DNA of 64,000 nucleotides, taken from positions 4,032,204 to 4,096,203 of the forward strand of contig NZ_VJOK01000001.1 in the NCBI RefSeq assembly GCF_013302895.1, in the 5' to 3' direction. This stretch comes from Streptomyces albus subsp. chlorinus (lineage in GTDB: Bacteria > Actinomycetota > Actinomycetes > Streptomycetales > Streptomycetaceae). Each line of letters opens with the position of its first letter. The first letter of the stretch is position 1. A model generated the notes under the pieces. It was not told the origin of the DNA. It saw only the letters and a list, made by a program, of their open reading frames with translations, and did not search any database. This document shows, one piece after another, positions 1-64,000 of the stretch. Position numbers and translations under genes: made by a program.

Positions 1-1
1 C

Positions 2-358
2 GCGAGCGCCCCTGGTGTCATCGGTGCGAGCCCCGGCGTGGGGCCGTCGGCGGGCGCCGGGGAGGCGCACCCCGCGCCGCCCGCGCCCATGGGGCTGCCC
101 CTCCAGCCGCCGCGCAGCGGCAAGGAGCTGCTGGCCGATCACGTCACGGCCGCCGTCTGCTGTGCCGCCGTGGACACGGCCGGTGCCGTCCCCGGGCTCG
201 ACTGGCTGGACGGACCGGCCCTGTTCGTGGACGGCGAGCGCACCGGTGAACTGGCCGGTCTGGTGCTGGCGCTGGTCGAGGACGGGGAGACCGAGGGGCT
301 GCGCGACTGGCTGGCGAGGGTCGGAGTACGACCGGAGAAGCCCGTACGGCTCGTCTGA
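2..358 (+). CDS. C-terminal part of an unidentified protein (5' end outside window)
   Basis: The frame is open from the left edge and ends with TGA at 356-358, so this is the last roughly 118 residues of a longer protein. The visible part starts with an Ala/Gly/Pro-rich stretch and continues into a compact region with motifs such as LADHVTAAV and LDWLDGPALFVDGER, ending KPVRLV. I do not recognise the family. It lies 126 bases upstream of the dimethylformamidase-like gene on the same strand, in the purC neighbourhood, so it is probably a conserved Streptomyces protein of unknown function. Confidence 0.6.
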   Translation, partial: ASAPGVIGASPGVGPSAGAGEAHPAPPAPMGLPLQPPRSGKELLADHVTAAVCCAAVDTAGAVPGLDWLDGPALFVDGERTGELAGLVLALVEDGETEGLRDWLARVGVRPEKPVRLV

Positions 359-484
359 AGATCATCTCCAGCCATTTAGCGACGAAGGGTGACGACGCCC
401 GTGCGTAATGTGATGTGCTGTCTGCCGTCACACGCACGGCACACCGCGCGGAGACGGAGCGAGGGCGACGGGGAGGAGCAGTAC

Positions 485-2089
485 ATGGGAACCGAACGGA
501 CCGAGTGCCCCGGCCGCCCCGGACAGGCCGTGCGCGAGCCCGAGCCCGGCCCCGGGCCGCTGAGGCGGTGGGAGTCCGGAGCACTCGCGCACGCGGTGAC
601 CGACCCCTTCGGCCAGGGGCCGCTGCCCTGGCTGCGGGTGAGCGAGAACTACTTCGAGAACGGCCGTCTCGTCCCGTGGTACGTGGACTGCGTCGACCAG
701 GCCCCGGGCCAGACCTCCCGCACCCCCGAACTGGTGCGGGACCTGGCGGGCGGCGGCCAGACCCTCCCCAAGCCCCGCACCCGCGGCCTGTCCAGCAGCG
801 CCCCGCCCACCGCCGACGACGTGCGCTGCCAGATCAAGGGCTTCGCCTCGGTGGCCGGCGGCACGCCTCCCGGCGAGTCCATCGACTTCCGCGTCACCGT
901 CAACCCGCCGCAGCCCTTCAGCGTGGACGTCTACCGGATCGGCCACTACGGCGGCGCGGGTGCCATGAAGATCACCACCAGTCCCCGGCTGTCCGGCATC
1001 ATGCAGCCCGCCCCGCTCACCGCGGACCGCACCGTCTCCTGCCACCACTGGTGGCTCTCCTGGCGGCTCCAGATCCCCGACTACTGGTCCACCGGGGCCT
1101 ATGTCGCCGTCCTGACCACCGCCGACGGGCACCGCTCCCACATCCCCTTCACGGTCCGCGACCGGGACCCGGGTGATCTGCTGCTCGTCCTGCCGGACGT
1201 GACATGGCAGGCGTACAACCTCTTCCCCGAGGACGGCCGTACGGGCGCCAGCCTGTACCACGCCTGGGACGACGACGGCCGCCTGCTGGGGGAGAGCCAG
1301 GCGGCCATGACGGTCTCCTTCGACCGCCCCTACGCGGGCTCCGGCCTGCCCCTGCACATCGGACACGCGTACGACTTCATCCGCTGGGCGGAACGGTACG
1401 GCTACGACCTGGCCTACGCGGACACCCGCGACCTGCACGCGGGGCGCATCGACCCCACGCAGTACCGGGGGCTGGTCTTCCCCGGCCACGACGAGTACTG
1501 GTCCCGGGCGATGCGCCGGTCCGTGGAGCGCGCCCGCGACAGCGGCACCGCGCTGGTCTTCCTCTCCGCCAACACCATGTACTGGCAGGTCGAACTCGAC
1601 GCGCTCCCCTCCGGCGCCCCCGACCGCCTGCTCACCTGCCGCAAGCGGCGCGGCCCCGGGCGCCCCGCGCTCTGGCGCGAGCAGGGCGAGCCCGAACAGG
1701 CCCTGCTGGGCATCCAGTACGCGGGCCAGGTCGCCGAGCCCTACCCGCTGATCGTCCGCAACGCCGACCACTGGCTGTGGGAGGCCACCGGCGCCGGCGA
1801 GGGCGACGAGCTGCCCGGCCTCGTCGCGGGGGAGGCCGACCGCTACTACCCGCGCACCGTGCTCCCGGACCACACCAGCCGCATCCTGCTGGCCCACTCC
1901 CCGTACCAGGACCGCACCGGAGCCCTGCGCCACCAGGAGACCTCCCTGTACCGCGCGCCCTCCGGCGCCCTCGTCTTCTCCTCCGGCACCTTCGCCTGGT
2001 CCCCCGCGCTGGACCGCCCCGGCTATGTGGACGCCCGTATCCAGCGGGCCACCTGCAACCTGCTGGACCGCATCTGCAAACGGGACTGA
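485..2089 (+). CDS. N,N-dimethylformamidase beta-subunit-like protein
   Basis: A 534-residue protein. The central and C-terminal parts resemble the large-subunit domain of N,N-dimethylformamidase: VTWQAYNLFPEDG, then FDRPYAGSG, FIRWAERYGYDL and FPGHDEYWS, each typical of that family. I chose ATG 485 because GGAGGAG lies about seven bases upstream; an in-frame start at 389 would add a low-quality Arg-rich leader. No signal peptide is evident. Characterised relatives hydrolyse dimethylformamide, but actinobacterial homologues beside purine genes have no proven substrate, so the enzymatic role here is uncertain. It precedes purC by 130 bases on the same strand. Confidence 0.75.
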   Translation: MGTERTECPGRPGQAVREPEPGPGPLRRWESGALAHAVTDPFGQGPLPWLRVSENYFENGRLVPWYVDCVDQAPGQTSRTPELVRDLAGGGQTLPKPRTRGLSSSAPPTADDVRCQIKGFASVAGGTPPGESIDFRVTVNPPQPFSVDVYRIGHYGGAGAMKITTSPRLSGIMQPAPLTADRTVSCHHWWLSWRLQIPDYWSTGAYVAVLTTADGHRSHIPFTVRDRDPGDLLLVLPDVTWQAYNLFPEDGRTGASLYHAWDDDGRLLGESQAAMTVSFDRPYAGSGLPLHIGHAYDFIRWAERYGYDLAYADTRDLHAGRIDPTQYRGLVFPGHDEYWSRAMRRSVERARDSGTALVFLSANTMYWQVELDALPSGAPDRLLTCRKRRGPGRPALWREQGEPEQALLGIQYAGQVAEPYPLIVRNADHWLWEATGAGEGDELPGLVAGEADRYYPRTVLPDHTSRILLAHSPYQDRTGALRHQETSLYRAPSGALVFSSGTFAWSPALDRPGYVDARIQRATCNLLDRICKRD

Positions 2090-2219
2090 CCGGGGCAGCA
2101 CCCCCGTGCCCCCGCCCGCGGCGGCGCCCGGTCCGCCCGACAGGCACCGCGCTCGGGTGGCAGGGGAGAATCGGGGGCACCCGCCGTGTGGCCGGCTGCC
2201 CCCAGGGAGGAATGAGAAC

Positions 2220-3137
2220 GTGACGGGATTCGTCGAAAAACCCGAGCCCGCCCAGGTACCGGGCCTGGTGCATCTGCACACCGGCAAGGTCCGCGACCTC
2301 TACCGGAACGAGGCCGGCGACCTGGTGATAGTCGCCAGCGACCGGATCTCCGCGTTCGACTGGGTCCTGCCGACCGAGATCCCCGACAAGGGCCGCATTC
2401 TCACGCGGCTGTCCCTGTGGTGGTTCGAGCAGCTGGAGGACCTGCTGCCCCACCACGTCCTCGGCACGGACGTCCCCGAGGGCGCGCCCGCCGACTGGGA
2501 GGGCCGCACCACGGTGTGCCGCTCCCTGCGGATGATCCCCGTCGAGTGCGTGGCCCGCGGCTACCTCGCCGGATCGGGCCTGGCCGAGTACGAGCGGTCC
2601 CAGACCGTCTGCGGGCTCGCCCTCCCGCCCGGCCTGGAGGACGGCTCCGAGCTGCCGGGCTCGATCTTCACCCCCGCCACCAAGGCGGAGGTCGGGGAGC
2701 ACGACGAGAACGTCTCCTACGAGGACGTGGCCCGCGAGGTCGGCCCGGAGACCGCCGCCGAACTGCGCCAGGCCACCCTCGCCGCGTACGACCGCGCCCG
2801 GGACATCGCCCGCGAGCGCGGCATCGTCCTGGCCGACACCAAGTTCGAGTTCGGCTGGGACGAGGCGGGCGACGGCACCGAGCCGCGGCTCACCCTCGCC
2901 GACGAGGTGCTCACCCCCGACTCCTCCCGCTTCTGGCCCGCCGACACCTGGCAGCCCGGCCGCGCGCAGCCCTCCTTCGACAAGCAGTACGTGCGCGACT
3001 GGCTCGTCTCCTCCGCCTCCGGCTGGGACCGCGCCTCGGAACAGCCCCCGCCCGCCCTCCCCTCCGACGTCGTCGAGGCCACCCGCGCCCGCTACATCGA
3101 GGCCTACGAACGGCTGACGGGGGTGCCCTGGAGCTAG
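2220..3137 (+). CDS. purC: Phosphoribosylaminoimidazole-succinocarboxamide synthase (SAICAR synthetase)
   Basis: PurC joins carboxyaminoimidazole ribotide and aspartate with ATP to make SAICAR in de novo purine synthesis. The 305-residue product has the usual length. Family signatures are visible: GKVRDLY near residue 23, SDRISAFDWV, then the active-site block RMIPVECVARGYLAGSG, SIFTPATKAEVGEHDEN and later ADTKFEFG. The start is GTG 2220, eight bases after a GGAGG ribosome site. The other purine genes (purS, purQ, purL, purF, purM) follow 6-14 kb downstream, separated by the signalling and transport cassette. The 180 bases after the stop hold no gene. Confidence 0.97.
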   Translation: MTGFVEKPEPAQVPGLVHLHTGKVRDLYRNEAGDLVIVASDRISAFDWVLPTEIPDKGRILTRLSLWWFEQLEDLLPHHVLGTDVPEGAPADWEGRTTVCRSLRMIPVECVARGYLAGSGLAEYERSQTVCGLALPPGLEDGSELPGSIFTPATKAEVGEHDENVSYEDVAREVGPETAAELRQATLAAYDRARDIARERGIVLADTKFEFGWDEAGDGTEPRLTLADEVLTPDSSRFWPADTWQPGRAQPSFDKQYVRDWLVSSASGWDRASEQPPPALPSDVVEATRARYIEAYERLTGVPWS

Positions 3138-3319
3138 GGCCTGCCGGGCGGCCCCGCCGCAACCCTGTGCGGGTTCCGGCGGGGGTGCCCTCCGACGCCC
3201 GACGCGCCCGACATCCAGTGCCCGGCGGGCCGTGGGCTCTCGGGTGTCGGGTGTACTGCGCTTGCGGGGGGCCTTCCGTCCGGGCCCGCCCGGCCCGGCC
3301 CCGGCCGCGACATGAAAAG

Positions 3320-3347
3320 AAGGCCCCGGTCCTTCGACCGGGGCCTT
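3320..3347 (-). terminator. Terminator after tRNA-Gly(GCC) copy 1
   Basis: Perfect 12-bp stem (AAGGCCCCGGTC paired with its complement) around a CTTC-type tetraloop, followed on the minus strand by a short T-rich run. It sits 12 bases past the 3' end of the tRNA. Confidence 0.85.
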
Positions 3348-3359
3348 CCCGCTTCTCGG

Positions 3360-3432
3360 AGCGGACGACGAGGCTCGAACTCGCGACCTCAACCTTGGCA
3401 AGGTTGCGCTCTACCAACTGAGCTACGTCCGC
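3360..3432 (-). tRNA. tRNA-Gly, anticodon GCC (copy 1)
   Basis: The cloverleaf is complete on the minus strand: acceptor GCGGACG/CGTCCGC, D arm AGCTCAGTTGG, anticodon stem CAACC/GGTTG with loop TTGCCAA, and T-arm GTTCGAGCC. The anticodon GCC reads GGC and GGT codons. No CCA is encoded. The 72-base body is identical to the copy at 7965-8037. Confidence 0.97.
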
Positions 3433-3531
3433 GTGCTCCACCGCCGGACCTCTGGGGGCCGCCGTGGTGCGCAGCCCAGTATAGCCGCTCTCCGGCACGG
3501 CCCGGCACGGCTTCCGGGGCGGCCCGGGAGG

Positions 3532-4182
3532 TCAGATCCACCCGCGCTCGCGGGCCATTCGCGCCGCCGCGTGCCGGTTCTCCGCGCCCAGTTTGGCGGC
3601 GGCGGCCGAGAGGTAGTTGCGGACCGTCCCCTGGGTCAGCGAGGCCCTCCTGGCGATCTCCGCCACCGGGGCGCCGTCCGCGGCCAGCTCCAGCAGCTCG
3701 GCCTCGCGGGCGGACAGCGGCGAGTCCCCGGCGCTGATGGCGTCGGCCGCCAGCTCGGGGTCCACATAGCGGCTGCCGCCGTGCACGGTACGGATGATCT
3801 CGGCGAGCTGCTCGGCCGAGGCGGTCTTGGGCACGAAACCGCGGACGCCCGCGGCCAGCGCCCGCTTGAGGTGGCCCGGCCGGCCGTGGCTGGTGACGAT
3901 CATGGAACGGCACTCCGGCACCGCGTCCCGCAGCGCCGCCGCGACCCGCACGCCGTCCGCGCCCGGCATCTGGAGGTCGAGCACGGCCACGTCCGGCCGG
4001 TGCGCACCGGCCATCGCCAGCGCCTCGGGCCCGGAGGCCGCCTCCGCGACGATGGCCAGATCGTCCTCCAGCGCGAGCAGCGCCGCCAGCGCCCCGCGGA
4101 TCAGATGCTCGTCGTCCGCCAGCAGCACCCGGATCGGGACCCTCGGGTCCCCGCCCCCCACCTCGGCGTTCCCGCTCACCAT
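3532..4182 (-). CDS. NarL/LuxR-family response regulator
   Basis: A 216-residue two-component regulator. The receiver domain (about residues 16-130) shows the acidic pair in LLADDEH, the phospho-acceptor Asp in VAVLDLQMPGADG, the conserved Thr in MIVTS and the Lys in FVPKTAS. The C-terminal LuxR-type helix-turn-helix includes LSAREAELLELAADG and LTQGTVRNYLSAAAAKLGAENR. Start ATG 4182 overlaps the stop of the kinase gene by seven bases, so the two are translationally coupled. The likely target is the adjacent ABC exporter, as in DesKR/BceRS-like arrangements (inference). Confidence 0.93.
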   Translation of the reverse strand: MVSGNAEVGGGDPRVPIRVLLADDEHLIRGALAALLALEDDLAIVAEAASGPEALAMAGAHRPDVAVLDLQMPGADGVRVAAALRDAVPECRSMIVTSHGRPGHLKRALAAGVRGFVPKTASAEQLAEIIRTVHGGSRYVDPELAADAISAGDSPLSAREAELLELAADGAPVAEIARRASLTQGTVRNYLSAAAAKLGAENRHAAARMARERGWI

Positions 4183-5886
4183 CGCTTCCCCGGCTCCTCC
4201 CGTTCCCCGGCCGCCCTCGCGCCGGGGAACACCTGGCGGACCAACCCGCCACCCGCACTCCCGACCGCGGCGGAACCCGCCGCGCCCTCCACCGCACCCG
4301 CGGCACCCCAAGCCGCACCCGGGTCCGCGACACCCGGCCCCGCATCCGCATCCGCATGCGGGCCCGCGCCCGTGCCCGTATCCGTAGGCGCGCCCGGCCC
4401 CTCGTCCCTGCCCACGCCCCCTGCCAGGGCCTCCACCGGCTCCCCGGCATCGGCACGTGCGGCATGCGCGGCATGCGCGGCGCCGCCACTGCCGGCCGGG
4501 GCCGTGAGCGCGGTGCCGCCCGCGTCGGCCGGGGCCGTGAGCGGGACCTCGGCGCGCAGCCGGAAGAGCCCTTCCGCCTCGTCGCGGTCCGCCGTGAGGG
4601 TGCCGCCCAGGGCGGCGAGGCGTTCGGCGAGCCCCGTCAGGCCGGAACCGCGCCGGGTGGACTCCGGCCGCAGACCGTCGTTCTCCATCAGCAGGACGGC
4701 CGTACCGGCCGCGCCCAAGGTGAGGCGTATCACACAGCGCCCGGCCTCCGCGTGCCGCAGCACATTGGTGGCGCCCTCCCGGACCACCCAGCCGAGCGCC
4801 GACTGCACGGACCGGTCCCCTCACCGGCTCCGCCGACTCGATGCGGCAGTCCACCCCGGCGGCCCGCAGCACGCCCCGGGCGCCGGCGAGTTCGGTCTCC
4901 AGCCCGGCCTCGCGGTAGCCCCGGACGACCTCGCGCACCTCGGTCTGCGACTCGCGGGCCAGCCGCTGGACCTCCCTCATCTGCGCGAGGGCGGAGTCGG
5001 CGCCCCGCTGGGCGAGCTGGGTGGCCAGCTCGCTCTTGAGCGCGATGACCGACAGGTTGCGGCCCATCACGTCGTGCAGGTCGCGGCTGAAGCGGAGCCG
5101 TTCCTCGGCGACCGCCAGTCGCGCCTGCGCCTCCTTCGCCTCGTCCAGCTCCCGCATGACGGCGATGTACCAGGCCGAGGAGCGCGGTGTGAAGACGCCG
5201 GAGAGGCCCGCGAGGACGAGGACGCACAGGGTGGGCAGCAGCCGCAGCCAGCTCGTCGTCGCCGTGCTGAAGACGGCGGCGATCAGGACGGCGCCGCCGA
5301 ACACCACGGCCATCGCGCGCCGCCTGGGCACCGTCAGCCCGTACACGCCCACCAGGCTCGGCAGACCGGCGAACAGGGCCATCGCGGGCCCGGCGGAGTC
5401 ACCGGCCCAGCCCTTGCCGATCATCAGCGTGACCAGGGCCGTGGCGGCGAGGAAGAACCCCAGCGCGACGGCCATCAGCCGGCGGGGCGGCTCCTCCGCG
5501 CCCAGGTAGCAGTCCAGGGCACGCGGCAGGGCGGTCATGCTCAGCACGCCCACCACCAGTTGCAGTCCGGCCACCACGCAGGCCAGCGTCAGGGGCAGCC
5601 GTGCCTGCGACGTCTCGGCGAGGAACTGCGGGATACCGCTCAGGTAGAAGATCCACGGCGTGCTCAGCACCATCCACCGCGTCGAGACCTCGACCTGCTC
5701 CAGCCGGCTGCGCCGCTGCCACTTGTGCCGCCTCTCCCTGCCCCAGCGGATCACCGGCGACCGCCTCCCGTCCCCGTCTGTCCCCTGCTCGTCCGCCCCG
5801 TGCTCGTGCACATCCCCGCGCCCGTCCGTCCCGTCCCCGCGCCCGTCCGTCCCGTCCCCGTTCCCGTCCGTCCCGTCCCCGTGCAC
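4176..5886 (-). pseudogene. Sensor histidine kinase (HisKA_3 type) with an apparent one-base frameshift
   Basis: The N-terminal part has about six membrane segments (FLSG to LVLAGLSG) and the HisKA_3 phospho-acceptor box RLRFSRDLHDVMGRNLS. The ATPase half (WVVREGATNVLRHAEAG, GLTGLAERLAALGG) is in a different frame. The two halves join smoothly if one base is removed from the CCCC run at 4817-4820 (GGGG on the coding strand), giving PVRDRSVQSALGWVV. As written, the kinase lacks its ATPase domain. It may be a true inactivation or an assembly error. The first roughly 40 residues are encoded by three 21-bp repeats (5818-5880), so the true start may lie downstream of 5886. Confidence 0.8.
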
Positions 5887-6019
5887 GTGTCCCCGCGCCG
5901 TCGCGGCCGAGCCCCCCGGCCCCGGTCCCGCCCCCTCACCGTACGTGCGGACCAGCGCCGCCGGGCCGACGACGGTGACCGGCGGCGGCCACTGCCCCGG
6001 CGCGGGCCCCGCGCCCGGC

Positions 6020-6862
6020 TCAGCGGCGCGGCTCCCACCGGAAGCGCTTGCGCACCACGGAGGCGCCCAGCAGCGTCCAGGCCACGGCGACCGCCAGTGC
6101 CCGCAGCGTGCCCGTCCCGCTCAGCTGCTGTGTCCAGGCGCTCCGCAGCAGGTCCATCACCGGCGACATCGGCAGATACCGGCACACCTCCGCGACCCGG
6201 TCCGGGTAGACCTCCAGCGGGACGAAGATCCCCGAGCCCGCGAACGTCGCGAGCATCAGCGGCATCGGGGTGAGCTGGGCCAGCTCGGTGGTGCGGGTGA
6301 AGGCGGCGGAGGCGGCGGCCAGCGAGGCCGTCATCACCAGCCCCAGCACCACCCCGGCCACCAGCAGGTCCGGCCGCTGTGGGGCTCCGACGTCCAGCAG
6401 CACCGCCCCGCCGGCCAGCAGCAGCACGGCCTGGGCCAGCCCGATCACGGCCGAGGGCAGCGCCCCGGCCCCCAGGATCTCCAGGTCGTCGGCCTCACCG
6501 GTGCGCAGCCGCTTGAGGACCAGCTCCTCACGCCGGGCGACGTACACGCCGACCAGCGTGCTGTAGACGGCGAACAGCAGCACCATCCCCACCGCCCCGG
6601 GCAGCACCACCGTGCCCAGCGAGAGGCCCGTCCCCGACAGATCGGCCTGGTCGGCGGCCGACTTGATCGAGAAGGTGAGCATCACCGGCAGCAGCAGGAC
6701 GACGAACAACGCCGACTTGTTGCGCAGCAGCAGTGTCAGCTCCGCCCGCGCCAGCGCGCGCACCCTCCGCATCGACAGCCTGCTCACCCGGCCCCCGCTC
6801 GCGGCCCGCGCCCCGGTGGCCGTCGCCCCGCCCGCGCCCGCGCTTCCGCCCGTATCCGTCAT
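6020..6862 (-). CDS. ABC-2 type transporter permease
   Basis: A 280-residue membrane protein with about six transmembrane helices: LFVVLLLPVMLTFSI, GAVGMVLLFAVYSTLVGVYV, VIGLAQAVLLLAGGAVLL, LLVAGVVLGLVMTASLAAA, LMLATFAGSGIFVPLEV and ALAVAVAWTLLGA. The motif ELVLKRLRTG and the arrangement match ABC-2 (drug or lipid export) permeases. Start ATG 6862 overlaps the TGA of the ATPase gene (ATGA), so the pair is coupled. A Gly/Ala-rich cytoplasmic leader of about 40 residues precedes the first conserved stretch. It forms the exporter with the ATPase and is probably controlled by the downstream two-component system. Confidence 0.92.
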   Translation of the reverse strand: MTDTGGSAGAGGATATGARAASGGRVSRLSMRRVRALARAELTLLLRNKSALFVVLLLPVMLTFSIKSAADQADLSGTGLSLGTVVLPGAVGMVLLFAVYSTLVGVYVARREELVLKRLRTGEADDLEILGAGALPSAVIGLAQAVLLLAGGAVLLDVGAPQRPDLLVAGVVLGLVMTASLAAASAAFTRTTELAQLTPMPLMLATFAGSGIFVPLEVYPDRVAEVCRYLPMSPVMDLLRSAWTQQLSGTGTLRALAVAVAWTLLGASVVRKRFRWEPRR

Positions 6863-7821
6863 GCCCGCGCTTCCTTCCGCTCCGCCACGCCCGCGTCCGC
6901 CCGGTCGCCCGCCTGGGCGATCTCCAAGAACGCCTCCTCCAACGAGGCGGACCGCGCCTGGAGGTTCTCCAGCGTGACGCCGGACTCCCGCGCCCACAGC
7001 AGGAGTTCGGTCAGCGCCGACTGGAGTTCCCGCGTCCGCACCGACACGGTGCGCCCCTGGACCGCGGCCGGGACGCCCAACGGCAACCGCTCGGCCGCCA
7101 CACCCGCCGGCAGCCGGAAGGAGATGCGCGACGGCCGCTCGGCCACCACCTGCTCCGGCGTGCCCGTCGCCACGATGCGGCCCGCCTGCATGATCGCCAG
7201 CCGGTCGGCCAGCTGCTCGGCCTCCTCCAGGTAGTGCGTCGTCAGCAGGACCGTCGTCCCCTCCGCGCGCAACCCCCGCACCAGCTCGGCCACCTCCTGG
7301 CGGCCCTCGGGGTCCATACCCGTCGTCGGCTCGTCCAGGAACAGCACCTCCGGCCGGCCGATGAGCGCCAGCGCCAGGTCCAGCCGCCGCCGCTCACCAC
7401 CCGAGAGCTGCTTGACCCGGACGTCCGCCCGGCCACCGAGACCCACCCGCTCCAGCGCCTCACCCGGCGGCCCGGCCTCGCTGGTGACGCCTGCCCACAT
7501 CGTCGCCGTCTCCGCGACGGTCAGCTCGGAGGGGAAGCCGCCCTCCTGGAGCATCACACCCGTCCGGGGCCGCACATAGGCGCGCTCCGTGAACGGATCG
7601 AACCCCAGCACCCGCACCGTGCCCGCGTTCGGCCGCGCCAGCCCCTCCAGCACCTCGACGGTGGACGTCTTGCCCGCACCGTTGGTACCGAGCAGCGCGA
7701 AGATCTCACCCTCGCGCACCGAGAACGACACCTCGCGGACGGCCTCGAAACCGCCGCCCCCGCCGCTCCTGCCCGCCGCCTCGTAGCGGCGCCTCAGCCC
7801 CTCGACCTCGATCGCTTCCAT
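6859..7821 (-). CDS. ABC transporter ATP-binding protein (DrrA/CcmA-like exporter)
   Basis: A 320-residue ATPase of the ABC-2 exporter class. The Walker A motif is GTNGAGKT (about residue 45), the signature is LSGGERRRLDLALAL, the Walker B is VLFLDEPTTGMDP, and the H-loop is TTHYLEEAEQLADRL. The C-terminal roughly 90 residues are the accessory domain seen in DrrA-type proteins. It is the first gene of a four-gene minus-strand operon: ATPase, permease, kinase, regulator. The substrate cannot be read from sequence; antibiotics, peptides or lipids are usual for the class. Confidence 0.94.
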   Translation of the reverse strand: MEAIEVEGLRRRYEAAGRSGGGGGFEAVREVSFSVREGEIFALLGTNGAGKTSTVEVLEGLARPNAGTVRVLGFDPFTERAYVRPRTGVMLQEGGFPSELTVAETATMWAGVTSEAGPPGEALERVGLGGRADVRVKQLSGGERRRLDLALALIGRPEVLFLDEPTTGMDPEGRQEVAELVRGLRAEGTTVLLTTHYLEEAEQLADRLAIMQAGRIVATGTPEQVVAERPSRISFRLPAGVAAERLPLGVPAAVQGRTVSVRTRELQSALTELLLWARESGVTLENLQARSASLEEAFLEIAQAGDRADAGVAERKEARA

Positions 7822-7925
7822 GGAGCCAGGCTTCCGCCGGGAAGAGCCCGAATCGAGTGCGGGCCGTCATGAGTGCGGATGACGAATGTCATGCGGCACC
7901 CCCGCGTCCGCGTCCACACAAAAAG

Positions 7926-7954
7926 AAGACCCCGGCCGCAATGACCGGGGTCTT
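7926..7954 (-). terminator. Terminator after tRNA-Gly(GCC) copy 2
   Basis: A 10-bp stem AAGACCCCGG/CCGGGGTCTT with a nine-base loop, followed on the minus strand by a T-rich run. It stands 11 bases past the tRNA 3' end and differs from the terminator of copy 1. Confidence 0.85.
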
Positions 7955-7964
7955 CATTTCCCTG

Positions 7965-8037
7965 AGCGGACGACGAGGCTCGAACTCGCGACCTCAACCT
8001 TGGCAAGGTTGCGCTCTACCAACTGAGCTACGTCCGC
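7965..8037 (-). tRNA. tRNA-Gly, anticodon GCC (copy 2)
   Basis: Same 72-base body as the tRNA at 3360-3432, with acceptor GCGGACG/CGTCCGC and anticodon loop TTGCCAA. Only the flanks differ. The two copies are direct repeats bracketing the ABC exporter and two-component operon. Confidence 0.97.
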
Positions 8038-8115
8038 ATGCCTCCATCCGGCTCTCACCGAATGGCGCGACCACTACTCTACCTGATCGTTTCCGACCGA
8101 CGGTACGGAGTGGAG

Positions 8116-8187
8116 AGCGGGTGACAGGAATCGCACACTGCGCCTCCCTCTTGGAAAGAGGGCGCTCTACTACTGAGCTACACCCGC
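8116..8187 (-). tRNA. tRNA-Gly, anticodon TCC
   Basis: Acceptor GCGGGTG/CACCCGC, D arm AGCTCAGTAGT, anticodon stem CCCTC/GAGGG with loop TTTCCAA and T arm with GATTCC. The T-loop is less canonical (GTGCGATTCC) than in the GCC copies, but the fold is complete. It reads GGA and GGG codons and lies 78 bases upstream of the GCC copy on the same strand. Confidence 0.9.
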
Positions 8188-8320
8188 ACGCTCACCTTGC
8201 GGTCCCCCTTCCGGGGTTCCCCGCCGCGGCGTTGCCCCGACTCTATCCGATCACCCACACCCCCTGGCAAGTCGCCCCTCCTTCCCTCCTCTTCCCCGCC
8301 ACGGCAGCCCTCTGTCCTAG

Positions 8321-8374
8321 CCGGGACGGCCCCCGCTTCCCTGCCGTGACGGCGGGAAGCGGGGGCCGTCCCGG
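8321..8374. terminator. Very strong 21-bp hairpin in the lsrL-tRNA spacer
   Basis: A perfect 21-bp inverted repeat (arms start CCGGGACGGCCCCCGC) around a 12-base loop. It lies about 220 bases past the lsrL stop. No T-tract follows on either strand, so it may be a factor-assisted or bidirectional terminator or a transcript-processing structure. The rest of 8188-8597 has no gene. Confidence 0.6.
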
Positions 8375-8456
8375 CAGGTGCCGTCCCGTCCGCAACCAGA
8401 GGCCCGCCGACGACGAGCCCCCGCAGGGGCGGACGGTGCGAGCCCCTTCGTTCGGC

Positions 8457-8498
8457 ACGGGGGACGGGGGACGGGGGACGGGGGACGGGGGACGAGGG
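8457..8498. repeat. 7-bp tandem repeat (ACGGGGG, five copies plus a variant)
   Basis: Units begin at 8457, 8464, 8471, 8478 and 8485, with a degenerate sixth at 8492. The tract is non-coding, between lsrL and the tRNA-Gly genes, and is a likely length-variable G-rich tract. Confidence 0.85.
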
Positions 8499-8542
8499 GG
8501 CGAAGGGGAGCGAGCCCCTTCATCCGGCATGCGCCGGGAGGT

Positions 8543-8582
8543 GCCTTGGGGCGGGCTCCCCACGAGGGGGCCGCCCCAAGGC
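8543..8582 (-). terminator. Terminator of lsrL
   Basis: A 12-bp perfect stem GCCTTGGGGCGG/CCGCCCCAAGGC starting 15 bases after the lsrL stop codon, with a 16-base loop and no T-run, which is common for Streptomyces terminators. Confidence 0.75.
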
Positions 8583-8597
8583 GCAAGGCGGGAGGTC

Positions 8598-8915
8598 TCA
8601 GCGGGCGGCGTGGAACGCCTCGTACACCTTCTTCGGGATGCGCCCGCGGGCGGGCACATCGAAGCCGTTCGACTCCGCCCAGGCCCGCACGGCACGCGGG
8701 TCGGGGTCGATCGAGGTGCGGCGGTACGCCTTCCCGGACCTGGCCCGCTTGCGGCCGGCCTCGACGAAAGGCGCCAGCTCCTTGCGGAGCCGCTCGGCGT
8801 TGTCGGTGTTCAGGTCGATCTCGTAGGTCTTCCCGTCGAGTCCGAAGGAGACCGTTTCCGCCGCTTCTCCGCCGTCGATGTCATCGGAGAGCATCACTAC
8901 TACACGCTGTGCCAC
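8598..8915 (-). CDS. lsrL: Lsr2-family nucleoid-associated protein (LsrL-like)
   Basis: A 105-residue H-NS-like silencer. The N-terminal half (MAQRVVVMLSDDIDGGEA, TYEIDLNTDNAERLRKEL) is the dimerisation domain. The C-terminal half ends with the AT-hook-like minor-groove motif FDVPARGRIPKKVYEAF, containing the RGR core of Lsr2. Streptomyces usually carries two paralogues, Lsr2 and LsrL, and the one beside the purS-purQ-purL operon is LsrL; the assignment rests on this synteny. The start is GTG 8915 behind GGAAGGA. It binds AT-rich, often horizontally acquired DNA, and the window contains such insertions. It is transcribed divergently from purS. Confidence 0.92.
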   Translation of the reverse strand: MAQRVVVMLSDDIDGGEAAETVSFGLDGKTYEIDLNTDNAERLRKELAPFVEAGRKRARSGKAYRRTSIDPDPRAVRAWAESNGFDVPARGRIPKKVYEAFHAAR

Positions 8916-9302
8916 GGATATCGGTCCTTCCCTCAGGATCGCGAAAGGGGGTCGCCCGGCTTTCCCGGTGGTTGCCGGGACGGTCCGCCGGCATGCGGCG
9001 GGATGTATGCGGGTGAACCCGGGTAGGAGACGGAGTCAAGTGCTTATTCTGTTGGATGCTGCGCGCGCCCGGGGGCGCACAAACATTATGGCCCGGAATT
9101 CGGATCGGGTTCCGGCCGCAATCGGGACCCTACTTTTTTCTCCTGGGTTTTCCCAGTGCTTCGCGAAGTCCCACCAGGATCGTCACGCGCGGATGAGCGC
9201 TTCTCGGCCGCCGTGGAGAACCCCGGACCATATCAACGCGCGTAGATTCTCATGGCGGGTACGCTGGCCAGCGCAGCGCCCCGCTAAGCACTAGGAGTAC
9301 CT
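8916..9302. promoter_or_regulatory. Divergent lsrL-purS intergenic region
   Basis: 387 bases without a gene, less GC-rich than the surroundings, with runs such as CTACTTTTTTC near 9130. It must hold the lsrL promoter on the minus strand and the purS promoter, for which TAGATT near 9243 is a possible -10. No known riboswitch was recognised. Confidence 0.5.
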
Positions 9303-9611
9303 GTGGCTCGCGTCGTCGTCGACGTCATGCTGAAGCCGGAGATCCTCGACCCCCAGGGACAGGCGGTGCAGCGTGCACTGCCCCGCCTGGGCTTCGAAGG
9401 AATCTCCGATGTCCGCCAGGGCAAGCGCTTCGAGCTCGAAGTGGAGGGCCCCGTGGACGGGGACGCCCTCGCCCGTATCCAGGAGCTGGCCGAGACGTTT
9501 CTCGCCAACACCGTGATCGAGGACTTCACGGTCCGCGTCCAGGAGGCCGACGGCGCCGAGCGGCCCGTCCCGGCCGCTTCCCACGCCGCGTCCGAAGGAG
9601 CCGCGGCGTGA
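9303..9611 (+). CDS. purS: Phosphoribosylformylglycinamidine synthase subunit PurS
   Basis: PurS is the small bridging subunit that lets PurQ pass ammonia to PurL in FGAM synthesis. The 102-residue product has the family core ([14 protein letters not shown] near the start, [13 protein letters not shown], then [12 protein letters not shown]) followed by an Ala-rich tail of about 20 residues longer than Bacillus PurS. Start GTG 9303 follows AGGAG by six bases. The stop overlaps the purQ start by four bases, so the three subunits are co-translated. Confidence 0.96.
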
Positions 9612-10285
9612 CCACCCGTATCGGCGTCGTCACATTTCCCGGTTCCCTCGACGACAGCGACGCGCGCCGCGCCATCCGTATCGCGGGGGGCGAACCGGTC
9701 GCGCTGTGGCACCGCGACAAGGATCTGCACCAGGTGGACGCGGTCGTGCTGCCGGGCGGTTTCAGTTACGGCGACTATCTGCGGTGCGGCGCAATTGCCC
9801 GGTTCTCGCCCGTGATGGAGTCCGTCGTCGAACAGGCGAAGGCCGGAATGCCGGTGCTCGGGATCTGCAACGGTTTCCAGGTCCTGTGTGAATCCCACCT
9901 GCTTCCGGGGGCGTTGACCCGCAACGACCACCTGCACTTCGTCTGCCGCGACCAGCGCCTGCGGGTCGAGAACGACGCGACCGCCTGGACGTCGGACTAC
10001 GCGCGCGGCCAGGAGATCACCGTTCCGCTCAAGAACGGCGAGGGCGGCTACGTCGCCGACGAGCGCACCCTGGACGAACTGGAGGCCGAGGGCCGCGTGG
10101 TCTTCCGGTATCTGGACGTCAACCCCAACGGTTCCCGCCGCGACATCGCCGGCATCACCAACGAGGCCGGGAACGTGGTCGGCCTCATGCCGCACCCCGA
10201 GCACGCCGTTGAGGCCCTGACGGGGCCGACCACCGACGGGCTCGGTTTCTTCACCTCGGCCGTCAAGAAGCTGGTCACCTCATGA
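9608..10285 (+). CDS. purQ: Phosphoribosylformylglycinamidine synthase subunit PurQ (glutaminase)
   Basis: A class I glutamine amidotransferase of 225 residues that releases ammonia from glutamine for PurL. The nucleophile Cys is in [13 protein letters not shown] and the His-Glu pair in [11 protein letters not shown]. It also has [11 protein letters not shown] at the N-terminus and the loop [16 protein letters not shown] start and ATGA overlap make it the middle gene of a tightly coupled purS-purQ-purL operon. Confidence 0.97.
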
Positions 10286-12552
10286 GTTCCCAGAGCCTGG
10301 ACACCGTCAAGCACGCGGAACAGACTCCCGACACCGACCTCCCCTGGGCCGAACTGGGCCTGAAGGAGGACGAGTACGCCCGTATCCGCCAGATCCTGGG
10401 CCGCCGTCCCACCGGCGCCGAACTGGCCATGTACTCCGTGATGTGGTCCGAGCACTGCTCGTACAAGAGCAGCAAGGTCCATCTGCGGCAGTTCGGCGAG
10501 AAGGCGCCCACCGAGGGGCCGGGGGCCGACGCGATGCTCGTCGGCATCGGCGAGCAGGCGGGCGTCGTGGACGTCGGCCAGGGCTACGCGGTCACCTTCA
10601 AGGTGGAGTCCCACAACCACCCCTCGTACGTGGAGCCGTACCAGGGCGCGGCCACCGGTATCGGCGGCATCGTCCGCGACATCATCGCCATGGGCGCCCG
10701 CCCGGTCGCGGTGATGGACCCGCTGCGCTTCGGCGCCGCCGACCACCCCGACACCAAGCGGGTGCTGCCGGGCGTCGTCGCGGGCATCGGCGGTTACGGC
10801 AACTGCCTGGGGCTGCCCAACATCGGCGGCGAGGTCGTCTTCGACGCCTGCTACCAGGGGAACCCGCTGGTCAACGCCCTGTGCGTGGGTGTGATGAAGC
10901 ACGAGGACATCCACCTGGCGAAGGCCGCCGGCACCGGCAACAAGGTCATCCTCTACGGCGCCCGCACCGGCGGCGACGGCATCGGCGGCGCCTCCATCCT
11001 GGCCTCCGAGACCTTCGACACGGAGAAGCCCAGCAAGCGCCCCGCCGTGCAGGTCGGTGACCCCTTCCAGGAGAAGCTGCTCATCGAGTGCACCCTGGAG
11101 GCGTTCCACGCCGGGCTCGTCGTCGGCATCCAGGACCTGGGCGCGGCCGGGCTCTCCTGCGCCACCAGCGAGCTGGCCTCCAACGGTTCGGGCGGCATGC
11201 GCGTCGAGCTGGACGATGTGCCGCTGCGCGACTCCTCGCTCTCCCCCGAGGAGATCCTGATGAGCGAGTCGCAGGAGCGCATGTGCGCCGTGGTCGAGCC
11301 CGACAAGGTCGGGCGCTTCCTGGAGATCTGCGAGAAGTGGGAGGTCACGGCCACCGTCATCGGTGAGGTCACCGACGGCGACCGGCTGGAGATCTTCTGG
11401 CACGGCGAGAAGATCGTGGACGTCGACCCGAAGACGGTCGCCCACGAGGGCCCCGTCTACGAGCGCCCGTACGCGCGCCCCGAGTGGCAGGACGCGCTCC
11501 AGGCCGACGACCCGGCCGCCCTGCCCCGCCCGAAGGACGGCGACGAGCTGCGGGCCGCCGCCCTCGCCCTGGTCTCCTCCCCGAACCAGGCCGCCAAGTC
11601 CTGGATCACCGACCAGTACGACCGCTACGTCCTGGGCGACACCGTACTGGCGCAGCCCGAGGACAGCGGCATGATCCGGATCGACGCCGAGACGGGCCTG
11701 GGCGTCGCCCTCGCCACCGACGGCAACGGCCGCTACGCCAAGCTGGACCCGTACGAGGGCGCGCGGCTCGCGCTGGCCGAGTCGTACCGCAACGTCGCCG
11801 CGACCGGCGCCCGCCCGCTCGCCGTCACCGACTGCCTCAACTTCGGCTCCCCCGAGGACCCGGCCGCCATGTGGCAGTTCGCCGAGGCGTGCCGAGGGCT
11901 GGCCGACGCCTGCCGGGAGCTGGGCACCCCGGTGACGGGCGGCAACGTCTCCCTCTACAACCAGACCGGCGAGGCCGCCATCCACCCCACCCCGGTGGTC
12001 GGCGTGCTGGGTGTCATCGACGATGTCGCCCGCCGCACCCCGATGGCGTTCCGCGACGAGGGCCATCTGATCTACCTCCTGGGCGAGACCCGCGAGGAGC
12101 TGGGCGGTTCGGCCTGGTCCCAGGTCGCCCACGGCCACCTGGGCGGACGCCCGCCCAGGGTGGACCTGGAGCGGGAGCGGCTGCTGGCCGAGATCCTGAT
12201 CGCCGCCTCCCGGGACGGGATGGCGGATGCCGCGCACGACCTGTCGGACGGCGGCCTGATCCAGGCGCTGGCCGAGTCCTGCCTCAAGGGCGGCAAGGGC
12301 GCCCGGATCGTCGTCCCCGACGGGCTGGACCCCTTCGTCTTCCTCTTCTCCGAGTCGCAGGGCCGGGCCCTGGTGGCCCTGCCGCGGAGCGAGGAGGTGC
12401 GGTTCACCGACATGTGCGCGGCCCGGGGGATGCCCGCCGCGCGGATCGGTGTCGTGGACGGGGAAGCGCTGGAGATCCAGGGGCAGTTCACCCTCCCGCT
12501 GGACGAGCTGCGGCACGCCCACGAGGCCACGCTCCCGGCCCTCTTCGGCTGA
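10282..12552 (+). CDS. purL: Phosphoribosylformylglycinamidine synthase subunit PurL (small type)
   Basis: The ATP-dependent synthetase subunit converting FGAR plus ammonia to FGAM. At 756 residues it is the short PurL that works with separate PurS and PurQ. Motifs: [15 protein letters not shown] near residue 55, [12 protein letters not shown], the nucleotide loop [22 protein letters not shown], and in the second half [10 protein letters not shown] and [13 protein letters not shown]. The start overlaps purQ (ATGA). A hairpin 20 bases after the stop ends the operon. Confidence 0.98.
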
Positions 12553-12572
12553 CCGGCCGGCCGGCCACGCCT

Positions 12573-12614
12573 CACCGCCGGGCCCCAAAGCCGTGTGCCC
12601 GGGGTCCGGCGGTG
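12573..12614 (+). terminator. Terminator after purL
   Basis: Inverted repeat CACCGCCGG... / ...CCGGCGGTG, one mismatch in the stem, about 20 bases past the purL stop. GC-rich without a T-run. Confidence 0.65.
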
Positions 12615-12672
12615 ACGCGGGAGGGTGAAGCCTTCTCCCGCACCGCGCCAGGGGGCGGCTAGTCTCACGCGT

Positions 12673-13497
12673 ATGCCGCCTGCCCGACGCACCCCCTCCG
12701 GAAGAGACCGGCGCACGTACGACCCGAACCGCGTCCGCACCGCGCTCATCAACCAGGTGGAAGCGGTCACCGATGCCGCGCACCGGCTCGGCGCACAGCA
12801 GTACTCCCTCCCCTCCGGCCTGCCCGGCTGGGACGTGCACCATCTGCTCGTCCACCTCGCACAGCAGATCGACGCGGTGCCCCGGCAGCTGAGCCGGCCG
12901 GAGACGGAGGTCTCCACGAAGGCCGGGCACCTCTCCCTCTCGCGCTGGGCCCTGTCCACGGCGACCGCCGCCGAGCGGCTGGACGCGGCGACCCGCGAGG
13001 AGGCCGCCGCGGCCCCCGACGGCCCGGCCCGCGTCGACCAGGCGGTGGCGGAGCTGGAGCCGGTCATCGAGTCGGCGGTCCGCGAGGACCTGGTGATCCC
13101 GCACGACTTCGGTCCGATGCGCATGCTGGACTTCACGGTGACGCGGCTGGTGGAGCTGGTGGTGCACAGCGACGACCTGGCCCGTGCCACGGGCGTCCGC
13201 GTCGCGCTGGACCGGCAGGCCCTGGCCGCCACCGTCCGGGTGCTGGCCGACGCGCTCGCCGCGAAGGCACCCGGCGGTTCGGTGGAGGTGCGGATCCCGC
13301 CCTTCGCCGTCGTCCAGGCCGTCGAGGGGCCCCGCCATACCCGGGGCACCCCGCCCAACGTGGTGGAGGCGGATCCGCTGACGTGGCTCCGCCTGGCCAC
13401 CGGCCGGACGACGTGGAGCGAGGCGCTGGCCACCGGGCAGCTGACGGCGAGCGGAGAGCGCTCGGACCTCTCGGCGCTGCTGCCGGTACTGGGCTGA
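12673..13497 (+). CDS. Maleylpyruvate isomerase-family (mycothiol-dependent, DinB-like) protein
   Basis: A 274-residue protein of the DinB/mycothiol maleylpyruvate isomerase N-terminal family. The first domain contains LPGWDVHHLLVHLAQQIDAV near residue 55 and the VTRLVELVVHSDDLARATG segment. These His/Asp positions correspond to the divalent-metal site of DinB-like enzymes. The C-terminal part (residues 210-270, DPLTWLRLATGR) resembles the SCP2-like domain often fused to it. Start ATG 12673 is 121 bases after purL, with a terminator between them, so it is probably its own unit. The actual substrate is unknown. Confidence 0.8.
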   Translation: MPPARRTPSGRDRRTYDPNRVRTALINQVEAVTDAAHRLGAQQYSLPSGLPGWDVHHLLVHLAQQIDAVPRQLSRPETEVSTKAGHLSLSRWALSTATAAERLDAATREEAAAAPDGPARVDQAVAELEPVIESAVREDLVIPHDFGPMRMLDFTVTRLVELVVHSDDLARATGVRVALDRQALAATVRVLADALAAKAPGGSVEVRIPPFAVVQAVEGPRHTRGTPPNVVEADPLTWLRLATGRTTWSEALATGQLTASGERSDLSALLPVLG

Positions 13498-13874
13498 GCG
13501 GCGCCGCCCGGATCCCCGGTATGTCCGGGCATTCCGGGCATACGGGTCGGTGGCCGCCCCGAGCGCACACGCGCCGCGAACCGGGCGGCGTGGCAAACAT
13601 CACCGCCCGCCCGCCCGCTTCCCGGAGGGGAGAGGAGGGACGGGGGAACAGTGCGACAGGCGTGCTCACGCGCAGCGACGAGGATGCTCACCCGCAGCGA
13701 CAGAGGGCACCCGCGCCGTGACCGACGTCCCCCCTGCGGCACTCGCGCGGGGGTCGGCCGGGGCCGGGCGGGCCGGATGGTGACCGCGTCCGGGCCGATC
13801 CGTCAAGGCCCCCCGCCCGGCAGGCGCGTTCCCCGGTTCGGCGCCCCGCGAGCGGGGACCGTAGACTCGAAGAC
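13498..13874. promoter_or_regulatory. Upstream region of purF
   Basis: 377 bases with no convincing gene. GTAGACTC at 13861, 14 bases before the GTG, looks like a -10 element of a nearly leaderless purF transcript (inference). No purine riboswitch or PurR-like box was recognised. Confidence 0.45.
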
Positions 13875-15425
13875 GTGCCACGTGGTGACGGAAAGCTCAG
13901 CCACGACCTCCTCCCCGGTGAGAAGGGCCCCCAGGACGCCTGCGGCGTCTTCGGTGTCTGGGCGCCCGGTGAAGAGGTCGCGAAGCTCACGTATTTCGGC
14001 TTGTACGCCCTGCAACACCGCGGCCAGGAGTCCGCGGGAATCGCGGTGAGCAACGGCTCCCAGATTCTGGTCTTCAAGGACATGGGCCTGGTCTCCCAGG
14101 TCTTCGACGAAACCTCCCTCGGGTCCCTGCGCGGCCACATCGCCGTGGGCCACGCGCGCTACTCGACGACCGGCGCCTCGGTGTGGGAGAACGCCCAGCC
14201 GACCTTCCGCGCCACCGCCCACGGCTCCATCGCCCTGGGCCACAACGGCAACCTGGTCAACACCGCCCAGCTCGCCGGGATGGTCGCCGAACAGGCCGCC
14301 ACCGGCAACGGCCGCGCCACCCAGGTGGCGGCCACCAACGACACCGACCTGGTCACCGCCCTGCTGGCGGGCCAGACCGACGACGACGGCAAGCCGCTCA
14401 CCGTCGAGGAGGCGGCCCCGCGGGTGCTGCCCCGGGTCCAGGGCGCGTTCTCGATGGTCTTCATGGACGAGGACACGCTGTACGCGGCCCGCGACCCGCA
14501 GGGCATCCGCCCGCTGGTGCTGGGCCGGCTGGAGCGCGGTTGGGTCGTCGCCAGCGAGACCTCGGCCCTCGACATCGTCGGCGCCAGCTTCATCCGGGAG
14601 ATCGAGCCGGGCGAACTGGTGGCCATCGACGAGGACGGGCTCCGCACTTCACGGTTCGCTGAGGCAAAGCCGCGGGGCTGCGTCTTCGAATACGTCTACC
14701 TCGCCCGGCCCGACACGGACATCGCCGGCCGCAACGTCTACCTCTCCCGGGTGGAGATGGGGCGCAAGCTGGCGGCCGAGGCCCCGGCCGACGCCGACCT
14801 GGTGATAGCGACTCCCGAGTCCGGCACCCCGGCGGCGATCGGCTACGCGGAGGCCAGCGGCATCCCCTACGGATCGGGCCTGGTCAAGAACTCCTACGTG
14901 GGCCGGACGTTCATCCAGCCGAGCCAGACCATCCGGCAGCTGGGCATCCGGCTGAAGCTCAACCCGCTGCGCGAGGTCATCCGCGGCAAGCGGCTGGTCG
15001 TCGTCGACGACTCGATCGTGCGCGGCAACACGCAGCGCGCCCTGGTGCGGATGCTGCGCGAGGCCGGGGCCGCCGAGGTGCACGTGCGCATCTCCTCACC
15101 GCCGATCAAGTGGCCCTGCTTCTTCGGTATCGACTTCGCGACCCGCGCCGAGCTGATCGCCAACGGGCTGTCCACCGACGAGATCGGCACCTCGCTGGGG
15201 GCCGACTCGCTGGCCTACATCTCGACCGACGGGATGATCGAGGCGACGGCCATCCCCAAGGACAAGCTGTGCCGCGCCTGCTTCGACGGGGAGTACCCGA
15301 TGGAGCTGCCGGACCCCGAACTGCTCGGCAAGCACCTGCTGGAGGCCGAGGCCACCAGCGACGTCGACGGTGTCGGTACCCTCGCCTCCGGTGTGGGAGC
15401 GGCCGACGCGCTGAAGCGCCCGTAG
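13875..15425 (+). CDS. purF: Amidophosphoribosyltransferase
   Basis: PurF makes phosphoribosylamine from PRPP and glutamine, the first committed step of purine synthesis. The 516-residue product has a short propeptide before the Ntn nucleophile Cys in QDACGVFGVWAPG, YFGLYALQHRGQESAGI, GHNGNLVN, and the PRPP loop VVVDDSIVRGNT near residue 380. Cysteines in CRACFDGEYPMELP are among the Fe-S ligands of the Bacillus-type enzyme. GTG start at 13875. It is followed by purM after 258 bases. Confidence 0.97.
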   Translation: MPRGDGKLSHDLLPGEKGPQDACGVFGVWAPGEEVAKLTYFGLYALQHRGQESAGIAVSNGSQILVFKDMGLVSQVFDETSLGSLRGHIAVGHARYSTTGASVWENAQPTFRATAHGSIALGHNGNLVNTAQLAGMVAEQAATGNGRATQVAATNDTDLVTALLAGQTDDDGKPLTVEEAAPRVLPRVQGAFSMVFMDEDTLYAARDPQGIRPLVLGRLERGWVVASETSALDIVGASFIREIEPGELVAIDEDGLRTSRFAEAKPRGCVFEYVYLARPDTDIAGRNVYLSRVEMGRKLAAEAPADADLVIATPESGTPAAIGYAEASGIPYGSGLVKNSYVGRTFIQPSQTIRQLGIRLKLNPLREVIRGKRLVVVDDSIVRGNTQRALVRMLREAGAAEVHVRISSPPIKWPCFFGIDFATRAELIANGLSTDEIGTSLGADSLAYISTDGMIEATAIPKDKLCRACFDGEYPMELPDPELLGKHLLEAEATSDVDGVGTLASGVGAADALKRP

Positions 15426-15683
15426 CCGTCCCGATCCGCCTCCCCTCGTGTTCACCGCGCCGGGCCCCCGCCGGACCCCGTCCGGGCCGGGCCCGTCCCG
15501 ACGGCCCCGCCCGGGGGCCGGCGCCGCCCAGGGGCGTGCCGCGGACCCGCCACCTCCGCCGCGGGGGCTGCCCCCGCGCGACGGCCCGGTGGCCGTCCGG
15601 CGGCTCCCCCGCGGTCCCTCGGGGCCCCGGACCCGACGCGGCTTCTCCGCCGAGCACCTCCCCCGCACAGGAAGACGTATCCC

Positions 15684-16757
15684 ATGACGAACAGCCAAGG
15701 CGACGGCGCCAGCTACGCGGACGCCGGGGTCGACATCGAGGCCGGCGACCGCGCCGTGACGCTGATGAAGGAGTGGGTCTCCAAGACGCAGCGTCCCGAG
15801 TCGGTCGGCGCGCTGGGAGGCTTCGCGGGTCTCTTCGACGCATCCCGCCTCAAGGGCTACACCCGCCCGCTGCTGGCCTCGGCCACCGACGGGGTCGGCA
15901 CCAAGGTGGCGCTCGCACAGCGCATGGACGTCCACGACACGATCGGCCACGACCTGGTGGCGATGGTGGTGGACGACCTGGTGGTGTGCGGCGCGGAGCC
16001 GCTGTTCATGACGGACTACATCTGCGTGGGCAAGGTGGTCCCCGAACGGGTCGCGCAGATCGTGAAGGGGATTGCCGAGGGCTGCGTCCTGGCGGGCTGC
16101 TCCCTGGTGGGCGGCGAGACGGCCGAGCACCCGGGGCTGCTGGGACCCGACGAGTACGACGTGGCGGGCGCGGGGACCGGCGTGGTGGAGGCCGACGCCG
16201 TGCTGGGGCCGGAGCGGATCCGGGCGGGCGACGCGGTGGTCGCGATGGCGTCCTCGGGGCTTCACTCGAACGGGTACTCGCTGGTGCGGCACGTGGTCTT
16301 CGACCGGGCGGGCTGGACGCTGGAGAGGCAGGTGCCGGAGTTCGGGCGCACGCTGGGCGAGGAACTGCTGGAGCCCACCAAGATCTACGCGCTCGACTGC
16401 CTGGAGCTGGCCCGCACGAGTGAGGTGCACGCCTTCTCGCACATCACCGGCGGCGGGCTGGCCAGCAATCTGGCCCGGGTCGTCCCCGATGCGCTGCACG
16501 CGACGGTGGAGAGGGGGACCTGGGCGCCCGGCGCGGTCTTCGACGTGGTCGGCGGCGCGGGGAACGTGGCGCGGGCCGAGCTGGAGAAGACGCTGAACAT
16601 GGGGGTCGGCATGATCGCGGTCGTGCCGCCGTCCGCCGTCGACGCGACGCTGGAGACCCTGGCCGACCGAGGCGTGGACGCCTGGGTCGCGGGCGAGATC
16701 ACCGAGCGCGGTGACCGCGGGGAGGCGGTCACTCTCACGGGTGACTATGCACGCTGA
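15684..16757 (+). CDS. purM: Phosphoribosylformylglycinamidine cyclo-ligase (AIR synthetase)
   Basis: PurM closes the imidazole ring of FGAM with ATP. The 357 residues show the family marks: SYADAGVDIEAGDRAV at the start, GGFAGLFD, ATDGVGTKVALA, DLVAMVVDDLVVCGAEPLFMTDY, GCSLVGGETAEHPG and GLHSNGYSLVR, then ITGGGLASNLARV. Start ATG 15684 lies ten bases after a GGAAG. The 258-base gap from purF holds no gene. It runs convergently with the DUF3073 gene. Confidence 0.98.
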   Translation: MTNSQGDGASYADAGVDIEAGDRAVTLMKEWVSKTQRPESVGALGGFAGLFDASRLKGYTRPLLASATDGVGTKVALAQRMDVHDTIGHDLVAMVVDDLVVCGAEPLFMTDYICVGKVVPERVAQIVKGIAEGCVLAGCSLVGGETAEHPGLLGPDEYDVAGAGTGVVEADAVLGPERIRAGDAVVAMASSGLHSNGYSLVRHVVFDRAGWTLERQVPEFGRTLGEELLEPTKIYALDCLELARTSEVHAFSHITGGGLASNLARVVPDALHATVERGTWAPGAVFDVVGGAGNVARAELEKTLNMGVGMIAVVPPSAVDATLETLADRGVDAWVAGEITERGDRGEAVTLTGDYAR

Positions 16758-16820
16758 CCAGGCGCACGTGAGAACCCGGTCCGGTGGACGCCGGACCGGG
16801 CTCGGTGCGGATAGGGAACG

Positions 16821-17069
16821 TCAGGCGCCGCGGCGCTTCGACTGGGGGCGGGACGACTCGTCGTCCTCGTCCTCCTCGTCGTTGTACAGATCCGCGTACC
16901 GTGCGTACGGGTCCTGCTCATCGTCCTCGAAGCGGCCGCCGTTCGGCGGCTCGTTCGACGTCGATGCGCCCAGCTCCTCGGCCAGGCGCGAGAGGTCCGT
17001 CCCGCCAGTGTTGTACTTCAGCTGGCGGGCGACCTTCGTCTGCTTGGCCTTGGCCCGGCCGCGCCCCAT
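16821..17069 (-). CDS. DUF3073 family protein
   Basis: An 82-residue actinobacterial protein of unknown function, always small and charged. The N-terminus MGRGRAKAKQTKVARQLKY and the following LSRLAEELG are the conserved DUF3073 core. The tail is acidic (NDEEDEDDE) and ends with a basic QSKRRGA. It ends convergently with purM. Its position between purM and vdh is conserved in Streptomyces to my knowledge. Confidence 0.9.
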   Translation of the reverse strand: MGRGRAKAKQTKVARQLKYNTGGTDLSRLAEELGASTSNEPPNGGRFEDDEQDPYARYADLYNDEEDEDDESSRPQSKRRGA

Positions 17070-17362
17070 GGCTCGACCCCCTCAACGACGGGGCTCGACG
17101 GCCCCAGAGTCTTGACACGCGTTCATGGTTCATAGCGGCCTCTCAGGTGAGAGACCGGTACTCAGGGCTTCAACGGTACCTGCTTCCGCCGCCGTACGGT
17201 ACGTCGCCCGCACGACACGGCCGCTGTCCGACGCGCCCCTCGACCCTTCTCGTGCTGGTCAGTGGCGATTTTACCTTCCTGTAGCGGAGAGACCCGCCGT
17301 GGGGTGGTGAGACCACTGTCACGGGCCCCTCCGCGGGTGCTCACGCAGCGTTCACCGTGTGC
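17070..17362. other. Intergenic DUF3073-vdh region, no gene seen
   Basis: 293 bases. It contains the DUF3073 promoter region on the minus strand and the end of vdh. No RNA gene or hairpin strong enough to call a terminator was found. Confidence 0.4.
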
Positions 17363-18487
17363 TCACAGGCCCATGCGCTGCTCGGCGAGCCGGTCCGCTG
17401 CCGCCGCCGGGGGGACGCCGTCGGCGGCGGCCCGGTCGAAGATGGCCGCCGTCGTGTCGAAAATCTTGCTCGCCTTTGCTTTCGCACGTGCGAAGTCGAA
17501 GCCGTGCAGCTCCTCCGCGACCTGGATGACACCGCCCGCGTTCACCACGTAGTCCGGCGCGTAGAGGATGCCGCGCTCGGCGAGATCCTTCTCGACGCCC
17601 GGGTGGGCGAGCTGGTTGTTGGCGGCGCCGCACACGGCCTTGGCGGTCAGATGCGGCACCGTCTCGTCGTTCAGCGCGCCGCCCAGCGCGCAGGGCGCGT
17701 ACAGATCCAGCCCTTCCGTCCTGATCAGCGCCTCCGTGTCGGCCACGGCCGTCAGCGGGGCGCCGGGGTGGGCGGCCAGCACGGCGCGCACGGACTCCTC
17801 GCGCACGTCCGTGACGACGACGCGGGCGCCGTCCTCGAGGAGGTGGCCGACCAGGTGCTTGCCCACCTTCCCGACCCCGGCGACGCCCACCAGCCGCTCA
17901 CGCAGCGTGGGCGCGCCCCACAGCCGCTGGGCGCTGGCCCGCATCCCCTGGAAGACGCCGAATGCGGTCAGCACGGAGGAGTCGCCGGCGCCGCCGTTCT
18001 CGGGGGAGCGGCCCGTCGTCCAGCGGCACTCCTGGGCCACCACGTCCATGTCCCGCACGTAGGTGCCCACGTCGCAGGCGGTGACGTACCGGCCGCCCAG
18101 GGAGGCGACGAAGCGCCCGTAGGCCCGCAGCAGGGCCTCGGACTTGAGCTGCTCGGGGTCGCCGATGATCACGGCCTTGCCGCCGCCGTGGTCGAGGCCG
18201 GCCAGCGCGTTCTTGTACGACATGCCGCGCGCCAGGTCGAGCGCGTCGAGCACCGCGGACCGCTCGGGATCGGCCGAGCCCGCGTACGCGTGGAAGCGGG
18301 TGCCGCCCAGCGCGGGGCCGAGCGCGGTGGAGTGGATCGCGATGACGGCCTTCAGGCCGCTGGCGCGGTCCTGGCAGAGGACGACCTGCTCGTGGCCGCC
18401 CTGCTCGGAGCGGAAGAGGGTGGAGGTGACCGGGTCCCCGGCGGGGACACCGGAGGGAACGCCGGCGGAAGGTGGTACCTCGATCAC
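17363..18487 (-). CDS. vdh: Valine (branched-chain amino acid) dehydrogenase
   Basis: An NAD-dependent Glu/Leu/Phe/Val dehydrogenase of 374 residues that deaminates valine and other branched-chain amino acids to keto acids, feeding acyl-CoA precursors in Streptomyces. The catalytic Lys lies in [15 protein letters not shown]. The substrate-side block is [11 protein letters not shown], and the Rossmann loop is [15 protein letters not shown] near residue 185. Start GTG 18487 has AGGAG eight bases upstream; longer in-frame extensions lack a site. Valine versus leucine specificity is inferred from genus and synteny. Confidence 0.93.
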
Positions 18488-18700
18488 GGTGGTGACTCCT
18501 GGAATCGCGTCTGGGCCCTCGTGCCGGACCGGCCGCTTGTGGCGGTCACGGCCCGGGAGGGCCGGTCCGCAAGCAGCGTACGACCCGCGCGGCGAGGGCA
18601 CGTTGCGGTCCCACGATCGGGGTAGTCAACTGTCTGCCAGGCCCGTCCCGCAACGGTTCGGACGGTTCGCAGAGGCTTGGTCGATGCTTGGAGGAAATGC

Positions 18701-19576
18701 GTGGCTGACACAGCGCCGGTCGTCGTCCCGTACGCGGCGTATCTGCGGGTCTATGAACCGCTGGCGGCCTTCCCGGAGCCGGAGCGCTCCCACTGGATCG
18801 CATATGCGAAGGCCGGGCGCTTTCCGACCGCGCAGGACGAAATCCGCCGCGCGCTGGCGGACTTGGTGCCGGTGCCGCCCGTGGTGGTCCCCGTCCGGGA
18901 GAGCGCCGAGGCGTTCGTGACGGAGGTGGACGGGGTGACCTGCGTCTGCCCCTGGCGCACCCGGCTGCGCGGCTGGCAGGCGCTCACTGCCCTCACCCAG
19001 GCCGCCGGCAACCGGGAACTCGACCTTCCCCAGCCGGTGCTGGACGCCGCGCTGCCGCCCGTCGTACGGCGCCAGGCCACGGCCGACTACGAACGGTGGC
19101 GGGAGCGCAACCCGGACGCGCGGCCCTGGATCCGTACGGCGCTGTGGCATGTGCCGGTGCGGTGGTTCGTTCTTTTCGTGGACGAAGAAAGGGAGTTTGC
19201 GAAGCCGGAAACGGGTGAGGAGAGCGGACAGCAGTTCGTTCTCCGCTACCGCACTCCCATGGTGGAGGCGAGGCGACGCCTCGCCCGCGGCCTGAAGGTG
19301 CTCCGCGAAGAGCTGGAGGAGGGACCGCTCGTCGACGGACTGGTCGACGTGGGCCGCTGGCTGGAGGAGTTCCACCCGCGCTCCCTCGTCGAGCTGGACT
19401 ACGGCGGGCTGGTCCACGCGATCCCCGAGGAGCAGCTCGCGGGAGACCACTCCGCGGCCGACGTCACGGAGGGCCTGGCCGCCCTCCGTGAGGGAGACGC
19501 CGAGCGGGCGGGTGCGGTGTACGAGCGGCTGACGGAGCGCTGGAGGGCGGTCCGCCAGCTCCAGTACGCGAGCTGA
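18701..19576 (+). CDS. Conserved hypothetical protein
   Basis: A 291-residue soluble protein found, to my knowledge, beside bldC and vdh in Streptomyces, of unknown function. Notable segments are VPYAAYLRVYEPLAAF at the N-terminus, VTCVCPWRTRLRGWQAL, RTALWHVPVRWFVLFVDEER and an acidic C-terminal half with LVELDYGGLVHAIPEE. No catalytic motif, signal peptide or membrane helix is visible. The start GTG 18701 has GGAGGAA six bases upstream. It is transcribed divergently from vdh. Confidence 0.75.
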   Translation: MADTAPVVVPYAAYLRVYEPLAAFPEPERSHWIAYAKAGRFPTAQDEIRRALADLVPVPPVVVPVRESAEAFVTEVDGVTCVCPWRTRLRGWQALTALTQAAGNRELDLPQPVLDAALPPVVRRQATADYERWRERNPDARPWIRTALWHVPVRWFVLFVDEEREFAKPETGEESGQQFVLRYRTPMVEARRRLARGLKVLREELEEGPLVDGLVDVGRWLEEFHPRSLVELDYGGLVHAIPEEQLAGDHSAADVTEGLAALREGDAERAGAVYERLTERWRAVRQLQYAS

Positions 19577-19600
19577 GGCCCGCCCAGGGCCCCCACCCCC

Positions 19601-19640
19601 CGGACGGCGGGGGAGGCCGCCTGGGCGGCCCCGCCGTCCG
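19601..19640 (+). terminator. Terminator of the hypothetical gene upstream of bldC
   Basis: Stem CGGACGGCGGGG/CCCCGCCGTCCG (12 bp, perfect) with a 16-base loop, 24 bases after the stop. Confidence 0.75.
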
Positions 19641-20097
19641 GCGGGGGAGGAGTGGGACCTACGTCCCGAACCGGGTCTTTGCCTCAAGCGTGATGGATTG
19701 CACTTAAACGGGTCTTGCTCTCAGAGCTATCCCTCGTGTCAAAATAGGACAAGGAGTTCGCACAGGACTCCTTCCGTCCAACTATGGGTGGATAGATCGG
19801 TATTGCGCTCCTTGGTGGGTCTGATGACCCCTGCTCCCGTTGTGACTGATCGTTACAGCGGGATGACTGTCCGCTATGGGATGGTCCATCGGCTTCCGCC
19901 GAGGTTGAACACCTGAGAGGGCAATTCCATCGGTTTGGCCGACGTGGCTGGACAGATGGTGTAGTTGTAGTGCCGAGGACAAGCCGTTCGTCCTATAACC
20001 GACTCGGCTCGCGTCCGCCATATCGGGCAACGCGGGTCAAGGTGCAGAATTTAGAGGAAAGAACCGTGATGGTTCGGTTCTCCCGAGGAGGCCGCTC
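19641..20097 (+). promoter_or_regulatory. Long bldC upstream region
   Basis: About 457 bases without a gene and clearly less GC-rich than the flanks. A GAACC/GGTTC inverted repeat near 20062-20076 sits just before the bldC ribosome site GAGGAGG. Long leaders are expected for a developmental regulator; exact promoters cannot be placed. Confidence 0.5.
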
Positions 20098-20304
20098 ATG
20101 ACCGCTCGCACCCCTGATGCCGAGCCGCTGTTGACCCCGGCTGAGGTTGCCACGATGTTCCGTGTGGACCCCAAGACGGTCACGCGCTGGGCAAAGGCGG
20201 GCAAGCTCACGTCCATCCGCACGCTCGGAGGACACCGCCGCTACCGCGAGGCGGAGGTTCGCGCCCTGCTGGCGGGTATCCCGCAGCAGCGCAGCGAGGC
20301 CTGA
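20098..20304 (+). CDS. bldC: Developmental MerR-like DNA-binding protein BldC
   Basis: A 68-residue regulator of Streptomyces development. It consists essentially of one winged helix-turn-helix of the MerR type: LLTPAEVATMFRVDPKTVTRWAKAG and LTSIRTLGGHRRYREAEV. No effector domain is present. BldC is known to bind head-to-tail on direct repeats and to delay aerial growth genes. Start ATG 20098 follows GAGGAGG. A strong intrinsic terminator lies 120 bases downstream. Confidence 0.97.
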   Translation: MTARTPDAEPLLTPAEVATMFRVDPKTVTRWAKAGKLTSIRTLGGHRRYREAEVRALLAGIPQQRSEA

Positions 20305-20423
20305 TCAGCCCACTGACCAGGCACAACAGCACCACCTAAGGGTACTCACGGGGCCCCCACCCCACGAGATCGCCCGCTCAGCACCACACGGCCAGGCCGC
20401 TGCCCCAACAGGGCTTGTCCGTT

Positions 20424-20464
20424 GATCGCGCCGGACTCCGCCGGGTCCGGCGCGATCTTTTTTG
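20424..20464 (+). terminator. Terminator of bldC
   Basis: A 12-bp perfect stem GATCGCGCCGGA/TCCGGCGCGATC followed by seven T residues, the most classical rho-independent terminator in the window. Confidence 0.95.
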
Positions 20465-20571
20465 TGCCCGGAAACCGCAGGTCGCTGGGGGTTGCTGAGC
20501 GCTGCTGCGCGGTTGTGGGAGGCCGGTCGCAGCGGTCCGGAGCGGGGATGCTGCGGCGGGACCGGACGCCG

Positions 20572-20583
20572 GTGCAATTGCAC
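20572..20583. promoter_or_regulatory. AT-rich palindrome GTGCAATTGCAC
   Basis: A perfect 12-bp palindrome followed by ATATTAAATTGAG, an AT island in very GC-rich DNA, between the bldC terminator and the small CxxC gene. It looks like an operator or promoter core. Nothing else was recognised in 20465-20720. Confidence 0.45.
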
Positions 20584-20720
20584 ATATTAAATTGAGGGCT
20601 TCTGAGGGGGCCTCAGGTTCCCTGCCGGAACGGCTCAGTTGAGTGACACCTGCCACACACGGGGGGTCTTGTGAGCGGCGCCACCCGTACGGTAATGCGC
20701 CAACGACTGGGCGCAGCACG

Positions 20721-20891
20721 TCACTTGCGGGTCCGGGCGCCCCGGAGCGGCCCGCCCGCGAGCGCCAGCCGCAGCAGCCGGTGGCAGACCGGGCAGTGCC
20801 GCCTCGCGTGCCGGCGGCGGCCGGCGGCGGCGAGATGCGTCCGCAGGAGCACCCGTGCCTCCGCGCGCACCGCCTCCTGGAACCCGGCCAT
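20721..20891 (-). CDS. Small CxxC protein (DUF6274-like)
   Basis: A 56-residue Arg-rich protein with the motif ARRHCPVCHRLLRLAL near its middle, i.e. a single CxxCH element that could bind zinc. ATG 20891 is chosen because GGAGGTG lies six to eight bases upstream. The likely family is DUF6274 of Streptomyces (from memory). It is isolated between bldC and tRNA-Asp on the minus strand. Function unknown. Confidence 0.6.
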   Translation of the reverse strand: MAGFQEAVRAEARVLLRTHLAAAGRRRHARRHCPVCHRLLRLALAGGPLRGARTRK

Positions 20892-21076
20892 CGCCCTCAC
20901 CTCCACGGCCAGGACTACCCCCGCCCCCCGTCCGCGTCAACACGGCGGGGCCATCGGGCGAGTGAGCCCGCCCTCCGTGCGGCGAGGGGCGGAGGCCGTC
21001 CGGGCGGCGGAGGAGCGCGGCGGAGGAGCGCTCTGCGGTAGGGGTGCGGCAGTGGGTGAAGGGGCGGGCACAGCAA

Positions 21077-21110
21077 CGAGGCCCGGGTAACCGTGGTCAC
21101 CCGGGCCTCG
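21077..21110 (-). terminator. Terminator after tRNA-Asp copy 1
   Basis: A 12-bp stem CGAGGCCCGGGT/ACCCGGGCCTCG, nine bases past the tRNA 3' end on the minus strand. Confidence 0.85.
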
Positions 21111-21118
21111 TCGACGAG

Positions 21119-21193
21119 CGGTCCTGACGGGATTTGAACCCGCGGCCTCCACCTTGACAGGGTGGCGAGCACTCCAAACTGCTCCACAGGACC
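21119..21193 (-). tRNA. tRNA-Asp, anticodon GTC (copy 1)
   Basis: Acceptor GGTCCTG/CAGGACC, anticodon stem CCACC/GGTGG with loop CTGTCAA, T arm GGGTTCAAATCCC. The anticodon GTC reads GAC and GAT. The sequence is identical to the copy at 32338-32412. Confidence 0.97.
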
Positions 21194-21258
21194 TCGCGAG
21201 ATGGAACTCTACAGCAGGTCAGGCCCCAAGAGCGAACTCACTCACAGCGACGGGACGC

Positions 21259-24200
21259 TCACGGCGCGGCGGCGTCCACCGCCTTGATGATCCGTTTGTC
21301 GGAGACGGGGTACGCCGTGCCCAGCGCGTGCGCGAAGTAGCTCACCCGCAGCTCCTCGATCATCCAGCGGATGTCCCGCGCGGCCTGCGGCACCGGCCGC
21401 CCCGGCGGGAACTGTTCGAGCAGCCACAGGTACTCGTCCCGCATCTCGTGCACCTTCGCCATCCGCGTGCGGTCCCGCTCCACGTTGTGCGGGAGCTGCT
21501 GGAGGCGCCGGTCGGCGGCGATCAGGTAGCGCATCAGGTCGGGCAGCCGCCCGGCGCCGTGCTCGGTCACGAACCCCGGCTTGATCATCTCGCCGAGCTG
21601 TTCGCGCACGTCCGCGACGGAGTCGGCCAGCACGGGGCTGGTCGTCGCCCGCAGGCGGCCCTCGCACGCGTGCCAGGCCGCCAGTACCTCCTGGGTCTGG
21701 CGGACCGTCCGCAAGGTGGCGTCCACCAGGTCGGCCCGCACGGCGTCGAACAGCTTGCGGAAGCCCTCCTCGTCCCAGGCGGGGCCGCCGTGGGCGGCCA
21801 CCAGCTGGTCCACGGTGGCGGCGACGCAGTCCTCGAACAGGGCCTGCACGCTGCCGTGCGGGGAGCGCGAAAGCGCCAGCTTCTGCTGGTTGTTCAGCTT
21901 CGACTGGGCGTACTTGGCGGGGTCGGAAGGGAGGTTGAGCAGGATGAGGCGGCGGGTGCCGTGCCACATCGCCCTGCGCTGCTCCGCCTCGGTGTCGAAC
22001 AGCCGGACCGCCACCGAGGCGCCCTCGTCCGCGAGCGCCGGGTACGCCTTGACGGGCTGGCCCGCGCGCCGCGTCTCGAAAGTGCGGGGGAGGGTGCCGA
22101 CGGTCCAACTGGTGAGCCCGGTGCGCTGGAGGGAGCCGGCCGGCTCCGCCGCCCCGCCGGCCGCTCCGGAAGCTCCCCCGGGGCCGCCACGGGACCTCTT
22201 GTGCGCCTTGTGGGCCGCCGCCCGCGCCGAGGACTCGAACGCCTTCGACAGCGCCGTCCGCGTCTGCGCCCTGAGCCGTACCTGGAGTTCCTCGACGTCC
22301 TTGCTCTCGGCGAGCTTGCGGCGCCGCTCGTCCGTCACCCGGAAAGTGATCCTGAGGTGGTCGGGAACCTTCGCCCAGTCGAAGTCCTGGGCGGAGACGG
22401 GCACCCCCACCATCCGCTGCAGCTCCCGCGCCAGCGTGTACGTCAGCGGCTCCTGGCCCGGGGCGGCCCGGCGCAGGAACTCCTTGGCGTAGTTGGGCGC
22501 GGGCACGTAGTGCCGGCGGACCGCCTTGGGCAGCGAGCGGATCAGCTCGGTGACCAGGTCCTCGCGCAGGCCCGGGATCTGCCAGTCGAAGCCCTCGGCC
22601 GTCACCTGGTTGAGCACCTGGAGCGGGATGTGCACGGTGACGCCGTCCGCGTCGGCACCCGGCTCGAACTGGTAGGTCACCGGCAGTGCCAGCCCGCCCT
22701 GCCGCCACACGTCCGGGTAGTCGGAGGCGGAGATCTCCTCGGCCCGGTCGCTGATGAGCATCGACTTCTCGAAGTTGAGCAGGTCGGGCTCTTCGCGCCG
22801 CTTCTTCTTCCACCAGGAGTCGAAGTGCGCGCCGGAGACGACGTGTTCGGGCACGCGCTGGTCGTAGAAGTCGTACAGCGTCTCGTCGTCGACGAGGATG
22901 TCGCGGCGCCGGGCGCGGTGCTCCAGCTCCTCCACCTCGTCCAGCAGCTTGCGGTTGTCGCGGAAGAACTGGTGGTGGGTGCGCCAGTCGCCCTCCACCA
23001 GCGCGTTGCGGAGGAACAGGTCGCGCGAGGTCTCCGGGTCGATCCGGCCGTAGTTGACCTTCCGCTGGGCGACGATCGGCACCCCGTACAGCGTCACCCG
23101 CTCGTACGCCATCACCGCCGCCTGCTTCTGCTCCCAGTGCGGCTCGCTGTAGGTGCGCTTGACCAGGTGCTGGGCGAGCGGCTCGATCCACTCCGGCTCG
23201 ATCTTCGCGTTGACCCGCGCCCACAGCCGCGAGGTCTCCACGAGCTCCGCCGACATCACCCAGCGCGGCGGCTTCCTGAACAGCGCGGAGCCGGGGAAGA
23301 CGGCGAACTTGGCGCCCCGCGCCCCCAGGTACTCGTTCTTGTCGGTGTCCTTCAGGCCGATGTGTGACAGCAGGCCCGCGAGCAGCGACTGGTGCACCGC
23401 GTCCGGCGACGCCTCCTGGCCGTCCGGCTCGCCCAGCCGGATCTTCATCGTCCTGGCGACCTGCCGCAGCTGGCTGTAGATGTCCTGCCATTCGCGTATC
23501 CGCAGGTAGTTGAGGAACTCCGCCTTGCACATGCGGCGGAACGCGGAGGAGGACAGCTCCCGCTGCTGCTCGCGCACATAGCGCCACAGGTTGAGCAACG
23601 CCATGAAGTCGCTGCTCTCGTCCTTGAACCGGGCGTGCTGCTGGTCGGCCTGCTGCTGCTTGTCGGCGGGGCGTTCGCGCGGGTCCTGGATGGAGAGCGC
23701 CGCCGCGATCACCATCACCTCGTGCACGCAGCCGTTCTTGTCGGCCTCCAGCACCATGCGGGCCAGCCGCGGGTCGACGGGCAGCTGGGCCAGGCTGCGG
23801 CCCGTCCTCGTCAGCCTCCGCGTCCCGTCCTGCTGGATGTCCAGCGCGCCCAGCTCCTCCAGCAGCTGCACGCCCGCCTTGATGCTGCGGTGGTCCGGCG
23901 GGTCGATGAAGGGGAACTTCTCGATGTCCCCCAGGCCGGCCGCCGTCATCTGGAGGATGACGGAGGCGAGGTTGGTGCGCAGGATCTCCGGGTCGGTGAA
24001 CTCCGGCCGGGAGAGGAAGTCCTCCTCCGAGTACAGCCGGATGCAGATGCCCTCCGACGTACGGCCGGAGCGGCCCTTGCGCTGGTTGGCGCTCGCCTGG
24101 CTGATGGGCTCGATCGGCAGCCGCTGCACCTTGGTGCGGTGGCTGTAGCGCGAGATGCGGGCCGTGCCGGGGTCGATGACGTACTTGATGCCCGGGACGG

Positions 24201-25302
24201 TCAGCGACGTCTCCGCCACGTTGGTCGCCAGCACGATGCGGCGGCCGGTGTGCGGCTGGAAGACGCGGTGCTGCTCGGCGTGCGAGAGCCGTGCGTACAG
24301 GGGCAGGATCTCCACGTCCCCGCGGCCCGGCTGGTGGCCCTGGACGCGCTTGAACTTCTTCTCCAGCGCGTCCGCCGTGTCGCGGATCTCCCGCTCGCCG
24401 GAGAGGAACACCAGGATGTCGCCCGGCCCCTCGGCGTGCAGCTCGTCCACCGCGTCCAAGATCGCGGTCACCTGGTCGCGGTCCGGAGCCGCGGAAGGCT
24501 CCTCGTCCTCCTCCAGCAGCGGCCGGTAGCGCACCTGAACCGGATACGTCCGCCCGCTGACCTCGACGATCGGCGCGTCACCGAAGTGCCGGGAGAACCG
24601 CTCCGGGTCGATCGTCGCCGAGGTGATGATCACCTTCAGGTCGGGCCGCTTCGGCAGCAGCTGCGCGAGGTAGCCGAGCAGGAAGTCGATGTTCAGCGAG
24701 CGCTCGTGCGCCTCGTCGATGATGATCGTGTCGTACTGGCGCAGCTCGCGGTCCTGCTGGATCTCCGCCAGCAGGATGCCGTCGGTCATCAGCTTGACCA
24801 GCGTGTGGTCCTTCACCTGGTCGGTGAAGCGGACCTTCCAGCCGACGGCCTCGCCCAGCCGCGTCCCCAGCTCCTCCGCGACCCGCTCGGCGACCGTCCG
24901 CGCGGCGATACGGCGCGGCTGGGTGTGACCGATCACACCCTGGATGCCGCGGCCCAGCTCCATGCAGATCTTCGGTATCTGCGTCGTCTTGCCCGAGCCC
25001 GTCTCGCCCGCGACGATCACCACCTGGTGGTCGCGGACGGCTTCGAGGATCGCGTCCTTCTTCTGGCTGACGGGCAGCTGCTCGGGATACGTGATCCGCG
25101 GAAGCGCCTCGCGGCGGGCGGCCACCCGCAGCTCGGAGGCGTCCATCGCCGCGGAGATCTCGGCGAGGACCGAAGCGCGGGCCTCCTCCTTGCGGATCTT
25201 CCGGGCACCCGCCAGCCGGCGGGCCAGCCGGTGCTGGTCGCCCAGCATGAGGTCGGGGAGGCGGGCCGCCAGCTGGCGGGGGGAGGGGATGGAAGTCGAC
25301 AT
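21259..25302 (-). CDS. hrpA: ATP-dependent RNA helicase HrpA (DEAH box)
   Basis: A 1347-residue DEAH-box helicase, the usual HrpA length. In order: Walker A GETGSGKTTQIPK near residue 96, TQPRRIAARTVAERVAEE, the DEAH box IIIDEAHERS, motif III ITSATID, motif V LATNVAETSLTVPG and motif VI QRKGRSGRTSEG. The HA2 and OB regions follow, then the long HrpA-specific C-terminal domain. Known roles in other bacteria include mRNA processing and rescue of stalled ribosomes. ATG 25302 is preferred over upstream in-frame starts that would overlap the divergent gene. No neighbour suggests an operon. Confidence 0.96.
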   Translation of the reverse strand: MSTSIPSPRQLAARLPDLMLGDQHRLARRLAGARKIRKEEARASVLAEISAAMDASELRVAARREALPRITYPEQLPVSQKKDAILEAVRDHQVVIVAGETGSGKTTQIPKICMELGRGIQGVIGHTQPRRIAARTVAERVAEELGTRLGEAVGWKVRFTDQVKDHTLVKLMTDGILLAEIQQDRELRQYDTIIIDEAHERSLNIDFLLGYLAQLLPKRPDLKVIITSATIDPERFSRHFGDAPIVEVSGRTYPVQVRYRPLLEEDEEPSAAPDRDQVTAILDAVDELHAEGPGDILVFLSGEREIRDTADALEKKFKRVQGHQPGRGDVEILPLYARLSHAEQHRVFQPHTGRRIVLATNVAETSLTVPGIKYVIDPGTARISRYSHRTKVQRLPIEPISQASANQRKGRSGRTSEGICIRLYSEEDFLSRPEFTDPEILRTNLASVILQMTAAGLGDIEKFPFIDPPDHRSIKAGVQLLEELGALDIQQDGTRRLTRTGRSLAQLPVDPRLARMVLEADKNGCVHEVMVIAAALSIQDPRERPADKQQQADQQHARFKDESSDFMALLNLWRYVREQQRELSSSAFRRMCKAEFLNYLRIREWQDIYSQLRQVARTMKIRLGEPDGQEASPDAVHQSLLAGLLSHIGLKDTDKNEYLGARGAKFAVFPGSALFRKPPRWVMSAELVETSRLWARVNAKIEPEWIEPLAQHLVKRTYSEPHWEQKQAAVMAYERVTLYGVPIVAQRKVNYGRIDPETSRDLFLRNALVEGDWRTHHQFFRDNRKLLDEVEELEHRARRRDILVDDETLYDFYDQRVPEHVVSGAHFDSWWKKKRREEPDLLNFEKSMLISDRAEEISASDYPDVWRQGGLALPVTYQFEPGADADGVTVHIPLQVLNQVTAEGFDWQIPGLREDLVTELIRSLPKAVRRHYVPAPNYAKEFLRRAAPGQEPLTYTLARELQRMVGVPVSAQDFDWAKVPDHLRITFRVTDERRRKLAESKDVEELQVRLRAQTRTALSKAFESSARAAAHKAHKRSRGGPGGASGAAGGAAEPAGSLQRTGLTSWTVGTLPRTFETRRAGQPVKAYPALADEGASVAVRLFDTEAEQRRAMWHGTRRLILLNLPSDPAKYAQSKLNNQQKLALSRSPHGSVQALFEDCVAATVDQLVAAHGGPAWDEEGFRKLFDAVRADLVDATLRTVRQTQEVLAAWHACEGRLRATTSPVLADSVADVREQLGEMIKPGFVTEHGAGRLPDLMRYLIAADRRLQQLPHNVERDRTRMAKVHEMRDEYLWLLEQFPPGRPVPQAARDIRWMIEELRVSYFAHALGTAYPVSDKRIIKAVDAAAP

Positions 25303-25384
25303 ACCGTGCCCAAGGATCGCACCCCGCGGGCCCGGGTGGCGAACGGTTTGCAACCGGGGCGAGGGGTTCCGCGTCGATCCCTGC

Positions 25385-26143
25385 GTGGGGACACGGGGGA
25401 ACGACGGGAAAGCGGCGACGGGGACGAGCGCCGGGGCGACCGCGCGCCGCAGGCGGTGGACGCGGGCGCTCGTGCTGGTCTGCGTCCTCGCGCTGCTGCC
25501 CGCGACCTGGCTGCGGCTGTCCACCGACGGCCGCGTGAGGGCCGCGGACCGGGCCCCCGCGGCGCCGGTGGCCGTCGTCTTCGGCGCGGGCCTGCGGGAC
25601 GGCGAGCCCTCCCCCTACCTGGCGCACCGCCTCGACACCGCCGCCGGCCTCTACCGCGCCGGCAAGGCCCGCGTGCTCCTCGTCTCCGGGGACAACAGCC
25701 GCCGCGACTACGACGAACCCGGCGCCATGCGCGCCTACCTCACCGCACACGGCGTCCCGGCGTCCCGCGTCGTCACGGACCACGCGGGCTTCGACACCTG
25801 GGACTCGTGCACCCGGGCGGCCCGCGTCTTCGGGGTGCGCCGGGCGCTGCTCGTCAGCCAGGACTACCACGTGCGCCGGGCCCTGGCGCTGTGCCGGGCG
25901 GCGGGCATCGACGCCACCGGCGTCCCGGTCGACGAGCCGCGGGACCTGACCTGGTTCGCCGGCGGGTTCCGGGAGCTGCCCGGCGCGGTGAAGGCGGCGT
26001 TCGACGCGGCGTTCACGCCCGACCCGCACCTTCTCGGCCCACGGGAGCGGGGGGTGGAGCGCGCCCTCGCGCGCTCCGCCGCGTCGCGCCCGGGGCCGCA
26101 CCTCCACCGCACGACCCCCCTCGCCACCGCGCACACCCGGTGA
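25385..26143 (+). CDS. SanA/YdcF-like DUF218 membrane-anchored protein
   Basis: A DUF218 protein of the SanA (vancomycin high-temperature exclusion) type. An Arg-rich leader is followed by one membrane helix (ALVLVCVLALLPATWL) and an external domain with VAVVFGAGLRDGEPS, LLVSGDNSRRDYDEP, FDTWDSCTRAARVFG and LVSQDYHVRRALALC. These are the conserved DUF218 positions. It probably acts in cell-envelope maintenance. The start is uncertain. GTG 25385 is given; ATG 25289 has an excellent GGGAGGGG site but would overlap the 5' end of divergent hrpA. The stop lies within the first 11-bp repeat unit. Confidence 0.82.
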   Translation: MGTRGNDGKAATGTSAGATARRRRWTRALVLVCVLALLPATWLRLSTDGRVRAADRAPAAPVAVVFGAGLRDGEPSPYLAHRLDTAAGLYRAGKARVLLVSGDNSRRDYDEPGAMRAYLTAHGVPASRVVTDHAGFDTWDSCTRAARVFGVRRALLVSQDYHVRRALALCRAAGIDATGVPVDEPRDLTWFAGGFRELPGAVKAAFDAAFTPDPHLLGPRERGVERALARSAASRPGPHLHRTTPLATAHTR

Positions 26144-26183
26144 AGCGCTCGTGAGGCACTCGTGAAACACCAGTGAAACACCC
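26140..26183 (+). repeat. Four 11-bp direct repeats upstream of the Sel1 gene
   Basis: Head-to-tail units GTGAAGCGCTC, GTGAGGCACTC, GTGAAACACCA and GTGAAACACCC, 22 bases before the next start codon. The one-helical-turn spacing suggests cooperative binding of a regulator. Confidence 0.8.
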
Positions 26184-26204
26184 GTACGAAAGCGACAGGT
26201 ACTC

Positions 26205-28283
26205 ATGACAGCCACCCACGCCACCAGCCCCGAGGAAGAGGAACTCCGCGCCGCCGCCGGGCGGGGCGGGGCGGCGGACCAGCATGCCTTGGGCGAGTAC
26301 CTCGTCGGCAGGGGACGGGTGGACGACGCCCTCCCCTGGCTGGAGGAGGCGGCCCGCGCCGGCGACGCGCGGGCCGCGCGGCTGCGGGCCGTCGCCGCCA
26401 AGGACCGGGGCCAGTACACGGTCGCCGAGCACTGGTACCGGACGGCGGCCGAACGGGACGGCGACTGCGCCTTCGGGCTCGCGGAGCTGCTGTGGGAGCG
26501 GCTCGACGACGAGGAGGGGGCCGCCGAGTGGTACGCGAAGGGGGCCGCCCTCGGCAGCGTGAAGTGCCGCACCAACGGCGCCCTGCTCCTGCTGAGCCAG
26601 GGCCGCAAGAGCGAGGCCGACGCGGAACTGGCCGAGGCGGCGCCCCACGACCATGTGGCCGCGCGCATCGAGGAACGGATGCACGAGCTGGGCGACCGGA
26701 TCGACCACTACCGGTGGCGGATCTCCGAGCTGGCCGCACTGTGCGCGCTGCCGCCCGAGGAGCGCCCCGCCGGCATCGAGGAGCAGGTCGAGGAGTTCCT
26801 GGAGGACGACGAGGAGGTCGCGCCGTTCAGCGAACTGCACACCGACCCCGAGTGGTTCACCTCCTACCCGTCCTTCCTCCCGGACGCGGTCAAGGCGTAC
26901 GAGGAGGCGCGGGCGCTCGGCAACCCGCGCACCGACCACTGGCACGCGCTCCTCCACTACAACCTGGACCGCTACCAGGACGCCTGCCGGGTCCTGGAGG
27001 AGGCCCTCACCCGCCACCCCGGCTCCCGGCTGCTGTCCCGCACCCTGAGCGCCGTCCACATCCGGTACGGCGAACTGGACGCGTACGAGACCTCCCTGCT
27101 GCTCAGCGCCGAGGCGGGCGACCCCGTCCAGCAGTGGCGGCTCGGCGGCTTCTACCGCGACCAGTGGCGGCTGCCCGAGGCCCGCCGCTGGCTGGAGGCC
27201 GCGAAGGAGGGCACCGGGGACGACGGCGACCCCCTCGAAGGCCCGGACGACGCCCTCACCGAGCTGGCGGAGGCGGAACGGTCCGCCCCACCCGTCCTCG
27301 ACACCGAGGAGGAGGACCGGCTGCCCGCGCTGCGCGAGGCGGCCGGCTCCGGCGACCCGGCGGCCCACCTCGAACTCGGCCGCCTGATGCGGAAGCTGTG
27401 CCGCCACCAGGAGGCCGCACACCACTACAGGCGCGCCGCCGACGGATCCGCCGCCCTGGCGCCCACGGCCTCCTTCGAGCGGGGCCGCATGCTGCACGAG
27501 GAGTGCGGCGCCCAGGAGAAGGCCGTCGTACCCCTCTACCTGCCGGCCGCCCGCGAGGGCGACCTGGACGCGATCGAGGGACTGGGCGCGCTGTACGTCC
27601 GCATGGACCAGCCGGTCAAGGCGGAGCCGTGGCTGCGCAGGGCGGCCAGGTTCGGGCGCGCCGAGGCCGCGGGCTGGGTCGGCAACCGGGTCGGGGACGA
27701 CTACGGCGACATGGAGGAGGCCGTCCGCTGGTGGGCGCGCGCCGCCAAGGGCGGGAAGGTCTGGTACGGCTGGCGCGCCGGCATGCGGCTCGTCCAGTGG
27801 AAGCGCCACGCGGAGGCGGAGGAGCTGCTGCGGCTCGCCTGGACGGGGCGCCGGGAGAAGGACCCGCTGCACGAGGCCGCCTACTGGCTGGGGCTCGCGC
27901 TGAAGGGGCAGGGGAAGACCGACGAGGCGGCCGAGTGGCTGCGCACCGCCTGCGAGGTCCACCACATCGTGCGGCTCGGCTACAGCGGCTTCATGCTCAC
28001 CTCCCTCTTCGACCCGGCCATGGACCTGGCGACGCTGCTGGTGAACGACGTGGCGACGCCCGAAGCGGACCAGGAGGCCGAGGAACTGCTCGCCCCCGTA
28101 CTGGAGAAGAGCCCGCGGCACCGCACCGCCCGCCACCTGCTGGCCCGCGTCGCGGAGCGCCGCGGGGACCTGGACGGGGCGCGCGGCCACATCGAGCAGG
28201 CGTACACCCCCGACGGCGAGGAGACGGGGCCGCTGATGACGGCCGACCAGATAGCGGGGGTGCTGCGCCGCGTCCTGGGATGA
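26205..28283 (+). CDS. Sel1/TPR-like repeat protein
   Basis: A 692-residue, soluble, Ala- and Glu-rich protein made mostly of about 35-residue helical repeats. Typical units read ALPWLEEAARAGDARAARL, AEHWYRTAAERDGDCAFGL, EAAHHYRRAADGSAALAPT and EEAVRWWARAAKGGKVWYG. This alpha-solenoid pattern (Sel1/tetratricopeptide) usually mediates protein-protein contacts. No enzyme domain, signal or membrane helix is seen. Start ATG 26205 follows a short leader containing the 11-bp repeats. The next gene starts 35 bases after its stop. A role as a signalling scaffold is only a family-level guess. Confidence 0.82.
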   Translation: MTATHATSPEEEELRAAAGRGGAADQHALGEYLVGRGRVDDALPWLEEAARAGDARAARLRAVAAKDRGQYTVAEHWYRTAAERDGDCAFGLAELLWERLDDEEGAAEWYAKGAALGSVKCRTNGALLLLSQGRKSEADAELAEAAPHDHVAARIEERMHELGDRIDHYRWRISELAALCALPPEERPAGIEEQVEEFLEDDEEVAPFSELHTDPEWFTSYPSFLPDAVKAYEEARALGNPRTDHWHALLHYNLDRYQDACRVLEEALTRHPGSRLLSRTLSAVHIRYGELDAYETSLLLSAEAGDPVQQWRLGGFYRDQWRLPEARRWLEAAKEGTGDDGDPLEGPDDALTELAEAERSAPPVLDTEEEDRLPALREAAGSGDPAAHLELGRLMRKLCRHQEAAHHYRRAADGSAALAPTASFERGRMLHEECGAQEKAVVPLYLPAAREGDLDAIEGLGALYVRMDQPVKAEPWLRRAARFGRAEAAGWVGNRVGDDYGDMEEAVRWWARAAKGGKVWYGWRAGMRLVQWKRHAEAEELLRLAWTGRREKDPLHEAAYWLGLALKGQGKTDEAAEWLRTACEVHHIVRLGYSGFMLTSLFDPAMDLATLLVNDVATPEADQEAEELLAPVLEKSPRHRTARHLLARVAERRGDLDGARGHIEQAYTPDGEETGPLMTADQIAGVLRRVLG

Positions 28284-28318
28284 GGCGAGGGGCCGATGTG
28301 TCCCGTTAGGCTGACGCC

Positions 28319-28948
28319 ATGAGCGGCGGCAGGCAGACGGCAGGCGGGTCCCAAAGGACCACCGCCCTGCTCGCGGGCCTGCTGGGCGTCGCGGGCCTGC
28401 TGCTGTTCGCCCTGTGCGGCGCCGCGCACGGTCCCGGGGCGGCCCTGCGCGGCCCTGGCGCCACCCACGACACCGGCGCCCCGCATGGTGCGGGCGCCGC
28501 ACCTGCCGCCGGCGCCTCCTCGCCCCGTGCCGGGTCCGCTGGTGGTGCCGGGTCCGCCGGTGGTGCCGGGCCCGCTGGTGGTGCCGGGTTGTCCGCTCAC
28601 CGCGTCGGCTTGTCCGGCAACGGTGCCGGGGTGTCCGGTCACGGTGCCGGGTCCGGGCAGCGGGCCGCCGCCTCCGTGTCGTACGACGCCCCTGCCGCTG
28701 GCTCCCCCGTCGCGAGCAGCGGTGACGAGGCGGGGCCCTCCCGCTGCCACAAGTCCCAGGGCGGGCGCGAGGTCCCCCCGGCGGCTCCCTCGACCGCCCA
28801 GCAACAGCTGCTGCCGCTGGCCCTGTCGGCCTGCCCGGTGCCCGAGTCGCACACCGCGATCGGCACCGCGCACGCGAGGCCGCCCGTGCGGGGACCCGCG
28901 CCCGCACCGCCCCCCACCCCCATCGACCTCTCCGTCCTGCGCGTATAG
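28319..28948 (+). CDS. Secreted or membrane-anchored Ala/Gly-rich protein
   Basis: A 209-residue protein. One N-terminal hydrophobic segment (TALLAGLLGVAGLLLFALCGAA, ending in a possible lipobox-like LCGA) is followed by a low-complexity Gly/Ala/His/Pro region with GAG and GGAG repeats. A short ordered-looking tail follows with two Cys (SRCHKSQGG, LALSACPVPESH) that could form a disulfide. I do not recognise a family. It lies just upstream of the DsbA-like and CcdA-like pair, which would suit an exported disulfide protein (inference). Confidence 0.6.
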   Translation: MSGGRQTAGGSQRTTALLAGLLGVAGLLLFALCGAAHGPGAALRGPGATHDTGAPHGAGAAPAAGASSPRAGSAGGAGSAGGAGPAGGAGLSAHRVGLSGNGAGVSGHGAGSGQRAAASVSYDAPAAGSPVASSGDEAGPSRCHKSQGGREVPPAAPSTAQQQLLPLALSACPVPESHTAIGTAHARPPVRGPAPAPPPTPIDLSVLRV

Positions 28949-29054
28949 CGGCGCCGGCCGGCGCCGTGTGCCCGTACGCCCGCGTACGGCTCCGCGGCGG
29001 CCCCTGCCCACGCCACGCACACACGCACCGTCACCAGGACCAGGAGACGTCCGT

Positions 29055-29858
29055 ATGCCTTCCCCTTCCCCCTCCCTCTCCTCTCCCTCCTCCCCTTCCA
29101 CGTCCCAGCGGCGCCCCCGCAGGGGCGTCCTCATCGCGGCTCTCATCGCCGTCGCCGCGCTGCTGGCCGGCTGGCTGTCCCAGTACGCCGTGGGCGGCCG
29201 CTCCTCGGACGGCGGCGGGTCCGGCTCCGGCGGCGTCACCGCCGAGGGCCGGTCCGACAACACGGCGGCCGGCGACCCCGCGCTGATGAGGCTCGCACGC
29301 CGGGACGCCGACGACCCGTACGCGCGCGGCAAGGCCGACGCACCCGTCGTGATGATCGAGTACGCCGACTTCGGCTGCTCGTTCTGCGGCAAGTTCGCCC
29401 GCGACACCGAGCCGAAGCTGGTGAAGAAGTACGTCGAGGCGGGCGTCCTGCGCATCGAGTGGCGCAACTTCCCCGTCTTCGGCAAGGGCTCCGAGCGGGC
29501 GGCGCTCGCGGGCTGGGCCGCCGGCCGGCAGGGCCGGTTCTGGCAGTTCTACGAGGCCGTCTACGCCGACAAGGGCAACGAGAAGAACGCCTTCACCGAC
29601 GCCCACCTGCGCGACCTGGCCCGGCAGGCGGGCGTGCGCGACCTCGACCGCTTCGACCGCGACCGCGCGGGCAAGGCCGCCAGGAAGCTGCTGGCCAGGG
29701 ACAGCGCCGAGGCGTCCTCGCTCGGTGCCGCCGCCACCCCCGCCTTCCTGGTCAACGGGCAGCCCATCGCCGGCGCCCAGCCGGACGAGGTCTTCACCGA
29801 CGCCGTCGAGCGCGCGGCGGCGGCGGCCAAGAAGTCCGGCGGCAGCGGGGACAAGTGA
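29055..29858 (+). CDS. DsbA-like membrane-anchored thiol oxidoreductase
   Basis: A 267-residue protein with a Ser/Pro-rich start, one membrane anchor (GVLIAALIAVAALLAGWLSQYA) and an external thioredoxin-fold domain. The active site is CSFC in YADFGCSFCGKFARDTEP (DsbA/DsbG family, thioredoxin_4). The cis-Pro loop is in GAAATPAFLVNGQPI. It likely oxidises or isomerises disulfides in exported proteins. AGGAG lies eight bases before ATG 29055. The stop overlaps the CcdA-like start by one base (TGATG), so the two are a redox pair. Confidence 0.93.
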   Translation: MPSPSPSLSSPSSPSTSQRRPRRGVLIAALIAVAALLAGWLSQYAVGGRSSDGGGSGSGGVTAEGRSDNTAAGDPALMRLARRDADDPYARGKADAPVVMIEYADFGCSFCGKFARDTEPKLVKKYVEAGVLRIEWRNFPVFGKGSERAALAGWAAGRQGRFWQFYEAVYADKGNEKNAFTDAHLRDLARQAGVRDLDRFDRDRAGKAARKLLARDSAEASSLGAAATPAFLVNGQPIAGAQPDEVFTDAVERAAAAAKKSGGSGDK

Positions 29859-30694
29859 TGGACGTCGGCTACCTGGCCGCCTTCCTCGGCGGCCTCCTCG
29901 CCCTGCTCAGCCCGTGCAGCGCCCTGCTGCTCCCCGCGTTCTTCGCGTACTCGATCGACACGGCGAGCCGGCTCGTGGCCCGCACCGGCATCTTCTACCT
30001 CGGCCTCGCCACGACCCTGGTGCCGCTGGGCGCCGCCGGCTCGTTCGCCGGGCGGCTCTTCTCCACCCACCGCGACCTGCTGGTGGCGGCGGGCGGCTGG
30101 CTGATCATCGCCCTCGGCGCCGCCCAGATCGTCGGCCTGGGCTTCGCGCCGCGCCGCCTGGCGGAGGCGTCCGGACGCATCCGCCCGACGACCGCCCTGT
30201 CCGTCTACGCCCTCGGCGCCGTCTACGGACTGGCCGGGTTCTGCGCGGGCCCCATCCTCGGCAGCGTGCTGACCGTCGCCGCCGTGAGCGGCAACCCCGT
30301 CTACGGCGGAGTACTGCTGGCGGTCTACGCCTTGGGCATGGCCGTCCCCCTGTTCGTGCTGGCCCTGCTGTGGGAGCGCTTCGAACTGGGGCGGCGCCGC
30401 TGGCTGCGGGGGAGGGAGGTGCGGATCGGCGGCCGGTTCCGGGTGCACACCACCTCGCTCCTCTCGGGCCTGTTCTTCGTCCTGCTGGGCACACTCTTCC
30501 TCGCCTTCGACGGCGCCGCGGGCCTGCCCGGCCTGACGGACGTGGACGGCGCCTTCGCCGCGGAGAACTGGGCCCGGCGGGTCGGGGACGCGGTGCCGGA
30601 CGGGGCCCTGCTGGTGGTGCTGGCCGCGGCGGCCGGTCTCGTCGCCCTGGTCCGCACACTGAGGGCACGCCGCCGCACGCGTACGGACGGCTAG
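29858..30694 (+). CDS. CcdA/DsbD-like transmembrane electron carrier
   Basis: A 278-residue polytopic protein of the CcdA/DsbD core family that moves reducing power from cytosolic thioredoxin across the membrane. The first Cys is in LLALLSPCSALLLPAFF and the second in YGLAGFCAGPILGS, spaced as in CcdA. About seven helices are visible, ending with a C-terminal helix (ALLVVLAAAAGLVALV). Translationally coupled to the DsbA-like gene, it is the probable electron partner. A role in cytochrome c maturation is less likely because no resB/resC genes are nearby. Confidence 0.9.
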   Translation: MDVGYLAAFLGGLLALLSPCSALLLPAFFAYSIDTASRLVARTGIFYLGLATTLVPLGAAGSFAGRLFSTHRDLLVAAGGWLIIALGAAQIVGLGFAPRRLAEASGRIRPTTALSVYALGAVYGLAGFCAGPILGSVLTVAAVSGNPVYGGVLLAVYALGMAVPLFVLALLWERFELGRRRWLRGREVRIGGRFRVHTTSLLSGLFFVLLGTLFLAFDGAAGLPGLTDVDGAFAAENWARRVGDAVPDGALLVVLAAAAGLVALVRTLRARRRTRTDG

Positions 30695-30715
30695 CGGGAC
30701 ACCACGTCGCGGGGA

Positions 30716-30794
30716 GGGCCGCCCGGTGCGGGCCGCCCGGTGCGGGCCGCCCGGTGCGGGCCGCCCGGTGCGGGCCGCTCGGTGCGGGCCACCC
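30716..30794. repeat. 14-bp tandem repeat, five and a half copies
   Basis: Unit GGGCCGCCCGGTGC. The first four copies are identical, the fifth has one change, and the sixth is partial. Non-coding, just after the CcdA-like gene. Each unit contains a GGGC/GCCC self-complement, so the transcript can fold. Confidence 0.92.
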
Positions 30795-30843
30795 GAGCCG
30801 CCCTTGCCCGGAATGCGCGCTTTGCCCGCTTAGGCTGACGGTC

Positions 30844-32112
30844 ATGAGCGAGGGCGTCAGCAACGGCGGTCACGGCGGTCACGGTGGTCACGGCCGGAGC
30901 GGTGGTCACGACGGTCACAGCCGGACCGGTGGTCACGGCGGGCATGGCGACAGCGGTGGTCATGGCGGCAGCGGCGGTCACGGTGAAAACGGTGGAGGCG
31001 GCGGTCACGGCGGAAGTGGTGGAGCCGGTGGTCGCGGCGAAAACGGCGGAGGCGGCGGTCGCGGCAGGCACCGCACCCGGCGCACCCCCTCCGACCTGTG
31101 GCGGGAGTTCCGCCACTCGCCGTTCCTCCCCGCGACCGTCCTCGCCCTGATCCTGGCCGCGGCCGCCGGCCTCTTCGCCGGCTCCTACACCTACGCCATG
31201 GCGAACCCCACCCCGCACCACGTCCCGGTCGCCGTCGTCGGCACACCCGAGACCGCCAAGGACCGCGACGCCTTCGTGGCGGGCATGGAGAAGGGGCTCG
31301 GCTCCTCCCTGAAGCTGCGCCACTTCCGTACGGAAGCGGGCGCGAAGCAGGCCATCGAGGCCCAGCAGGTGTTCGCGGTCCTGCGGGTGGAGCGCCCCGA
31401 GGGCGTCGAGCTGGACGTCTCCAGCGCCTCGGGTGCCTCCGTCGCGGAGCTGCTGGAGGAGGCGGGGCCGAAGGTCGGCAAGAAGATCGGCGTCCCCGTC
31501 CAGGTGCGGGACCTCAAGCCGCTGGCCAAGGGTGACCCGCGCGGCCTGGCGATCTTCTACATCTCCCTGGCCGCGGTCATCATCGGCTTCGTCGGCGCCA
31601 TCCAGCTCAGCGTGCACGCGCGCGGCCTCAACCCGCCCGAGCGCATCGCCTTCACTGCCGGCTACGCGCTGCTGGGCGGCTTCGTCATCGCCGCGGTCGT
31701 CGACTGGGGACTGGGCGCCCTGAAGCTGCCCTTCGCCCACTCGTGGCTGATCCTGGCGCTGACGATGTTCGCCAGCGGCATGGTCTTCACCATGTTCAAC
31801 ACCCTCGTCGGCCGCTGGGCCATGGTGCCGACCTGGGGCCTGATGATCCTGCTGGGCAACCCGTCCTCCGGCGGCGCCGTCTCCTGGCCGCTGCTGCCCT
31901 CGGTCCTCGGCGCGATCGGCCGCTGGCTGCCCCCCGGCGCCTCCGTGAACGCCCAGCACACGGCGGTCTACTTCCCGGACCACCAGCTGCTCCAGCCGTA
32001 CCTGGTCCTCGCCGGCTGGGCCCTGGTCTCCTGCACCGTCTTCTGGATCTGGCGCCACCGCCACCCCGGCGGCCGCGACCGCACCGCCGCCCACGCCGCC
32101 GCCCCGGGCTGA
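30844..32112 (+). CDS. Membrane protein with a His/Gly-rich N-terminal tail (ABC-2/YhgE-like)
   Basis: A 422-residue protein. The first 75 residues are almost only Gly, His and Ser (GGHGGHGGHGRSGGHDGHS and similar), with more than a dozen His. A basic segment and a first helix (VLALILAAAAGLFAGSYTYA) follow. Next comes an external domain (HHVPVAVVGTPETA, ALRV-like segments) and five or so C-terminal helices, ending in a basic tail. The fold order (one helix, external loop, helix bundle) matches DUF3533/YhgE-Pip or ABC-2 membrane proteins. The His-rich tail should bind metal ions such as Ni, Zn or Cu (inference). No ATPase is adjacent. Confidence 0.75.
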   Translation: MSEGVSNGGHGGHGGHGRSGGHDGHSRTGGHGGHGDSGGHGGSGGHGENGGGGGHGGSGGAGGRGENGGGGGRGRHRTRRTPSDLWREFRHSPFLPATVLALILAAAAGLFAGSYTYAMANPTPHHVPVAVVGTPETAKDRDAFVAGMEKGLGSSLKLRHFRTEAGAKQAIEAQQVFAVLRVERPEGVELDVSSASGASVAELLEEAGPKVGKKIGVPVQVRDLKPLAKGDPRGLAIFYISLAAVIIGFVGAIQLSVHARGLNPPERIAFTAGYALLGGFVIAAVVDWGLGALKLPFAHSWLILALTMFASGMVFTMFNTLVGRWAMVPTWGLMILLGNPSSGGAVSWPLLPSVLGAIGRWLPPGASVNAQHTAVYFPDHQLLQPYLVLAGWALVSCTVFWIWRHRHPGGRDRTAAHAAAPG

Positions 32113-32157
32113 CCCCGTCCCGGGTCCCGGGCTGTTGCCGTCCCGGCCCCGAGCACG

Positions 32158-32192
32158 ACCGAGGCCCCGTCCCAGGGGGACGGGGCCTCGGT
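32158..32192 (-). terminator. Terminator of the tRNA Glu-Asp-Phe cluster
   Basis: A stem of about 16 bp (ACCGAGGCCCCGTCCC / GGGACGGGGCCTCGGT) ten bases past tRNA-Phe on the minus strand. It can also serve the converging membrane-protein gene. Confidence 0.88.
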
Positions 32193-32201
32193 CACGCACT
32201 G

Positions 32202-32275
32202 TGGCTGGGGCCGGGGTCGAACCGGCGACCTTCCGCTTTTCAGGCGGACGCTCGTACCAACTGAGCTACCCAGCC
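32202..32275 (-). tRNA. tRNA-Phe, anticodon GAA
   Basis: Acceptor GGCTGGG/CCCAGCC, anticodon stem TCCGC/GCGGA with loop CTGAAAA, T arm GGTTCGACC. Last of three tRNAs in the minus-strand Glu-Asp-Phe cluster. Confidence 0.96.
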
Positions 32276-32337
32276 CGGAGGTCCGGGGCGGGGCCCCGGT
32301 CGGGCGGCCGTCGAGAGCCGTGGCGTCTTGACGGCAG

Positions 32338-32412
32338 CGGTCCTGACGGGATTTGAACCCGCGGCCTCCACCTTGACAGGGTGGCGAGCACTCCAAACTG
32401 CTCCACAGGACC
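32338..32412 (-). tRNA. tRNA-Asp, anticodon GTC (copy 2)
   Basis: Identical to the tRNA at 21119-21193: acceptor GGTCCTG/CAGGACC and loop CTGTCAA. Middle gene of the cluster. Confidence 0.97.
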
Positions 32413-32610
32413 AAGCGTTCGTGCGAACTCCAGTCTCGCACAGTGCGACGTGTGCTCCCAACCGCTTTCGCGGGCTTCGCCGGGCTGCCCAGCGGGGGTG
32501 ACGTCGCCGGAAAAGAGTAACAGACCCCAGGGGCTGCCCCGCACCACCGCTGCCTCGCCGCCTACCGCCGCCGCCGTACCGCCGCGACCCGGACGGACCG
32601 CCCCGACACG

Positions 32611-32647
32611 AAAGCCTCCGACCGGCGCTGTGGCAGGTCAGAGGCTT
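32611..32647 (-). terminator. Hairpin between tRNA-Glu and tRNA-Asp
   Basis: Stem AAAGCCTCCGACC / GGTCAGAGGCTT with one mismatch, 20 bases past tRNA-Glu. It suggests that tRNA-Glu is at least partly terminated before the Asp-Phe pair. Confidence 0.75.
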
Positions 32648-32665
32648 CGGAGGGTGGTGCGATGG

Positions 32666-32738
32666 TGCCCCCAACGGGATTCGAACCCGTGCTACCGCCT
32701 TGAAAGGGCGGCGTCCTGGGCCGCTAGACGATGAGGGC
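32666..32738 (-). tRNA. tRNA-Glu, anticodon TTC
   Basis: Acceptor GCCCTCA/TGGGGGC (one G-T pair), anticodon stem CCGCC/GGCGG with loop CTTTCAA, T arm GGGTTCGAATCCC. It reads GAA and GAG. Confidence 0.96.
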
Positions 32739-32978
32739 GGGCGGCCCGGCCGGGCGCTGAACAGCGCTTCGGCAGGCTTGGGCAGCATAGGGGATGGGCG
32801 GACCGTTCGCCAAAACATATTCGGGTGGCAACCGTCCCCGCGCACGCCTCCGGACGCCCGCCCATGCGCAGCGGCCCGCGCCCGGACCCGCCCGCGCGGG
32901 ACCGGACGAACCGGACCACGAGGGCGACGAGGGCGACGAGGCTACGGGGACTACTGGGGGCTACGGGAGGAACGAGAC

Positions 32979-34673
32979 CTACGGGGAGGCGGACGGGGGC
33001 CGGGAGGACTGGGGCGGGGAAGGGGAGCGGGACGACCGCGTCTGCGACTGCGACGGGGACGGGGACGGCCGGGGGGAGGAGCCCGGCCGGACGTCGTCGG
33101 GGAGGTGGCGGGCGACCTCCGCCTTGGACAGGCCCAGACCGCCGAGGGTGATCTCGTCCCACGCCTGGAGCCGGTCGCTGTCGCGGTCCAGGTAGAGCAC
33201 GGAGGCCTGCACCTTGTCGGGCTTCTCGCCCTCCACGGCCCGCAGTCCGCTGCCGCCCGTGGAGCCCTGCACCATCAGCCGGGTGTCGTGCGGCAGCACC
33301 CTCGTCCTGCGGTTGTGGGTGTGACCGGCCAGCACCAGCGGGACCAGGCCGTCGGTCTGCTCGGCCAGCACCGGGTTGTGGCCGACGGCGATGTCCACCG
33401 GCGTCCCGGCGGCGCGTTGGGCCCGCAGTGTGCCGGCCAGCTTGCGGCCCTCGGCGCGCTCCGCTCGGTCCCCCTCGGGGGCGACCGAGCGGTCCGGGGT
33501 GAACTGCGGGTCGCCCCAGCCGGAGATCCGCAGCCCGGCCACGTTCACCGGCACCCCGGAGTCGAGCACGTGCACCCGCGCCCCGCGCCTCTCGCCCAGT
33601 TTCCCGACGGCCTTCTGGGTGGCGGCGGAGTCGTGGTTGCCGCGCACCCACACGTAGGGGGCGCCGAGGTCGGGTACGGGGTCGAGGAAGCCGTTCTCGG
33701 CGGCGGTGCCGTGGTCCATGGTGTCGCCGGTGTCGATGATCACATCGATGTCGTACTGCTCGACCAGGGAGCGGATGATGTGCCACGCGGCCGGGTTCAG
33801 ATGGATGTCGGAGACGTGCAGCACCCGTGTCGTGGACGGATCCGGCTGGTACGCGGGGAGGGTGGAGGTGGCGTCGTAGAGCTTGGTGACGTTTGTCACC
33901 AGGCGGGCCAACTCCTTCTGGTACACGTCGAATTCCGTCGCGATGCTGCGGGCGTCGCCCACCACCTGCGGCGCGCTCGCCAGCAGCCCCGAGAACCTCG
34001 GCTCCAGCACCGACTTGGGGTTCCAGGTCGCGGCCGCCGTCGCGGCGCAGGCCACCAGCAGGGCGAGTGAGAGGCCGCCGGCTGCCAGGGCCCGGCGCGG
34101 GCGGCGGTAGACGGCCAGCGCGAGCGCGCCGGAGCCGGTCAGCACCGCGACGGCCGACCGCAGGCCGAGATCGAGCGCCCCCGACCGGACGTCCCCGGCG
34201 ATCTCGTCCTCCAAGCCCTCGATCCGCTCCGGGTGGTTGACGAGCGCCGCTGAGCGCTCCTGGTCCAGCTGGTCGACGTCGACGTCCAGGCGCAGCGGCG
34301 CCGCGTGGCTGCGCAGCTCCAGGGCGCCCAGCGGGGAGATGTTCACCTTGGTGCCGCCGGTGAGGGAGGGGCGCAGCGTCATCGTCGTGTCGACGGGGCC
34401 GACCGGTGTGCGCACGTTCCCCACCACGAGGAGCCCCAGCCAGGCCCCCAGCAGCGTCACGGCGACGAGGCCGGCGGCACGCCGCCAGGCGCGGCGGCGG
34501 TCGCTCCCGGGGCGGGGTTCGCTCCCGGAGGGGGGCCCGCTCCCGGGGCGACGGCGGAGGCGGGTGGTGAGGCGCGCGGTGACGGGGGAGATCATGTGGG
34601 CGGTCACGTGGGCGGCGAGCCGCCGGTACCAGCCCCTCGCGGTGCGCGTCGGCTTGGTGGCATGGCTGGCCAT
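32979..34673 (-). CDS. Membrane-bound metallophosphoesterase
   Basis: A 564-residue protein. After a basic N-terminal region there are membrane helices near residues 68-86 (LVAVTLLGAWLGLLVVGN), 170-185 and 196-215. The C-terminal calcineurin-like phosphoesterase domain shows all metal-binding motifs: HVSDIHLN, DTGDTMDHG, VRGNHDSA, VGHNPV and AGHTHNRR. A Ser/Pro-rich tail ends the protein. The catalytic domain probably faces outside. The substrate is unknown; a phosphodiester or phosphomonoester in the envelope is plausible. It is divergent from the interrupted metallopeptidase gene. Confidence 0.9.
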   Translation of the reverse strand: MASHATKPTRTARGWYRRLAAHVTAHMISPVTARLTTRLRRRPGSGPPSGSEPRPGSDRRRAWRRAAGLVAVTLLGAWLGLLVVGNVRTPVGPVDTTMTLRPSLTGGTKVNISPLGALELRSHAAPLRLDVDVDQLDQERSAALVNHPERIEGLEDEIAGDVRSGALDLGLRSAVAVLTGSGALALAVYRRPRRALAAGGLSLALLVACAATAAATWNPKSVLEPRFSGLLASAPQVVGDARSIATEFDVYQKELARLVTNVTKLYDATSTLPAYQPDPSTTRVLHVSDIHLNPAAWHIIRSLVEQYDIDVIIDTGDTMDHGTAAENGFLDPVPDLGAPYVWVRGNHDSAATQKAVGKLGERRGARVHVLDSGVPVNVAGLRISGWGDPQFTPDRSVAPEGDRAERAEGRKLAGTLRAQRAAGTPVDIAVGHNPVLAEQTDGLVPLVLAGHTHNRRTRVLPHDTRLMVQGSTGGSGLRAVEGEKPDKVQASVLYLDRDSDRLQAWDEITLGGLGLSKAEVARHLPDDVRPGSSPRPSPSPSQSQTRSSRSPSPPQSSRPPSASP

Positions 34674-34786
34674 GTCGGCCGGTATGCCCCTTGTGCGGGG
34701 TGCGTATGCGTGCCGTCCGGGGACTGTGCACAGCGCGTGTACGGCACACGGACGCGGTGCCGGGGGCGCTGGCCGACAATGGGCGA

Positions 34787-35140
34787 GTGCTGGAGATGAC
34801 GCGTGAGGAGTTCGAGGAACTGGTCGCCGAGGCGCTCGACCGCATACCGCCCGAACTGACCAGACTCATGGACAACGTCGCGGTCTTCGTCGAGGACGAG
34901 CCCCCGGCGAGCGATCCCGAGCTGCTCGGGCTGTACGAGGGCACGCCGCTGACCGAGCGCGGCGAGTGGTACGCGGGCGTGCTCCCGGACCGCATCACCG
35001 TCTACCGGGGGCCGACCCTGCGGATGGTGGAGCGGGAGGCCGGGGGAGACCGGGAGGGAGTCGTGGAGGAGGTCGAGATCACCGTCGTGCACGATAACCC
35101 GTCGTACACCTCTCGGGACAGCTACCGCCTGATCGGGTGA
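34787..35140 (+). pseudogene. 5' part of a minimal zinc metallopeptidase gene, interrupted by element 1
   Basis: The first roughly 100 codons encode the conserved MMP-like domain (EMTREEFEELVAEALDRIPP, VAVFVEDEPP, LYEGTPLTERGEWYAG, LPDRITVYRGPTLR), then VEITVVHD. At position 35095 the frame enters foreign DNA and ends 16 codons later. The lost half of the HExxHxxGxxD site is found in frame at 40905-40970. Joining at the GTGCACGA core restores VVHEIAHHFGIDDERLHALGYG. GTG 34787 is preferred over ATG 34796: GACAAT lies six bases upstream, as for a leaderless transcript, and the spacing is the same in the intact copy. Confidence 0.88.
35087..35094 (+). other. attL core of element 1 (GTGCACGA)
   Basis: Eight bases shared exactly with 40905-40912. 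They encode VHE of the metallopeptidase HExxH motif. Upstream is chromosome, downstream is element. A short core of this kind fits a serine integrase. Confidence 0.8.
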
Positions 35141-35157
35141 CGCCACAGGGCTTGTTA

Positions 35158-35508
35158 TTAGCCCCAGCCCAGCGCGTGGAGCCGTTCGTCATCTATGCCG
35201 AAGTGGTGCGCCACCTCGTGAACGACCGTCGTGGCCACCTCGTGAACCACTTCGTCCCGGTCCTCGCACATGCGGAGCGTCGGCCCCATGTAGATCGTGA
35301 TCCGGTCCGGCAGAACGCCCGCGTACCACTCGCCCCGCTCGGTGAGGGGCGTCCCCTCGTACAGGCCCAGTAGCTCCGGGTCATCGGCTGGAGGCTCGTC
35401 CTCGACGAACACGGCCACGTTGTCCATGATCCGTGTCAGCTCCGGAGGGATGGTGTCCAGCGCGTCGGACACCAGCTCTTCGAACGTCTCGCGCGTCATC
35501 TCCAGCAC
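35158..35508 (-). CDS. Minimal zinc metallopeptidase (intact, element-borne copy)
   Basis: A 116-residue minimal MMP-like metallopeptidase with the full zinc site VVHEVAHHFGIDDERLHALG (HExxHxxGxxD). It is homologous to the interrupted chromosomal gene but differs at many positions (MTRETFEELVSDALDTIPP against MTREEFEELVAEALDRIPP), so it is a xenologue rather than a fresh duplicate. It sits at the left end of the element, in opposite orientation, and can replace the broken gene. The site corresponding to the att core reads GTTCACGA here. Start GTG 35508 is preceded by GACAAT six bases upstream. The peptidase substrate of this family is unknown. Confidence 0.88.
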   Translation of the reverse strand: MLEMTRETFEELVSDALDTIPPELTRIMDNVAVFVEDEPPADDPELLGLYEGTPLTERGEWYAGVLPDRITIYMGPTLRMCEDRDEVVHEVATTVVHEVAHHFGIDDERLHALGWG

Positions 35509-35606
35509 ACGGCCATTGTCACCCGTCCTGAGAGCACGGACACGGGACACAGCAGCCCCGCCGTCCCTCCACGGGGCAGCGGGCGGCGGGGCGCTTACGC
35601 GGCGTC

Positions 35607-36281
35607 TCAGCCGGTCGGGTTCTGACAGCGCACCAGGAGTGTTCCGGTGCGGTTGCTGCCCTCCGGAGCGTCGATCACCCGGGCCTCTGCCCGGACGAAG
35701 CCGTGGGCGTGGAGCATGTCCACCCACACCTCCGGTTCGTAGTCCCAGCGCTTGACCACCAGCGGGTCCTCATCCTGTGGCCGGTTGATGTACGACGCCT
35801 GAGCGCCGTAGCACCCTTCGACCGGGGGCCGCTGGGAGAAGGCCAGGACGCCGCCGGGCTTCAGGCGGTCCCGCACGGCGGGAAGCAACGTACTCGGCTC
35901 GGTGAACCACACTGCGCCGAAGACGGAGAACACCGCGTCGAACCGTTCGCCGGTGTCGGTCAGGAAGTCCAGTGCGGCCCGCTGGTGGAACTCGATCCCC
36001 TCCAGGTCTCCCCATCGTTCCCGGGCGGCCTGGAGCTGGGCGGGGGACACATCGACGCCGACAGCGCGAGCGCCGAGTGTGGCGACGTGGGCGAGGTTCC
36101 CGCCCTTGCCGCATCCCAGATCCAGCACCGCCGTGCCGGGAGCGACAGTCAGCACTTCGGCCCCCGGCCCGTGATCGGGGAACTGCGTCCAGTTGAACCA
36201 CGTGCGCTCACCAGCCGCGTTCGCCTCCCGTCGGGGCTCCTTGGAGCGTGAGTAGGTGTCCCATGCCTTGACGTCGGTCAT
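35607..36281 (-). CDS. Class I SAM-dependent methyltransferase (element 1 cassette)
   Basis: A 224-residue Rossmann methyltransferase. Motif I is VLDLGCGKGGNLA near residue 50, the acidic ribose-binding Asp is in AVGVDVSPAQLQAAR, and motif IV is FDAVFSVFGAVWF, followed by LKPGGVLAFS. The N-terminal FNWTQFPDHGPGAE and C-terminal RTGTLLV are shared with the protein at 50761-51438 (FDWTQYPGHGPDAD, QMGTLIV), so both belong to one subfamily. It follows the Cys-tailed protein gene after an 82-base gap with a stem-loop. The substrate is unknown; the neighbouring protein is the obvious candidate (inference). Confidence 0.9.
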   Translation of the reverse strand: MTDVKAWDTYSRSKEPRREANAAGERTWFNWTQFPDHGPGAEVLTVAPGTAVLDLGCGKGGNLAHVATLGARAVGVDVSPAQLQAARERWGDLEGIEFHQRAALDFLTDTGERFDAVFSVFGAVWFTEPSTLLPAVRDRLKPGGVLAFSQRPPVEGCYGAQASYINRPQDEDPLVVKRWDYEPEVWVDMLHAHGFVRAEARVIDAPEGSNRTGTLLVRCQNPTG

Positions 36282-36307
36282 GCGCTTCCGTCTCTTGTGT
36301 GCGGGGC

Positions 36308-36345
36308 GGGCGGCCCTCCGGAGCCTTGTGTCCGGACGGCCGCCC
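36308..36345 (-). terminator. Stem-loop between the Cys-tailed gene and the methyltransferase (element 1)
   Basis: A 15-bp stem with one mismatch (GGGCGGCCCTCCGGA / TCCGGACGGCCGCCC) and an eight-base loop, starting 18 bases after the upstream stop. No T-run follows, so partial termination or 3'-end stabilisation is likely. Confidence 0.7.
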
Positions 36346-36363
36346 CTGATCGCCGTTCTGGTG

Positions 36364-36828
36364 TCAGTTGTTGCCGTTCGGGCTGTCGTAGCACCCGGCG
36401 TGGCACTGGTTGCAGTCCGCTACGTCCAGCTCCGGCCACAGCTCCGCGTCCACGACGTACCCGGCCGCCGTGATGGCGTCGATGGTGCGCGCGCGGACAG
36501 CCTTGGCCCCGCCATGGATGGCCGGGTCCAGGTACTCCGGGCGGTGGTGGATGAACCGGCCGAACGTCTGATCGCAGAATTCCGCGTACGCCTCGGTGTG
36601 CAGGATGAAGGCGTGCCAGAACTCATCCACGATCGGAGACGGGCTCAAGGGCTCGGCCGTTTGGGTTCCGGCTGCGAGGAAGGCCAGCATCTGGCCCACG
36701 CCGCGCTCTGCCAGCGAGGTGGACATGTCCGGGAACTTCTTCTGTACGTCCGCCGCCAGCAGTGCCCGGGTTTCGGGGTGCAGAAGCGTGCGGGCGTCGG
36801 TCACCGGGCGCTCTTGCACTACGGTCAC
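36364..36828 (-). CDS. Cys-tailed GRDP-like protein, candidate precursor or carrier (element 1)
   Basis: A 154-residue protein. The centre (residues 67-100: VDEFWHAFILHTEAYAEFC, then FGRFIHHRPEYL) resembles the glycine-rich-domain (GRDP/DUF1399) motif WHxxIL..T..Y..FC. A helix and AAGYVVDAELWPELDVAD follow. The last 16 residues are a Cys-rich tail with C139-x2-C142-x3-C146 ending SPNGNN. The protein at 50169-50630 has the same length and order but a different tail. Start GTG 36828 has GGAGGT eight bases upstream. The downstream partner is a methyltransferase. It could be a peptide precursor with a large leader, or a metal- or cofactor-binding protein. Function unproven. Confidence 0.75.
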   Translation of the reverse strand: MTVVQERPVTDARTLLHPETRALLAADVQKKFPDMSTSLAERGVGQMLAFLAAGTQTAEPLSPSPIVDEFWHAFILHTEAYAEFCDQTFGRFIHHRPEYLDPAIHGGAKAVRARTIDAITAAGYVVDAELWPELDVADCNQCHAGCYDSPNGNN

Positions 36829-36972
36829 GGTGGTACCTCCGTTGCGTCGGTGGTGCTCCGGTTCGCTCTCGCCGTCGGCTGGTGGAGCAGGGACGGCGGG
36901 AGCGGCCCACCCCCGGCCGGGACTTTCTTGGCGTGGGAGAACCGTCCGGTACGACCGGGCGGGGGTGGGGGT

Positions 36973-37056
36973 CTAGAGGCGTGGACCCCAGATGATCCAT
37001 GCGGGAATCAGGAAGGCGGGCGCCACTAGGAGCCCTATGAACAGGCGCTGTTTCAT
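36973..37056 (-). CDS. 27-residue single-helix membrane peptide
   Basis: A short gene with AGGAG upstream of ATG 37056. The product starts MKQRLF, continues as an uninterrupted hydrophobic helix (IGLLVAPAFLIPAWIIW) and ends GPRL. It starts seven bases after the stop of the 78-residue gene, suggesting the same transcript. The basic start and roughly 18-residue hydrophobic core indicate an N-in membrane peptide. Function unknown; lysis-like, transport-helper or toxin roles are all possible. Confidence 0.6.
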   Translation of the reverse strand: MKQRLFIGLLVAPAFLIPAWIIWGPRL

Positions 37057-37063
37057 GGGGAGT

Positions 37064-37300
37064 TCACTCCTGGGGCTCATTGCGCCAAGGGCGCTCGATG
37101 ACTTCCCGGAAGTCCCTGTGGCTCGGATTGCGGCCGGAGTGCCGCTGGGACCAGTTCTGTGCCGGGCCGAACTCCCCGGCCGGGGAAGCGGCGTTACAGC
37201 CAGCCGTCAGGCACTCGAAGCGATGCACTGTGGCCGGGCGGCCAGGGACGGGATTGGGGTGGCTGCGCCAATTCACGAAGCGCAGGATCGAGCGCGTCAC
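37064..37300 (-). CDS. Small Cys-containing protein (DUF7848-like)
   Basis: A 78-residue protein with MTRSILRFVNWRSH, a FECLTAGC pair of Cys, HSGRNPSHRDFREV and an acidic tail. The spacing of the Cys and His residues suggests a zinc ribbon, and the architecture resembles the small DUF7848 proteins of Streptomyces accessory regions (from memory). The GTG start overlaps the stop of the preceding gene by three bases (GTGA context), so translation is coupled. Function unknown. Confidence 0.65.
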   Translation of the reverse strand: MTRSILRFVNWRSHPNPVPGRPATVHRFECLTAGCNAASPAGEFGPAQNWSQRHSGRNPSHRDFREVIERPWRNEPQE

Positions 37301-37554
37301 GCCACCTCGCCGCCTCTCGTATCAGCACACGCTGACCTGACGCTCAGCGGCGCGTCCGCACCCTCCTGGGAGCGGTTCCGGTGGCGGGGGCACTGGCACG
37401 GCGGGTACGCCATGGAGCCCGGGGGGAGATCTGCGCCCTTGGCATCTTCGGTCTCCTGCGGCCCGAGGAGAATTCCGCCACACGTCGCGCTCCGTCGCCG
37501 TAGGGCCTCCCGGGTGCTGACCAGCGGGCGGCCCGTTCCTGAGTCCGTAGCCAT
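37297..37554 (-). CDS. Small Cys-rich hypothetical protein
   Basis: An 85-residue product starting MATDSGTGRPLVSTREALRR, with LPPGSMAYPPCQCPRHRN in the middle (a CxCxxH element) and further Cys at positions near 25 and 75. It reads straight into the next gene with overlapping stop and start codons. Similar short proteins with the PPCQCPRH motif accompany XRE regulators in Streptomyces mobile DNA (from memory). Start ATG 37554 lies directly downstream of a palindrome, so expression is probably regulated there. Confidence 0.6.
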   Translation of the reverse strand: MATDSGTGRPLVSTREALRRRSATCGGILLGPQETEDAKGADLPPGSMAYPPCQCPRHRNRSQEGADAPLSVRSACADTRGGEVA

Positions 37555-37560
37555 GCCCAA

Positions 37561-37614
37561 GACGCTAGAAAGCGTCGAGAGTTGGCGGCTACGAGATTGC
37601 ATGCGATTGCATGC
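37561..37614 (-). promoter_or_regulatory. Operator-like palindrome and 10-bp direct repeat
   Basis: GACGCTAGAAAGCGTC (37561-37576) is a perfect 6-bp inverted repeat around AGAA, seven bases before the ATG of the small Cys gene. GATTGCATGC is repeated head-to-tail at 37595-37604 and 37605-37614. Both lie in the 63-base gap after the XRE regulator gene and are likely its binding sites (inference). Confidence 0.6.
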
Positions 37615-37617
37615 GAG

Positions 37618-38472
37618 TCACCCGAGCGAGTTGATCGCCGTAGTGATCAGCCTGCGGGCGTTCTCCCCGTACGCAGCCATGTCGGCCAGTGATGCGAACG
37701 TGTCCGCGTACGCGCCTACCTCGCTGGGCTGTGTGAGCGTGAGGTACCCGGACACCAACTCGACGTTGACTTGGGCCTTGTCGTAAATCCAGAAGCCCTC
37801 AACGGGCATACGCGACCGGCCCAGCCGTGACGGGACCACGCCCAAGCTCACATGCGGCAACTCGCCGTCAGCGAGGAGGCGCAGCCGTTCTAGCTGCTCG
37901 GCCTGCGTGTCCTCGTCCCCGTGTCCGTTCCGCAAGACGGACTCCTCAACCAGGAACGCGAAGCGCCGTTGTCCCTCGTACAGGACGCGCTGACGGTCCA
38001 TGCGGACGGCCACGGCGTCGGCCACGTCATCAATCGGCACTCGGCGGCGCTGGACAGCGCGCAACACGGCCTCGGTGTAACCGGGCGTCTGAATCAGCCC
38101 AGGCACGAGCCAAGAGGAGTACGACCGGAACCGGCGCGTTCGCTCATACAGCGGCAATCGCGCCTCCTGGGCGCGCCGCAGGCCCGCCCTCTCCATACGG
38201 CGCCACTCCACCCACATGCCTTCAACAGCTCGCAGAGAGGCAATCAGGTCCGCCGTCTGCCCTTCAGCGCCGCAGGCATGGCACCAGGCCCGAATATCGT
38301 CGGCTGAAGGAGGCGTCTTGGCATTCATGATCCGCGACGACTTGGACGGATGCCAGCCGCAACGTGCGGCCAGTTCAATACCGTTGAGCCCAGCATCCCG
38401 GCACAGCTCAGCGAGGCGATCCGCTAGAGCCTGCCGGGCCTGCTGGGCGCTTGAGGACGGAGAGACAGCCAT
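37618..38472 (-). CDS. XRE-family regulator with DUF5753 domain
   Basis: A 284-residue regulator. The N-terminal helix-turn-helix spans about residues 17-75 (LAELCRDAGLNGIELAARCG, WHPSKSSRIMNAKTPPS). The DUF5753 ligand-type domain runs from about 100 to the end (ERTRRFRSYSSWLVPGLIQT, LVEESVLRNGHGD, EGFWIYDKAQVNVELVSGYL). These proteins are abundant in Streptomyces and usually pair with a small partner; here the DUF6879 gene ends 12 bases upstream on the same strand. It probably controls the downstream small genes and the methyltransferase cassette through the repeats just after it. Confidence 0.93.
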   Translation of the reverse strand: MAVSPSSSAQQARQALADRLAELCRDAGLNGIELAARCGWHPSKSSRIMNAKTPPSADDIRAWCHACGAEGQTADLIASLRAVEGMWVEWRRMERAGLRRAQEARLPLYERTRRFRSYSSWLVPGLIQTPGYTEAVLRAVQRRRVPIDDVADAVAVRMDRQRVLYEGQRRFAFLVEESVLRNGHGDEDTQAEQLERLRLLADGELPHVSLGVVPSRLGRSRMPVEGFWIYDKAQVNVELVSGYLTLTQPSEVGAYADTFASLADMAAYGENARRLITTAINSLG

Positions 38473-38484
38473 AGTGCGTGATCT

Positions 38485-39003
38485 TCAGGCGGGCCGGTAC
38501 TCCTCGTGCGGAATGGCTCGTTGCCATGCCGCCTCATACGCTTCTGCGTACCGCTTGGCCAACGCCGGATCGTGGCAGACCTCCATGCCCGGGCCGGTCC
38601 ACTGCCCTTCTCCGCTGAAGTGATGCAAGATCACGGTCTCCTCGTCCATGACCCAGCCGTCCAGCGCGGGCAACAGAAGATCGCGCGCCCGCGAACGGGG
38701 CAGCCAACGAACCAACTCTCCGGCAGCCACGTTCGTAAAAGCCCCGTCGTACTCGTACCGCAGGTAGTCACTCAGCGGTTCGGACACCACCCGCAACCGG
38801 CGCATGACCACGCCCCGGGCGGTCGTCTCCGCCACCACGTCGAGCCACGACCGCCACCACGACTCGCGGTCGGCCGGGTCATACCTGTGCCCCTGCTGCC
38901 AGCGGATGAACTCGGGATCATCCCGCATGTAGCTGTCCCGCATCTCAAGGTGCATCGCTGAACGCTGCGCCTTGGCGAGTGCTTCACGTACCGCTGTTGC
39001 CAC
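38485..39003 (-). CDS. DUF6879 family protein
   Basis: A 172-residue protein of the family commonly encoded next to XRE-DUF5753 regulators. Diagnostic segments are HLEMRDSYMRDDPEF, WWRSWLDVV, GVVMRRLRVVSEPLSDYLRYEYDG, WLPRSRARDLLLPALDGWVMDEETVILHHF and DPALAKRYAEAYEAAWQRA. GTG 39003 is chosen for the GAGGA six bases upstream; ATG 38955 is an alternative. The start overlaps the preceding gene by 20 bases. Its biochemical role is unknown; it may be a cofactor or antagonist of the regulator. Confidence 0.85.
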   Translation of the reverse strand: MATAVREALAKAQRSAMHLEMRDSYMRDDPEFIRWQQGHRYDPADRESWWRSWLDVVAETTARGVVMRRLRVVSEPLSDYLRYEYDGAFTNVAAGELVRWLPRSRARDLLLPALDGWVMDEETVILHHFSGEGQWTGPGMEVCHDPALAKRYAEAYEAAWQRAIPHEEYRPA

Positions 39004-39250
39004 CGTTGTCCTCACTGTCCGGGCGGGGGATGAACTGGAGCATGTTTGCGGGCAACCGGATCACAGTCTCGTGGTCCGGCACGTCCGTCGAGTGTCCGGG
39101 GACGGACCCAACCTCCTGCGCCTCACGGACAGTTGCCTCATCAGCCTTCCAAGACTGGATGATCAGGTCCCCGGTCGTGTCGTCCAACCAGATGGTCGGT
39201 GAGCCATCGTCCGGAGTGTTGGGCCAAATACCCAGGAATTTAAGGGCCAT
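38984..39250 (-). CDS. 88-residue hypothetical protein preceding DUF6879
   Basis: Starts MALKFLGIWPNTPDDGSPTI and continues WLDDTTGDLIIQSWKADEA, later DVPDHETVIRLPANMLQFIP. This small protein typically precedes DUF6879 and XRE genes in Streptomyces (from memory). GGAGGAG lies six bases before ATG 39250. The beta-rich composition suggests a compact fold. The frame runs into the DUF6879 start, so the three genes form one regulatory operon. Confidence 0.8.
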   Translation of the reverse strand: MALKFLGIWPNTPDDGSPTIWLDDTTGDLIIQSWKADEATVREAQEVGSVPGHSTDVPDHETVIRLPANMLQFIPRPDSEDNGGNSGT

Positions 39251-39412
39251 TGCGCACTCCTCCGCTAGCGGGTTGCACGGATGTGCACGACCATCACGCC
39301 TGCGGACCAGTCCGTCAAGACCGCCTGTACATGTGCAAGAACGCAGCGAAGCCCCCGCAGCGAGCCCGGCGAAAGGGGCGGCCACGGGGGCAAGGAGCGA
39401 AGTACTGGCACG

Positions 39413-39464
39413 CGTTGCCTGGACGGCCAGCTCCGCAGCAGCGGGAGCGGCCATCCAGGCAACG
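39413..39464. other. Long imperfect inverted repeat in element 1
   Basis: Outer arms CGTTGCCTGGACGGCC and GGCCATCCAGGCAACG (16 bp, one mismatch), with a second pairing GCTCC/GGAGC inside. The whole 52 bases can form one long hairpin. It lies upstream of the small regulatory operon. No gene was recognised in the surrounding 39251-39766. Confidence 0.7.
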
Positions 39465-39766
39465 TAATCGTGTCTTCGAATCGAAGAGGATCAAGCCCAT
39501 TGGAACCGTAGGGTACTTGACCACTCAGGCTCTGGGGCCGGCCAGCTAGCCCCCTTTGAACCAATGGCGGCTGCTTCAGCGACCTTGGAACCCGTACAGA
39601 TGCCGAGCCGCTATCACCCTTCGGTCCTCCGGCCGATCAGGTCGGGGGTCACCCCCAGGGCCTCCACGTCGTGCCGACTAGTCGGAAGCGTATTTGCGTC
39701 CGGTTATCCGATCTTCTCGGTGTTCGCGCGTGACACGAGGAAGCGTGAATCGTTTCCCGTGTAGCG

Positions 39767-39811
39767 CGCGGCGGGCCCAAGCTGTCATGGGCGAACTCTG
39801 GGCCCGCCGCG
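39767..39811 (-). terminator. Terminator after the capsid remnant
   Basis: Perfect 13-bp stem CGCGGCGGGCCCA / TGGGCCCGCCGCG with a 19-base loop, directly past the capsid stop codon on the minus strand. Confidence 0.75.
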
Positions 39812-39817
39812 ACGAGT

Positions 39818-40603
39818 TCACGCCGCCTTGGTCAGACTGACGCGCTGGATCGCCGCCGGGTGCGGGAACGCGTGCGCGGCCCGCATGGTGGCCTTGATGG
39901 CGACCTGATCGTGGGAGAACCGGGCGTGCTTGGAGGCGTCCAGGGTCACATCCCGCCGCATAACGACCATCACGCGGTCACGCGGGATTCCCCACACGGT
40001 CCCGGCGGTCACGGCGTTGGAGACGTACAGCGGGATGCCCAACACCGTGCGTCGAGTCGGCGTGGTCGGGTCGGAGCCCAGTAGCGGGACGTTGCTGTCC
40101 TTGGTCTGCTTGAGCTGGGCCAGGGTCAGCGCGTCTACCGGGTTCGCGGCGAACGCCGTGATCGTGGCGCCCACGTCCTCCGCCCGGTTGATGGCCTCCT
40201 GGAAGGCGTCCAGGTTGGTGAACTTGGCCCCGGCGTCCACGGTGCCCACGCCGTCCACGCCCTCCAGGCCCGCCGGGTTGGGAGCGGAGAGGGACCCGAA
40301 GAACGAGCGGTCCAGGGCCCCGGCGATGGAGCGGGCAAGGCCGTCGCCTACGAGCTTCTGCGCATCCGGGTCGCTGTCCTCGGCCAGTTCGGACGACACG
40401 ATGGACAGGCCCGCGCACTTGGCCGGGATGACCTCCAGCTCTCCTATCACGGCGTCCGTGGCGGCGATCTCTTCACCCTCCGCCACGAAGGACGCGCCCG
40501 CGTCCGTCTGCACGATGGGGATGTGGACCTTGGTGCGGTCCGTCTTCAGCTTGCTGGCCACTTGGAGCGCGACGCTCTCCCGCTCCACGGGCTGAACGAT
40601 TGA
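39818..40603 (-). pseudogene. HK97-type phage major capsid protein, 5'-truncated
   Basis: About 262 residues of a phage capsid (HK97 gp5 fold). Recognisable parts are KLKTDRTKVHIPIVQTDAGA, FVAEGEEIAATDAVIGELEV, SSELAEDSDPDAQKLVGDGLA, the DRSFFGS loop, VDALTLAQLKQTKDSN, GIPLYVSNAVTAGTVWGI and the C-terminal VAIKATMRAAHAFPHP. The N-terminal delta/arm region is missing and is replaced near 40603-40640 by the end of a recombinase fragment in another frame. No portal, protease or terminase is nearby, so this is a relic of a lost prophage. Confidence 0.85.
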
Positions 40604-40639
40604 GCCAGCCTGCGACGGATCGCAGGGACGCCGGTTCCC

Positions 40640-40862
40640 TGGAGTCCAACCCGTACGGCCGGGAGCCCATCCACCGGCCCTCATCACGTTCGTCCGCCCG
40701 CAGGTCGGTGACGCGGATCGCTGTGTTCTTGGACTCTGTGTGCGCCTGCTGAGCCGCCATTATGAGCTGGAGCTCCCAGCCCGCGTTGTCGGAGTCGATT
40801 CCGTCAGCGATCGAGATGAACCGGCAACCGGTCTCGTAGACGACGCGGATACCCAAAGCAGC
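40640..40862 (-). pseudogene. Serine recombinase (large integrase) internal fragment
   Basis: About 75 residues matching the region after the catalytic core of large serine integrases: FISIADGIDSDNAGWELQL, MAAQQAHTESKNTAIRV and RWMGSRPYGL. The catalytic Ser segment at the N-terminus and the zinc-ribbon and coiled-coil C-terminus are both gone. It lies 43 bases from attR, the usual place for an integrase gene, so it is the probable source of the insertion and is now inactive. Confidence 0.8.
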
Positions 40863-40904
40863 CTAAACCCGACTTTCGGGCCTGTGTTCGGTGGGCATCC
40901 GTGG

Positions 40905-40970
40905 GTGCACGAGATCGCCCACCACTTCGGCATCGACGACGAGAGGCTGCACGCGCTGGGATACGGCTAG
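40905..40970 (+). pseudogene. 3' part of the interrupted metallopeptidase gene, with attR core
   Basis: Encodes VHEIAHHFGIDDERLHALGYG then stop, i.e. the zinc-site half missing from 34787-35094. The first eight bases (GTGCACGA) are the attR core. It has no start of its own. Confidence 0.88.
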
Positions 40971-41165
40971 ACGCGGCCGGCGGCTGCGCGCCTTCGCGGG
41001 CGCGGGTGGGGGCGCGGGCGGAGTGCGGGGCGCGTCGCCCGGGTGGGGGCGCGCCGCGGGGTAGGGGAGCGCCGTGAAGGGCGCCGTGCGCGGCGCGGGC
41101 GTGACCTGTTGGGGTGACAGGGAGTTGAGCACAGCACTCGCCGAAGCCCCGCAGGAGGTCCCGCT

Positions 41166-41981
41166 GTGCGCCGATCCCGTACCGCCTCCCGTACGGCTAC
41201 CGCTGCCCGGACGGCTCGTGCTTCCGGGACGGCCCCCGCCGCCAGGACGGCTTCCGGTTCCGATCCCGTTTCCCTTTCGGGTTCCGGTTCCGGTTCTGGT
41301 TTGGGTTCCGGTTCCGGTTCCGAAGCGGCTTCCGTCCCCCGTTCCGGAACGGCTTCGGGCGCGGCGCTGCTGGCCCGGTCCGCCGTCGGCGCGCTGATGC
41401 TCGCGGCGGTCTCTACGCTCAGCGGCTGCATGACGGTGCAGGGCACCGACGACGCGGGCGAGGGCGGCGCCGCCCCGGTGGGGAGCCGCTCCGACGACCA
41501 CGGCGGCGCGGTGGAGCCCGACAGCGGCCTCGACGGCGCGGGCTACCGCAAGGGCCGCGTCGGCGGTGACGGCCACGGCGCGGGCGGTCGCCACCGGCGC
41601 GACGACGACAAGGGCGGCAAGCGCGGCAAGCACGGCAAGGACGGTGACGGCGGGCGCTCCGGCGACGGGGGCCCGGGCGGCGCGGACGGTGGCCGTACGG
41701 GCGGCGAGACGGCCTCCGGCGGCGACGCGGGGTCCGGTCCCGGCGGCGCGTCGGGCGGCGACCGCAACCGGCCGCCCCGGCCCCGGCCGTCCGGCGGTAC
41801 GGCCGGCTCCGGTGGTACCGGAGGGGCCGGCGGCGGTCACAGCGGCGGTTCCGGTTCCCCCACGACCTCGCCCACCCCCTCGCCGACCCGGCCGGAACCT
41901 GACCCCTCACCCACCCGGACCACGGCGTCGCCCACCGGTTCCGACGCCTTCGCACGCCGTACCGACGCCAGTCCGGCCTGA
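41166..41981 (+). CDS. Putative lipoprotein with low-complexity tail
   Basis: A 271-residue product. A 65-residue Ser/Gly/Ala/Arg-rich start encoded partly by GGTTCC repeats (about 41270-41330) is followed by a hydrophobic segment (AVGALMLAAVSTLSGC) ending in a lipobox-like LSGC with Cys at residue 88. The rest is a charged, Gly- and Asp-rich tail (DDDKGGKRGKHGKDGDGG) and a Thr/Pro/Ser-rich end. The leader before the hydrophobic segment is far longer than in a normal lipoprotein signal, so the annotated start may be too early. No functional domain was recognised. Confidence 0.55.
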   Translation: MRRSRTASRTATAARTARASGTAPAARTASGSDPVSLSGSGSGSGLGSGSGSEAASVPRSGTASGAALLARSAVGALMLAAVSTLSGCMTVQGTDDAGEGGAAPVGSRSDDHGGAVEPDSGLDGAGYRKGRVGGDGHGAGGRHRRDDDKGGKRGKHGKDGDGGRSGDGGPGGADGGRTGGETASGGDAGSGPGGASGGDRNRPPRPRPSGGTAGSGGTGGAGGGHSGGSGSPTTSPTPSPTRPEPDPSPTRTTASPTGSDAFARRTDASPA

Positions 41982-42238
41982 TCGGCACCTGACCTGATCC
42001 TGATCGAGCCTGATCGGAACATGCCAGTCTCCAGCCGGCGTCCGGGGCCCGTTTGCGCCTTGCCGTACGGGCCGCGTATGCTGGTAGATCGTTTGATCCC
42101 ATTTGCCCGGCGCCGTCATCACAGCGCGCCGTGTGGCGCGTTCTCTCTCTTGCCGTGGCTGACCGCATCGAGGCGGTTTCTTGCGATTTCGCGGAGTCAA
42201 GGGCGCGTGCCAGTTACTCCGGAAGGTTCGCAGTTCGT

Positions 42239-44536
42239 ATGTCTGTCACCACACCTGAGGCCATCGAGCCCGCATTCACCGAGGACGTCGTGGACGTCGA
42301 GCAGACCGCAGGCGCCTCCCCCGTCGAGGGCGTCGGAGGCGTCGAGGACGGAGGGAACGTCTCCGATATCGGGCACGCCTCGGACGCCGAGAACATCTCG
42401 GACATCGAGAACAGCGTGGACGCCGAGAACGCCGTTGGCACCCAGGACGCCGTGGACACCCAGAACGCCATGGACATCCAGAACGTCGCGGAGCCCGCAG
42501 AGGCCGGGGAGGCTGCCGAGGTTTCGCTCACCTTCGCCGATCTCGGGCTGCCCGAGGCCGTCGTCCGCAAGCTGGCGCAGAACGGCGTGACCCGGCCGTT
42601 CCCGATCCAGGCCGCCACCATCCCGGACGCGCTGGCGGGCAAGGACGTGCTCGGCCGGGGCCGTACCGGCTCCGGCAAGACCCTCTCCTTCGGCCTGCCG
42701 CTCCTCGCCCGCCTCAGCGGCGGACGCACCGAGCGCAAGCGCCCCCGCGGCATCATCCTCACGCCGACCCGCGAGCTGGCGATGCAGGTCTCCGACGCGC
42801 TCCAGCCGTACGGCGACACGCTCGGCCTCCGGCTGAAGGTCGTCTGCGGCGGCACGTCGATGGCCAACCAGATCTCGGCGCTGGAGCGCGGGGTCGACAT
42901 CCTCGTCGCCACCCCCGGCCGGCTGCGCGACCTGATCAACCGCGGCTCCTGCTCCCTCGACGACGTCGCGACCGCGATCCTCGACGAGGCCGACCAGATG
43001 GCCGACCTCGGCTTCCTGCCGGAGGTCACCGAGATCCTCGACCTCGTCCCCGAGGGCGGCCAGCGGATGCTCTTCTCCGCCACCATGGAGAAGGAGATCG
43101 ACTCGCTGGTGCGGCGCTACCTCGTCGACCCCGTCTCGCACGAGGTGGACGCGGCGCAGGGCGCGGTGACGACGATGACGCACCACGTGCTCGTCGTGAA
43201 GCCGCGCGACAAGGCGCCGGTCACGGCCGCCATCGCCGCCCGCAAGGGCCGCACGATCATCTTCGTCCGCACGCAGCTCGGTGCCGACCGCGTCGCCGAG
43301 CAGCTGCGGGAGGCGGGCGTACGCGCCGACGCGCTGCACGGCGGCATGACGCAGGGCGCCCGCACCCGCACCCTGGAGGACTTCAAGGGCGGCAAGGTCA
43401 ACGTGCTGGTCGCCACGGACGTCGCCGCCCGCGGCATCCACGTCGACGGCATCGACCTCGTCCTGAACGTCGACCCGGCCGGGGACCACAAGGACTACCT
43501 GCACCGTTCGGGGCGTACCGCCCGCGCGGGCGAGTCCGGCACGGTCGTCTCGCTGGCGCTGCCGCACCAGCGGAGGCAGATCTTCCGGCTGATGGAGGAC
43601 GCCGGTGTGGACGCGACCCGGCACATCATCGGCCGCGGTGACGTCTTCGACGACGATGTGGCGCGGATCACCGGCGCCCGCTCCCTCACCGAGGTCCAGG
43701 CCGAGTCCGCCGCCAACTCCGCCCGCCAGGCCGAGCGCGAGGCCAAGAAGCTGAGCCGCCAGCTGGAGAAGCTCCAGCGCCGCGCCGCCGAACTGCGCGA
43801 GGAGGCCACCCTCTTGGTCGCGCGTGCCGCGCGCGAGCGGGGCGAGGACCCGGAGGCGGCCGTCGCTGCCGCGGCCGAGGCGGAGGCGGCCCAGGCCGCC
43901 GAGGAGGCCCGTGCCGAGGCCGCCCGCGAGGCCAAGGCCGAGGCGGAGCGCCGCGAGCGGGAGCGCGCCGAGCGCGACCGCGACAGGGGCGACCGCGGAG
44001 ACCGTGGCGGCCGTCCGTCCTACGACCGCCGCAACCGGGACCGGGACCGCGACCGCGACCGGGATCGCGGCGACCGTCCGTACGGCCGTGACAGGGACCG
44101 GGACAGGGACAGGGACCGTGGCGGGTTCCGCCGTGACCGTGACGACCGCCCGTACGGCGGCCGGGACCGCGACCGTGACCGTGACGACCGCCCGTACGGC
44201 CGTGACAGGGACAGGGATCGTGACCGGGATCGGGACCGGCGTGACGGTGGCCGGGACGGCGCGCGTGGCGGCTACCGCCGCGACGAGGGCGGGTTCCGCC
44301 GCGACCGCGACGACGTCCGCCGCGACCGGGACGGTGGCGACCGTCCCTTCCGCCGCGACGGCTTCCGCGAGGGATACCGCGGTGGCGACCGCCCGTACCA
44401 CCGTGACCGTCGCGACGACCGCCGCCCCGTCGGCCGCACCGGCGACCACCGCTCCACCTCGCACGGCCCCGGCCGCGCCGCCCCGCGCACCCCGGACCGC
44501 CGCGCCGACAAGCCCCGCTGGAAGCGCAACGGCTGA
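42239..44536 (+). CDS. DEAD-box RNA helicase with RD-repeat tail
   Basis: A 765-residue cold-shock-type DEAD-box helicase. An acidic 90-residue leader with DIENSVDAENAV-like repeats precedes the core: Q motif FADLGLPEAVV, motif I GRTGSGKT, PTRELAMQ, motif II DEADQMADLGF, motif III FSATM, and motif VI HRSGRTARAG. After an Ala/Glu/Arg coiled-coil region (residues 490-590) the last 170 residues are dominated by RDRD and DRPYG repeats, an RGG-like disordered RNA-binding tail prone to condensate formation. ATG 42239 has GGAAGG about 12 bases upstream. It is likely involved in ribosome assembly or mRNA turnover. Confidence 0.94.
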   Translation: MSVTTPEAIEPAFTEDVVDVEQTAGASPVEGVGGVEDGGNVSDIGHASDAENISDIENSVDAENAVGTQDAVDTQNAMDIQNVAEPAEAGEAAEVSLTFADLGLPEAVVRKLAQNGVTRPFPIQAATIPDALAGKDVLGRGRTGSGKTLSFGLPLLARLSGGRTERKRPRGIILTPTRELAMQVSDALQPYGDTLGLRLKVVCGGTSMANQISALERGVDILVATPGRLRDLINRGSCSLDDVATAILDEADQMADLGFLPEVTEILDLVPEGGQRMLFSATMEKEIDSLVRRYLVDPVSHEVDAAQGAVTTMTHHVLVVKPRDKAPVTAAIAARKGRTIIFVRTQLGADRVAEQLREAGVRADALHGGMTQGARTRTLEDFKGGKVNVLVATDVAARGIHVDGIDLVLNVDPAGDHKDYLHRSGRTARAGESGTVVSLALPHQRRQIFRLMEDAGVDATRHIIGRGDVFDDDVARITGARSLTEVQAESAANSARQAEREAKKLSRQLEKLQRRAAELREEATLLVARAARERGEDPEAAVAAAAEAEAAQAAEEARAEAAREAKAEAERRERERAERDRDRGDRGDRGGRPSYDRRNRDRDRDRDRDRGDRPYGRDRDRDRDRDRGGFRRDRDDRPYGGRDRDRDRDDRPYGRDRDRDRDRDRDRRDGGRDGARGGYRRDEGGFRRDRDDVRRDRDGGDRPFRRDGFREGYRGGDRPYHRDRRDDRRPVGRTGDHRSTSHGPGRAAPRTPDRRADKPRWKRNG

Positions 44537-44696
44537 CGCCGGCTGAGGCCGACGCGGCCCCTGCCGGCCCCCGCCGAGCAGCGTTCGGCAGCCCCGGGGA
44601 GGGGCTGCCGAACGCGTGCCCGAGCACAGCCCCGAAGGCATGCAACCCGGAATGCCTTCGAACCCCGCCCGACCCCCGGGCTATGCTGCTCGGTGC

Positions 44697-44769
44697 GGGC
44701 CGTTAGCTCAATTGGCAGAGCAGTGGACTTTTAATCCATTGGTTGTGGGTTCGAGTCCCACACGGCCTA
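44697..44769 (+). tRNA. tRNA-Lys, anticodon TTT (insertion target of element 2)
   Basis: D arm AGCTCAATTGG, anticodon stem GTGGA/TCCAT with loop CTTTTAA, T arm GTGGGTTCGAGTCCCAC, acceptor GGGCCGT/ACGGCCT. Its 3' half from 44725 is repeated exactly at 52641-52686. The intact gene therefore consists of a host 5' half and an element-supplied 3' half. Confidence 0.96.
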
Positions 44770-44770
44770 C
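44725..44770 (+). other. attL of element 2 (46-bp repeat)
   Basis: 46 bases (GGACTTTTAATCC... to ...CGGCCTAC) identical to 52641-52686. They cover the tRNA-Lys anticodon loop through the 3' end, the classic target of tyrosine integrases. Confidence 0.93.
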
Positions 44771-44776
44771 CGCGGG

Positions 44777-44811
44777 ACCCCAGGTCAGAGCACATCCGAC
44801 CTGGGGTTCTT
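44777..44811 (+). terminator. Terminator after tRNA-Lys
   Basis: Stem ACCCCAGGTC / GACCTGGGGT with an 11-base loop and TTCTT following, just outside attL and therefore element-borne. Confidence 0.85.
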
Positions 44812-44908
44812 GGCGTTCAGGGGGTGCCGTAGATCGTTTGCCGGCCCGCTGCTGGCCCGGGAGGGTGAGCAACGCCGAAGGGACCGCAAGCGGTTGGTGA
44901 ACACGACG

Positions 44909-44936
44909 GAGCCGCCGGGCATGTGCCCGGCGGCTC
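44909..44936. terminator. Bidirectional hairpin at the left end of element 2
   Basis: Perfect 12-bp stem GAGCCGCCGGGC / GCCCGGCGGCTC with tetraloop ATGT. The rest of 44812-45254 has no gene; a palindrome GTCATGTGCATGAC lies at 45022-45035. Confidence 0.75.
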
Positions 44937-45254
44937 CTGGTGTCCGCAACGCGACGGGGTACGCGCCGGACGTCTGCGCCTGGGAGGGGCGTGGAGTATG
45001 TCACTCCGCAGGCGGGTGTATGTCATGTGCATGACCCTGACTGTCTGTGATGGGGGAGGCACGGGTGGTCAGGGCCGGTCAATGGTTACCCCGTTGGCGG
45101 CCGTGGCCCGCCCTCCGGTCGTGTGGCCGTCACCCCGCACGTCGGAGGGCAGAGTTGGTGTATTCGACGGGCAGCCCCCCCTCGGGCAGGGGCAGCCGCC
45201 GGAGACGGTCCCCTCCCCCGCCGGTCGCCCACGGGGTTTGGTCGGGGTGGGGGG

Positions 45255-45332
45255 TCAGTGGGCGGTGGTGCCGTAGGCCAGGGCAGCTATCAGCACCAGC
45301 ACGACGGCGATGTAGAGGACGTGGGCGCGCAC
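45255..45332 (-). CDS. 25-residue single-helix membrane peptide
   Basis: GTG start four bases after the stop of the preceding gene. The product begins MRAHVLY, continues as one hydrophobic helix (IAVVLVLIAALAYG) and ends TTAH. It is the last member of a chain of overlapping small genes, which supports real translation, but the ribosome site is weak. Comparable tiny hydrophobic proteins occur among the spread (Spd) genes of actinomycete mobile elements. Function unproven. Confidence 0.5.
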   Translation of the reverse strand: MRAHVLYIAVVLVLIAALAYGTTAH

Positions 45333-45336
45333 GGCG

Positions 45337-45681
45337 TCACTTCTGCCGACGGCACGCCTTGCCGTGCCGGTAGCGGTCCCACGGCGGTGTCGCATCGTCG
45401 GCACCTCCCATCTCGATACGGTGCGGGCAGTCGGCGGCGAAGTGGCCGTGGACCTCGCCGTAGCCGCGGGCCCAGCGGTACAGGGCGCGGGGCCAGATAC
45501 AGCACCAGGCGAGCCACGAGCAGGCCCGCCGTGCGGCCTCGCCCAGGCTGGGCGGTCCGGTCTCTCCGGGCATCTTCACGACGTAGGAGGGTCCGCGGCC
45601 TATCGCGCTGAGGACTGCCCCGCCCAGGCAGAACCAGGCGGTGAAGAGCAAGGCTCCGATGACCGTTGGCCGCGTGCTCAT
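45337..45681 (-). CDS. Small membrane protein with Cys/His C-terminus
   Basis: A 114-residue protein. One N-terminal membrane helix (ALLFTAWFCLGGAVLSAIG) is followed by a Trp-rich amphipathic part (LAWCCIWPRALYRWARGYGE) and a cytosolic-type tail with FAADCPHRIEMG and GKACRRQK. The scattered Cys and His residues might bind metal. Start ATG 45681 overlaps the preceding stop (ATGA), so it is coupled to it. It may belong to the transfer or maintenance block of the element. No family recognised. Confidence 0.65.
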   Translation of the reverse strand: MSTRPTVIGALLFTAWFCLGGAVLSAIGRGPSYVVKMPGETGPPSLGEAARRACSWLAWCCIWPRALYRWARGYGEVHGHFAADCPHRIEMGGADDATPPWDRYRHGKACRRQK

Positions 45682-46040
45682 GCGGTCCGCTCCTCCTCTT
45701 CCCATGAGGCCCACAGCAGCAGTACGGCTGCCTCCAGGTGGGTCGTCACGTCACCGGGCAGGTCGGCTGAGGCAACGGTGAACGGGTCGCCGGTGTGCTG
45801 GAGGGCGGCTTGGCGCAGCTGCCGGGTGAGGTGGTAGGCGTCGCGTGTTCTGGATGTCGTGACCGTCGAGTTGCGGGCTTGCCACGCGTGCCGGGCCAGC
45901 ACGCCGGCCCGGTCCTCGGTGCTGCTGTTCTTCCACAGCACCCGCAGGAAGCGGTTCGTCAACACGGCATCGATCCCGCCGTCCCGCTCCAGTAAGCCGG
46001 CCATCAGCTGGGCAAGGGTGAGCACCCTGTTCTCAGGCAT
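45678..46040 (-). CDS. Hypothetical protein of the element 2 operon
   Basis: A 120-residue, mostly helical, soluble protein: MPENRVLTLAQLMAGLLERDGG, AVLTNRFLRVLWKN, LARHAWQARNSTVTTSRTRDAY and an acidic C-terminus WASWEEEERTA. It overlaps both neighbours (eight bases upstream, four downstream). No catalytic motif is visible. I do not recognise the family; similar proteins accompany small zinc proteins in Streptomyces integrative elements (from memory). Confidence 0.65.
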   Translation of the reverse strand: MPENRVLTLAQLMAGLLERDGGIDAVLTNRFLRVLWKNSSTEDRAGVLARHAWQARNSTVTTSRTRDAYHLTRQLRQAALQHTGDPFTVASADLPGDVTTHLEAAVLLLWASWEEEERTA

Positions 46041-46248
46041 GGGTCCGCCCCTTCGACGCGGCCTCACGCTGCTCCAGTGCCTGGACGGCCGCGCGGGCCA
46101 CCTCGCCGTAGGGGATGCCGCGGATCTTCCGGGCGCACGGCAGGCAGGCGGACGCTGCAGCGGGAGGGCCCGAACCGCGTTCGATGACGTCGATGATCTC
46201 GACGTCATCAGCGTGGGCCTGGTGCCACTGGCACCATCCGGCACTCAT
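46033..46248 (-). CDS. Small zinc-finger-like protein
   Basis: 71 residues with GWCQWHQAHADDVEIIDV at the N-terminus and SACLPCARKIRG in the middle. One C..H and one CxxC pair could form a treble-clef zinc site. It ends in a helical part (YGEVARAAVQALEQREAA). Its ATG at 46248 overlaps the end of the broken gene upstream. Function unknown. Confidence 0.65.
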   Translation of the reverse strand: MSAGWCQWHQAHADDVEIIDVIERGSGPPAAASACLPCARKIRGIPYGEVARAAVQALEQREAASKGRTHA

Positions 46249-46450
46249 CTGCTCGTTCCTCCAGTGTTCTTGTCGGCGGGGCCGGGCGTGGGGGTCTTCT
46301 CGCCCGAGCAGTCGCGGCAGTGGGCACCGATGCTTCTGATGCCGTCGTCCAGTAGTCGTTGCGGACGGTCAGCGGCCTTCGGCAGTGCGGACAGGTGCCG
46401 TATCAGCCGGGCCGGTGCAGCGCGAGGCGTGCGGGGACGGGCTCAATCAC
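46245..46450 (-). pseudogene. Broken zinc-ribbon gene with two lesions
   Basis: In one frame from GTG 46450 the sequence reads MIEPVPARLALHRPG, a TGA stop, then YGTCPHCRRPLTVRNDY. The following frame continues with DDGIRSIGAHCRDCSGEKTP and ends in the ATGA overlap with the next gene. The two CxxC halves of a zinc ribbon are therefore separated by a nonsense codon and a frameshift. The overlap with both neighbours shows that an intact gene once filled this operon slot. Confidence 0.55.
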
Positions 46451-46586
46451 GGCGGCCGTCCTTGCGGTGGCGGCACCACGGGCACCGGCAGGCAGGCCAC
46501 CGCATGGTCGCCGGCACCGTCGCAGCGCGGACGATACGCGGCCTGGTCCAGGAGCGGCCCGAGTCGCGGGAGACGCGGATCGTCAT
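46443..46586 (-). CDS. 47-residue CxCxxC protein
   Basis: Starts MTIRVSRDSGRSWTRPRIV and ends with MRWPACRCPWCRHRKDG, a dense Cys/His element that could bind zinc. It overlaps the following degenerate gene by eight bases, so it is the first member of the small-gene operon. The WPxCxCPWCRH motif is seen in other Streptomyces element proteins (from memory). Function unknown. Confidence 0.5.
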   Translation of the reverse strand: MTIRVSRDSGRSWTRPRIVRAATVPATMRWPACRCPWCRHRKDGRRD

Positions 46587-46896
46587 ACGGCTCACGATCG
46601 AGCATCCCCCTCCAACCGCCTTGCGAGATGGGCACGTTCGCAAGCGGTGGACGGGTTTACGAAAGTCGCCCCCGGTCTCACATCACAGGGAGGGCGTGCT
46701 GACGGCCTCGTGGGTGAAGTGGTGTTCACGCGTTGACGCTCCTTAGAAGCGTTGACGAAGCCCCTGGTGCCGCTGCGGGTGGCCCGGGGACCTGTAACGC
46801 AATGATCAGAAGCGGTTACAGACAGCGCATCGACACTGCGCGACATCTTCGGACATCTGCCTGCCGCTAGACGTCCCTAGGTGTCATCCTGGCCAG
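46587..46896. promoter_or_regulatory. Divergent region between the small-gene operon and the XRE gene
   Basis: 310 bases, less GC-rich toward 46790-46890, with no gene. It must carry the divergent promoters. No clear inverted repeat was found. Confidence 0.4.
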
Positions 46897-47636
46897 ATGG
46901 TGAACGAACGCCTCCGGCGCTCAATGCATCGTGCTGGCCTGGATATCCAAGGCCTGGCCGCAGCCGTTGAGGTCTCGACCAAGAGCGTGGAGCGGTGGCT
47001 CAGCGGCGATTCTGTCCCGTGCCCCGCACCCGCTACCGTGTGGCTGCCGTACTCCAGGAAGACGAGACTTATCTGTGGCCTGAAAGCACCAATTCCGCCT
47101 CGCTTGCGGGCGCGGAGCTGGTTGCCACCTACCCCCGACGCGGTGATGTTCCACGCCACCTATGGACGGAACTGCTCCGGGCGGCCCAGCGAGACATTGA
47201 CCTTCTCGCCTTTGCAGGGCTGTTCCTGACGGAGGAGCACACGGATTGGCTACCGACCGTGGCGCAGAAGGCACAGCAAGGGGCGCGCGTGCGGTTGCTG
47301 CTGGGCGACCCCCGGGGCGTGCAGCTCGCCGCTCGGGACGCTGAGTACCGCATCGGCGGCGGCGTGGCAGGGAGAGTCGTCGCAGTACTCAACTACTACC
47401 GGCAACGCATGCCGGAACAGGTGGAGATCCGCCTCCATGACACCCCGCTATACAACAGCATCTACCGTTTTGACGATGAAATGCTCGTCAACGTTCATGC
47501 ATACGGCGTTCTCGCGGCCCACACCCCGACTATGCATCTGCGACGTATCGACGGCGCGTTCTTCCACACGTACATCGAGTCCTACGAACGCGTTTGGGTA
47601 AGCGCCCGTACCGCCGGGAGAACAGTGGAGGACTAG
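46897..47636 (+). pseudogene. XRE-type regulator with phospholipase D-like C-terminal domain, frameshifted
   Basis: The first frame gives an intact helix-turn-helix (MVNERLRRSMHRAGLDI, LAAAVEVSTKSVERWLSG). The remainder of a well-known Streptomyces regulator follows in another frame: RTRYRVAAVLQEDETYLWP, WTELLRAAQRDIDLLAFAGLF, VRLLLGDPRG, YRFDDEMLVNVHAYG and FHTYIESYERVW. Adding one C to the CCCC run at 47022-47025 joins them. Either the gene is dead or the base was lost in sequencing. The stop overlaps the NUDIX start by one base, the normal pairing for this family. Confidence 0.82.
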
Positions 47637-48130
47637 TGAGTAGTGCTACGCGCCGGATCGACTATTGGCGCGACCCCGCCGCGCCCGAGCCAACCTCTCG
47701 GAAGACTTCTGCCAGCGTCTTCGTACAGGACGAGACCGGGCGAGTGCTTCTGCTGAGGCGCGTAGACAACGACCTGTGGACAATCCCGACTGGAGGGGTG
47801 AAGAAGGGGGAGACGGTCGGCCAGGCCGGCGTTCGCGAGTGCAGGGAAGAGACCGGGCTGGACGTCGAGATCGTCGGCCTGGTGGGCGTGTTCTCCACTC
47901 CGGATCACGTCATCGTCTACATGCACGGTGACCGGATGGACGAGGTGCGGCAGCCGATCAACATCTGCCTGCGGGCCAAGGTCGTTGGAGGAACGATCAC
48001 GCCCGACCCGTCCGAGGCAGCAGAGATTCGCTGGGTCCCGCCTGCCGACCTGCCCTCGTATGCCGTTCATCCGGCGCTGAGGCAACGCATAGACCATGGG
48101 CTGAACTCGGATGTCCCGTTCGTGAGCTAA
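47636..48130 (+). CDS. NUDIX hydrolase
   Basis: A 164-residue NUDIX pyrophosphatase. The Nudix box GGVKKGETVGQAGVRECREETGL fits GX5EX7REUXEEXGU (about residues 55-77). It starts SSATRRIDYWRDPAAPEP and has HVIVYMHGDRMDEVRQPINICLRAKVVGG before an acidic PSEAAEIRWVPP segment. It probably hydrolyses a nucleoside diphosphate derivative. GTG 47636 overlaps the TAG of the XRE-PLD gene, so the two would be co-translated. The pair is common in Streptomyces; its biological role is unknown. Confidence 0.92.
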   Translation: MSSATRRIDYWRDPAAPEPTSRKTSASVFVQDETGRVLLLRRVDNDLWTIPTGGVKKGETVGQAGVRECREETGLDVEIVGLVGVFSTPDHVIVYMHGDRMDEVRQPINICLRAKVVGGTITPDPSEAAEIRWVPPADLPSYAVHPALRQRIDHGLNSDVPFVS

Positions 48131-48181
48131 ATCGGGTGGCGCCGCGGCGGCCTCGACGTGTGGTAGACCGACAGTGCGGCG

Positions 48182-48331
48182 GTGGTTCCCGCACCTGCGG
48201 GGTGGTCCCGGCGGGCGCCTCTCTCGCCCTGTGCGCCCTGTGCGGGTGCTCCCCGCGCCTGCGGGGGTGGTCCCATCTCGATGCGGTCGATGCCGACATT
48301 CAGCTGGTGATCCCCGCGCGCGGGGTTGCTC
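48182..48331 (+). CRISPR. Relic type I-E-like CRISPR array (one good repeat, two degenerate)
   Basis: A typical 29-base repeat (GTGCTCCCCGCGCCTGCG...) lies at 48246-48274. A degenerate copy GTGGTTCCCGCACCTGCG... lies at 48182-48209, and a degenerate terminal copy GTGATCCCCGCGCGC... starts at 48307. The CCCCGC/GCGGGG stem is the hallmark of actinobacterial type I-E repeats. The second spacer is exactly 32 bases (period 61); the first is 36. No cas genes occur in the window, so this is an orphan remnant. Confidence 0.75.
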
Positions 48332-48389
48332 ATCTGTTGGCTGCACATGCGTGAACGTCCCCGCCCTCCCGGACGAGGACGGGGGCGCG

Positions 48390-48488
48390 TCAGCGTGCGA
48401 TCAGTTCGTAGAGGGTCAGGACCAGGGCGCCGAGCACGGTGAGGGCGCCGAGAGCCGGGAGGGGCCAGCGGCCCCTACTCCTCAACCG
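48390..48488 (-). pseudogene. C-terminal fragment of a phage lysis-module membrane protein
   Basis: Encodes RGRWPLPALGALTVLGALVL then TLYELIAR and stop, matching the C-terminus of the gene at 51568-51828 (RGRWPLPALAALTGLGALVL, TLYELLNR) at about 80 percent of positions. The upstream part is missing. It shows a second, older phage module in the same element. Confidence 0.7.
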
Positions 48489-48556
48489 GTAGGGGCCGTT
48501 GACATACCCCACGGCCGCCGCGTGCTCCACTTCCTGGCACCCGGTTGGGCTGTGCC

Positions 48557-48589
48557 AAGGCCCCGCCGAGTGGTTGCCGACGGGGCCTT
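48557..48589 (-). terminator. Terminator of the XRE-TPR regulator gene
   Basis: Stem AAGGCCCCG / CGGGGCCTT, 42 bases after the stop codon on the minus strand. Confidence 0.7.
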
Positions 48590-48631
48590 CCAGCTACCAC
48601 AGCCAGCCAGATGAATAGCGATCGGCGTTGT

Positions 48632-49978
48632 CTAGCTGGCTACTGCCCCGGTGCGGCGCGCGAAGTCGCGGACGCCATCCAGCCGGTGCTCGTGGTGCAG
48701 CAGCCTCTTCGTCAGGGAGTGCACGCTGCTGCGCCGCGCTTCCTGCGGCGCAGCGCGTTCGACTGCCAACAGCGCCCTGTAACAATCCTCGGGCCGTCCC
48801 CAGTCCGCGAAGGCGCGGGCGACATCCAGACCGAGACGCGCAGCGCGCTCCGGCGGCATACCGCGTGTCTCGACACGGCGAGCTGCCGTGATGGCGCCGG
48901 GCGGGTCGCCAAGCACCTGGAGTACGGACACCTCGTGCAACGCCACCTGACGGGGCCCGAACCAGCCGGTTCCGGTCCGTTCTTCGGTGGTCCGGTTTGC
49001 ACAGACTGCGGCTTGGGCGAGCAGTTCCCGAGCGCTTTGACTGTCCTCGCTTTTGGCCGCGGTGTAGGCGGCTGTGGCGAGCAATTGACCCTGCGCCGAC
49101 GCTCGGGCCGCTGGCGGGGCGTTGCGGTCGGAAGCGAGTTCGTCAGCTGCCCGAGCGGCGACCTGGACTGCGCGGTCGTAGCGGCCTGCGCGGCGGTAGC
49201 CGCTGGAGACCATCCGGCACGCCTCCGCGAGCGCCAGGACGTGCCCGCCGGCGCGTGCTGCCTGCACTGCCCGGTCAGCGGCTACCACCAGGAGCCGGTC
49301 GTCGCTGGCCTTGATTGCTGCTCGGGCGGCAATCGCGTACAGCGCAGACAAGCCCTCGGGGTGCTCGCCGCCTTGGGCCAGAGCCTCGGCGAGTGCGAGC
49401 TGCTGCGGGAGCGCGGCGACCAGCTGTCGGTATGCACCTGCGTGAAGAGCTTCGCGGGCGCGTGCCACGGTCCGGCTCACCCCGGCCGCTGTCGGTTCCT
49501 CGGCGGTCGGCGGCGGCCCGTACAGCAGCGCGTCCTCCAGACCGGACAGGTCGATGGAAGCGGCAGCGGCCGAGCGTGTGGCGGCGTCTACAGGAGTGTG
49601 GAGAGGGCCGACGACGACCGCAGCCGCGGCAGATCCGGACAGGGTAAGCATGTGGCGGCGGCGCACGGCGTCCTCCCCATCCACGGCAGTGGGATGTGAC
49701 GGAAGACTAGTGGCCTCCGGTGCGCCTGCGGCACCCGTTCGTGCAGGTGCCCCCGAATGGATCAGGCCGAGGTGCTCCGGGGCGACGTGCAACTCGGTGG
49801 CCAGGCGGGCGACGGTGGGCCAGTCCGGGGTGACGTGCCCGTTCTCGATGCGGCTGATCACCGAGTGCGAGTATCCGCAGCGGCGCCCCAATTCGACCTG
49901 AGTCAGACCGGCCGCTGCACGGGCGGCCCGCACAACTTTGCCTAAGTCCGCCGGGGTGATGGAGATCGGCACATCCAT
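48632..49978 (-). CDS. XRE-family regulator with TPR-like C-terminal domain
   Basis: A 448-residue regulator. The helix-turn-helix occupies residues 10-65 (LGKVVRAARAAAGLTQVELG, CGYSHSVISRIENG). A linker with RRRHMLTLSGSAAAA follows, then a long helical repeat region from about 170 to the end (AREALHAGAYRQLVAALPQQL, LADRAVQAARAGGHVLALAEACR-like units). This is the HTH-TPR layout of Streptomyces signalling regulators. GGGGAGG lies six bases before ATG 49978. It is divergent from the Cys-tailed protein gene, with two palindromes in the shared 190-base gap, so it probably controls that cassette. Confidence 0.9.
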   Translation of the reverse strand: MDVPISITPADLGKVVRAARAAAGLTQVELGRRCGYSHSVISRIENGHVTPDWPTVARLATELHVAPEHLGLIHSGAPARTGAAGAPEATSLPSHPTAVDGEDAVRRRHMLTLSGSAAAAVVVGPLHTPVDAATRSAAAASIDLSGLEDALLYGPPPTAEEPTAAGVSRTVARAREALHAGAYRQLVAALPQQLALAEALAQGGEHPEGLSALYAIAARAAIKASDDRLLVVAADRAVQAARAGGHVLALAEACRMVSSGYRRAGRYDRAVQVAARAADELASDRNAPPAARASAQGQLLATAAYTAAKSEDSQSARELLAQAAVCANRTTEERTGTGWFGPRQVALHEVSVLQVLGDPPGAITAARRVETRGMPPERAARLGLDVARAFADWGRPEDCYRALLAVERAAPQEARRSSVHSLTKRLLHHEHRLDGVRDFARRTGAVAS

Positions 49979-50049
49979 GGGAGCCCTCCCCTCAGCCTTC
50001 CCACGCTAGCGCCGAAGCGCGACCCCGCCCAGATCCGCCGTCGCATCCC

Positions 50050-50084
50050 GCACACGGTGTGCCGACCCCGCACACCCTGTGCGG
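50050..50084. promoter_or_regulatory. Two operator-like palindromes before the Cys-tailed gene (element 2)
   Basis: GCACACGGTGTGC (50050-50062) and CCGCACACCCTGTGCGG (50068-50084), centres about 20 bases apart in the divergent promoter region. The core CGCACACCCTGTG recurs exactly at 53288-53300. They are probable binding sites of the XRE-TPR regulator (inference). Confidence 0.65.
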
Positions 50085-50168
50085 CAGCCCCCGTTGCGCC
50101 TTCCGGCCCGCGCGGGATGGCGGTGTCCTGAAGAGGTCAACACTGACCCCGAATCGAGGGAGGCAACG

Positions 50169-50630
50169 ATGACGACAGCAGTCATGGACCGGCCCGTTCT
50201 GCCAGCCGACCAGGCCCGCGACCCCAAAGCCTTCGTGATGCCGGAGGTGTGGGATCGGGAGGTGATCCTCCTCCAGCGTGACCACCCCTTCGATGAGATC
50301 ATGGCGGAGCGGCTGTTCGGGCAGGCAGTGGCCTACCTGATCACCGCGATGGAGAAGTTCGGGCAGGGTCTGGAGATGTGCTGCGGGCGACTGGTGGACA
50401 CCGCCGTGCACGTCTTCATCCTCGACACCCGCAACTACCGCGAGTTCTGCGCCGAGCACTTCCACGGCGGGTTCCTGGAGCACATCCCGGAGATCGAGTT
50501 CAAGTACGACGGCTCGGTCGAGCGCACCGCGAAGGTCCTCCACAAGAACGGGTTCCCCGTGGACTGGCCACTGTGGGAGCACGACTACGGCAAGTGCGGC
50601 CCCTGCGCACCGGGGCAGAGCTGCCATTGA
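50169..50630 (+). CDS. Cys-tailed GRDP-like protein, candidate precursor or carrier (element 2)
   Basis: 153 residues, homologous over its length to the element 1 protein at 36364-36828. Shared marks: VDTAVHVFILDTRNYREFC against VDEFWHAFILHTEAYAEFC, FLEHIPE against FIHHRPE, and NGFPVDWPLWEHDYGKC against AGYVVDAELWPELDVADC. The last 11 residues form the tail CGPCAPGQSCH (C143-x2-C146-x5-C152), unlike the other tail. A CC pair at residues 71-72 is specific to this copy. ATG 50169 has GGGAGG six bases upstream. The methyltransferase follows after a stem-loop. A peptide precursor with a variable core is one reading; a metal-binding or thiol protein is another. Confidence 0.75.
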   Translation: MTTAVMDRPVLPADQARDPKAFVMPEVWDREVILLQRDHPFDEIMAERLFGQAVAYLITAMEKFGQGLEMCCGRLVDTAVHVFILDTRNYREFCAEHFHGGFLEHIPEIEFKYDGSVERTAKVLHKNGFPVDWPLWEHDYGKCGPCAPGQSCH

Positions 50631-50643
50631 CTGGTGACCATCA

Positions 50644-50675
50644 AGGCCCGGAAGCGCGCGGTCGCTTCCGGGCCT
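50644..50675 (+). terminator. Stem-loop between the Cys-tailed gene and the methyltransferase (element 2)
   Basis: Perfect 13-bp stem AGGCCCGGAAGCG / CGCTTCCGGGCCT, 13 bases after the stop, with CTTCG following. It occupies the same place as the hairpin at 36308-36345 but has an unrelated sequence. Confidence 0.8.
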
Positions 50676-50760
50676 CTTCGTATGGACTTCGTTCACCCCG
50701 GCATGTCGCACCCCCAGTGTCGCTACGGTGTCCGGCCCCACCAGACGCACGAGGAGGCCC

Positions 50761-51438
50761 ATGGCGCACGCGACGCTGCCGATGTCCCTGCCCGAATACT
50801 GGGACAAGTACAAGCCCTACCGCGGCGAAGGCGAACAGCCCGCCCCGCCAGCGGACCGGTTCGACTGGACGCAGTATCCGGGCCATGGCCCCGACGCGGA
50901 CCTCCTCGGCCCCTGCAAGACCGCTCTCGAACTCGGCCCGGGGGAAGGCACGGAAGCCGCCTATCTGGCCCGACTCGGTGTCCAGGTGACCGCCGTGGAC
51001 TTCTCCGCCGTGCAGGTGGAGCGTGCCCGGCGCTTCTGGGCCGACGAGCCTGGTGTCACCTTCGTGTGCGCGGAGGTGTGCAGCTACCTCGACCAGGCCA
51101 ACACCACCTTTGATGCCGTGTTCTCCAACTGGGGCGCTGTCTGGTTCACCGATCCCGACGAGCTGATGCCCCGCATCCGGCGGCGCCTGGCACCCGGCGG
51201 TGTCCTGGTCTTCTCCCACGCCGAACCCGGTAACGCTTACGGGCCTCAGCAGATGCACGGCAAGTGGCTGGAAGGCCGCGAGCGAGAATTGACGGTGCTG
51301 CGGTGGCAATACCCGCCCCAGGAGTGGGCCGACCGACTCAAGCGCATTGGGTTCGACCGCATTGATGCCCGCATCCACCCAGCTCCCGAGACGGGACAGA
51401 TGGGCACTCTGATCGTTCAGGCGTGGAAAGGCACCTGA
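50761..51438 (+). CDS. Class I SAM-dependent methyltransferase (element 2 cassette)
   Basis: 225 residues, one longer than its homologue in element 1. Motif I is ALELGPGEGTEAAYL, the acidic Asp is in VTAVDFSAVQVERAR, motif IV FDAVFSNWGAVWF, then LAPGGVLVFSHAEPG. The N-terminal PEYWDKYKPYRGEGEQ and FDWTQYPGHGPDAD and the C-terminal MGTLIVQAW define the subfamily. GAGGAGG lies four bases before ATG 50761. The conserved pairing with a Cys-tailed protein suggests that protein, or something bound to it, as substrate (inference). S-, N- or O-methylation cannot be told from sequence. Confidence 0.9.
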   Translation: MAHATLPMSLPEYWDKYKPYRGEGEQPAPPADRFDWTQYPGHGPDADLLGPCKTALELGPGEGTEAAYLARLGVQVTAVDFSAVQVERARRFWADEPGVTFVCAEVCSYLDQANTTFDAVFSNWGAVWFTDPDELMPRIRRRLAPGGVLVFSHAEPGNAYGPQQMHGKWLEGRERELTVLRWQYPPQEWADRLKRIGFDRIDARIHPAPETGQMGTLIVQAWKGT

Positions 51439-51567
51439 CGGAACAAGGCGACCTACTGGTACTCAGCGGCCCCGCCGACAGCTCGGCAGGGCCTCCCTCC
51501 ACAGCAGCCAGCGGGTGGATAGGAACGTCCCGAGTCTCCCACCGCGTACACCCTGCCTCCGGGCGCG

Positions 51568-51828
51568 TCAGCGATTGAGCAGCTCGTACAAGGTGAGGAC
51601 CAAGGCCCCCAGCCCCGTGAGGGCAGCAAGGGCTGGCAGCGGCCAGCGGCCCCGCTCCAGGGTGCGGATGCGCTGTTCGTGGTCGTCCAGGCGCCCGGAC
51701 AGCTCCGGCAAGGCATCCAGCTTGGCGGACACCTGCTTGACCTCGTCGTGGGTGGCGCGGACCTCGGCGCACACCTTGGTCGGGGTGATGATGACCGAGC
51801 CGTCCGGGATCGGCGCGTTGGGCGTCAC
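51568..51828 (-). CDS. Phage lysis-module membrane protein (DUF2746-like)
   Basis: An 86-residue protein: PIPDGSVIITPTKVCAEVRA, a coiled-coil part (DEVKQVSAKLDALPELSG, DDHEQRIRTLERG) and one C-terminal membrane helix (LPALAALTGLGALVLTLYEL). The layout matches small membrane proteins encoded next to endolysin and holin in Streptomyces phages. The GTG start overlaps the TGA of the holin gene. It may assist lysis or be a spanin-like or tail-accessory component; only the gene context supports this. Confidence 0.7.
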   Translation of the reverse strand: MTPNAPIPDGSVIITPTKVCAEVRATHDEVKQVSAKLDALPELSGRLDDHEQRIRTLERGRWPLPALAALTGLGALVLTLYELLNR

Positions 51829-52050
51829 CCGGCGCCTCCGGCCGGGTCGTGTCCGGCGGGCAGCGTGGCTGCGGTGCCGGACTGACCGAGGCGTTCGGCC
51901 ACCCACGACTTCGCGGACGAGGCCACCAGCGCGACGGGCGCGGCCCACCCAGGGGACGTCGGCCAGCTCGACGGTGACCAGGCCGAGCGCGGCTTGCACG
52001 CCGGTCCGATCCGAGCGCTCCAGCAGGTCGAGCACGAACTTCTGCGGCAT
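51825..52050 (-). pseudogene. Phage holin-like gene with a one-base frameshift
   Basis: The first part reads MPQKFVLDLLERSDRTGVQA and ALGLVTVELADVPWVGRA, typical of small actinophage holins. The second, in another frame, reads VALVASSAKSWVAERLGQSG and TAATLPAGHDPAGGAG. The total of 226 bases is not a multiple of three; removing one base from the GGG at 51936-51938 restores a 74-residue protein. The stop overlaps the next gene (GTGA), as expected for an intact lysis operon. Confidence 0.7.
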
Positions 52051-52058
52051 CGGGTTCC

Positions 52059-52420
52059 TCACTTCTTCGGGAACCAGCTCGGGGCGTGGTCGAGGCGGTC
52101 GGCTACCAGGCGCCGGATGGTCGACATGCGGACGTCGGCGTTGCCGCGCGCCGGGCGCGGGTCGATCTTCTGGTTGGTCCACTCCAGGTGACCGATGACC
52201 GAGGCGGAGCCGCCCCGTCTCCAGCCGTGGGCGCGCAGCAGGGCGGCGCTGGCGCGCACCATGGCGTCGCGCTGGACGAACGGCCGGGTGTCCTTGCCGT
52301 CACCGCGGTTGACGCACTCGAACTCGTAGAACGCCCGGTTGCCGTCGGTGTTGTTCTCGTTCGGGCGGAGTGGGGAGCGTTCGGCGATGACGGCGCGCAG
52401 TACGTCGTCGTCGCCGGTCC
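52059..52420 (-). pseudogene. Phage endolysin (N-acetylmuramoyl-L-alanine amidase), 5'-truncated
   Basis: About 120 residues of an amidase: ENNTDGNRAFYEFECVNRGDG, RPFVQRDAMVRASAALLRAHGW, and VIGHLEWTNQKIDPRP, which carries the zinc-ligand His and the conserved W-x3-K-x-DP of the family. The N-terminal part with the first His is absent. The upstream 52421-52640 is not homologous to endolysin. It heads a relic lysis cassette (endolysin, holin, small membrane protein). Confidence 0.72.
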
Positions 52421-52490
52421 CGGCAGCCAGTGCACACACAGTCCTCGTCGTCGCGGGTGGCGGGAGCTTTCCGCTGGCGCGCTGCTGGCC

Positions 52491-52540
52491 CGAACGATTC
52501 CGAACGACTTCGAACAAGGCCGAACGAGGCCCGACGAGAC
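52491..52540. repeat. Five 10-bp direct repeats near attR of element 2
   Basis: CGAACGATTC, CGAACGACTT, CGAACAAGGC, CGAACGAGGC and CCGACGAGAC, exactly 10 bases apart and 101 bases from attR. The placement and helical phasing suit arm-type integrase or excisionase sites. Confidence 0.7.
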
Positions 52541-52640
52541 CAGATCAAACCGCATTACGGATCGAGGGAAAACGCCAGGTCAGGCAAGCAATAGCCGACA
52601 GAGTCGACCGAGACCGGACCAGACCACATGGAGCGTCAGC

Positions 52641-52686
52641 GGACTTTTAATCCATTGGTTGTGGGTTCGAGTCCCACACGGCCTAC
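52641..52686 (+). other. attR of element 2 (displaced tRNA-Lys 3' half)
   Basis: Exact copy of 44725-44770. The base before it differs (C against T) and no tRNA 5' half is present, so it is not a second tRNA gene. Confidence 0.93.
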
Positions 52687-52691
52687 TGGTG

Positions 52692-52723
52692 AGCCCCGGT
52701 TCAGAGTTTCTCTGGGCCGGGGC
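52692..52723 (+). terminator. Original tRNA-Lys terminator, now behind attR
   Basis: Stem AGCCCCGG / CCGGGGCT with a short loop, directly after the displaced tRNA half. It marks the return to chromosomal backbone. Confidence 0.7.
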
Positions 52724-52765
52724 TTCCGGTGTTTCCGGGGGAACCCGTTGGGAACCGCGAGGGGC

Positions 52766-53257
52766 ATGATGCGTCTGGCACTGGCAGGGGCCGTGGCGGG
52801 GGCCGCCGGCACCACTGCGCTCAACGCTGTTACGTACCTGGACATGGTGCTGCGGGGCCGGGGTGGGAGTGCGGCGCCCCAGCAGTTGGTGGAGGAGCTG
52901 AGCGACCGTACCGGGATACCGGTGCCCGGGGAGGGGGAGACCCGCGAGAACCGGGTCTCGGGGGTGGGTGCCGTCCTGGGCATGGTCACCGGTGTGGGCG
53001 TCGGTGCCCTCTACGGGGCGTCCCGTTCCCTGCCGTGGCGGCCCTCGGTGCCGTTGGCGGGGCTGCTGACGGGGCTGGGCGCGATGGCCGGGTCGGACGT
53101 GCCCATGGCCGCGCTCAAGGTCTCCGACCCCCGAAACTGGCGGCCCGCGGACTGGCTCGCGGACCTCGTCCCCCACCTGACGTACGGGATGGTCACCGCC
53201 GCTGTCTTCGAGATGACCGCCTCCGGATGCGGGCGGCGCTCCCCGGGCGCACCCTGA
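52766..53257 (+). CDS. Small conserved membrane protein
   Basis: A 163-residue protein with about four hydrophobic segments: LALAGAVAGAAGTTALNAVTY, VGAVLGMVTGVGVGALYGA, VPLAGLLTGLGAMAGSDVP and HLTYGMVTAAVFEMT. Between the first two lies a soluble loop with LVEELSDRTGIPVPGEG. It resembles small Streptomyces membrane proteins of unknown function. ATG 52766 follows GAGGGG. It is the first backbone gene after element 2. Confidence 0.72.
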   Translation: MMRLALAGAVAGAAGTTALNAVTYLDMVLRGRGGSAAPQQLVEELSDRTGIPVPGEGETRENRVSGVGAVLGMVTGVGVGALYGASRSLPWRPSVPLAGLLTGLGAMAGSDVPMAALKVSDPRNWRPADWLADLVPHLTYGMVTAAVFEMTASGCGRRSPGAP

Positions 53258-53287
53258 GGGGGCGGGCACAGTCCCCACCCGTGCCCT

Positions 53288-53338
53288 CGCACACCCTGTG
53301 GAGAACCGCACGTCCTGTGGCGAGCGCACACCTTGTGG
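53288..53338 (+). promoter_or_regulatory. Three 14-bp repeats (CGCACACCCTGTGG type)
   Basis: CGCACACCCTGTGG at 53288, CGCACGTCCTGTGG at 53307 and CGCACACCTTGTGG at 53325, spaced 18-19 bases, ending 15 bases before the next start codon. The first shares 13 bases with the palindrome at 50068-50084 in element 2. Confidence 0.8.
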
Positions 53339-53352
53339 AGAGGCGGTCCGAG

Positions 53353-53463
53353 GTGACGAACGAGCATCGCGAAGAGGTCTACCTGCGCCAGACCGGCCGC
53401 AAGGAGCCGACCCCTCGGCAGCGTCGGCGCATGAAGCAGAAGGCGGGTCGCGGGAAGGGCTGA
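53353..53463 (+). CDS. 36-residue basic protein
   Basis: Product MTNEHREEVYLRQTG followed by RKEPTPRQRRRMKQKAGRGKG. Very basic C-terminal half, probably nucleic-acid or ribosome associated. Similar short proteins with TPRQRRRMKQK occur across Streptomyces (from memory). GTG 53353 follows GTCCGAG. It sits behind three 14-bp repeats, so it may be regulated with them. Confidence 0.6.
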   Translation: MTNEHREEVYLRQTGRKEPTPRQRRRMKQKAGRGKG

Positions 53464-53703
53464 TGAGGGGGTGGGGGCTGACGCCGGGGTGGGCTGACGT
53501 CGGAGAGGGGCGACGCCGGGGCGGGGTGACGTCGGAGAGGGGTGACGTCGGAGGAGTGACACCGGGAAGAGGTGCCCTCTCCGCGCGGCCCGTCCCGCCC
53601 TCGCCTTGCTTCCCCTTGCCTCTCCCTGCCTCCCTTTGAAGGGCCGTCCCGCCTTCCCCTTAAAGGTGAGCGCGCCCTGCCGGTGCGCGGCTACCGTGCC
53701 CGG

Positions 53704-54051
53704 ATGCGATGGTTGCGGTTCGGGTTGTACGCGGACGAGGACGGGGTCGAACTGGTCAAGGACCTCGTCCGGCGCGAGGCGCGCGGCCGGGCCGTCCGGC
53801 TGGTGGAGTGGCGGGAAGAGCGCGAGGTGCTCGGCGGGGTCCCGGTCGCCGAACTGTACGAGGAGCTGGGGCGGCAGTGGGCGTACGAACATCCCGGTGA
53901 GGACCCGGGCGCGCGGCAGCCGGTGGAACTCGCCGTGGGCGTGCGGTGTTCGCTGAAGGTCTGGCGCGCCCTCCGCAAGGCCGTCCTCGGCGCGCTGTGC
54001 CCCGAGGGCGACGCGCCCCACGTGTGCCGCGTGCCGTGGGCGGCGCGGTAG
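53704..54051 (+). CDS. Hypothetical protein
   Basis: 115 residues starting MRWLRFGLYADEDGVELVKD, then LVEWREEREVLGGVPVAELY, EELGRQWAYEHPGEDP and a C-terminal part with two Cys (GALCPEGDAPHVCRVPW). Soluble, mixed alpha/beta appearance, no recognised domain. No good ribosome site is visible before ATG 53704. The codon use is typical of the backbone. Confidence 0.55.
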   Translation: MRWLRFGLYADEDGVELVKDLVRREARGRAVRLVEWREEREVLGGVPVAELYEELGRQWAYEHPGEDPGARQPVELAVGVRCSLKVWRALRKAVLGALCPEGDAPHVCRVPWAAR

Positions 54052-54120
54052 CGCGGCGTCCACTTGTGGTACGGCGACGCCCACTTGGCAGAGCGGCGCC
54101 CACCTGTCGTACGGAGGCGC

Positions 54121-54160
54121 CTGCCTGCGCCTGCTTGCGCCTGCCTGCGCCTGCTTGCGT
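54121..54160. repeat. 10-bp tandem repeat, four copies
   Basis: CTGCCTGCGC and CTGCTTGCGC alternate twice (20-bp period). Non-coding, between the hypothetical gene and the hydrolase. The remaining 54161-54502 has no gene that I can support. Confidence 0.85.
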
Positions 54161-54502
54161 CCGTCGGGCTCCGTCGGCGCCCCCCGGTCGGCGCCCGCGC
54201 GTCAGCTGAAGTCCCGCCGGGAGGCTCGCCCCACCGGAAGGCCCGCCGGAGGTGAACGAACACCCGCCAGAGACGGACGGATCCCCGCCGGAGACGGAAG
54301 CCCCCGAAGTCCCGTTCCGGCGGGCGGCCCCTCCGGCGGGCGGCCCAGCCGGGGCGGCCCGTGGGGGAGTCGGGTTGGAAGATCTGTGCGGGAAAAGTAT
54401 GTGTGGGGCGATGAGTTCGGGCGGGCTCGCGGGTCGGTAGAGGCGAGAGGCACCAGGAGCGCCCCGCGGACGGACCGCGGGCGTGGGACCAGAGGGAGAC
54501 CC

Positions 54503-55390
54503 ATGGCGACCGCCGTACACACCGAGACCCGCACGCTGGAGGTTCCGGGGGCGACGCTCCGGTACGACGTCCGGGGTGACCTGGCGGAGGCCGGTGCGGA
54601 CAATCCCGCGCTGCTGCTGGTGGGTTCACCGATGGACGCCAGCGGGTTCGCCACGCTCGCGTCGTACTTCACCGACCGTGTCGTCGTCACCTACGACCCG
54701 CGCGGTACGGGCCGCAGCGTGCGGACGGACGGCACCGGCGAGCTGGTGCCGGACACGCACGCGGACGACCTGCGCCGGATCATGGAGGCGCTCGGCGTCG
54801 GGCCGGTGGACCTGTTCGGCAGCAGCGGTGGCGCGGTGAACGGGCTGGCGCTGGTGGCTGCGCGGCCCGACCTGGTGCGCACGTACGTGGCGCACGAGCC
54901 GCCGGCGATCCGGGTGCTGCCGGACCGCGAGTACGCGTGGGCGGCGTGCGTGGACGTCCACGAGACGTACCTGCGGGCGGGCATGGGCCCGGCGATGGCG
55001 AAGTTCATCGCCCTCACCGGCGCGACGGGCCCCTTCTCCGCCGACTGGGCCGGCCGCCCCGCTCCCGACCCGGCCGCCTTCGGGCTGCCCACCGGGGACG
55101 ACGGGTCCCGGGACGACCCGCTGCTGGGCCAGAACATGCGCGGCTGCACCGGTTACGAGCCGGACGTCGCCGCCCTGAGGAAGGCGTCCACCCGGATCGT
55201 GATGGCGGTGGGCAAGGAGTCGGAGGGCCAGCCGGCGGCTCGTGCGGCCGTCGAGCTGGCCGCCCTCCTCGGCAGCGAACCGGTGGTCTTCCCCAGCCAC
55301 CACGCCGGTTTCCTGGGCGGTGAGTTCGGTCAGCACGGCGAGCCCGAGGCGTTCGCCGCCGCCCTGCGCGAGGTGCTGAGCGCCGGGTGA
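54503..55390 (+). CDS. Alpha/beta hydrolase
   Basis: A 295-residue alpha/beta-fold hydrolase. The oxyanion region is LLLVGSPMDASGF, the strand-loop VVTYDPRGTGRS, the nucleophile elbow LFGSSGGAVNGLAL (GxSxG, Ser near residue 112), and the catalytic His in FPSHHAGFLGG. An acid residue is probably in the MAVGKESEGQ loop region. The substrate is unknown; close relatives include esterases and EphX-like hydrolases. GGGAGACCC precedes ATG 54503. It is monocistronic by position. Confidence 0.88.
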   Translation: MATAVHTETRTLEVPGATLRYDVRGDLAEAGADNPALLLVGSPMDASGFATLASYFTDRVVVTYDPRGTGRSVRTDGTGELVPDTHADDLRRIMEALGVGPVDLFGSSGGAVNGLALVAARPDLVRTYVAHEPPAIRVLPDREYAWAACVDVHETYLRAGMGPAMAKFIALTGATGPFSADWAGRPAPDPAAFGLPTGDDGSRDDPLLGQNMRGCTGYEPDVAALRKASTRIVMAVGKESEGQPAARAAVELAALLGSEPVVFPSHHAGFLGGEFGQHGEPEAFAAALREVLSAG

Positions 55391-55551
55391 GCGGACGCCA
55401 GGACCTCTGGACCCCGGCCCTGGACCCCGGGCCCTGAACCCCGGTCACCGGGCCCCCGCAGCCCTTGAAGGAGCCCGGCAGTTGGCCAGGAGAGAGGCTT
55501 GAGCTGTTCAGAAGAGATACCTGGGCTGGTCGGAAGAGGCACCTGGGCTGG

Positions 55552-57384
55552 TCAGGAGAGGGGCTTGCCGCTCAGCCAGGGCGGGAGGGGGCGGTAGACG
55601 GTCAGCGGGGTGCCGGGCTTGTCGAGGAGCAGGGCCGTGGGGGAGGGCGCCGTCTCGCCGTCGTACGAGCACAGGGTGCCCTCGGGGATACCGGCCAGGT
55701 GCAGACGGCGCCCGCGGGCCGCGGCGTGCACGGGCGAGCGGTGCAGGACGCCTGCGAACGCCGAGGCCACCAGGCGGGTGCGGGCCCAGCGGCCCGCCTT
55801 CACCAGGTGGATGTCGAGCATGCCGTCGGCGAGGTTGAAGCGCCTCGCCCCGCCGGGGCCGCCGCCGATGGTGTGGTACGAGCAGTTGCCGACGAACAGC
55901 AGCCACAGCGACCGTTTACGCCCGTTCACCCGCACCTCGAACGGCCGGGACTGCCGCAGCACGTGCACCGCCGCGATCAGTCCGGCCGCCCACGGTCCGA
56001 CCCGGCCGCGCCAGCGGTCCCGCACCTCGACCAGATCGCCGTACGCGCCCAGGCTGAAGGTGTTCACGAAGTAGCCGGGCCCGTCCGCGTCCGCGTCCCC
56101 TTCCCCGTCCCAGTCCCCGTGCTCGGCACCGTCCCCGCCGCCCCCGAATTCCCCGCCGCCCCGGAATTCCCGGGTGCTCCGGAGGTCCCGGGTGCCCCGG
56201 CCGTCCCCGTCGCCTCGGCCGTCCCCGGCGCCCTGGACGGCCGCGCCGCGCGGTGGCGCGAAGCGGGCGAGGTCCACGGCGATGGCGTGGCCCTGGCCCA
56301 CCGCGTTCGTCAGATCGGCGCTGGAGCCGATGCCCAGATCCAGCGCCAGGTGGTTGTGCGTGCCACCGGGCAGCACCGCGAGCGGCACCCCGTGCCGGTG
56401 GGCCGCGCGCGCCGCCGCGTTGACGGTGCCGTCGCCGCCGAAGACACCCAGCGCGCCGCCCTCCTCGGCGGCCCGCTGCGCCTCCTTGTCCAGCAGCTGG
56501 GGCAGGGAGGAGGCGTCCGGGTCCCAGCGGGTCACCCGCGCCGCGGGCAGCGCCTCGGTGACCTCCTCCACGAACGCGGCCGAGCCCGAACCCGGGTTGG
56601 CGACCACCGAGAGCCCCCGCCCCTGGGGCAGGGCGGGCGCCTCGACGAGCGGCTGGGCCGGCGGCACCCGGCGCCGCGCGTCCAGGACGGCGCGGACACC
56701 GAAGGCCGTGGCCGCGCCCAGCGCCGCTCCCACCAGGACGTCGCTCGGGTAGTGGACGCCCGTGTAGACGCGCGAGAACGCGACCGACGCCGCCACCGGC
56801 GCGACGGCGGCGCCCCAGCCGCGCGACTCCAGGGCCAGCCCGGTGGCGAACGCGGCGGCCGAGGCCGAGTGCCCCGAGGGGAACGACGTACTGGTCGGCA
56901 GCCGCTTGAGCCGCCGTATCACCGGCACGTCGTCCAGGACGGGGCGGACCCGCCGGAACGCGCCCTTGCCGACGGTGTTGACCACTGCCGAGGTCACCGC
57001 TACGGAGGCCAGCGCGCGCAGCGCCCCGCGCCGCGCCCGCGGGCCGCCCGCGCCGGACAGCACGATCGCCGCGGCGGTTCCCGTCCACAGCTTGCTGTGG
57101 TCGGCGGCACGGCTCAGCCGGGGCAGCACGCCCTCCGCGCGCGGCCAGTCGGTGACGGCCACACGACGGAAGAGGGCACGGTCCCACGCGCTGAGCCGGG
57201 CGCGGACGGCGGCGCCCGCCGCCGTGGAACCCCTGCCCGCGGACGCCCTGCCGCCCGCGACCGCTCTGCGCCTGGCGGCGCGGCTCCCCACCCCGAGGCC
57301 CACCCCGCGGGGTGGTGCGGTGCCGGGGCGCAGCCCGGGGCCGGCCAGGGCTCGGGCGGGCCATGGCCGCCGGTGCGTCTCCAT
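55552..57384 (-). CDS. Bifunctional PAP2 phosphatase/diacylglycerol kinase-family lipid enzyme
   Basis: A 610-residue fusion. The N-terminal PAP2 domain (residues 90-265) shows all three signature motifs: KGAFRRVRP, PSGHSAS and SRVYTGVHYPSDV. The C-terminal lipid kinase domain (from about 285) has VVANPGSGSAAF, the catalytic GVFGGDGTVNAAA and LPGGTHNHLALDLGI. A Gly/Asp-rich insert lies near residue 420. It probably interconverts phosphatidic acid or undecaprenyl phosphates with their dephosphorylated forms at the membrane. ATG 57384 is chosen because upstream extensions are repeat-encoded. It lies downstream of the second PAP2 gene. Confidence 0.92.
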   Translation of the reverse strand: METHRRPWPARALAGPGLRPGTAPPRGVGLGVGSRAARRRAVAGGRASAGRGSTAAGAAVRARLSAWDRALFRRVAVTDWPRAEGVLPRLSRAADHSKLWTGTAAAIVLSGAGGPRARRGALRALASVAVTSAVVNTVGKGAFRRVRPVLDDVPVIRRLKRLPTSTSFPSGHSASAAAFATGLALESRGWGAAVAPVAASVAFSRVYTGVHYPSDVLVGAALGAATAFGVRAVLDARRRVPPAQPLVEAPALPQGRGLSVVANPGSGSAAFVEEVTEALPAARVTRWDPDASSLPQLLDKEAQRAAEEGGALGVFGGDGTVNAAARAAHRHGVPLAVLPGGTHNHLALDLGIGSSADLTNAVGQGHAIAVDLARFAPPRGAAVQGAGDGRGDGDGRGTRDLRSTREFRGGGEFGGGGDGAEHGDWDGEGDADADGPGYFVNTFSLGAYGDLVEVRDRWRGRVGPWAAGLIAAVHVLRQSRPFEVRVNGRKRSLWLLFVGNCSYHTIGGGPGGARRFNLADGMLDIHLVKAGRWARTRLVASAFAGVLHRSPVHAAARGRRLHLAGIPEGTLCSYDGETAPSPTALLLDKPGTPLTVYRPLPPWLSGKPLS

Positions 57385-57414
57385 CGGTGCCCCCTCGCTT
57401 CCGTCACATCCGTG

Positions 57415-57445
<31 letters not shown>

Positions 57446-57564
57446 ACGTCACTGCCGTCGTTTCGCCGGTGCCCGTCGGCCCCGCCTGGGACGTCGCACG
57501 GGCAGGTCTCTCCTGCCCGGCGCGGTACAGGGCACACCGGTCCCTCACACCAGCGACCTTTCGC

Positions 57565-57750
57565 GGGACGGCGGACCGGCCCGGGGGACGGCGGACCGGT
57601 CTGGGGGACGGCGGACCGGCTGGGGGACGGTGGACCGGTCCGGGGGGCGGCGAGTCCCTCTGGAACGGCATCCGTCGGAACGGCATCCGTCGGAACGGCA
57701 TCCGTCGGGATGGGACCCGTAGGGATGGGACCCGTAGGGATGGGACCCGT
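57565..57750. repeat. Adjacent tandem repeat tracts between the two PAP2 genes
   Basis: First, about four units of 19-20 bases with core GGGGACGGCGGACCGG (57565-57640). Then six units of exactly 15 bases (57661-57750): three like CGGAACGGCATCCGT and three like AGGGATGGGACCCGT. The rest of 57385-57786 has a 9-bp TGTCGTCGC repeat near 57417-57450. Confidence 0.88.
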
Positions 57751-57786
57751 CGGGTGGGATGTCCGCCGGGACGGGGCATTTCCGAG

Positions 57787-58782
57787 TCAGCGGTGAGGAG
57801 GGTGGAGGAGGGGGACGTCACGTGTGCGCGCGGCGCGTGCCTCCTGTGCCGTGTGGGCCAGGACGCATGTGAGCGCGACCGCCGTGCCCAGGGCCAGACC
57901 CGCCAGTACGTCGGTGGGCCAGTGCACCGCGAGGTAGACGCGGCTGAACCCGGCCAGCAGGCACAGCAGGCCCGTTCCCGTCCACAGGGCGGCGCGGGCC
58001 GCGCGGGAGGCCAGGTGAGCGGCGAGGACGTAGGCCAGGGCCAGCAGGACCGCGGTGGCGATCACGGTGTGCCGGGACGGATAGCAGTAACCGTCCTCCG
58101 GTACCGCCCACAGCCGCGCGGGCGGCCGGTGCCGGTCCGTCAGCTCCTTGGCGGCGGACGCGACCACCACCGACAGCGCCCCGGTGGCGGTCACCAGTAC
58201 CGCCGGCAGCCGCGCACCCGAACGCCGGGACATCCAGAGGGCCACCAGCACCGCGACGACCAGCAGGGGGATCTCCGAGAGATGCGACACCCAGGTCATC
58301 GGCCCTTCCAGCACCGACTCCCTGCGCCGTACCACCTCGTCGAGCAGCGGCCGGTCCGCGAAGCCCGTCCCCCGGCCGAGCACCACGTACGACGTCCCGG
58401 CGAACACCAGCAGGCAGGCCAGCAGGCCCAGTGCCGGGCCCAGCGGGCGGGGAGGTGTCCGGACCGGACCCCTCCGGCCCGGACACCGCTGTCGGGAGGG
58501 CCCGCCCCACCGTCCGCCCTCGCCCCCTTCGCCCCCGCCCTGCACCGGCCCCGGCACCTGGACGGGAGCCAGACGCCGCAGCAGCCCGCGCGGATCCCTC
58601 TTCTCGGGGGGCTCCGGGATGGCGGCCTTCCCGGGGACATCTGCGGAGGCGTCCCCCAAGACGCCACCGCAGATGTCCCCGGAGGCGCCACCGGAGGCAC
58701 TGCCGGACGCGTGCGGGGCCGCGTTCCGGGGCGTGTCGCCCTCGGGGGAATCCGGTGGGTCCAGGGAGAACTGCCCACTCAT
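57787..58782 (-). CDS. PAP2-family membrane phosphatase
   Basis: A 331-residue protein with a 100-residue Gly/Pro-rich cytoplasmic leader and about six membrane helices (GLLACLLVFAGTSYVVLG, LLVVAVLVALWM, LVTATGALSVVVASAA and others). PAP2 motifs: KELTDRHRPP, PSRHTV (PSGH in most relatives) and SRVYLAVHWPTDV. The acid phosphatase triad His residues are present. It probably acts on undecaprenyl pyrophosphate or phosphatidate. It is followed on the same strand by the PAP2-lipid kinase fusion after a 402-base repeat-filled gap. Confidence 0.9.
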   Translation of the reverse strand: MSGQFSLDPPDSPEGDTPRNAAPHASGSASGGASGDICGGVLGDASADVPGKAAIPEPPEKRDPRGLLRRLAPVQVPGPVQGGGEGGEGGRWGGPSRQRCPGRRGPVRTPPRPLGPALGLLACLLVFAGTSYVVLGRGTGFADRPLLDEVVRRRESVLEGPMTWVSHLSEIPLLVVAVLVALWMSRRSGARLPAVLVTATGALSVVVASAAKELTDRHRPPARLWAVPEDGYCYPSRHTVIATAVLLALAYVLAAHLASRAARAALWTGTGLLCLLAGFSRVYLAVHWPTDVLAGLALGTAVALTCVLAHTAQEARAARTRDVPLLHPPHR

Positions 58783-59112
58783 CAGGGACTCCTCGTCGGC
58801 CGTGCGGCCGTCTGTGTGCCGGGTGTGCGGAGGGGATGCCGACCCTCAGCCCTCAGTAGAAGCTCCTCCCGCCCGCCGCGCGAGTGGCGCACCACCGGGT
58901 GGGTGACGGGGTGTGGCGGATGGGGGACGGGTGGATGGGGGGAGGGTGCCCGGTTCCCGGTGCCCGGTTCCGTGCCGGCGGTGCCATGACGCCGCGCGGC
59001 CGGCCGACGCGCCCCGGACACTTCTCGGGCCGCCCCCTTCGGGCGCTCGTCCGCTTCGGGCGCTCCCCACTCCGGACTCTTCCCGGCCCGGCCGCCTTCT
59101 CCGCCGTTCCCG
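58783..59112. other. Intergenic region, no gene seen
   Basis: 330 bases between the PAP2 gene and the kinase of the second two-component system. GC-rich, with the PAP2 promoter on the minus strand. No RNA gene or strong terminator was found. Confidence 0.4.
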
Positions 59113-60786
59113 TCAGCTCCGGGCAGCGGGGAACTCGGCTGTGACCAGGAAACCGCCGTCCCCGGTCGGTTCCGCCGCGAAGGCGCCGCCCAGCAGCAGG
59201 GCGCGCTCCCGCAGACCGAGCAGTCCGTGGCCGCCGTCCGGGAGCCGGTGGCCGCCGTCGGCGGGGAAGCCCGGTTCAGGTACGGCGGTGGGCGGGCCGT
59301 TGCGTACGGCGACGGCCAGCCGCGTCCCGGCCGGACCGCCCCGGCACACCCGTACGGTGACGTGCACCTTGGCACCGGGCGCGTGCTTGCGCACGTTGGT
59401 CAGCGCCTCCTGGACGGTGCGGTAGGCGGCCCGCTCCACCGCGTCCGGCCAGCGCGGGGACGACGACCCGTCACCGTGCGGTTCGCCATGCGGGCCGTTG
59501 CCGTCCAGGCGGTCGTGGTCCGGGTCGCCCGTCAGGCGGTCGTCATCCGGGTCGTCCTTGTGTGGGCCGTTGTCGTCCAGGCTGTGGACCAGACCGTCCG
59601 GTGGCGGACCGTCGTGCGGGCCGTCGTGCGGGGAGCTGCCCGGTCCGTCGTCCGGTTCGCCGTCCGGTCCGTCGTCCGGTTCGCCGTTCCGGACACGGGG
59701 GGCCAGGGCCGGCAGGTCCAGCGTCACCGGCAGGCCGCTCTGCTCCGCCAGCGCGGGCAGGTCCCGCAACCGCGGCTGCGGGGCCAGGCCGCTTCCGGTG
59801 CGGTCGCCGGAGCGCAGTGTTCCGACCATGTGCCGCAGCTCGACCAGCGTCCTGACGGCCAGCTCGCGCACGGTGCGCGCGGTGGCGCGCGAGGTCTCGT
59901 CCCGGCAGGTCACCTGCAACGCGCCCGCCTGCACGCTGATCAGGCTCACCTGGTGCGCGACCACGTCGTGCATCTCGCGGGCCAGCCGGGCCCGCTCGGT
60001 CGTCACCGCCCGCTCGGCCAGCAGTTCGGCCTCCCGGTGGCGGCTGGCGGTCAGCTCCCGTATGCGGTCGCGCAACTGCTGCCGCGTACGGGACCAGCGG
60101 CCGAACACGGCCGGGGCCGCGCCCTGGACGCAGGAGTCCAGCATGTCGAGCAGGCCCTGCCGGTCGGCGGACGGGGTGAAGCCGTCGAGCGGATACGGCA
60201 CGTAGTGCGCGAGCGCCAGCGACACGGCACCCACCACCGCGAGCGCGTTGCTGCGGCGGCGCGCCGTGACCGTGTAGAGGGCGATCATGGGCGCGAACCA
60301 GATGTAGCCCACGTACAGCCCCACCAGCGTCACCGCGAGCACGGCCACCGGCCACCGCTTGCGCACCAGCAGCGCGACCGCCGCCGCGACGGAGACCCCC
60401 AGTTCCAGGCCGGGCCGCACCCCGTTGACGAGGAACGCGTCGGCCAGCCCCAGCAGGGCCGGGAGGGCGGGCAGCGCGAAGACGAAGGCGCGGGAGCCCG
60501 CGCGCGCCGCCGTGCTACCCCGTGCGCGGGCGGACGCGAGCAGGGTGGTGCGGGGGGCAGAGCGCGTGGTGCGCGGACCGGGGTGTGCGGGGCGCGGGCT
60601 CGAGTGTGCGGGGCGTGGGCTCGAGTGTCGTGGGCTGGAGTGTGCGGGGCGTGCGGGTCGTACGGGATGGGCGGGGCGGGTGGGGCGCGCGGCGGGTGCG
60701 GCGGGGTCCGCGTGCTGGGGTGTGGGCTGGGTCGCGTGCCGGGGCGCGTCGGCGTCCGCGTCCGCGGGCGGGGGCGGCGGGGTCAC
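59113..60786 (-). CDS. Sensor histidine kinase (HisKA_3 type)
   Basis: A 557-residue kinase. A Pro/Ser/Arg repeat leader (HSSPRHSSPRP) is followed by about five helices (residues 115-215, FALPALPALLGLADAF, VSVAAAVALLVRKRWPVAVL) and a coiled coil. The phospho-acceptor box is ARLAREMHDVVAHQVSLI, and the ATPase domain has ALTNVRKHAPGAKVHVTVRV and DGGHGLLGLRERALLLGG. Between them lies an unusual insert of about 75 residues rich in Asp, Gly, Pro and His (DGEPDDGPDGEPDDGP). The GTG start overlaps the regulator stop (GTGA). It is the partner of the response regulator upstream. Confidence 0.92.
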   Translation of the reverse strand: MTPPPPPADADADAPRHATQPTPQHADPAAPAARPTRPAHPVRPARPAHSSPRHSSPRPAHSSPRPAHPGPRTTRSAPRTTLLASARARGSTAARAGSRAFVFALPALPALLGLADAFLVNGVRPGLELGVSVAAAVALLVRKRWPVAVLAVTLVGLYVGYIWFAPMIALYTVTARRRSNALAVVGAVSLALAHYVPYPLDGFTPSADRQGLLDMLDSCVQGAAPAVFGRWSRTRQQLRDRIRELTASRHREAELLAERAVTTERARLAREMHDVVAHQVSLISVQAGALQVTCRDETSRATARTVRELAVRTLVELRHMVGTLRSGDRTGSGLAPQPRLRDLPALAEQSGLPVTLDLPALAPRVRNGEPDDGPDGEPDDGPGSSPHDGPHDGPPPDGLVHSLDDNGPHKDDPDDDRLTGDPDHDRLDGNGPHGEPHGDGSSSPRWPDAVERAAYRTVQEALTNVRKHAPGAKVHVTVRVCRGGPAGTRLAVAVRNGPPTAVPEPGFPADGGHRLPDGGHGLLGLRERALLLGGAFAAEPTGDGGFLVTAEFPAARS

Positions 60787-61745
60787 GGTGCGGCGTCCGT
60801 GGGCGGGCCGTTGCGGGGGCCGTCGGCACGGCTGCTCTCCGGCAGCGCGCGGTCCGCCACCGGGTCCGTACCGGGAGAGTCCGTCCGTCCCCCGGCTTCA
60901 CCTGCCGGGCCTGCCGGGCCTGCCGGGGAGGAGCCCGTACCGGCCGGGTCTGCCGGGGAGGAGCCCGTACCGACGGCAGGGTGCGCCCGTGCCGTGCCCC
61001 CGCCCGTATCCGTATCCGTATCCCTGCCCGTACCGGGGCCGGCGGGGAGCGCCGCCGCACCGGGGTGGTGCGGGGAGAGGTGCCCGACCAGGCCCGCGCG
61101 GTCGGCGACGACCGCGGCCCGCACCCGGTTGAGGCCGCCGAGCTTGGCGAGGAGAGCGCTGACGTGGTCCTTGACGGTGCCGTGGGCCAGCCGCAGCCGC
61201 CGGGCGATCTCGCCGTTGGACAGCCCCTCACCGACCAGTGCCAGCACCTGCCGCTCCCGTACGGTGAGGGCTGCCACGTCCCGGACCGCGCCCTGGTCGG
61301 GCTTGCGGCCCAGATAGCCGCCGATCACCGCGGGGGTCACCCCGGGGGCGAGCACCCGGCCGCCGTCGGCCAGCACGCGTACGGCGTGCACCAGCTGTTC
61401 CGGCGCGGTGTCCTTGAGGAGGAAACCGGCGGCGCCCTCCTGCAGGGCGGTCTCCAGGTACTCCTCCGCGTCGAAGGTCGTCAGCATGGCGGTCCGGGGC
61501 GCGTCGGACAGGTCGCCCAGGCCGTCCGGGTGCGGCGCGTGCAGTTGGCGGAGGACCGTCAGCCCGTCGACGTCGGGCATCCGGACGTCGAGGAGCAGGA
61601 CGTCCGGGCGGTGGGCCAGCACCGTGGCGACCGCGTCGCCGCCCCCGCAGTCGGCGACCACCTCGATGTCCGGTGCCGCCCCGAGGATGAGGCGCAGCCC
61701 GGAGCGCACCAGCTCCTCGTCGTCCACGACCACGACCCGGATCAC
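60783..61745 (-). CDS. NarL/LuxR-family response regulator with long disordered tail
   Basis: 320 residues. The receiver domain (residues 1-125) has VVVVDDEELVRSG, the acceptor Asp in VLLLDVRMPDVDG, TAMLTTFDAEEYL and FLLKDTAPEQL. The LuxR-type helix-turn-helix (about 158-215) reads LTVRERQVLALVGEGLSNGE and LAHGTVKDHVSALLAKLGGL. The final 100 residues are a Gly/Pro/Ala/Thr/Asp-rich disordered tail with a GSSPAGPAG repeat, longer than in ordinary NarL regulators. Coupled to the kinase. The target genes are unknown; the PAP2 genes downstream are candidates by proximity only. Confidence 0.93.
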   Translation of the reverse strand: MIRVVVVDDEELVRSGLRLILGAAPDIEVVADCGGGDAVATVLAHRPDVLLLDVRMPDVDGLTVLRQLHAPHPDGLGDLSDAPRTAMLTTFDAEEYLETALQEGAAGFLLKDTAPEQLVHAVRVLADGGRVLAPGVTPAVIGGYLGRKPDQGAVRDVAALTVRERQVLALVGEGLSNGEIARRLRLAHGTVKDHVSALLAKLGGLNRVRAAVVADRAGLVGHLSPHHPGAAALPAGPGTGRDTDTDTGGGTARAHPAVGTGSSPADPAGTGSSPAGPAGPAGEAGGRTDSPGTDPVADRALPESSRADGPRNGPPTDAAP

Positions 61746-61930
61746 CGTCGCGCTCCTCGCCTCAGTCCCGCTGCCTGCCCTGCTCCCTCCCCGGACCCAC
61801 GGGTCCCGCTGCCGACTCCCCGCCCCCGACCGAGGCTACGACAGGCCGCAGGACCGCCGCTGCGACCTGGAGAGGAGATCCCCTCTGCCCGCCCCCGCCG
61901 ACCGGCGGGGGACGGAACGGCCGAGGGCCC

Positions 61931-61984
61931 GCCGATGAGCGGGGAAGGGCCGATGAGCGGGGAAGGGCCGATGAACGGGGGAGG
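61931..61984. repeat. 18-bp tandem repeat, three copies
   Basis: GCCGATGAGCGGGGAAGG twice and GCCGATGAACGGGGGAGG once, in the non-coding 61746-62241. A second repeat family with GGCCGGCC cores follows at about 62139-62196. No gene was found in this 496-base gap. Confidence 0.88.
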
Positions 61985-62241
61985 GAGGGGGGAGGGAGGC
62001 GGTGGGACAGGGGCGGCGGGCGTGTGCGCCGGACCGGGGCGGGCGGGACGGCCCCTCACCGCCGTCCCGCCCGCACGGACCGGGACTGCACCGGGGGCGG
62101 ACCGAGGGCGGACCCGGGGGGCGGAGCGGCCAGTCCGTGAGCCGGCCACTCGGGAGGCCGGCCAGTCGGGAGGCCGGCCAGTCCATCTGCCGGCCGACCG
62201 GGCGGACGAGCCGGCCCCGGCGAAGGTCCGCGTCGGGCCGG

Positions 62242-64000
62242 CTAGACGTGGATCACGTCGAGGAGGTCCACGACGAACAACAGGGTGGCGTTGGGAGGGA
62301 TCGCGTCGCCGCTGCCCTCCTTGCCGTACGCCAGCTCGGGCGGGACGGAGAACTCCAGCCGGGAGCCGGCGCGCTTGCCGATGAGGGCCTGGTCCCAGCC
62401 CTTGATGACCTGGCCGGTGCCGACCTGGAGGAGCGTCGCCTGCCGCCGGGCGTAGGAGCTGTCCTTCTCCTCCGCCGTCTCCCAGTCCTCCAGGACGTAG
62501 TGGCACTTGAGGTGGTCGGTCTTGCGTGCCTTCGTGCCGGAGCCCTGGATCAGGGTGCGGACGACGAGCTTCTCCGGCGGGGCCCCGCGCTTCCTCTCCA
62601 GGGTCGGCTTCTGGCCCAGCCGCTTGCCCGAGACCACCGCGGGGAGCGGGCCGCTGCCGTCGCCCGAGGAGTCCTGGGAGTCCCGGGAGCCCCCGGAGTC
62701 CTGGGAGTCCCGGGACGAGGAACTGTCGTCCGTGGAGTCCCGGGAACTGTTGGCGCCGCGTCCGCGTGCCTGTCCGCCACCCCCCGAACCGTCCTCGTCC
62801 TGCGCGAGGTTGACGGCGGTGAGCACCCCGCCGCCCCCGAGGACGACGACGCCCGCGCCCGCCAGTGCCAGCACAGCGCGGCGGCTGAGCCCCCGGCCCT
62901 GGTGCGGCGGAACGGCGGAGGGCGGGAACCCGTGCGGGGGCGGGGGCGGACCGTAGACGCCGAGCGGGGAGGGGGACGCCGCGTGCGGCGCCTGCGGGTG
63001 GGGTGTCGCGGGGGAGGGGGACGGCGACGGGGGTGTGGCCGGGTCGGCGGACGAGGCGGGGGACGCGGGGGACGGGCCTGGGGACGGGTGTGGCGAGGAG
63101 GGTCCGGCGGGGCCGTCGTCCGCCCGCAACGGGCGCAGCCGCGCGGGCAGTTCCACCACCGTCGGTATCTGCGGCGGCAGCCAGCGGCCCTCCCGTACGG
63201 TGTGCGGAACCGTGAACTCCGCCCGCAGTGCGGCGACCGTCGGCCGCCGGGCCGGGTCCTTGTCCAGGCAGCGTGCGAGTACGGGACGCAGCCCGGCCGG
63301 TACGGCGTCGAGCCGGGGCTCCTCCTCCAGGGCGCGGTACATCATCGCGAGGGGGTCGCCGTAGCCGAACGGGCCCTCACCGGTGGCGGCGTACACGAGG
63401 GTCGCCCCCAGCGCGTACACGTCCGTGTGGGGGCCCACGAAGGAGCCGCGCAGTTGCTCGGGCGCCATGTAGCCGGGGGTGCCCGGTGCCTGCCCGGTGC
63501 GGGTGATCTGGGAGTGGTCGCTGGAGCGGGAGATGCCGAAGTCGATGACCCGGGGGCCGTCGTCGGCGAGCAGGACGTTGGCGGGCTTGAGGTCGCGGTG
63601 GACGAGCCCGGCGGCGTGGATGGCCTCCAGGGCGGCGGCGATGCCGGCCAGCAGCGCCCGCAGGGACGCCTCGGGCAGGGGACCGCCGTCGGCGACGGCG
63701 TCGGCGAGCGAGGCGGCCGGTATGTAGGCCGTGGCCAGCCACGGCCGGCGGCCCTCCGGATCGGCGCCGAGCACGGCCGCCGTGAACCGGCCGTCCACCT
63801 TCCGCGCGGCCTGCACCTCCCGCGCGAACCGCCGCCGGAACGCGGCGTCGTCGGCGAACTCGCCCCGCGCCACCTTGATGGCGACCAGTGACTCCTCGCC
63901 CGACCTGCCGAGGAAGACCTCACCCATGCCCCCGCTGCCGAGCCGCCCCAGCAGCTCGTACGGGCCGATCGCGCTCGGATCCCCGGCCTCCAACGGCTTC
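62242..64000 (-). CDS. Ser/Thr protein kinase fused to an FKBP-type prolyl isomerase
   Basis: About 586 residues. The kinase domain (residues 15-270) has the Gly loop LGSGGMGEVF, the Lys in VAIKVARGEF, the catalytic loop LVHRDLKPANVLL, VIDFGIS and APGTPGYMAPEQL. A Pro/Ser-rich linker, one membrane helix (RRAVLALAGAGVVVLGGGGVLTA) and a Ser/Asp-rich stalk follow. The outside C-terminal part is an FKBP domain: LIQGSGTKARKTDHLKCHYVL, VIKGWDQALIGKRAGSRLEF, PPELAYGKEGSGDAIPPNAT and LLFVVDLLDVI. The frame is open to the right edge. The sequence there fits ATG-AAG-CCG with the first two bases of ATG outside the window, so the start is just beyond it. Confidence 0.93.
   Translation of the reverse strand, partial: KPLEAGDPSAIGPYELLGRLGSGGMGEVFLGRSGEESLVAIKVARGEFADDAAFRRRFAREVQAARKVDGRFTAAVLGADPEGRRPWLATAYIPAASLADAVADGGPLPEASLRALLAGIAAALEAIHAAGLVHRDLKPANVLLADDGPRVIDFGISRSSDHSQITRTGQAPGTPGYMAPEQLRGSFVGPHTDVYALGATLVYAATGEGPFGYGDPLAMMYRALEEEPRLDAVPAGLRPVLARCLDKDPARRPTVAALRAEFTVPHTVREGRWLPPQIPTVVELPARLRPLRADDGPAGPSSPHPSPGPSPASPASSADPATPPSPSPSPATPHPQAPHAASPSPLGVYGPPPPPHGFPPSAVPPHQGRGLSRRAVLALAGAGVVVLGGGGVLTAVNLAQDEDGSGGGGQARGRGANSSRDSTDDSSSSRDSQDSGGSRDSQDSSGDGSGPLPAVVSGKRLGQKPTLERKRGAPPEKLVVRTLIQGSGTKARKTDHLKCHYVLEDWETAEEKDSSYARRQATLLQVGTGQVIKGWDQALIGKRAGSRLEFSVPPELAYGKEGSGDAIPPNATLLFVVDLLDVIHV

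Follow-up and report, generated by a model that had tools for sequence, protein, structure and literature searches.

A GRDP-like protein with a cysteine tail and its methyltransferase neighbour in Streptomyces albus subsp. chlorinus belong to a large, overlooked bacterial family, possibly of peptide precursors

The window, as we call the whole 64,000-nucleotide stretch of Streptomyces albus subsp. chlorinus DNA that was analysed, carries two copies of a gene pair. In the first copy, on the reverse strand, P1 (36364..36828) encodes a 154-aa protein made of a GRDP-like domain, the putative carrier or leader, and a C-terminal Cys tail of the type called class A below; the assignment is based on the ORF and its ribosome-binding site, an AF2 model and hhalign comparisons. 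P1 starts with GTG, and a GGAGG 7 nt ahead provides a good ribosome-binding site. Its tail, residues 138-154 (DCNQCHAGCYDSPNGNN; 36367..36417, reverse strand), reads C-x2-C-x3-C, then YDSPNGNN, and from its sequence and class A motif is the putative core. MT1 (35607..36281), a class I SAM methyltransferase (Pfam Methyltransf_25, E 4.8e-17), lies 82 nt downstream on the same strand and is considered the partner of P1 because its close homologues adjoin P genes; a simple scan of the gap between the two genes found no terminator-like and no sigma-70-like signal. The second copy, on the forward strand, consists of P2 (50169..50630), a 153-aa homologue of P1 with a class C tail (GKCGPCAPGQSCH; 50589..50627) that is likewise a putative core by sequence and motif, and of its partner MT2 (50761..51438), which was recognised by its ORF and its homology to MT1 and is, like MT1, above cut-off in Pfam class I methyltransferase models; its start was taken as ATG 50761, the longest reading of the ORF beginning at 50728. 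Protein comparison gives 31% identity for P1 and P2 (E 3e-14) and 40% for MT1 and MT2 (E 2e-47). Both pairs, first named in a preliminary description made from the letters of the sequence, are thus real. A third P gene lies elsewhere in the genome (G000:C1:4772878); its product ends in ECSPCDNKVPDSH, and a methyltransferase gene follows. Two regulators recognised by Pfam or NCBIfam models stand close to the window pairs, both on the reverse strand: an XRE regulator with DUF5753 upstream of P1 (37618..38472), and an XRE/TPR regulator, NsdA-like but below cut-off, divergent from P2 (48632..49978).

The AF2 model of P1 (76 rows) has a mean pLDDT of 87.9; ten-residue blocks from 11 to 130 reach at least 90, block 131-140 has 64, and residues 140-154 fall below 50. 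P is therefore a protein that the model predicts, with confidence for its body, to consist of a helical domain and a disordered Cys tail. In an alignment of 80 rows (A2), D68, H95 and P97 never vary, with H72 conserved at 99%; the conservation of D68, H72 and H95 suggests that the body may do more than carry the tail. By sequence, no relative of P1 was found in the PDB (best E 0.36), and structure searches gave a best E of 2.1 with Foldseek and a best Z of 3.7 over 82 residues with VIA-align; the absence of a PDB relative is no demonstration of a new fold.

With P1 as query, 67 of 121 genomes of the same family gave matches at E<=1e-3, at 103 places. Of these, 80 regions were fetched, the window itself supplied its own two copies, three are fragments inside fetched regions, and the 18 left out are mostly the weakest. 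P genes in the fetched regions were located by an iterated profile; of the 82 P ORFs, 11 that are partial and 2 whose ends are doubtful were removed, leaving a tree set of 69 proteins (three of the partial ORFs outside this set, at L051, L090 and L110, each have a methyltransferase alongside). A search across Actinomycetota with profile A3, scoring up to 13 candidates in each genome, found relatives in at least 11 of 296 genomes. All 69 proteins have at least one Cys in their final 40 residues, and 65 have at least two; Cys makes up 6.9% of the last 40 residues vs 1.2% elsewhere.

The tails fall into six classes: A, C-x-Q-C-H-x-x-C-x-D-S-P, a motif present in 20 aligned Streptomycetaceae proteins; B, CSPCDNKVPDSH; C, CGPCHPGNDSH, CSPCRPGENCH and similar, present in 15 proteins; D, AQCDSDCGRPYG; E, SHTPKPGGCGPINPG..C and variants; and F, CNPPACCGDGDGC. 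On the body tree of the 69 proteins the classes taken together change six times, the least possible, vs a mean of 40.6 for shuffled labels; class A alone requires three changes and is not one clade. When the classes are set aside, tail identity goes up and down with body identity. Streptomycetaceae tails are inherited classes, and the idea of a hypervariable tail on a conserved body had to be given up: P1 and P2 belong to different classes, and the classes follow the body tree. The opposite claim, that the tail is better conserved than the body, held for 190 of 190 class A pairs, a class defined by its tail motif, and for only 75 of 105 class C pairs; it was dropped because in the class-free comparison tails diverge with bodies. 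Purifying selection on the tail codons is likewise not supported: nonsynonymous differences, as raw counts without site correction, exceed synonymous ones in class A (519 vs 473) and class C (360 vs 245); the same raw counts are 40 vs 52 in class B and 0 vs 35 in class D.

Homologues of MT1 at E<=1e-40 occupy 48 places in the 121 genomes, and at 43 of them a P gene (in four cases a partial ORF) lies within 500 bp upstream on the same strand; the remaining five lack P, with remnants upstream at L231 and L086 and none seen at L228, L230 and L232. Among weaker methyltransferase places (E 1e-26 to 1e-34), 12 of 16 were fetched, and none of these has a P. Counted from the P side, with partner labels assigned by hand, the methyltransferase is the next gene for 34 of the 69 proteins: 11/21 in class A, 8/8 in B and 15/15 in C, vs 0/6 in D, 0/15 in E, 0/3 in F and 0/1 unclassed. 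Across the 34 pairs, P and methyltransferase distances correlate (Mantel r 0.61, 0/5000 permutations). Ten class C genes stand next to methyltransferases of greater divergence (E 1e-14 to 1e-35 with the methyltransferase profile), and most of these ten enzymes are missing from the MT1 search at E<=1e-25. Close methyltransferases go with P, yet P is often found without a methyltransferase.

Other genes take this position elsewhere. At six class A loci without a methyltransferase (L034, L037, L038, L047, L052, L057) a kinase-like gene stands behind P; H[TV]D-x5-N and [VI]DWA motifs were read in five of the six and the second motif alone in L047, and among the five that were scanned individually, L037 and L057 lie above the Pfam APH cut-off and L034, L038 and L052 do not. 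A gene of the same type lies ~2.7 kb behind P at L106, which has the methyltransferase as well. A different kinase-like gene follows P at four class D loci (Pkinase E 2.7e-6, below cut-off), a different methyltransferase is present at L063 and a GNAT gene at L065, and an ORF of 62-80 aa stands behind P at the class E loci L058, L059, L064, L068 and L069. Among clustered Streptomycetaceae genes of at least 90 aa, composition-filtered, no exporter or protease family occurs by P in more than three loci. The close methyltransferases are nearly dedicated to P, but homologues of P are commonly without one, a finding that the preliminary description had named as counting against it: only 34 of 69 P have a methyltransferase, and for the rest either a kinase-like gene or nothing recognisable as a partner was seen.

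In the same clustering a DUF5753-type XRE family occurs in 16 loci and an XRE-TPR family in 12; the window's two regulator genes were not placed in these families. Two zincin-like metallopeptidase genes in the window, at 34691-35140 (forward) and 35158-35727 (reverse), face each other, the former without the HEVAHHFGI end and apparently truncated; a third zincin gene lies behind the third P-methyltransferase pair of the genome. A role of the zincin as maturation protease was rejected, since apart from these two pairs it turned up at just one locus (L053, ~4 kb from P) among the 80 fetched, and is no general partner. A phage capsid gene near pair 1 (39818-40687; PF05065, E 3.7e-27) is perhaps a prophage remnant. 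The suggestion that such pairs travel on mobile elements agrees with relatives of P on 43 plasmid records and in one Streptomyces phage, Kromp; viral contigs have relatives at 2 loci. In Kromp, gp33 is a class E-like P gene (L128 3944-4462) close to integrase and immunity repressor genes, followed by a 42-residue ORF. On a plasmid of Streptomyces sp. NBC_01220 (L251 1794-4429), a class A-like P gene has a gene for a radical SAM protein on its upstream side.

P1 and P2 have no Pfam or NCBIfam match at E<=1, and so none to PF07173 or TIGR03793 (NHLP), and no PHROG match at E<=0.01. Their connection to GRDP-like proteins runs through more distant relatives, which occur on plasmids of Rhizobium, Agrobacterium, Cupriavidus, Azospirillum, Pseudomonas, Halomonas, Stanieria, E. 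coli and others. The PF07173 cut-off is passed by L121, L122, L124 and L147 (Azospirillum, Halomonas and Stanieria members among these), and L120, L123, L143, L160 and L205 stay below it, the last three just under. An hhalign comparison of 32 Streptomycetaceae P (A4) with 18 GRDP-like proteins (A5) gives prob 99.1 and E 4.6e-19, and the conserved D, H, Y, C, G, H and P columns line up. The earlier GRDP/DUF1399 label stands by way of these intermediates and of hhalign, although P1 and P2 have no direct match.

A comparison of A4 with proteins from E. coli, Rhizobiaceae and R. ruber (A6) gives prob 99.5 and E 2.2e-23; this group shares the D..WH, Y...C and HH.P residues of P and the Cys tail. 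Its E. coli member, on plasmid p0.1229_3 (NZ_CP028323.1 CDS 3094-3792; locus L119 391-3592), agrees in plasmid name, size and gene order with mctA of microcin Mcc1229, and ABC transporter, cupin, DUF4440 and DUF2164 genes lie downstream (NZ_CP028323.1 3094-6319). This mctA candidate has matches in 36 of 5426 E. coli genomes, with 40 of 40 places on plasmids, and MctA is just 25% identical to its Rhizobium homologue. The cupin partner of MctA is JmjC_2, which by its family suggests hydroxylation as a possible tailoring step. According to the Mcc1229 report (PMC8853679), in-frame deletion of mctA, mctB (ABC) or mctC (cupin) abolishes activity and complementation restores it, the assay being toxin induction in a pathogenic tester strain; only the genetic requirement is used for our reading of P. 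The putative chain from MctA to P1 is based on homology of the bodies, and the partner genes differ.

Scanning the genome collection brought up 191 relatives, and the best 80 of the 191 loci were examined; these come from Pseudomonadota, Acidobacteriota, Myxococcota, Bacteroidota, Nitrospirota, Cyanobacteriota, candidate phyla and others, many of them MAGs. In these best 80 of 191, a script found 67 full GRDP genes in 65 loci: 56 of the 67 have at least two Cys behind the GRDP domain, 13 have at least three tandem A-[YFW]-[CS]-x units (some of them also in the Cys count), and four have neither Cys tail nor repeats (L141, L161, L170, L203); 18 genes of the same sample carry the CACR tail class. 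This tail is of the CHxPxxCACRxxxACK type and is found in Pseudomonas, Marinobacter and kin (L149, L153, L155, L160, L162, L165-L169, L178, L179 and others); many such loci have a gene of a conserved ~290-aa family upstream, a family seen in 16 loci. A cassette of GRDP, methyltransferase, TauD oxygenase and UvrA-like ATPase genes crosses phyla. Its gene order goes together with the tail R[SAG]C-x2-Q-[NR]-C-P in eight loci (L132-L138, and L129 with one extra gene) and in L121 of Azospirillum too; the UvrA-like protein could serve self-resistance. In Rhizobiaceae, P with a Cys tail is found with a glycosyltransferase at L113 and L115, the former also with an ABC transporter. Long tandem repeats after the GRDP domain (AYCARMAKAEEP, AFCVREP, AYSGVP, AFSSAA) occur at L173, L205, L189, L195, L154, L163, L192 and L200; six of these eight loci have an upstream gene of one large family (GGDEF/EAL-like by the annotation of one member) and no obvious maturase.

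GRDP genes without a tail can stand beside a separate peptide. At L161 the tail-less gene (4747-5459) overlaps an 88-aa gene ending in GGLPWCSSGGCW, with large ABC transporter genes nearby, and the 88-aa product matches TIGR03793, the curated NHLP RiPP precursor model, at 67.9 bits (cut-off 50.9). A 46-aa peptide ending in AFCGKLCMPNVN lies by the tail-less gene of L203, and the peptide of L193 is nearly identical; further cases of a tail-less GRDP beside a separate Cys peptide are L122/L123 and L249. On Halomonas and P. savastanoi plasmids a GGGHCQGGG-x-W peptide precedes the tail-less gene and a membrane-protein-like gene follows it. No convincing Cys peptide was found next to the tail-less genes of L141 and L170, and none that is clear in A. 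brasilense and Maritalea.

We consider it rather probable that P is a RiPP-like (microcin-type) precursor or carrier, with the tail as its core and the methyltransferase as a tailoring enzyme. The ~130-residue GRDP-like helical domain would be a folded leader or carrier and the last ~15 residues the core; the SAM methyltransferase encoded downstream would recognise the body and methylate the tail with its Cys residues. Once modified, the tail would serve as a small peptide product, either still attached or after cleavage, and the nearby XRE-type regulators would probably control the pair. This proposal builds on what was computed directly, namely the pairing, the homology of the body to MctA, the domain and tail architecture and the tail classes. 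That the tail probably becomes a small peptide product we suggest because MctA, a distant relative, is needed for microcin Mcc1229. The most economical reading gives the GRDP-like domain a role in peptide maturation, either carrying the core in cis or working next to one in trans, and makes the window pairs a branch of the family with a methyltransferase as putative tailoring enzyme. The ribosomal-peptide logic of the preliminary description gains independent support from the folded body and disordered tail of the model, the Cys tails of the family, the MctA homology and the NHLP overlap at L161; the constancy of the partner and the hypervariable tail are the points that fail or weaken. Several findings weigh against the precursor reading: no exporter or protease family recurs in more than three of the clustered Streptomycetaceae loci, P has a methyltransferase in 34 of 69 cases, ten class C methyltransferases are more divergent, the conserved D68, H72 and H95 hint at a further role of the body, some tail-less GRDPs have no convincing Cys peptide as neighbour, and MctA is distant even from its Rhizobium homologue and differs in its partners. 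The class A tail is nearly the same next to a methyltransferase or a kinase-like gene, and such near-constancy is hard to square with an enzyme that is matched to a single core.

It is possible, if more doubtful, that the catalyst is the GRDP-like domain: as a metal-dependent enzyme it would form a new class of RiPP maturase, acting on Cys or neighbouring residues of a core peptide in cis or in trans. D68, H72 and H95 of P1 would then be a metal or catalytic site; the cis core would be the protein's own tail in Streptomyces P, MctA and the AYCAR-repeat proteins, and the trans core the NHLP precursor at L161 and the GGGHCQGGGxW peptides of Halomonas and P. savastanoi. Methyltransferases, kinases, glycosyltransferases and oxygenases would be secondary tailoring enzymes.

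We find it unlikely that P is a metal or redox sensor whose Cys/His tail responds to thiol stress or holds a metal such as zinc or iron, with the GRDP domain as a metal-binding switch and modification of an unrelated small molecule by the methyltransferase as the output. The C-x2-C and C-x2-C-H motifs, the conserved D, H and H of the body and the lack of a recurrent exporter or protease neighbour in Streptomycetaceae would suit such a sensor; the Cys spacing of class D and E tails is quite different, however, the AYCAR, AYSGVP and AFSSAA tandem repeats resemble repeated cores rather than metal sites, and a secreted microcin needs MctA (PMC8853679). To a similarly small degree we credit the view that the methyltransferase or kinase-like protein protects the producer or finishes the released product, the tail being left untouched and the peptide of P made otherwise. 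The class A tail occurs with a methyltransferase, with a kinase-like gene or with neither, and APH-type kinases and small methyltransferases are common as resistance or tailoring enzymes; the co-divergence of methyltransferase and P and the rarity of close methyltransferases on their own argue the other way. Very improbable, finally, is a small defence or toxin-antitoxin-like cassette on mobile DNA with P as effector, the methyltransferase as controller and no peptide product: XRE regulators by a number of copies, the copies on plasmids and phage Kromp and partial PADLOC mad2 matches (MT1 E 1.5e-22, MT2 E 2.9e-21) speak for it, but P1 and P2 have no PADLOC match, the mad2 matches span just 117 and 113 of 492 model positions, i.e. 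the methyltransferase domain, and the disordered, conserved tail would be left unexplained.

The pair of P and methyltransferase belongs to a large, overlooked bacterial family, of which no description was found in the open-licence literature; nor was an enzymatic function or biochemical role of GRDP-like proteins found there, so that no established enzyme activity speaks against the precursor reading. The claim that no described system has this composition is nearly right; a distant relative, Mcc1229, has been described (PMC8853679), with no such family assigned in the part available. Compared with GRDP-like proteins (PF07173; DUF1399 of plant glycine-rich domain proteins), P has the core motif in common and differs in lacking a PF07173 match, and 56 of the 67 bacterial members in the best 80 of 191 loci have at least two Cys behind the domain. 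Proteusin/NHLP and Nif11 precursors have a large domain-like leader followed by a short core; P resembles them in its large body, predicted to be folded, and its short tail, and the L161 GRDP gene overlaps an NHLP gene, while P1 and P2 differ in having no NHLP or other NCBIfam match. Of the features of RiPP precursors, a leader-like folded body with a disordered Cys tail as putative core is predicted, a co-encoded enzyme of tailoring type is present as the putative partner directly downstream, and a co-encoded exporter or protease is not recurrent near Streptomycetaceae P, ABC transporters being found by some gram-negative relatives. MT1 is a class I enzyme like the RiPP methyltransferases and matches two of them, the daptide methyltransferase NF041820 (26.4 bits vs a cut-off of 175) and the cypemycin N-terminal methyltransferase (PDB 7wzg, E 6.6e-6, ranked after many other methyltransferases). 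The likeness to Mcc1229 lies in the homology of MctA to the P body, its Cys/Gly-rich C-terminus, and the place of mctA at the head of an operon that also holds a putative tailoring gene and an exporter gene and lies on a small mobilizable plasmid. The differences are that MctA has ~230 aa and is accompanied by an ABC exporter and a JmjC-type cupin, with no methyltransferase; mctB-type ABC exporters and mctC-type cupins are absent among the scanned neighbours of the window pairs. Secretion and CirA/TonB uptake are reported for Mcc1229 (PMC8853679). Our work joins a gene pair common in Streptomycetaceae, a domain of unknown function that plants have as well, and microcin Mcc1229. If the reading is right, searches with the domain would lead to a large number of peptide pathways, so far unrecognised, across many phyla, and Mcc1229, of which a clone in a K-12 strain already exists, would be a model for the role of the domain.
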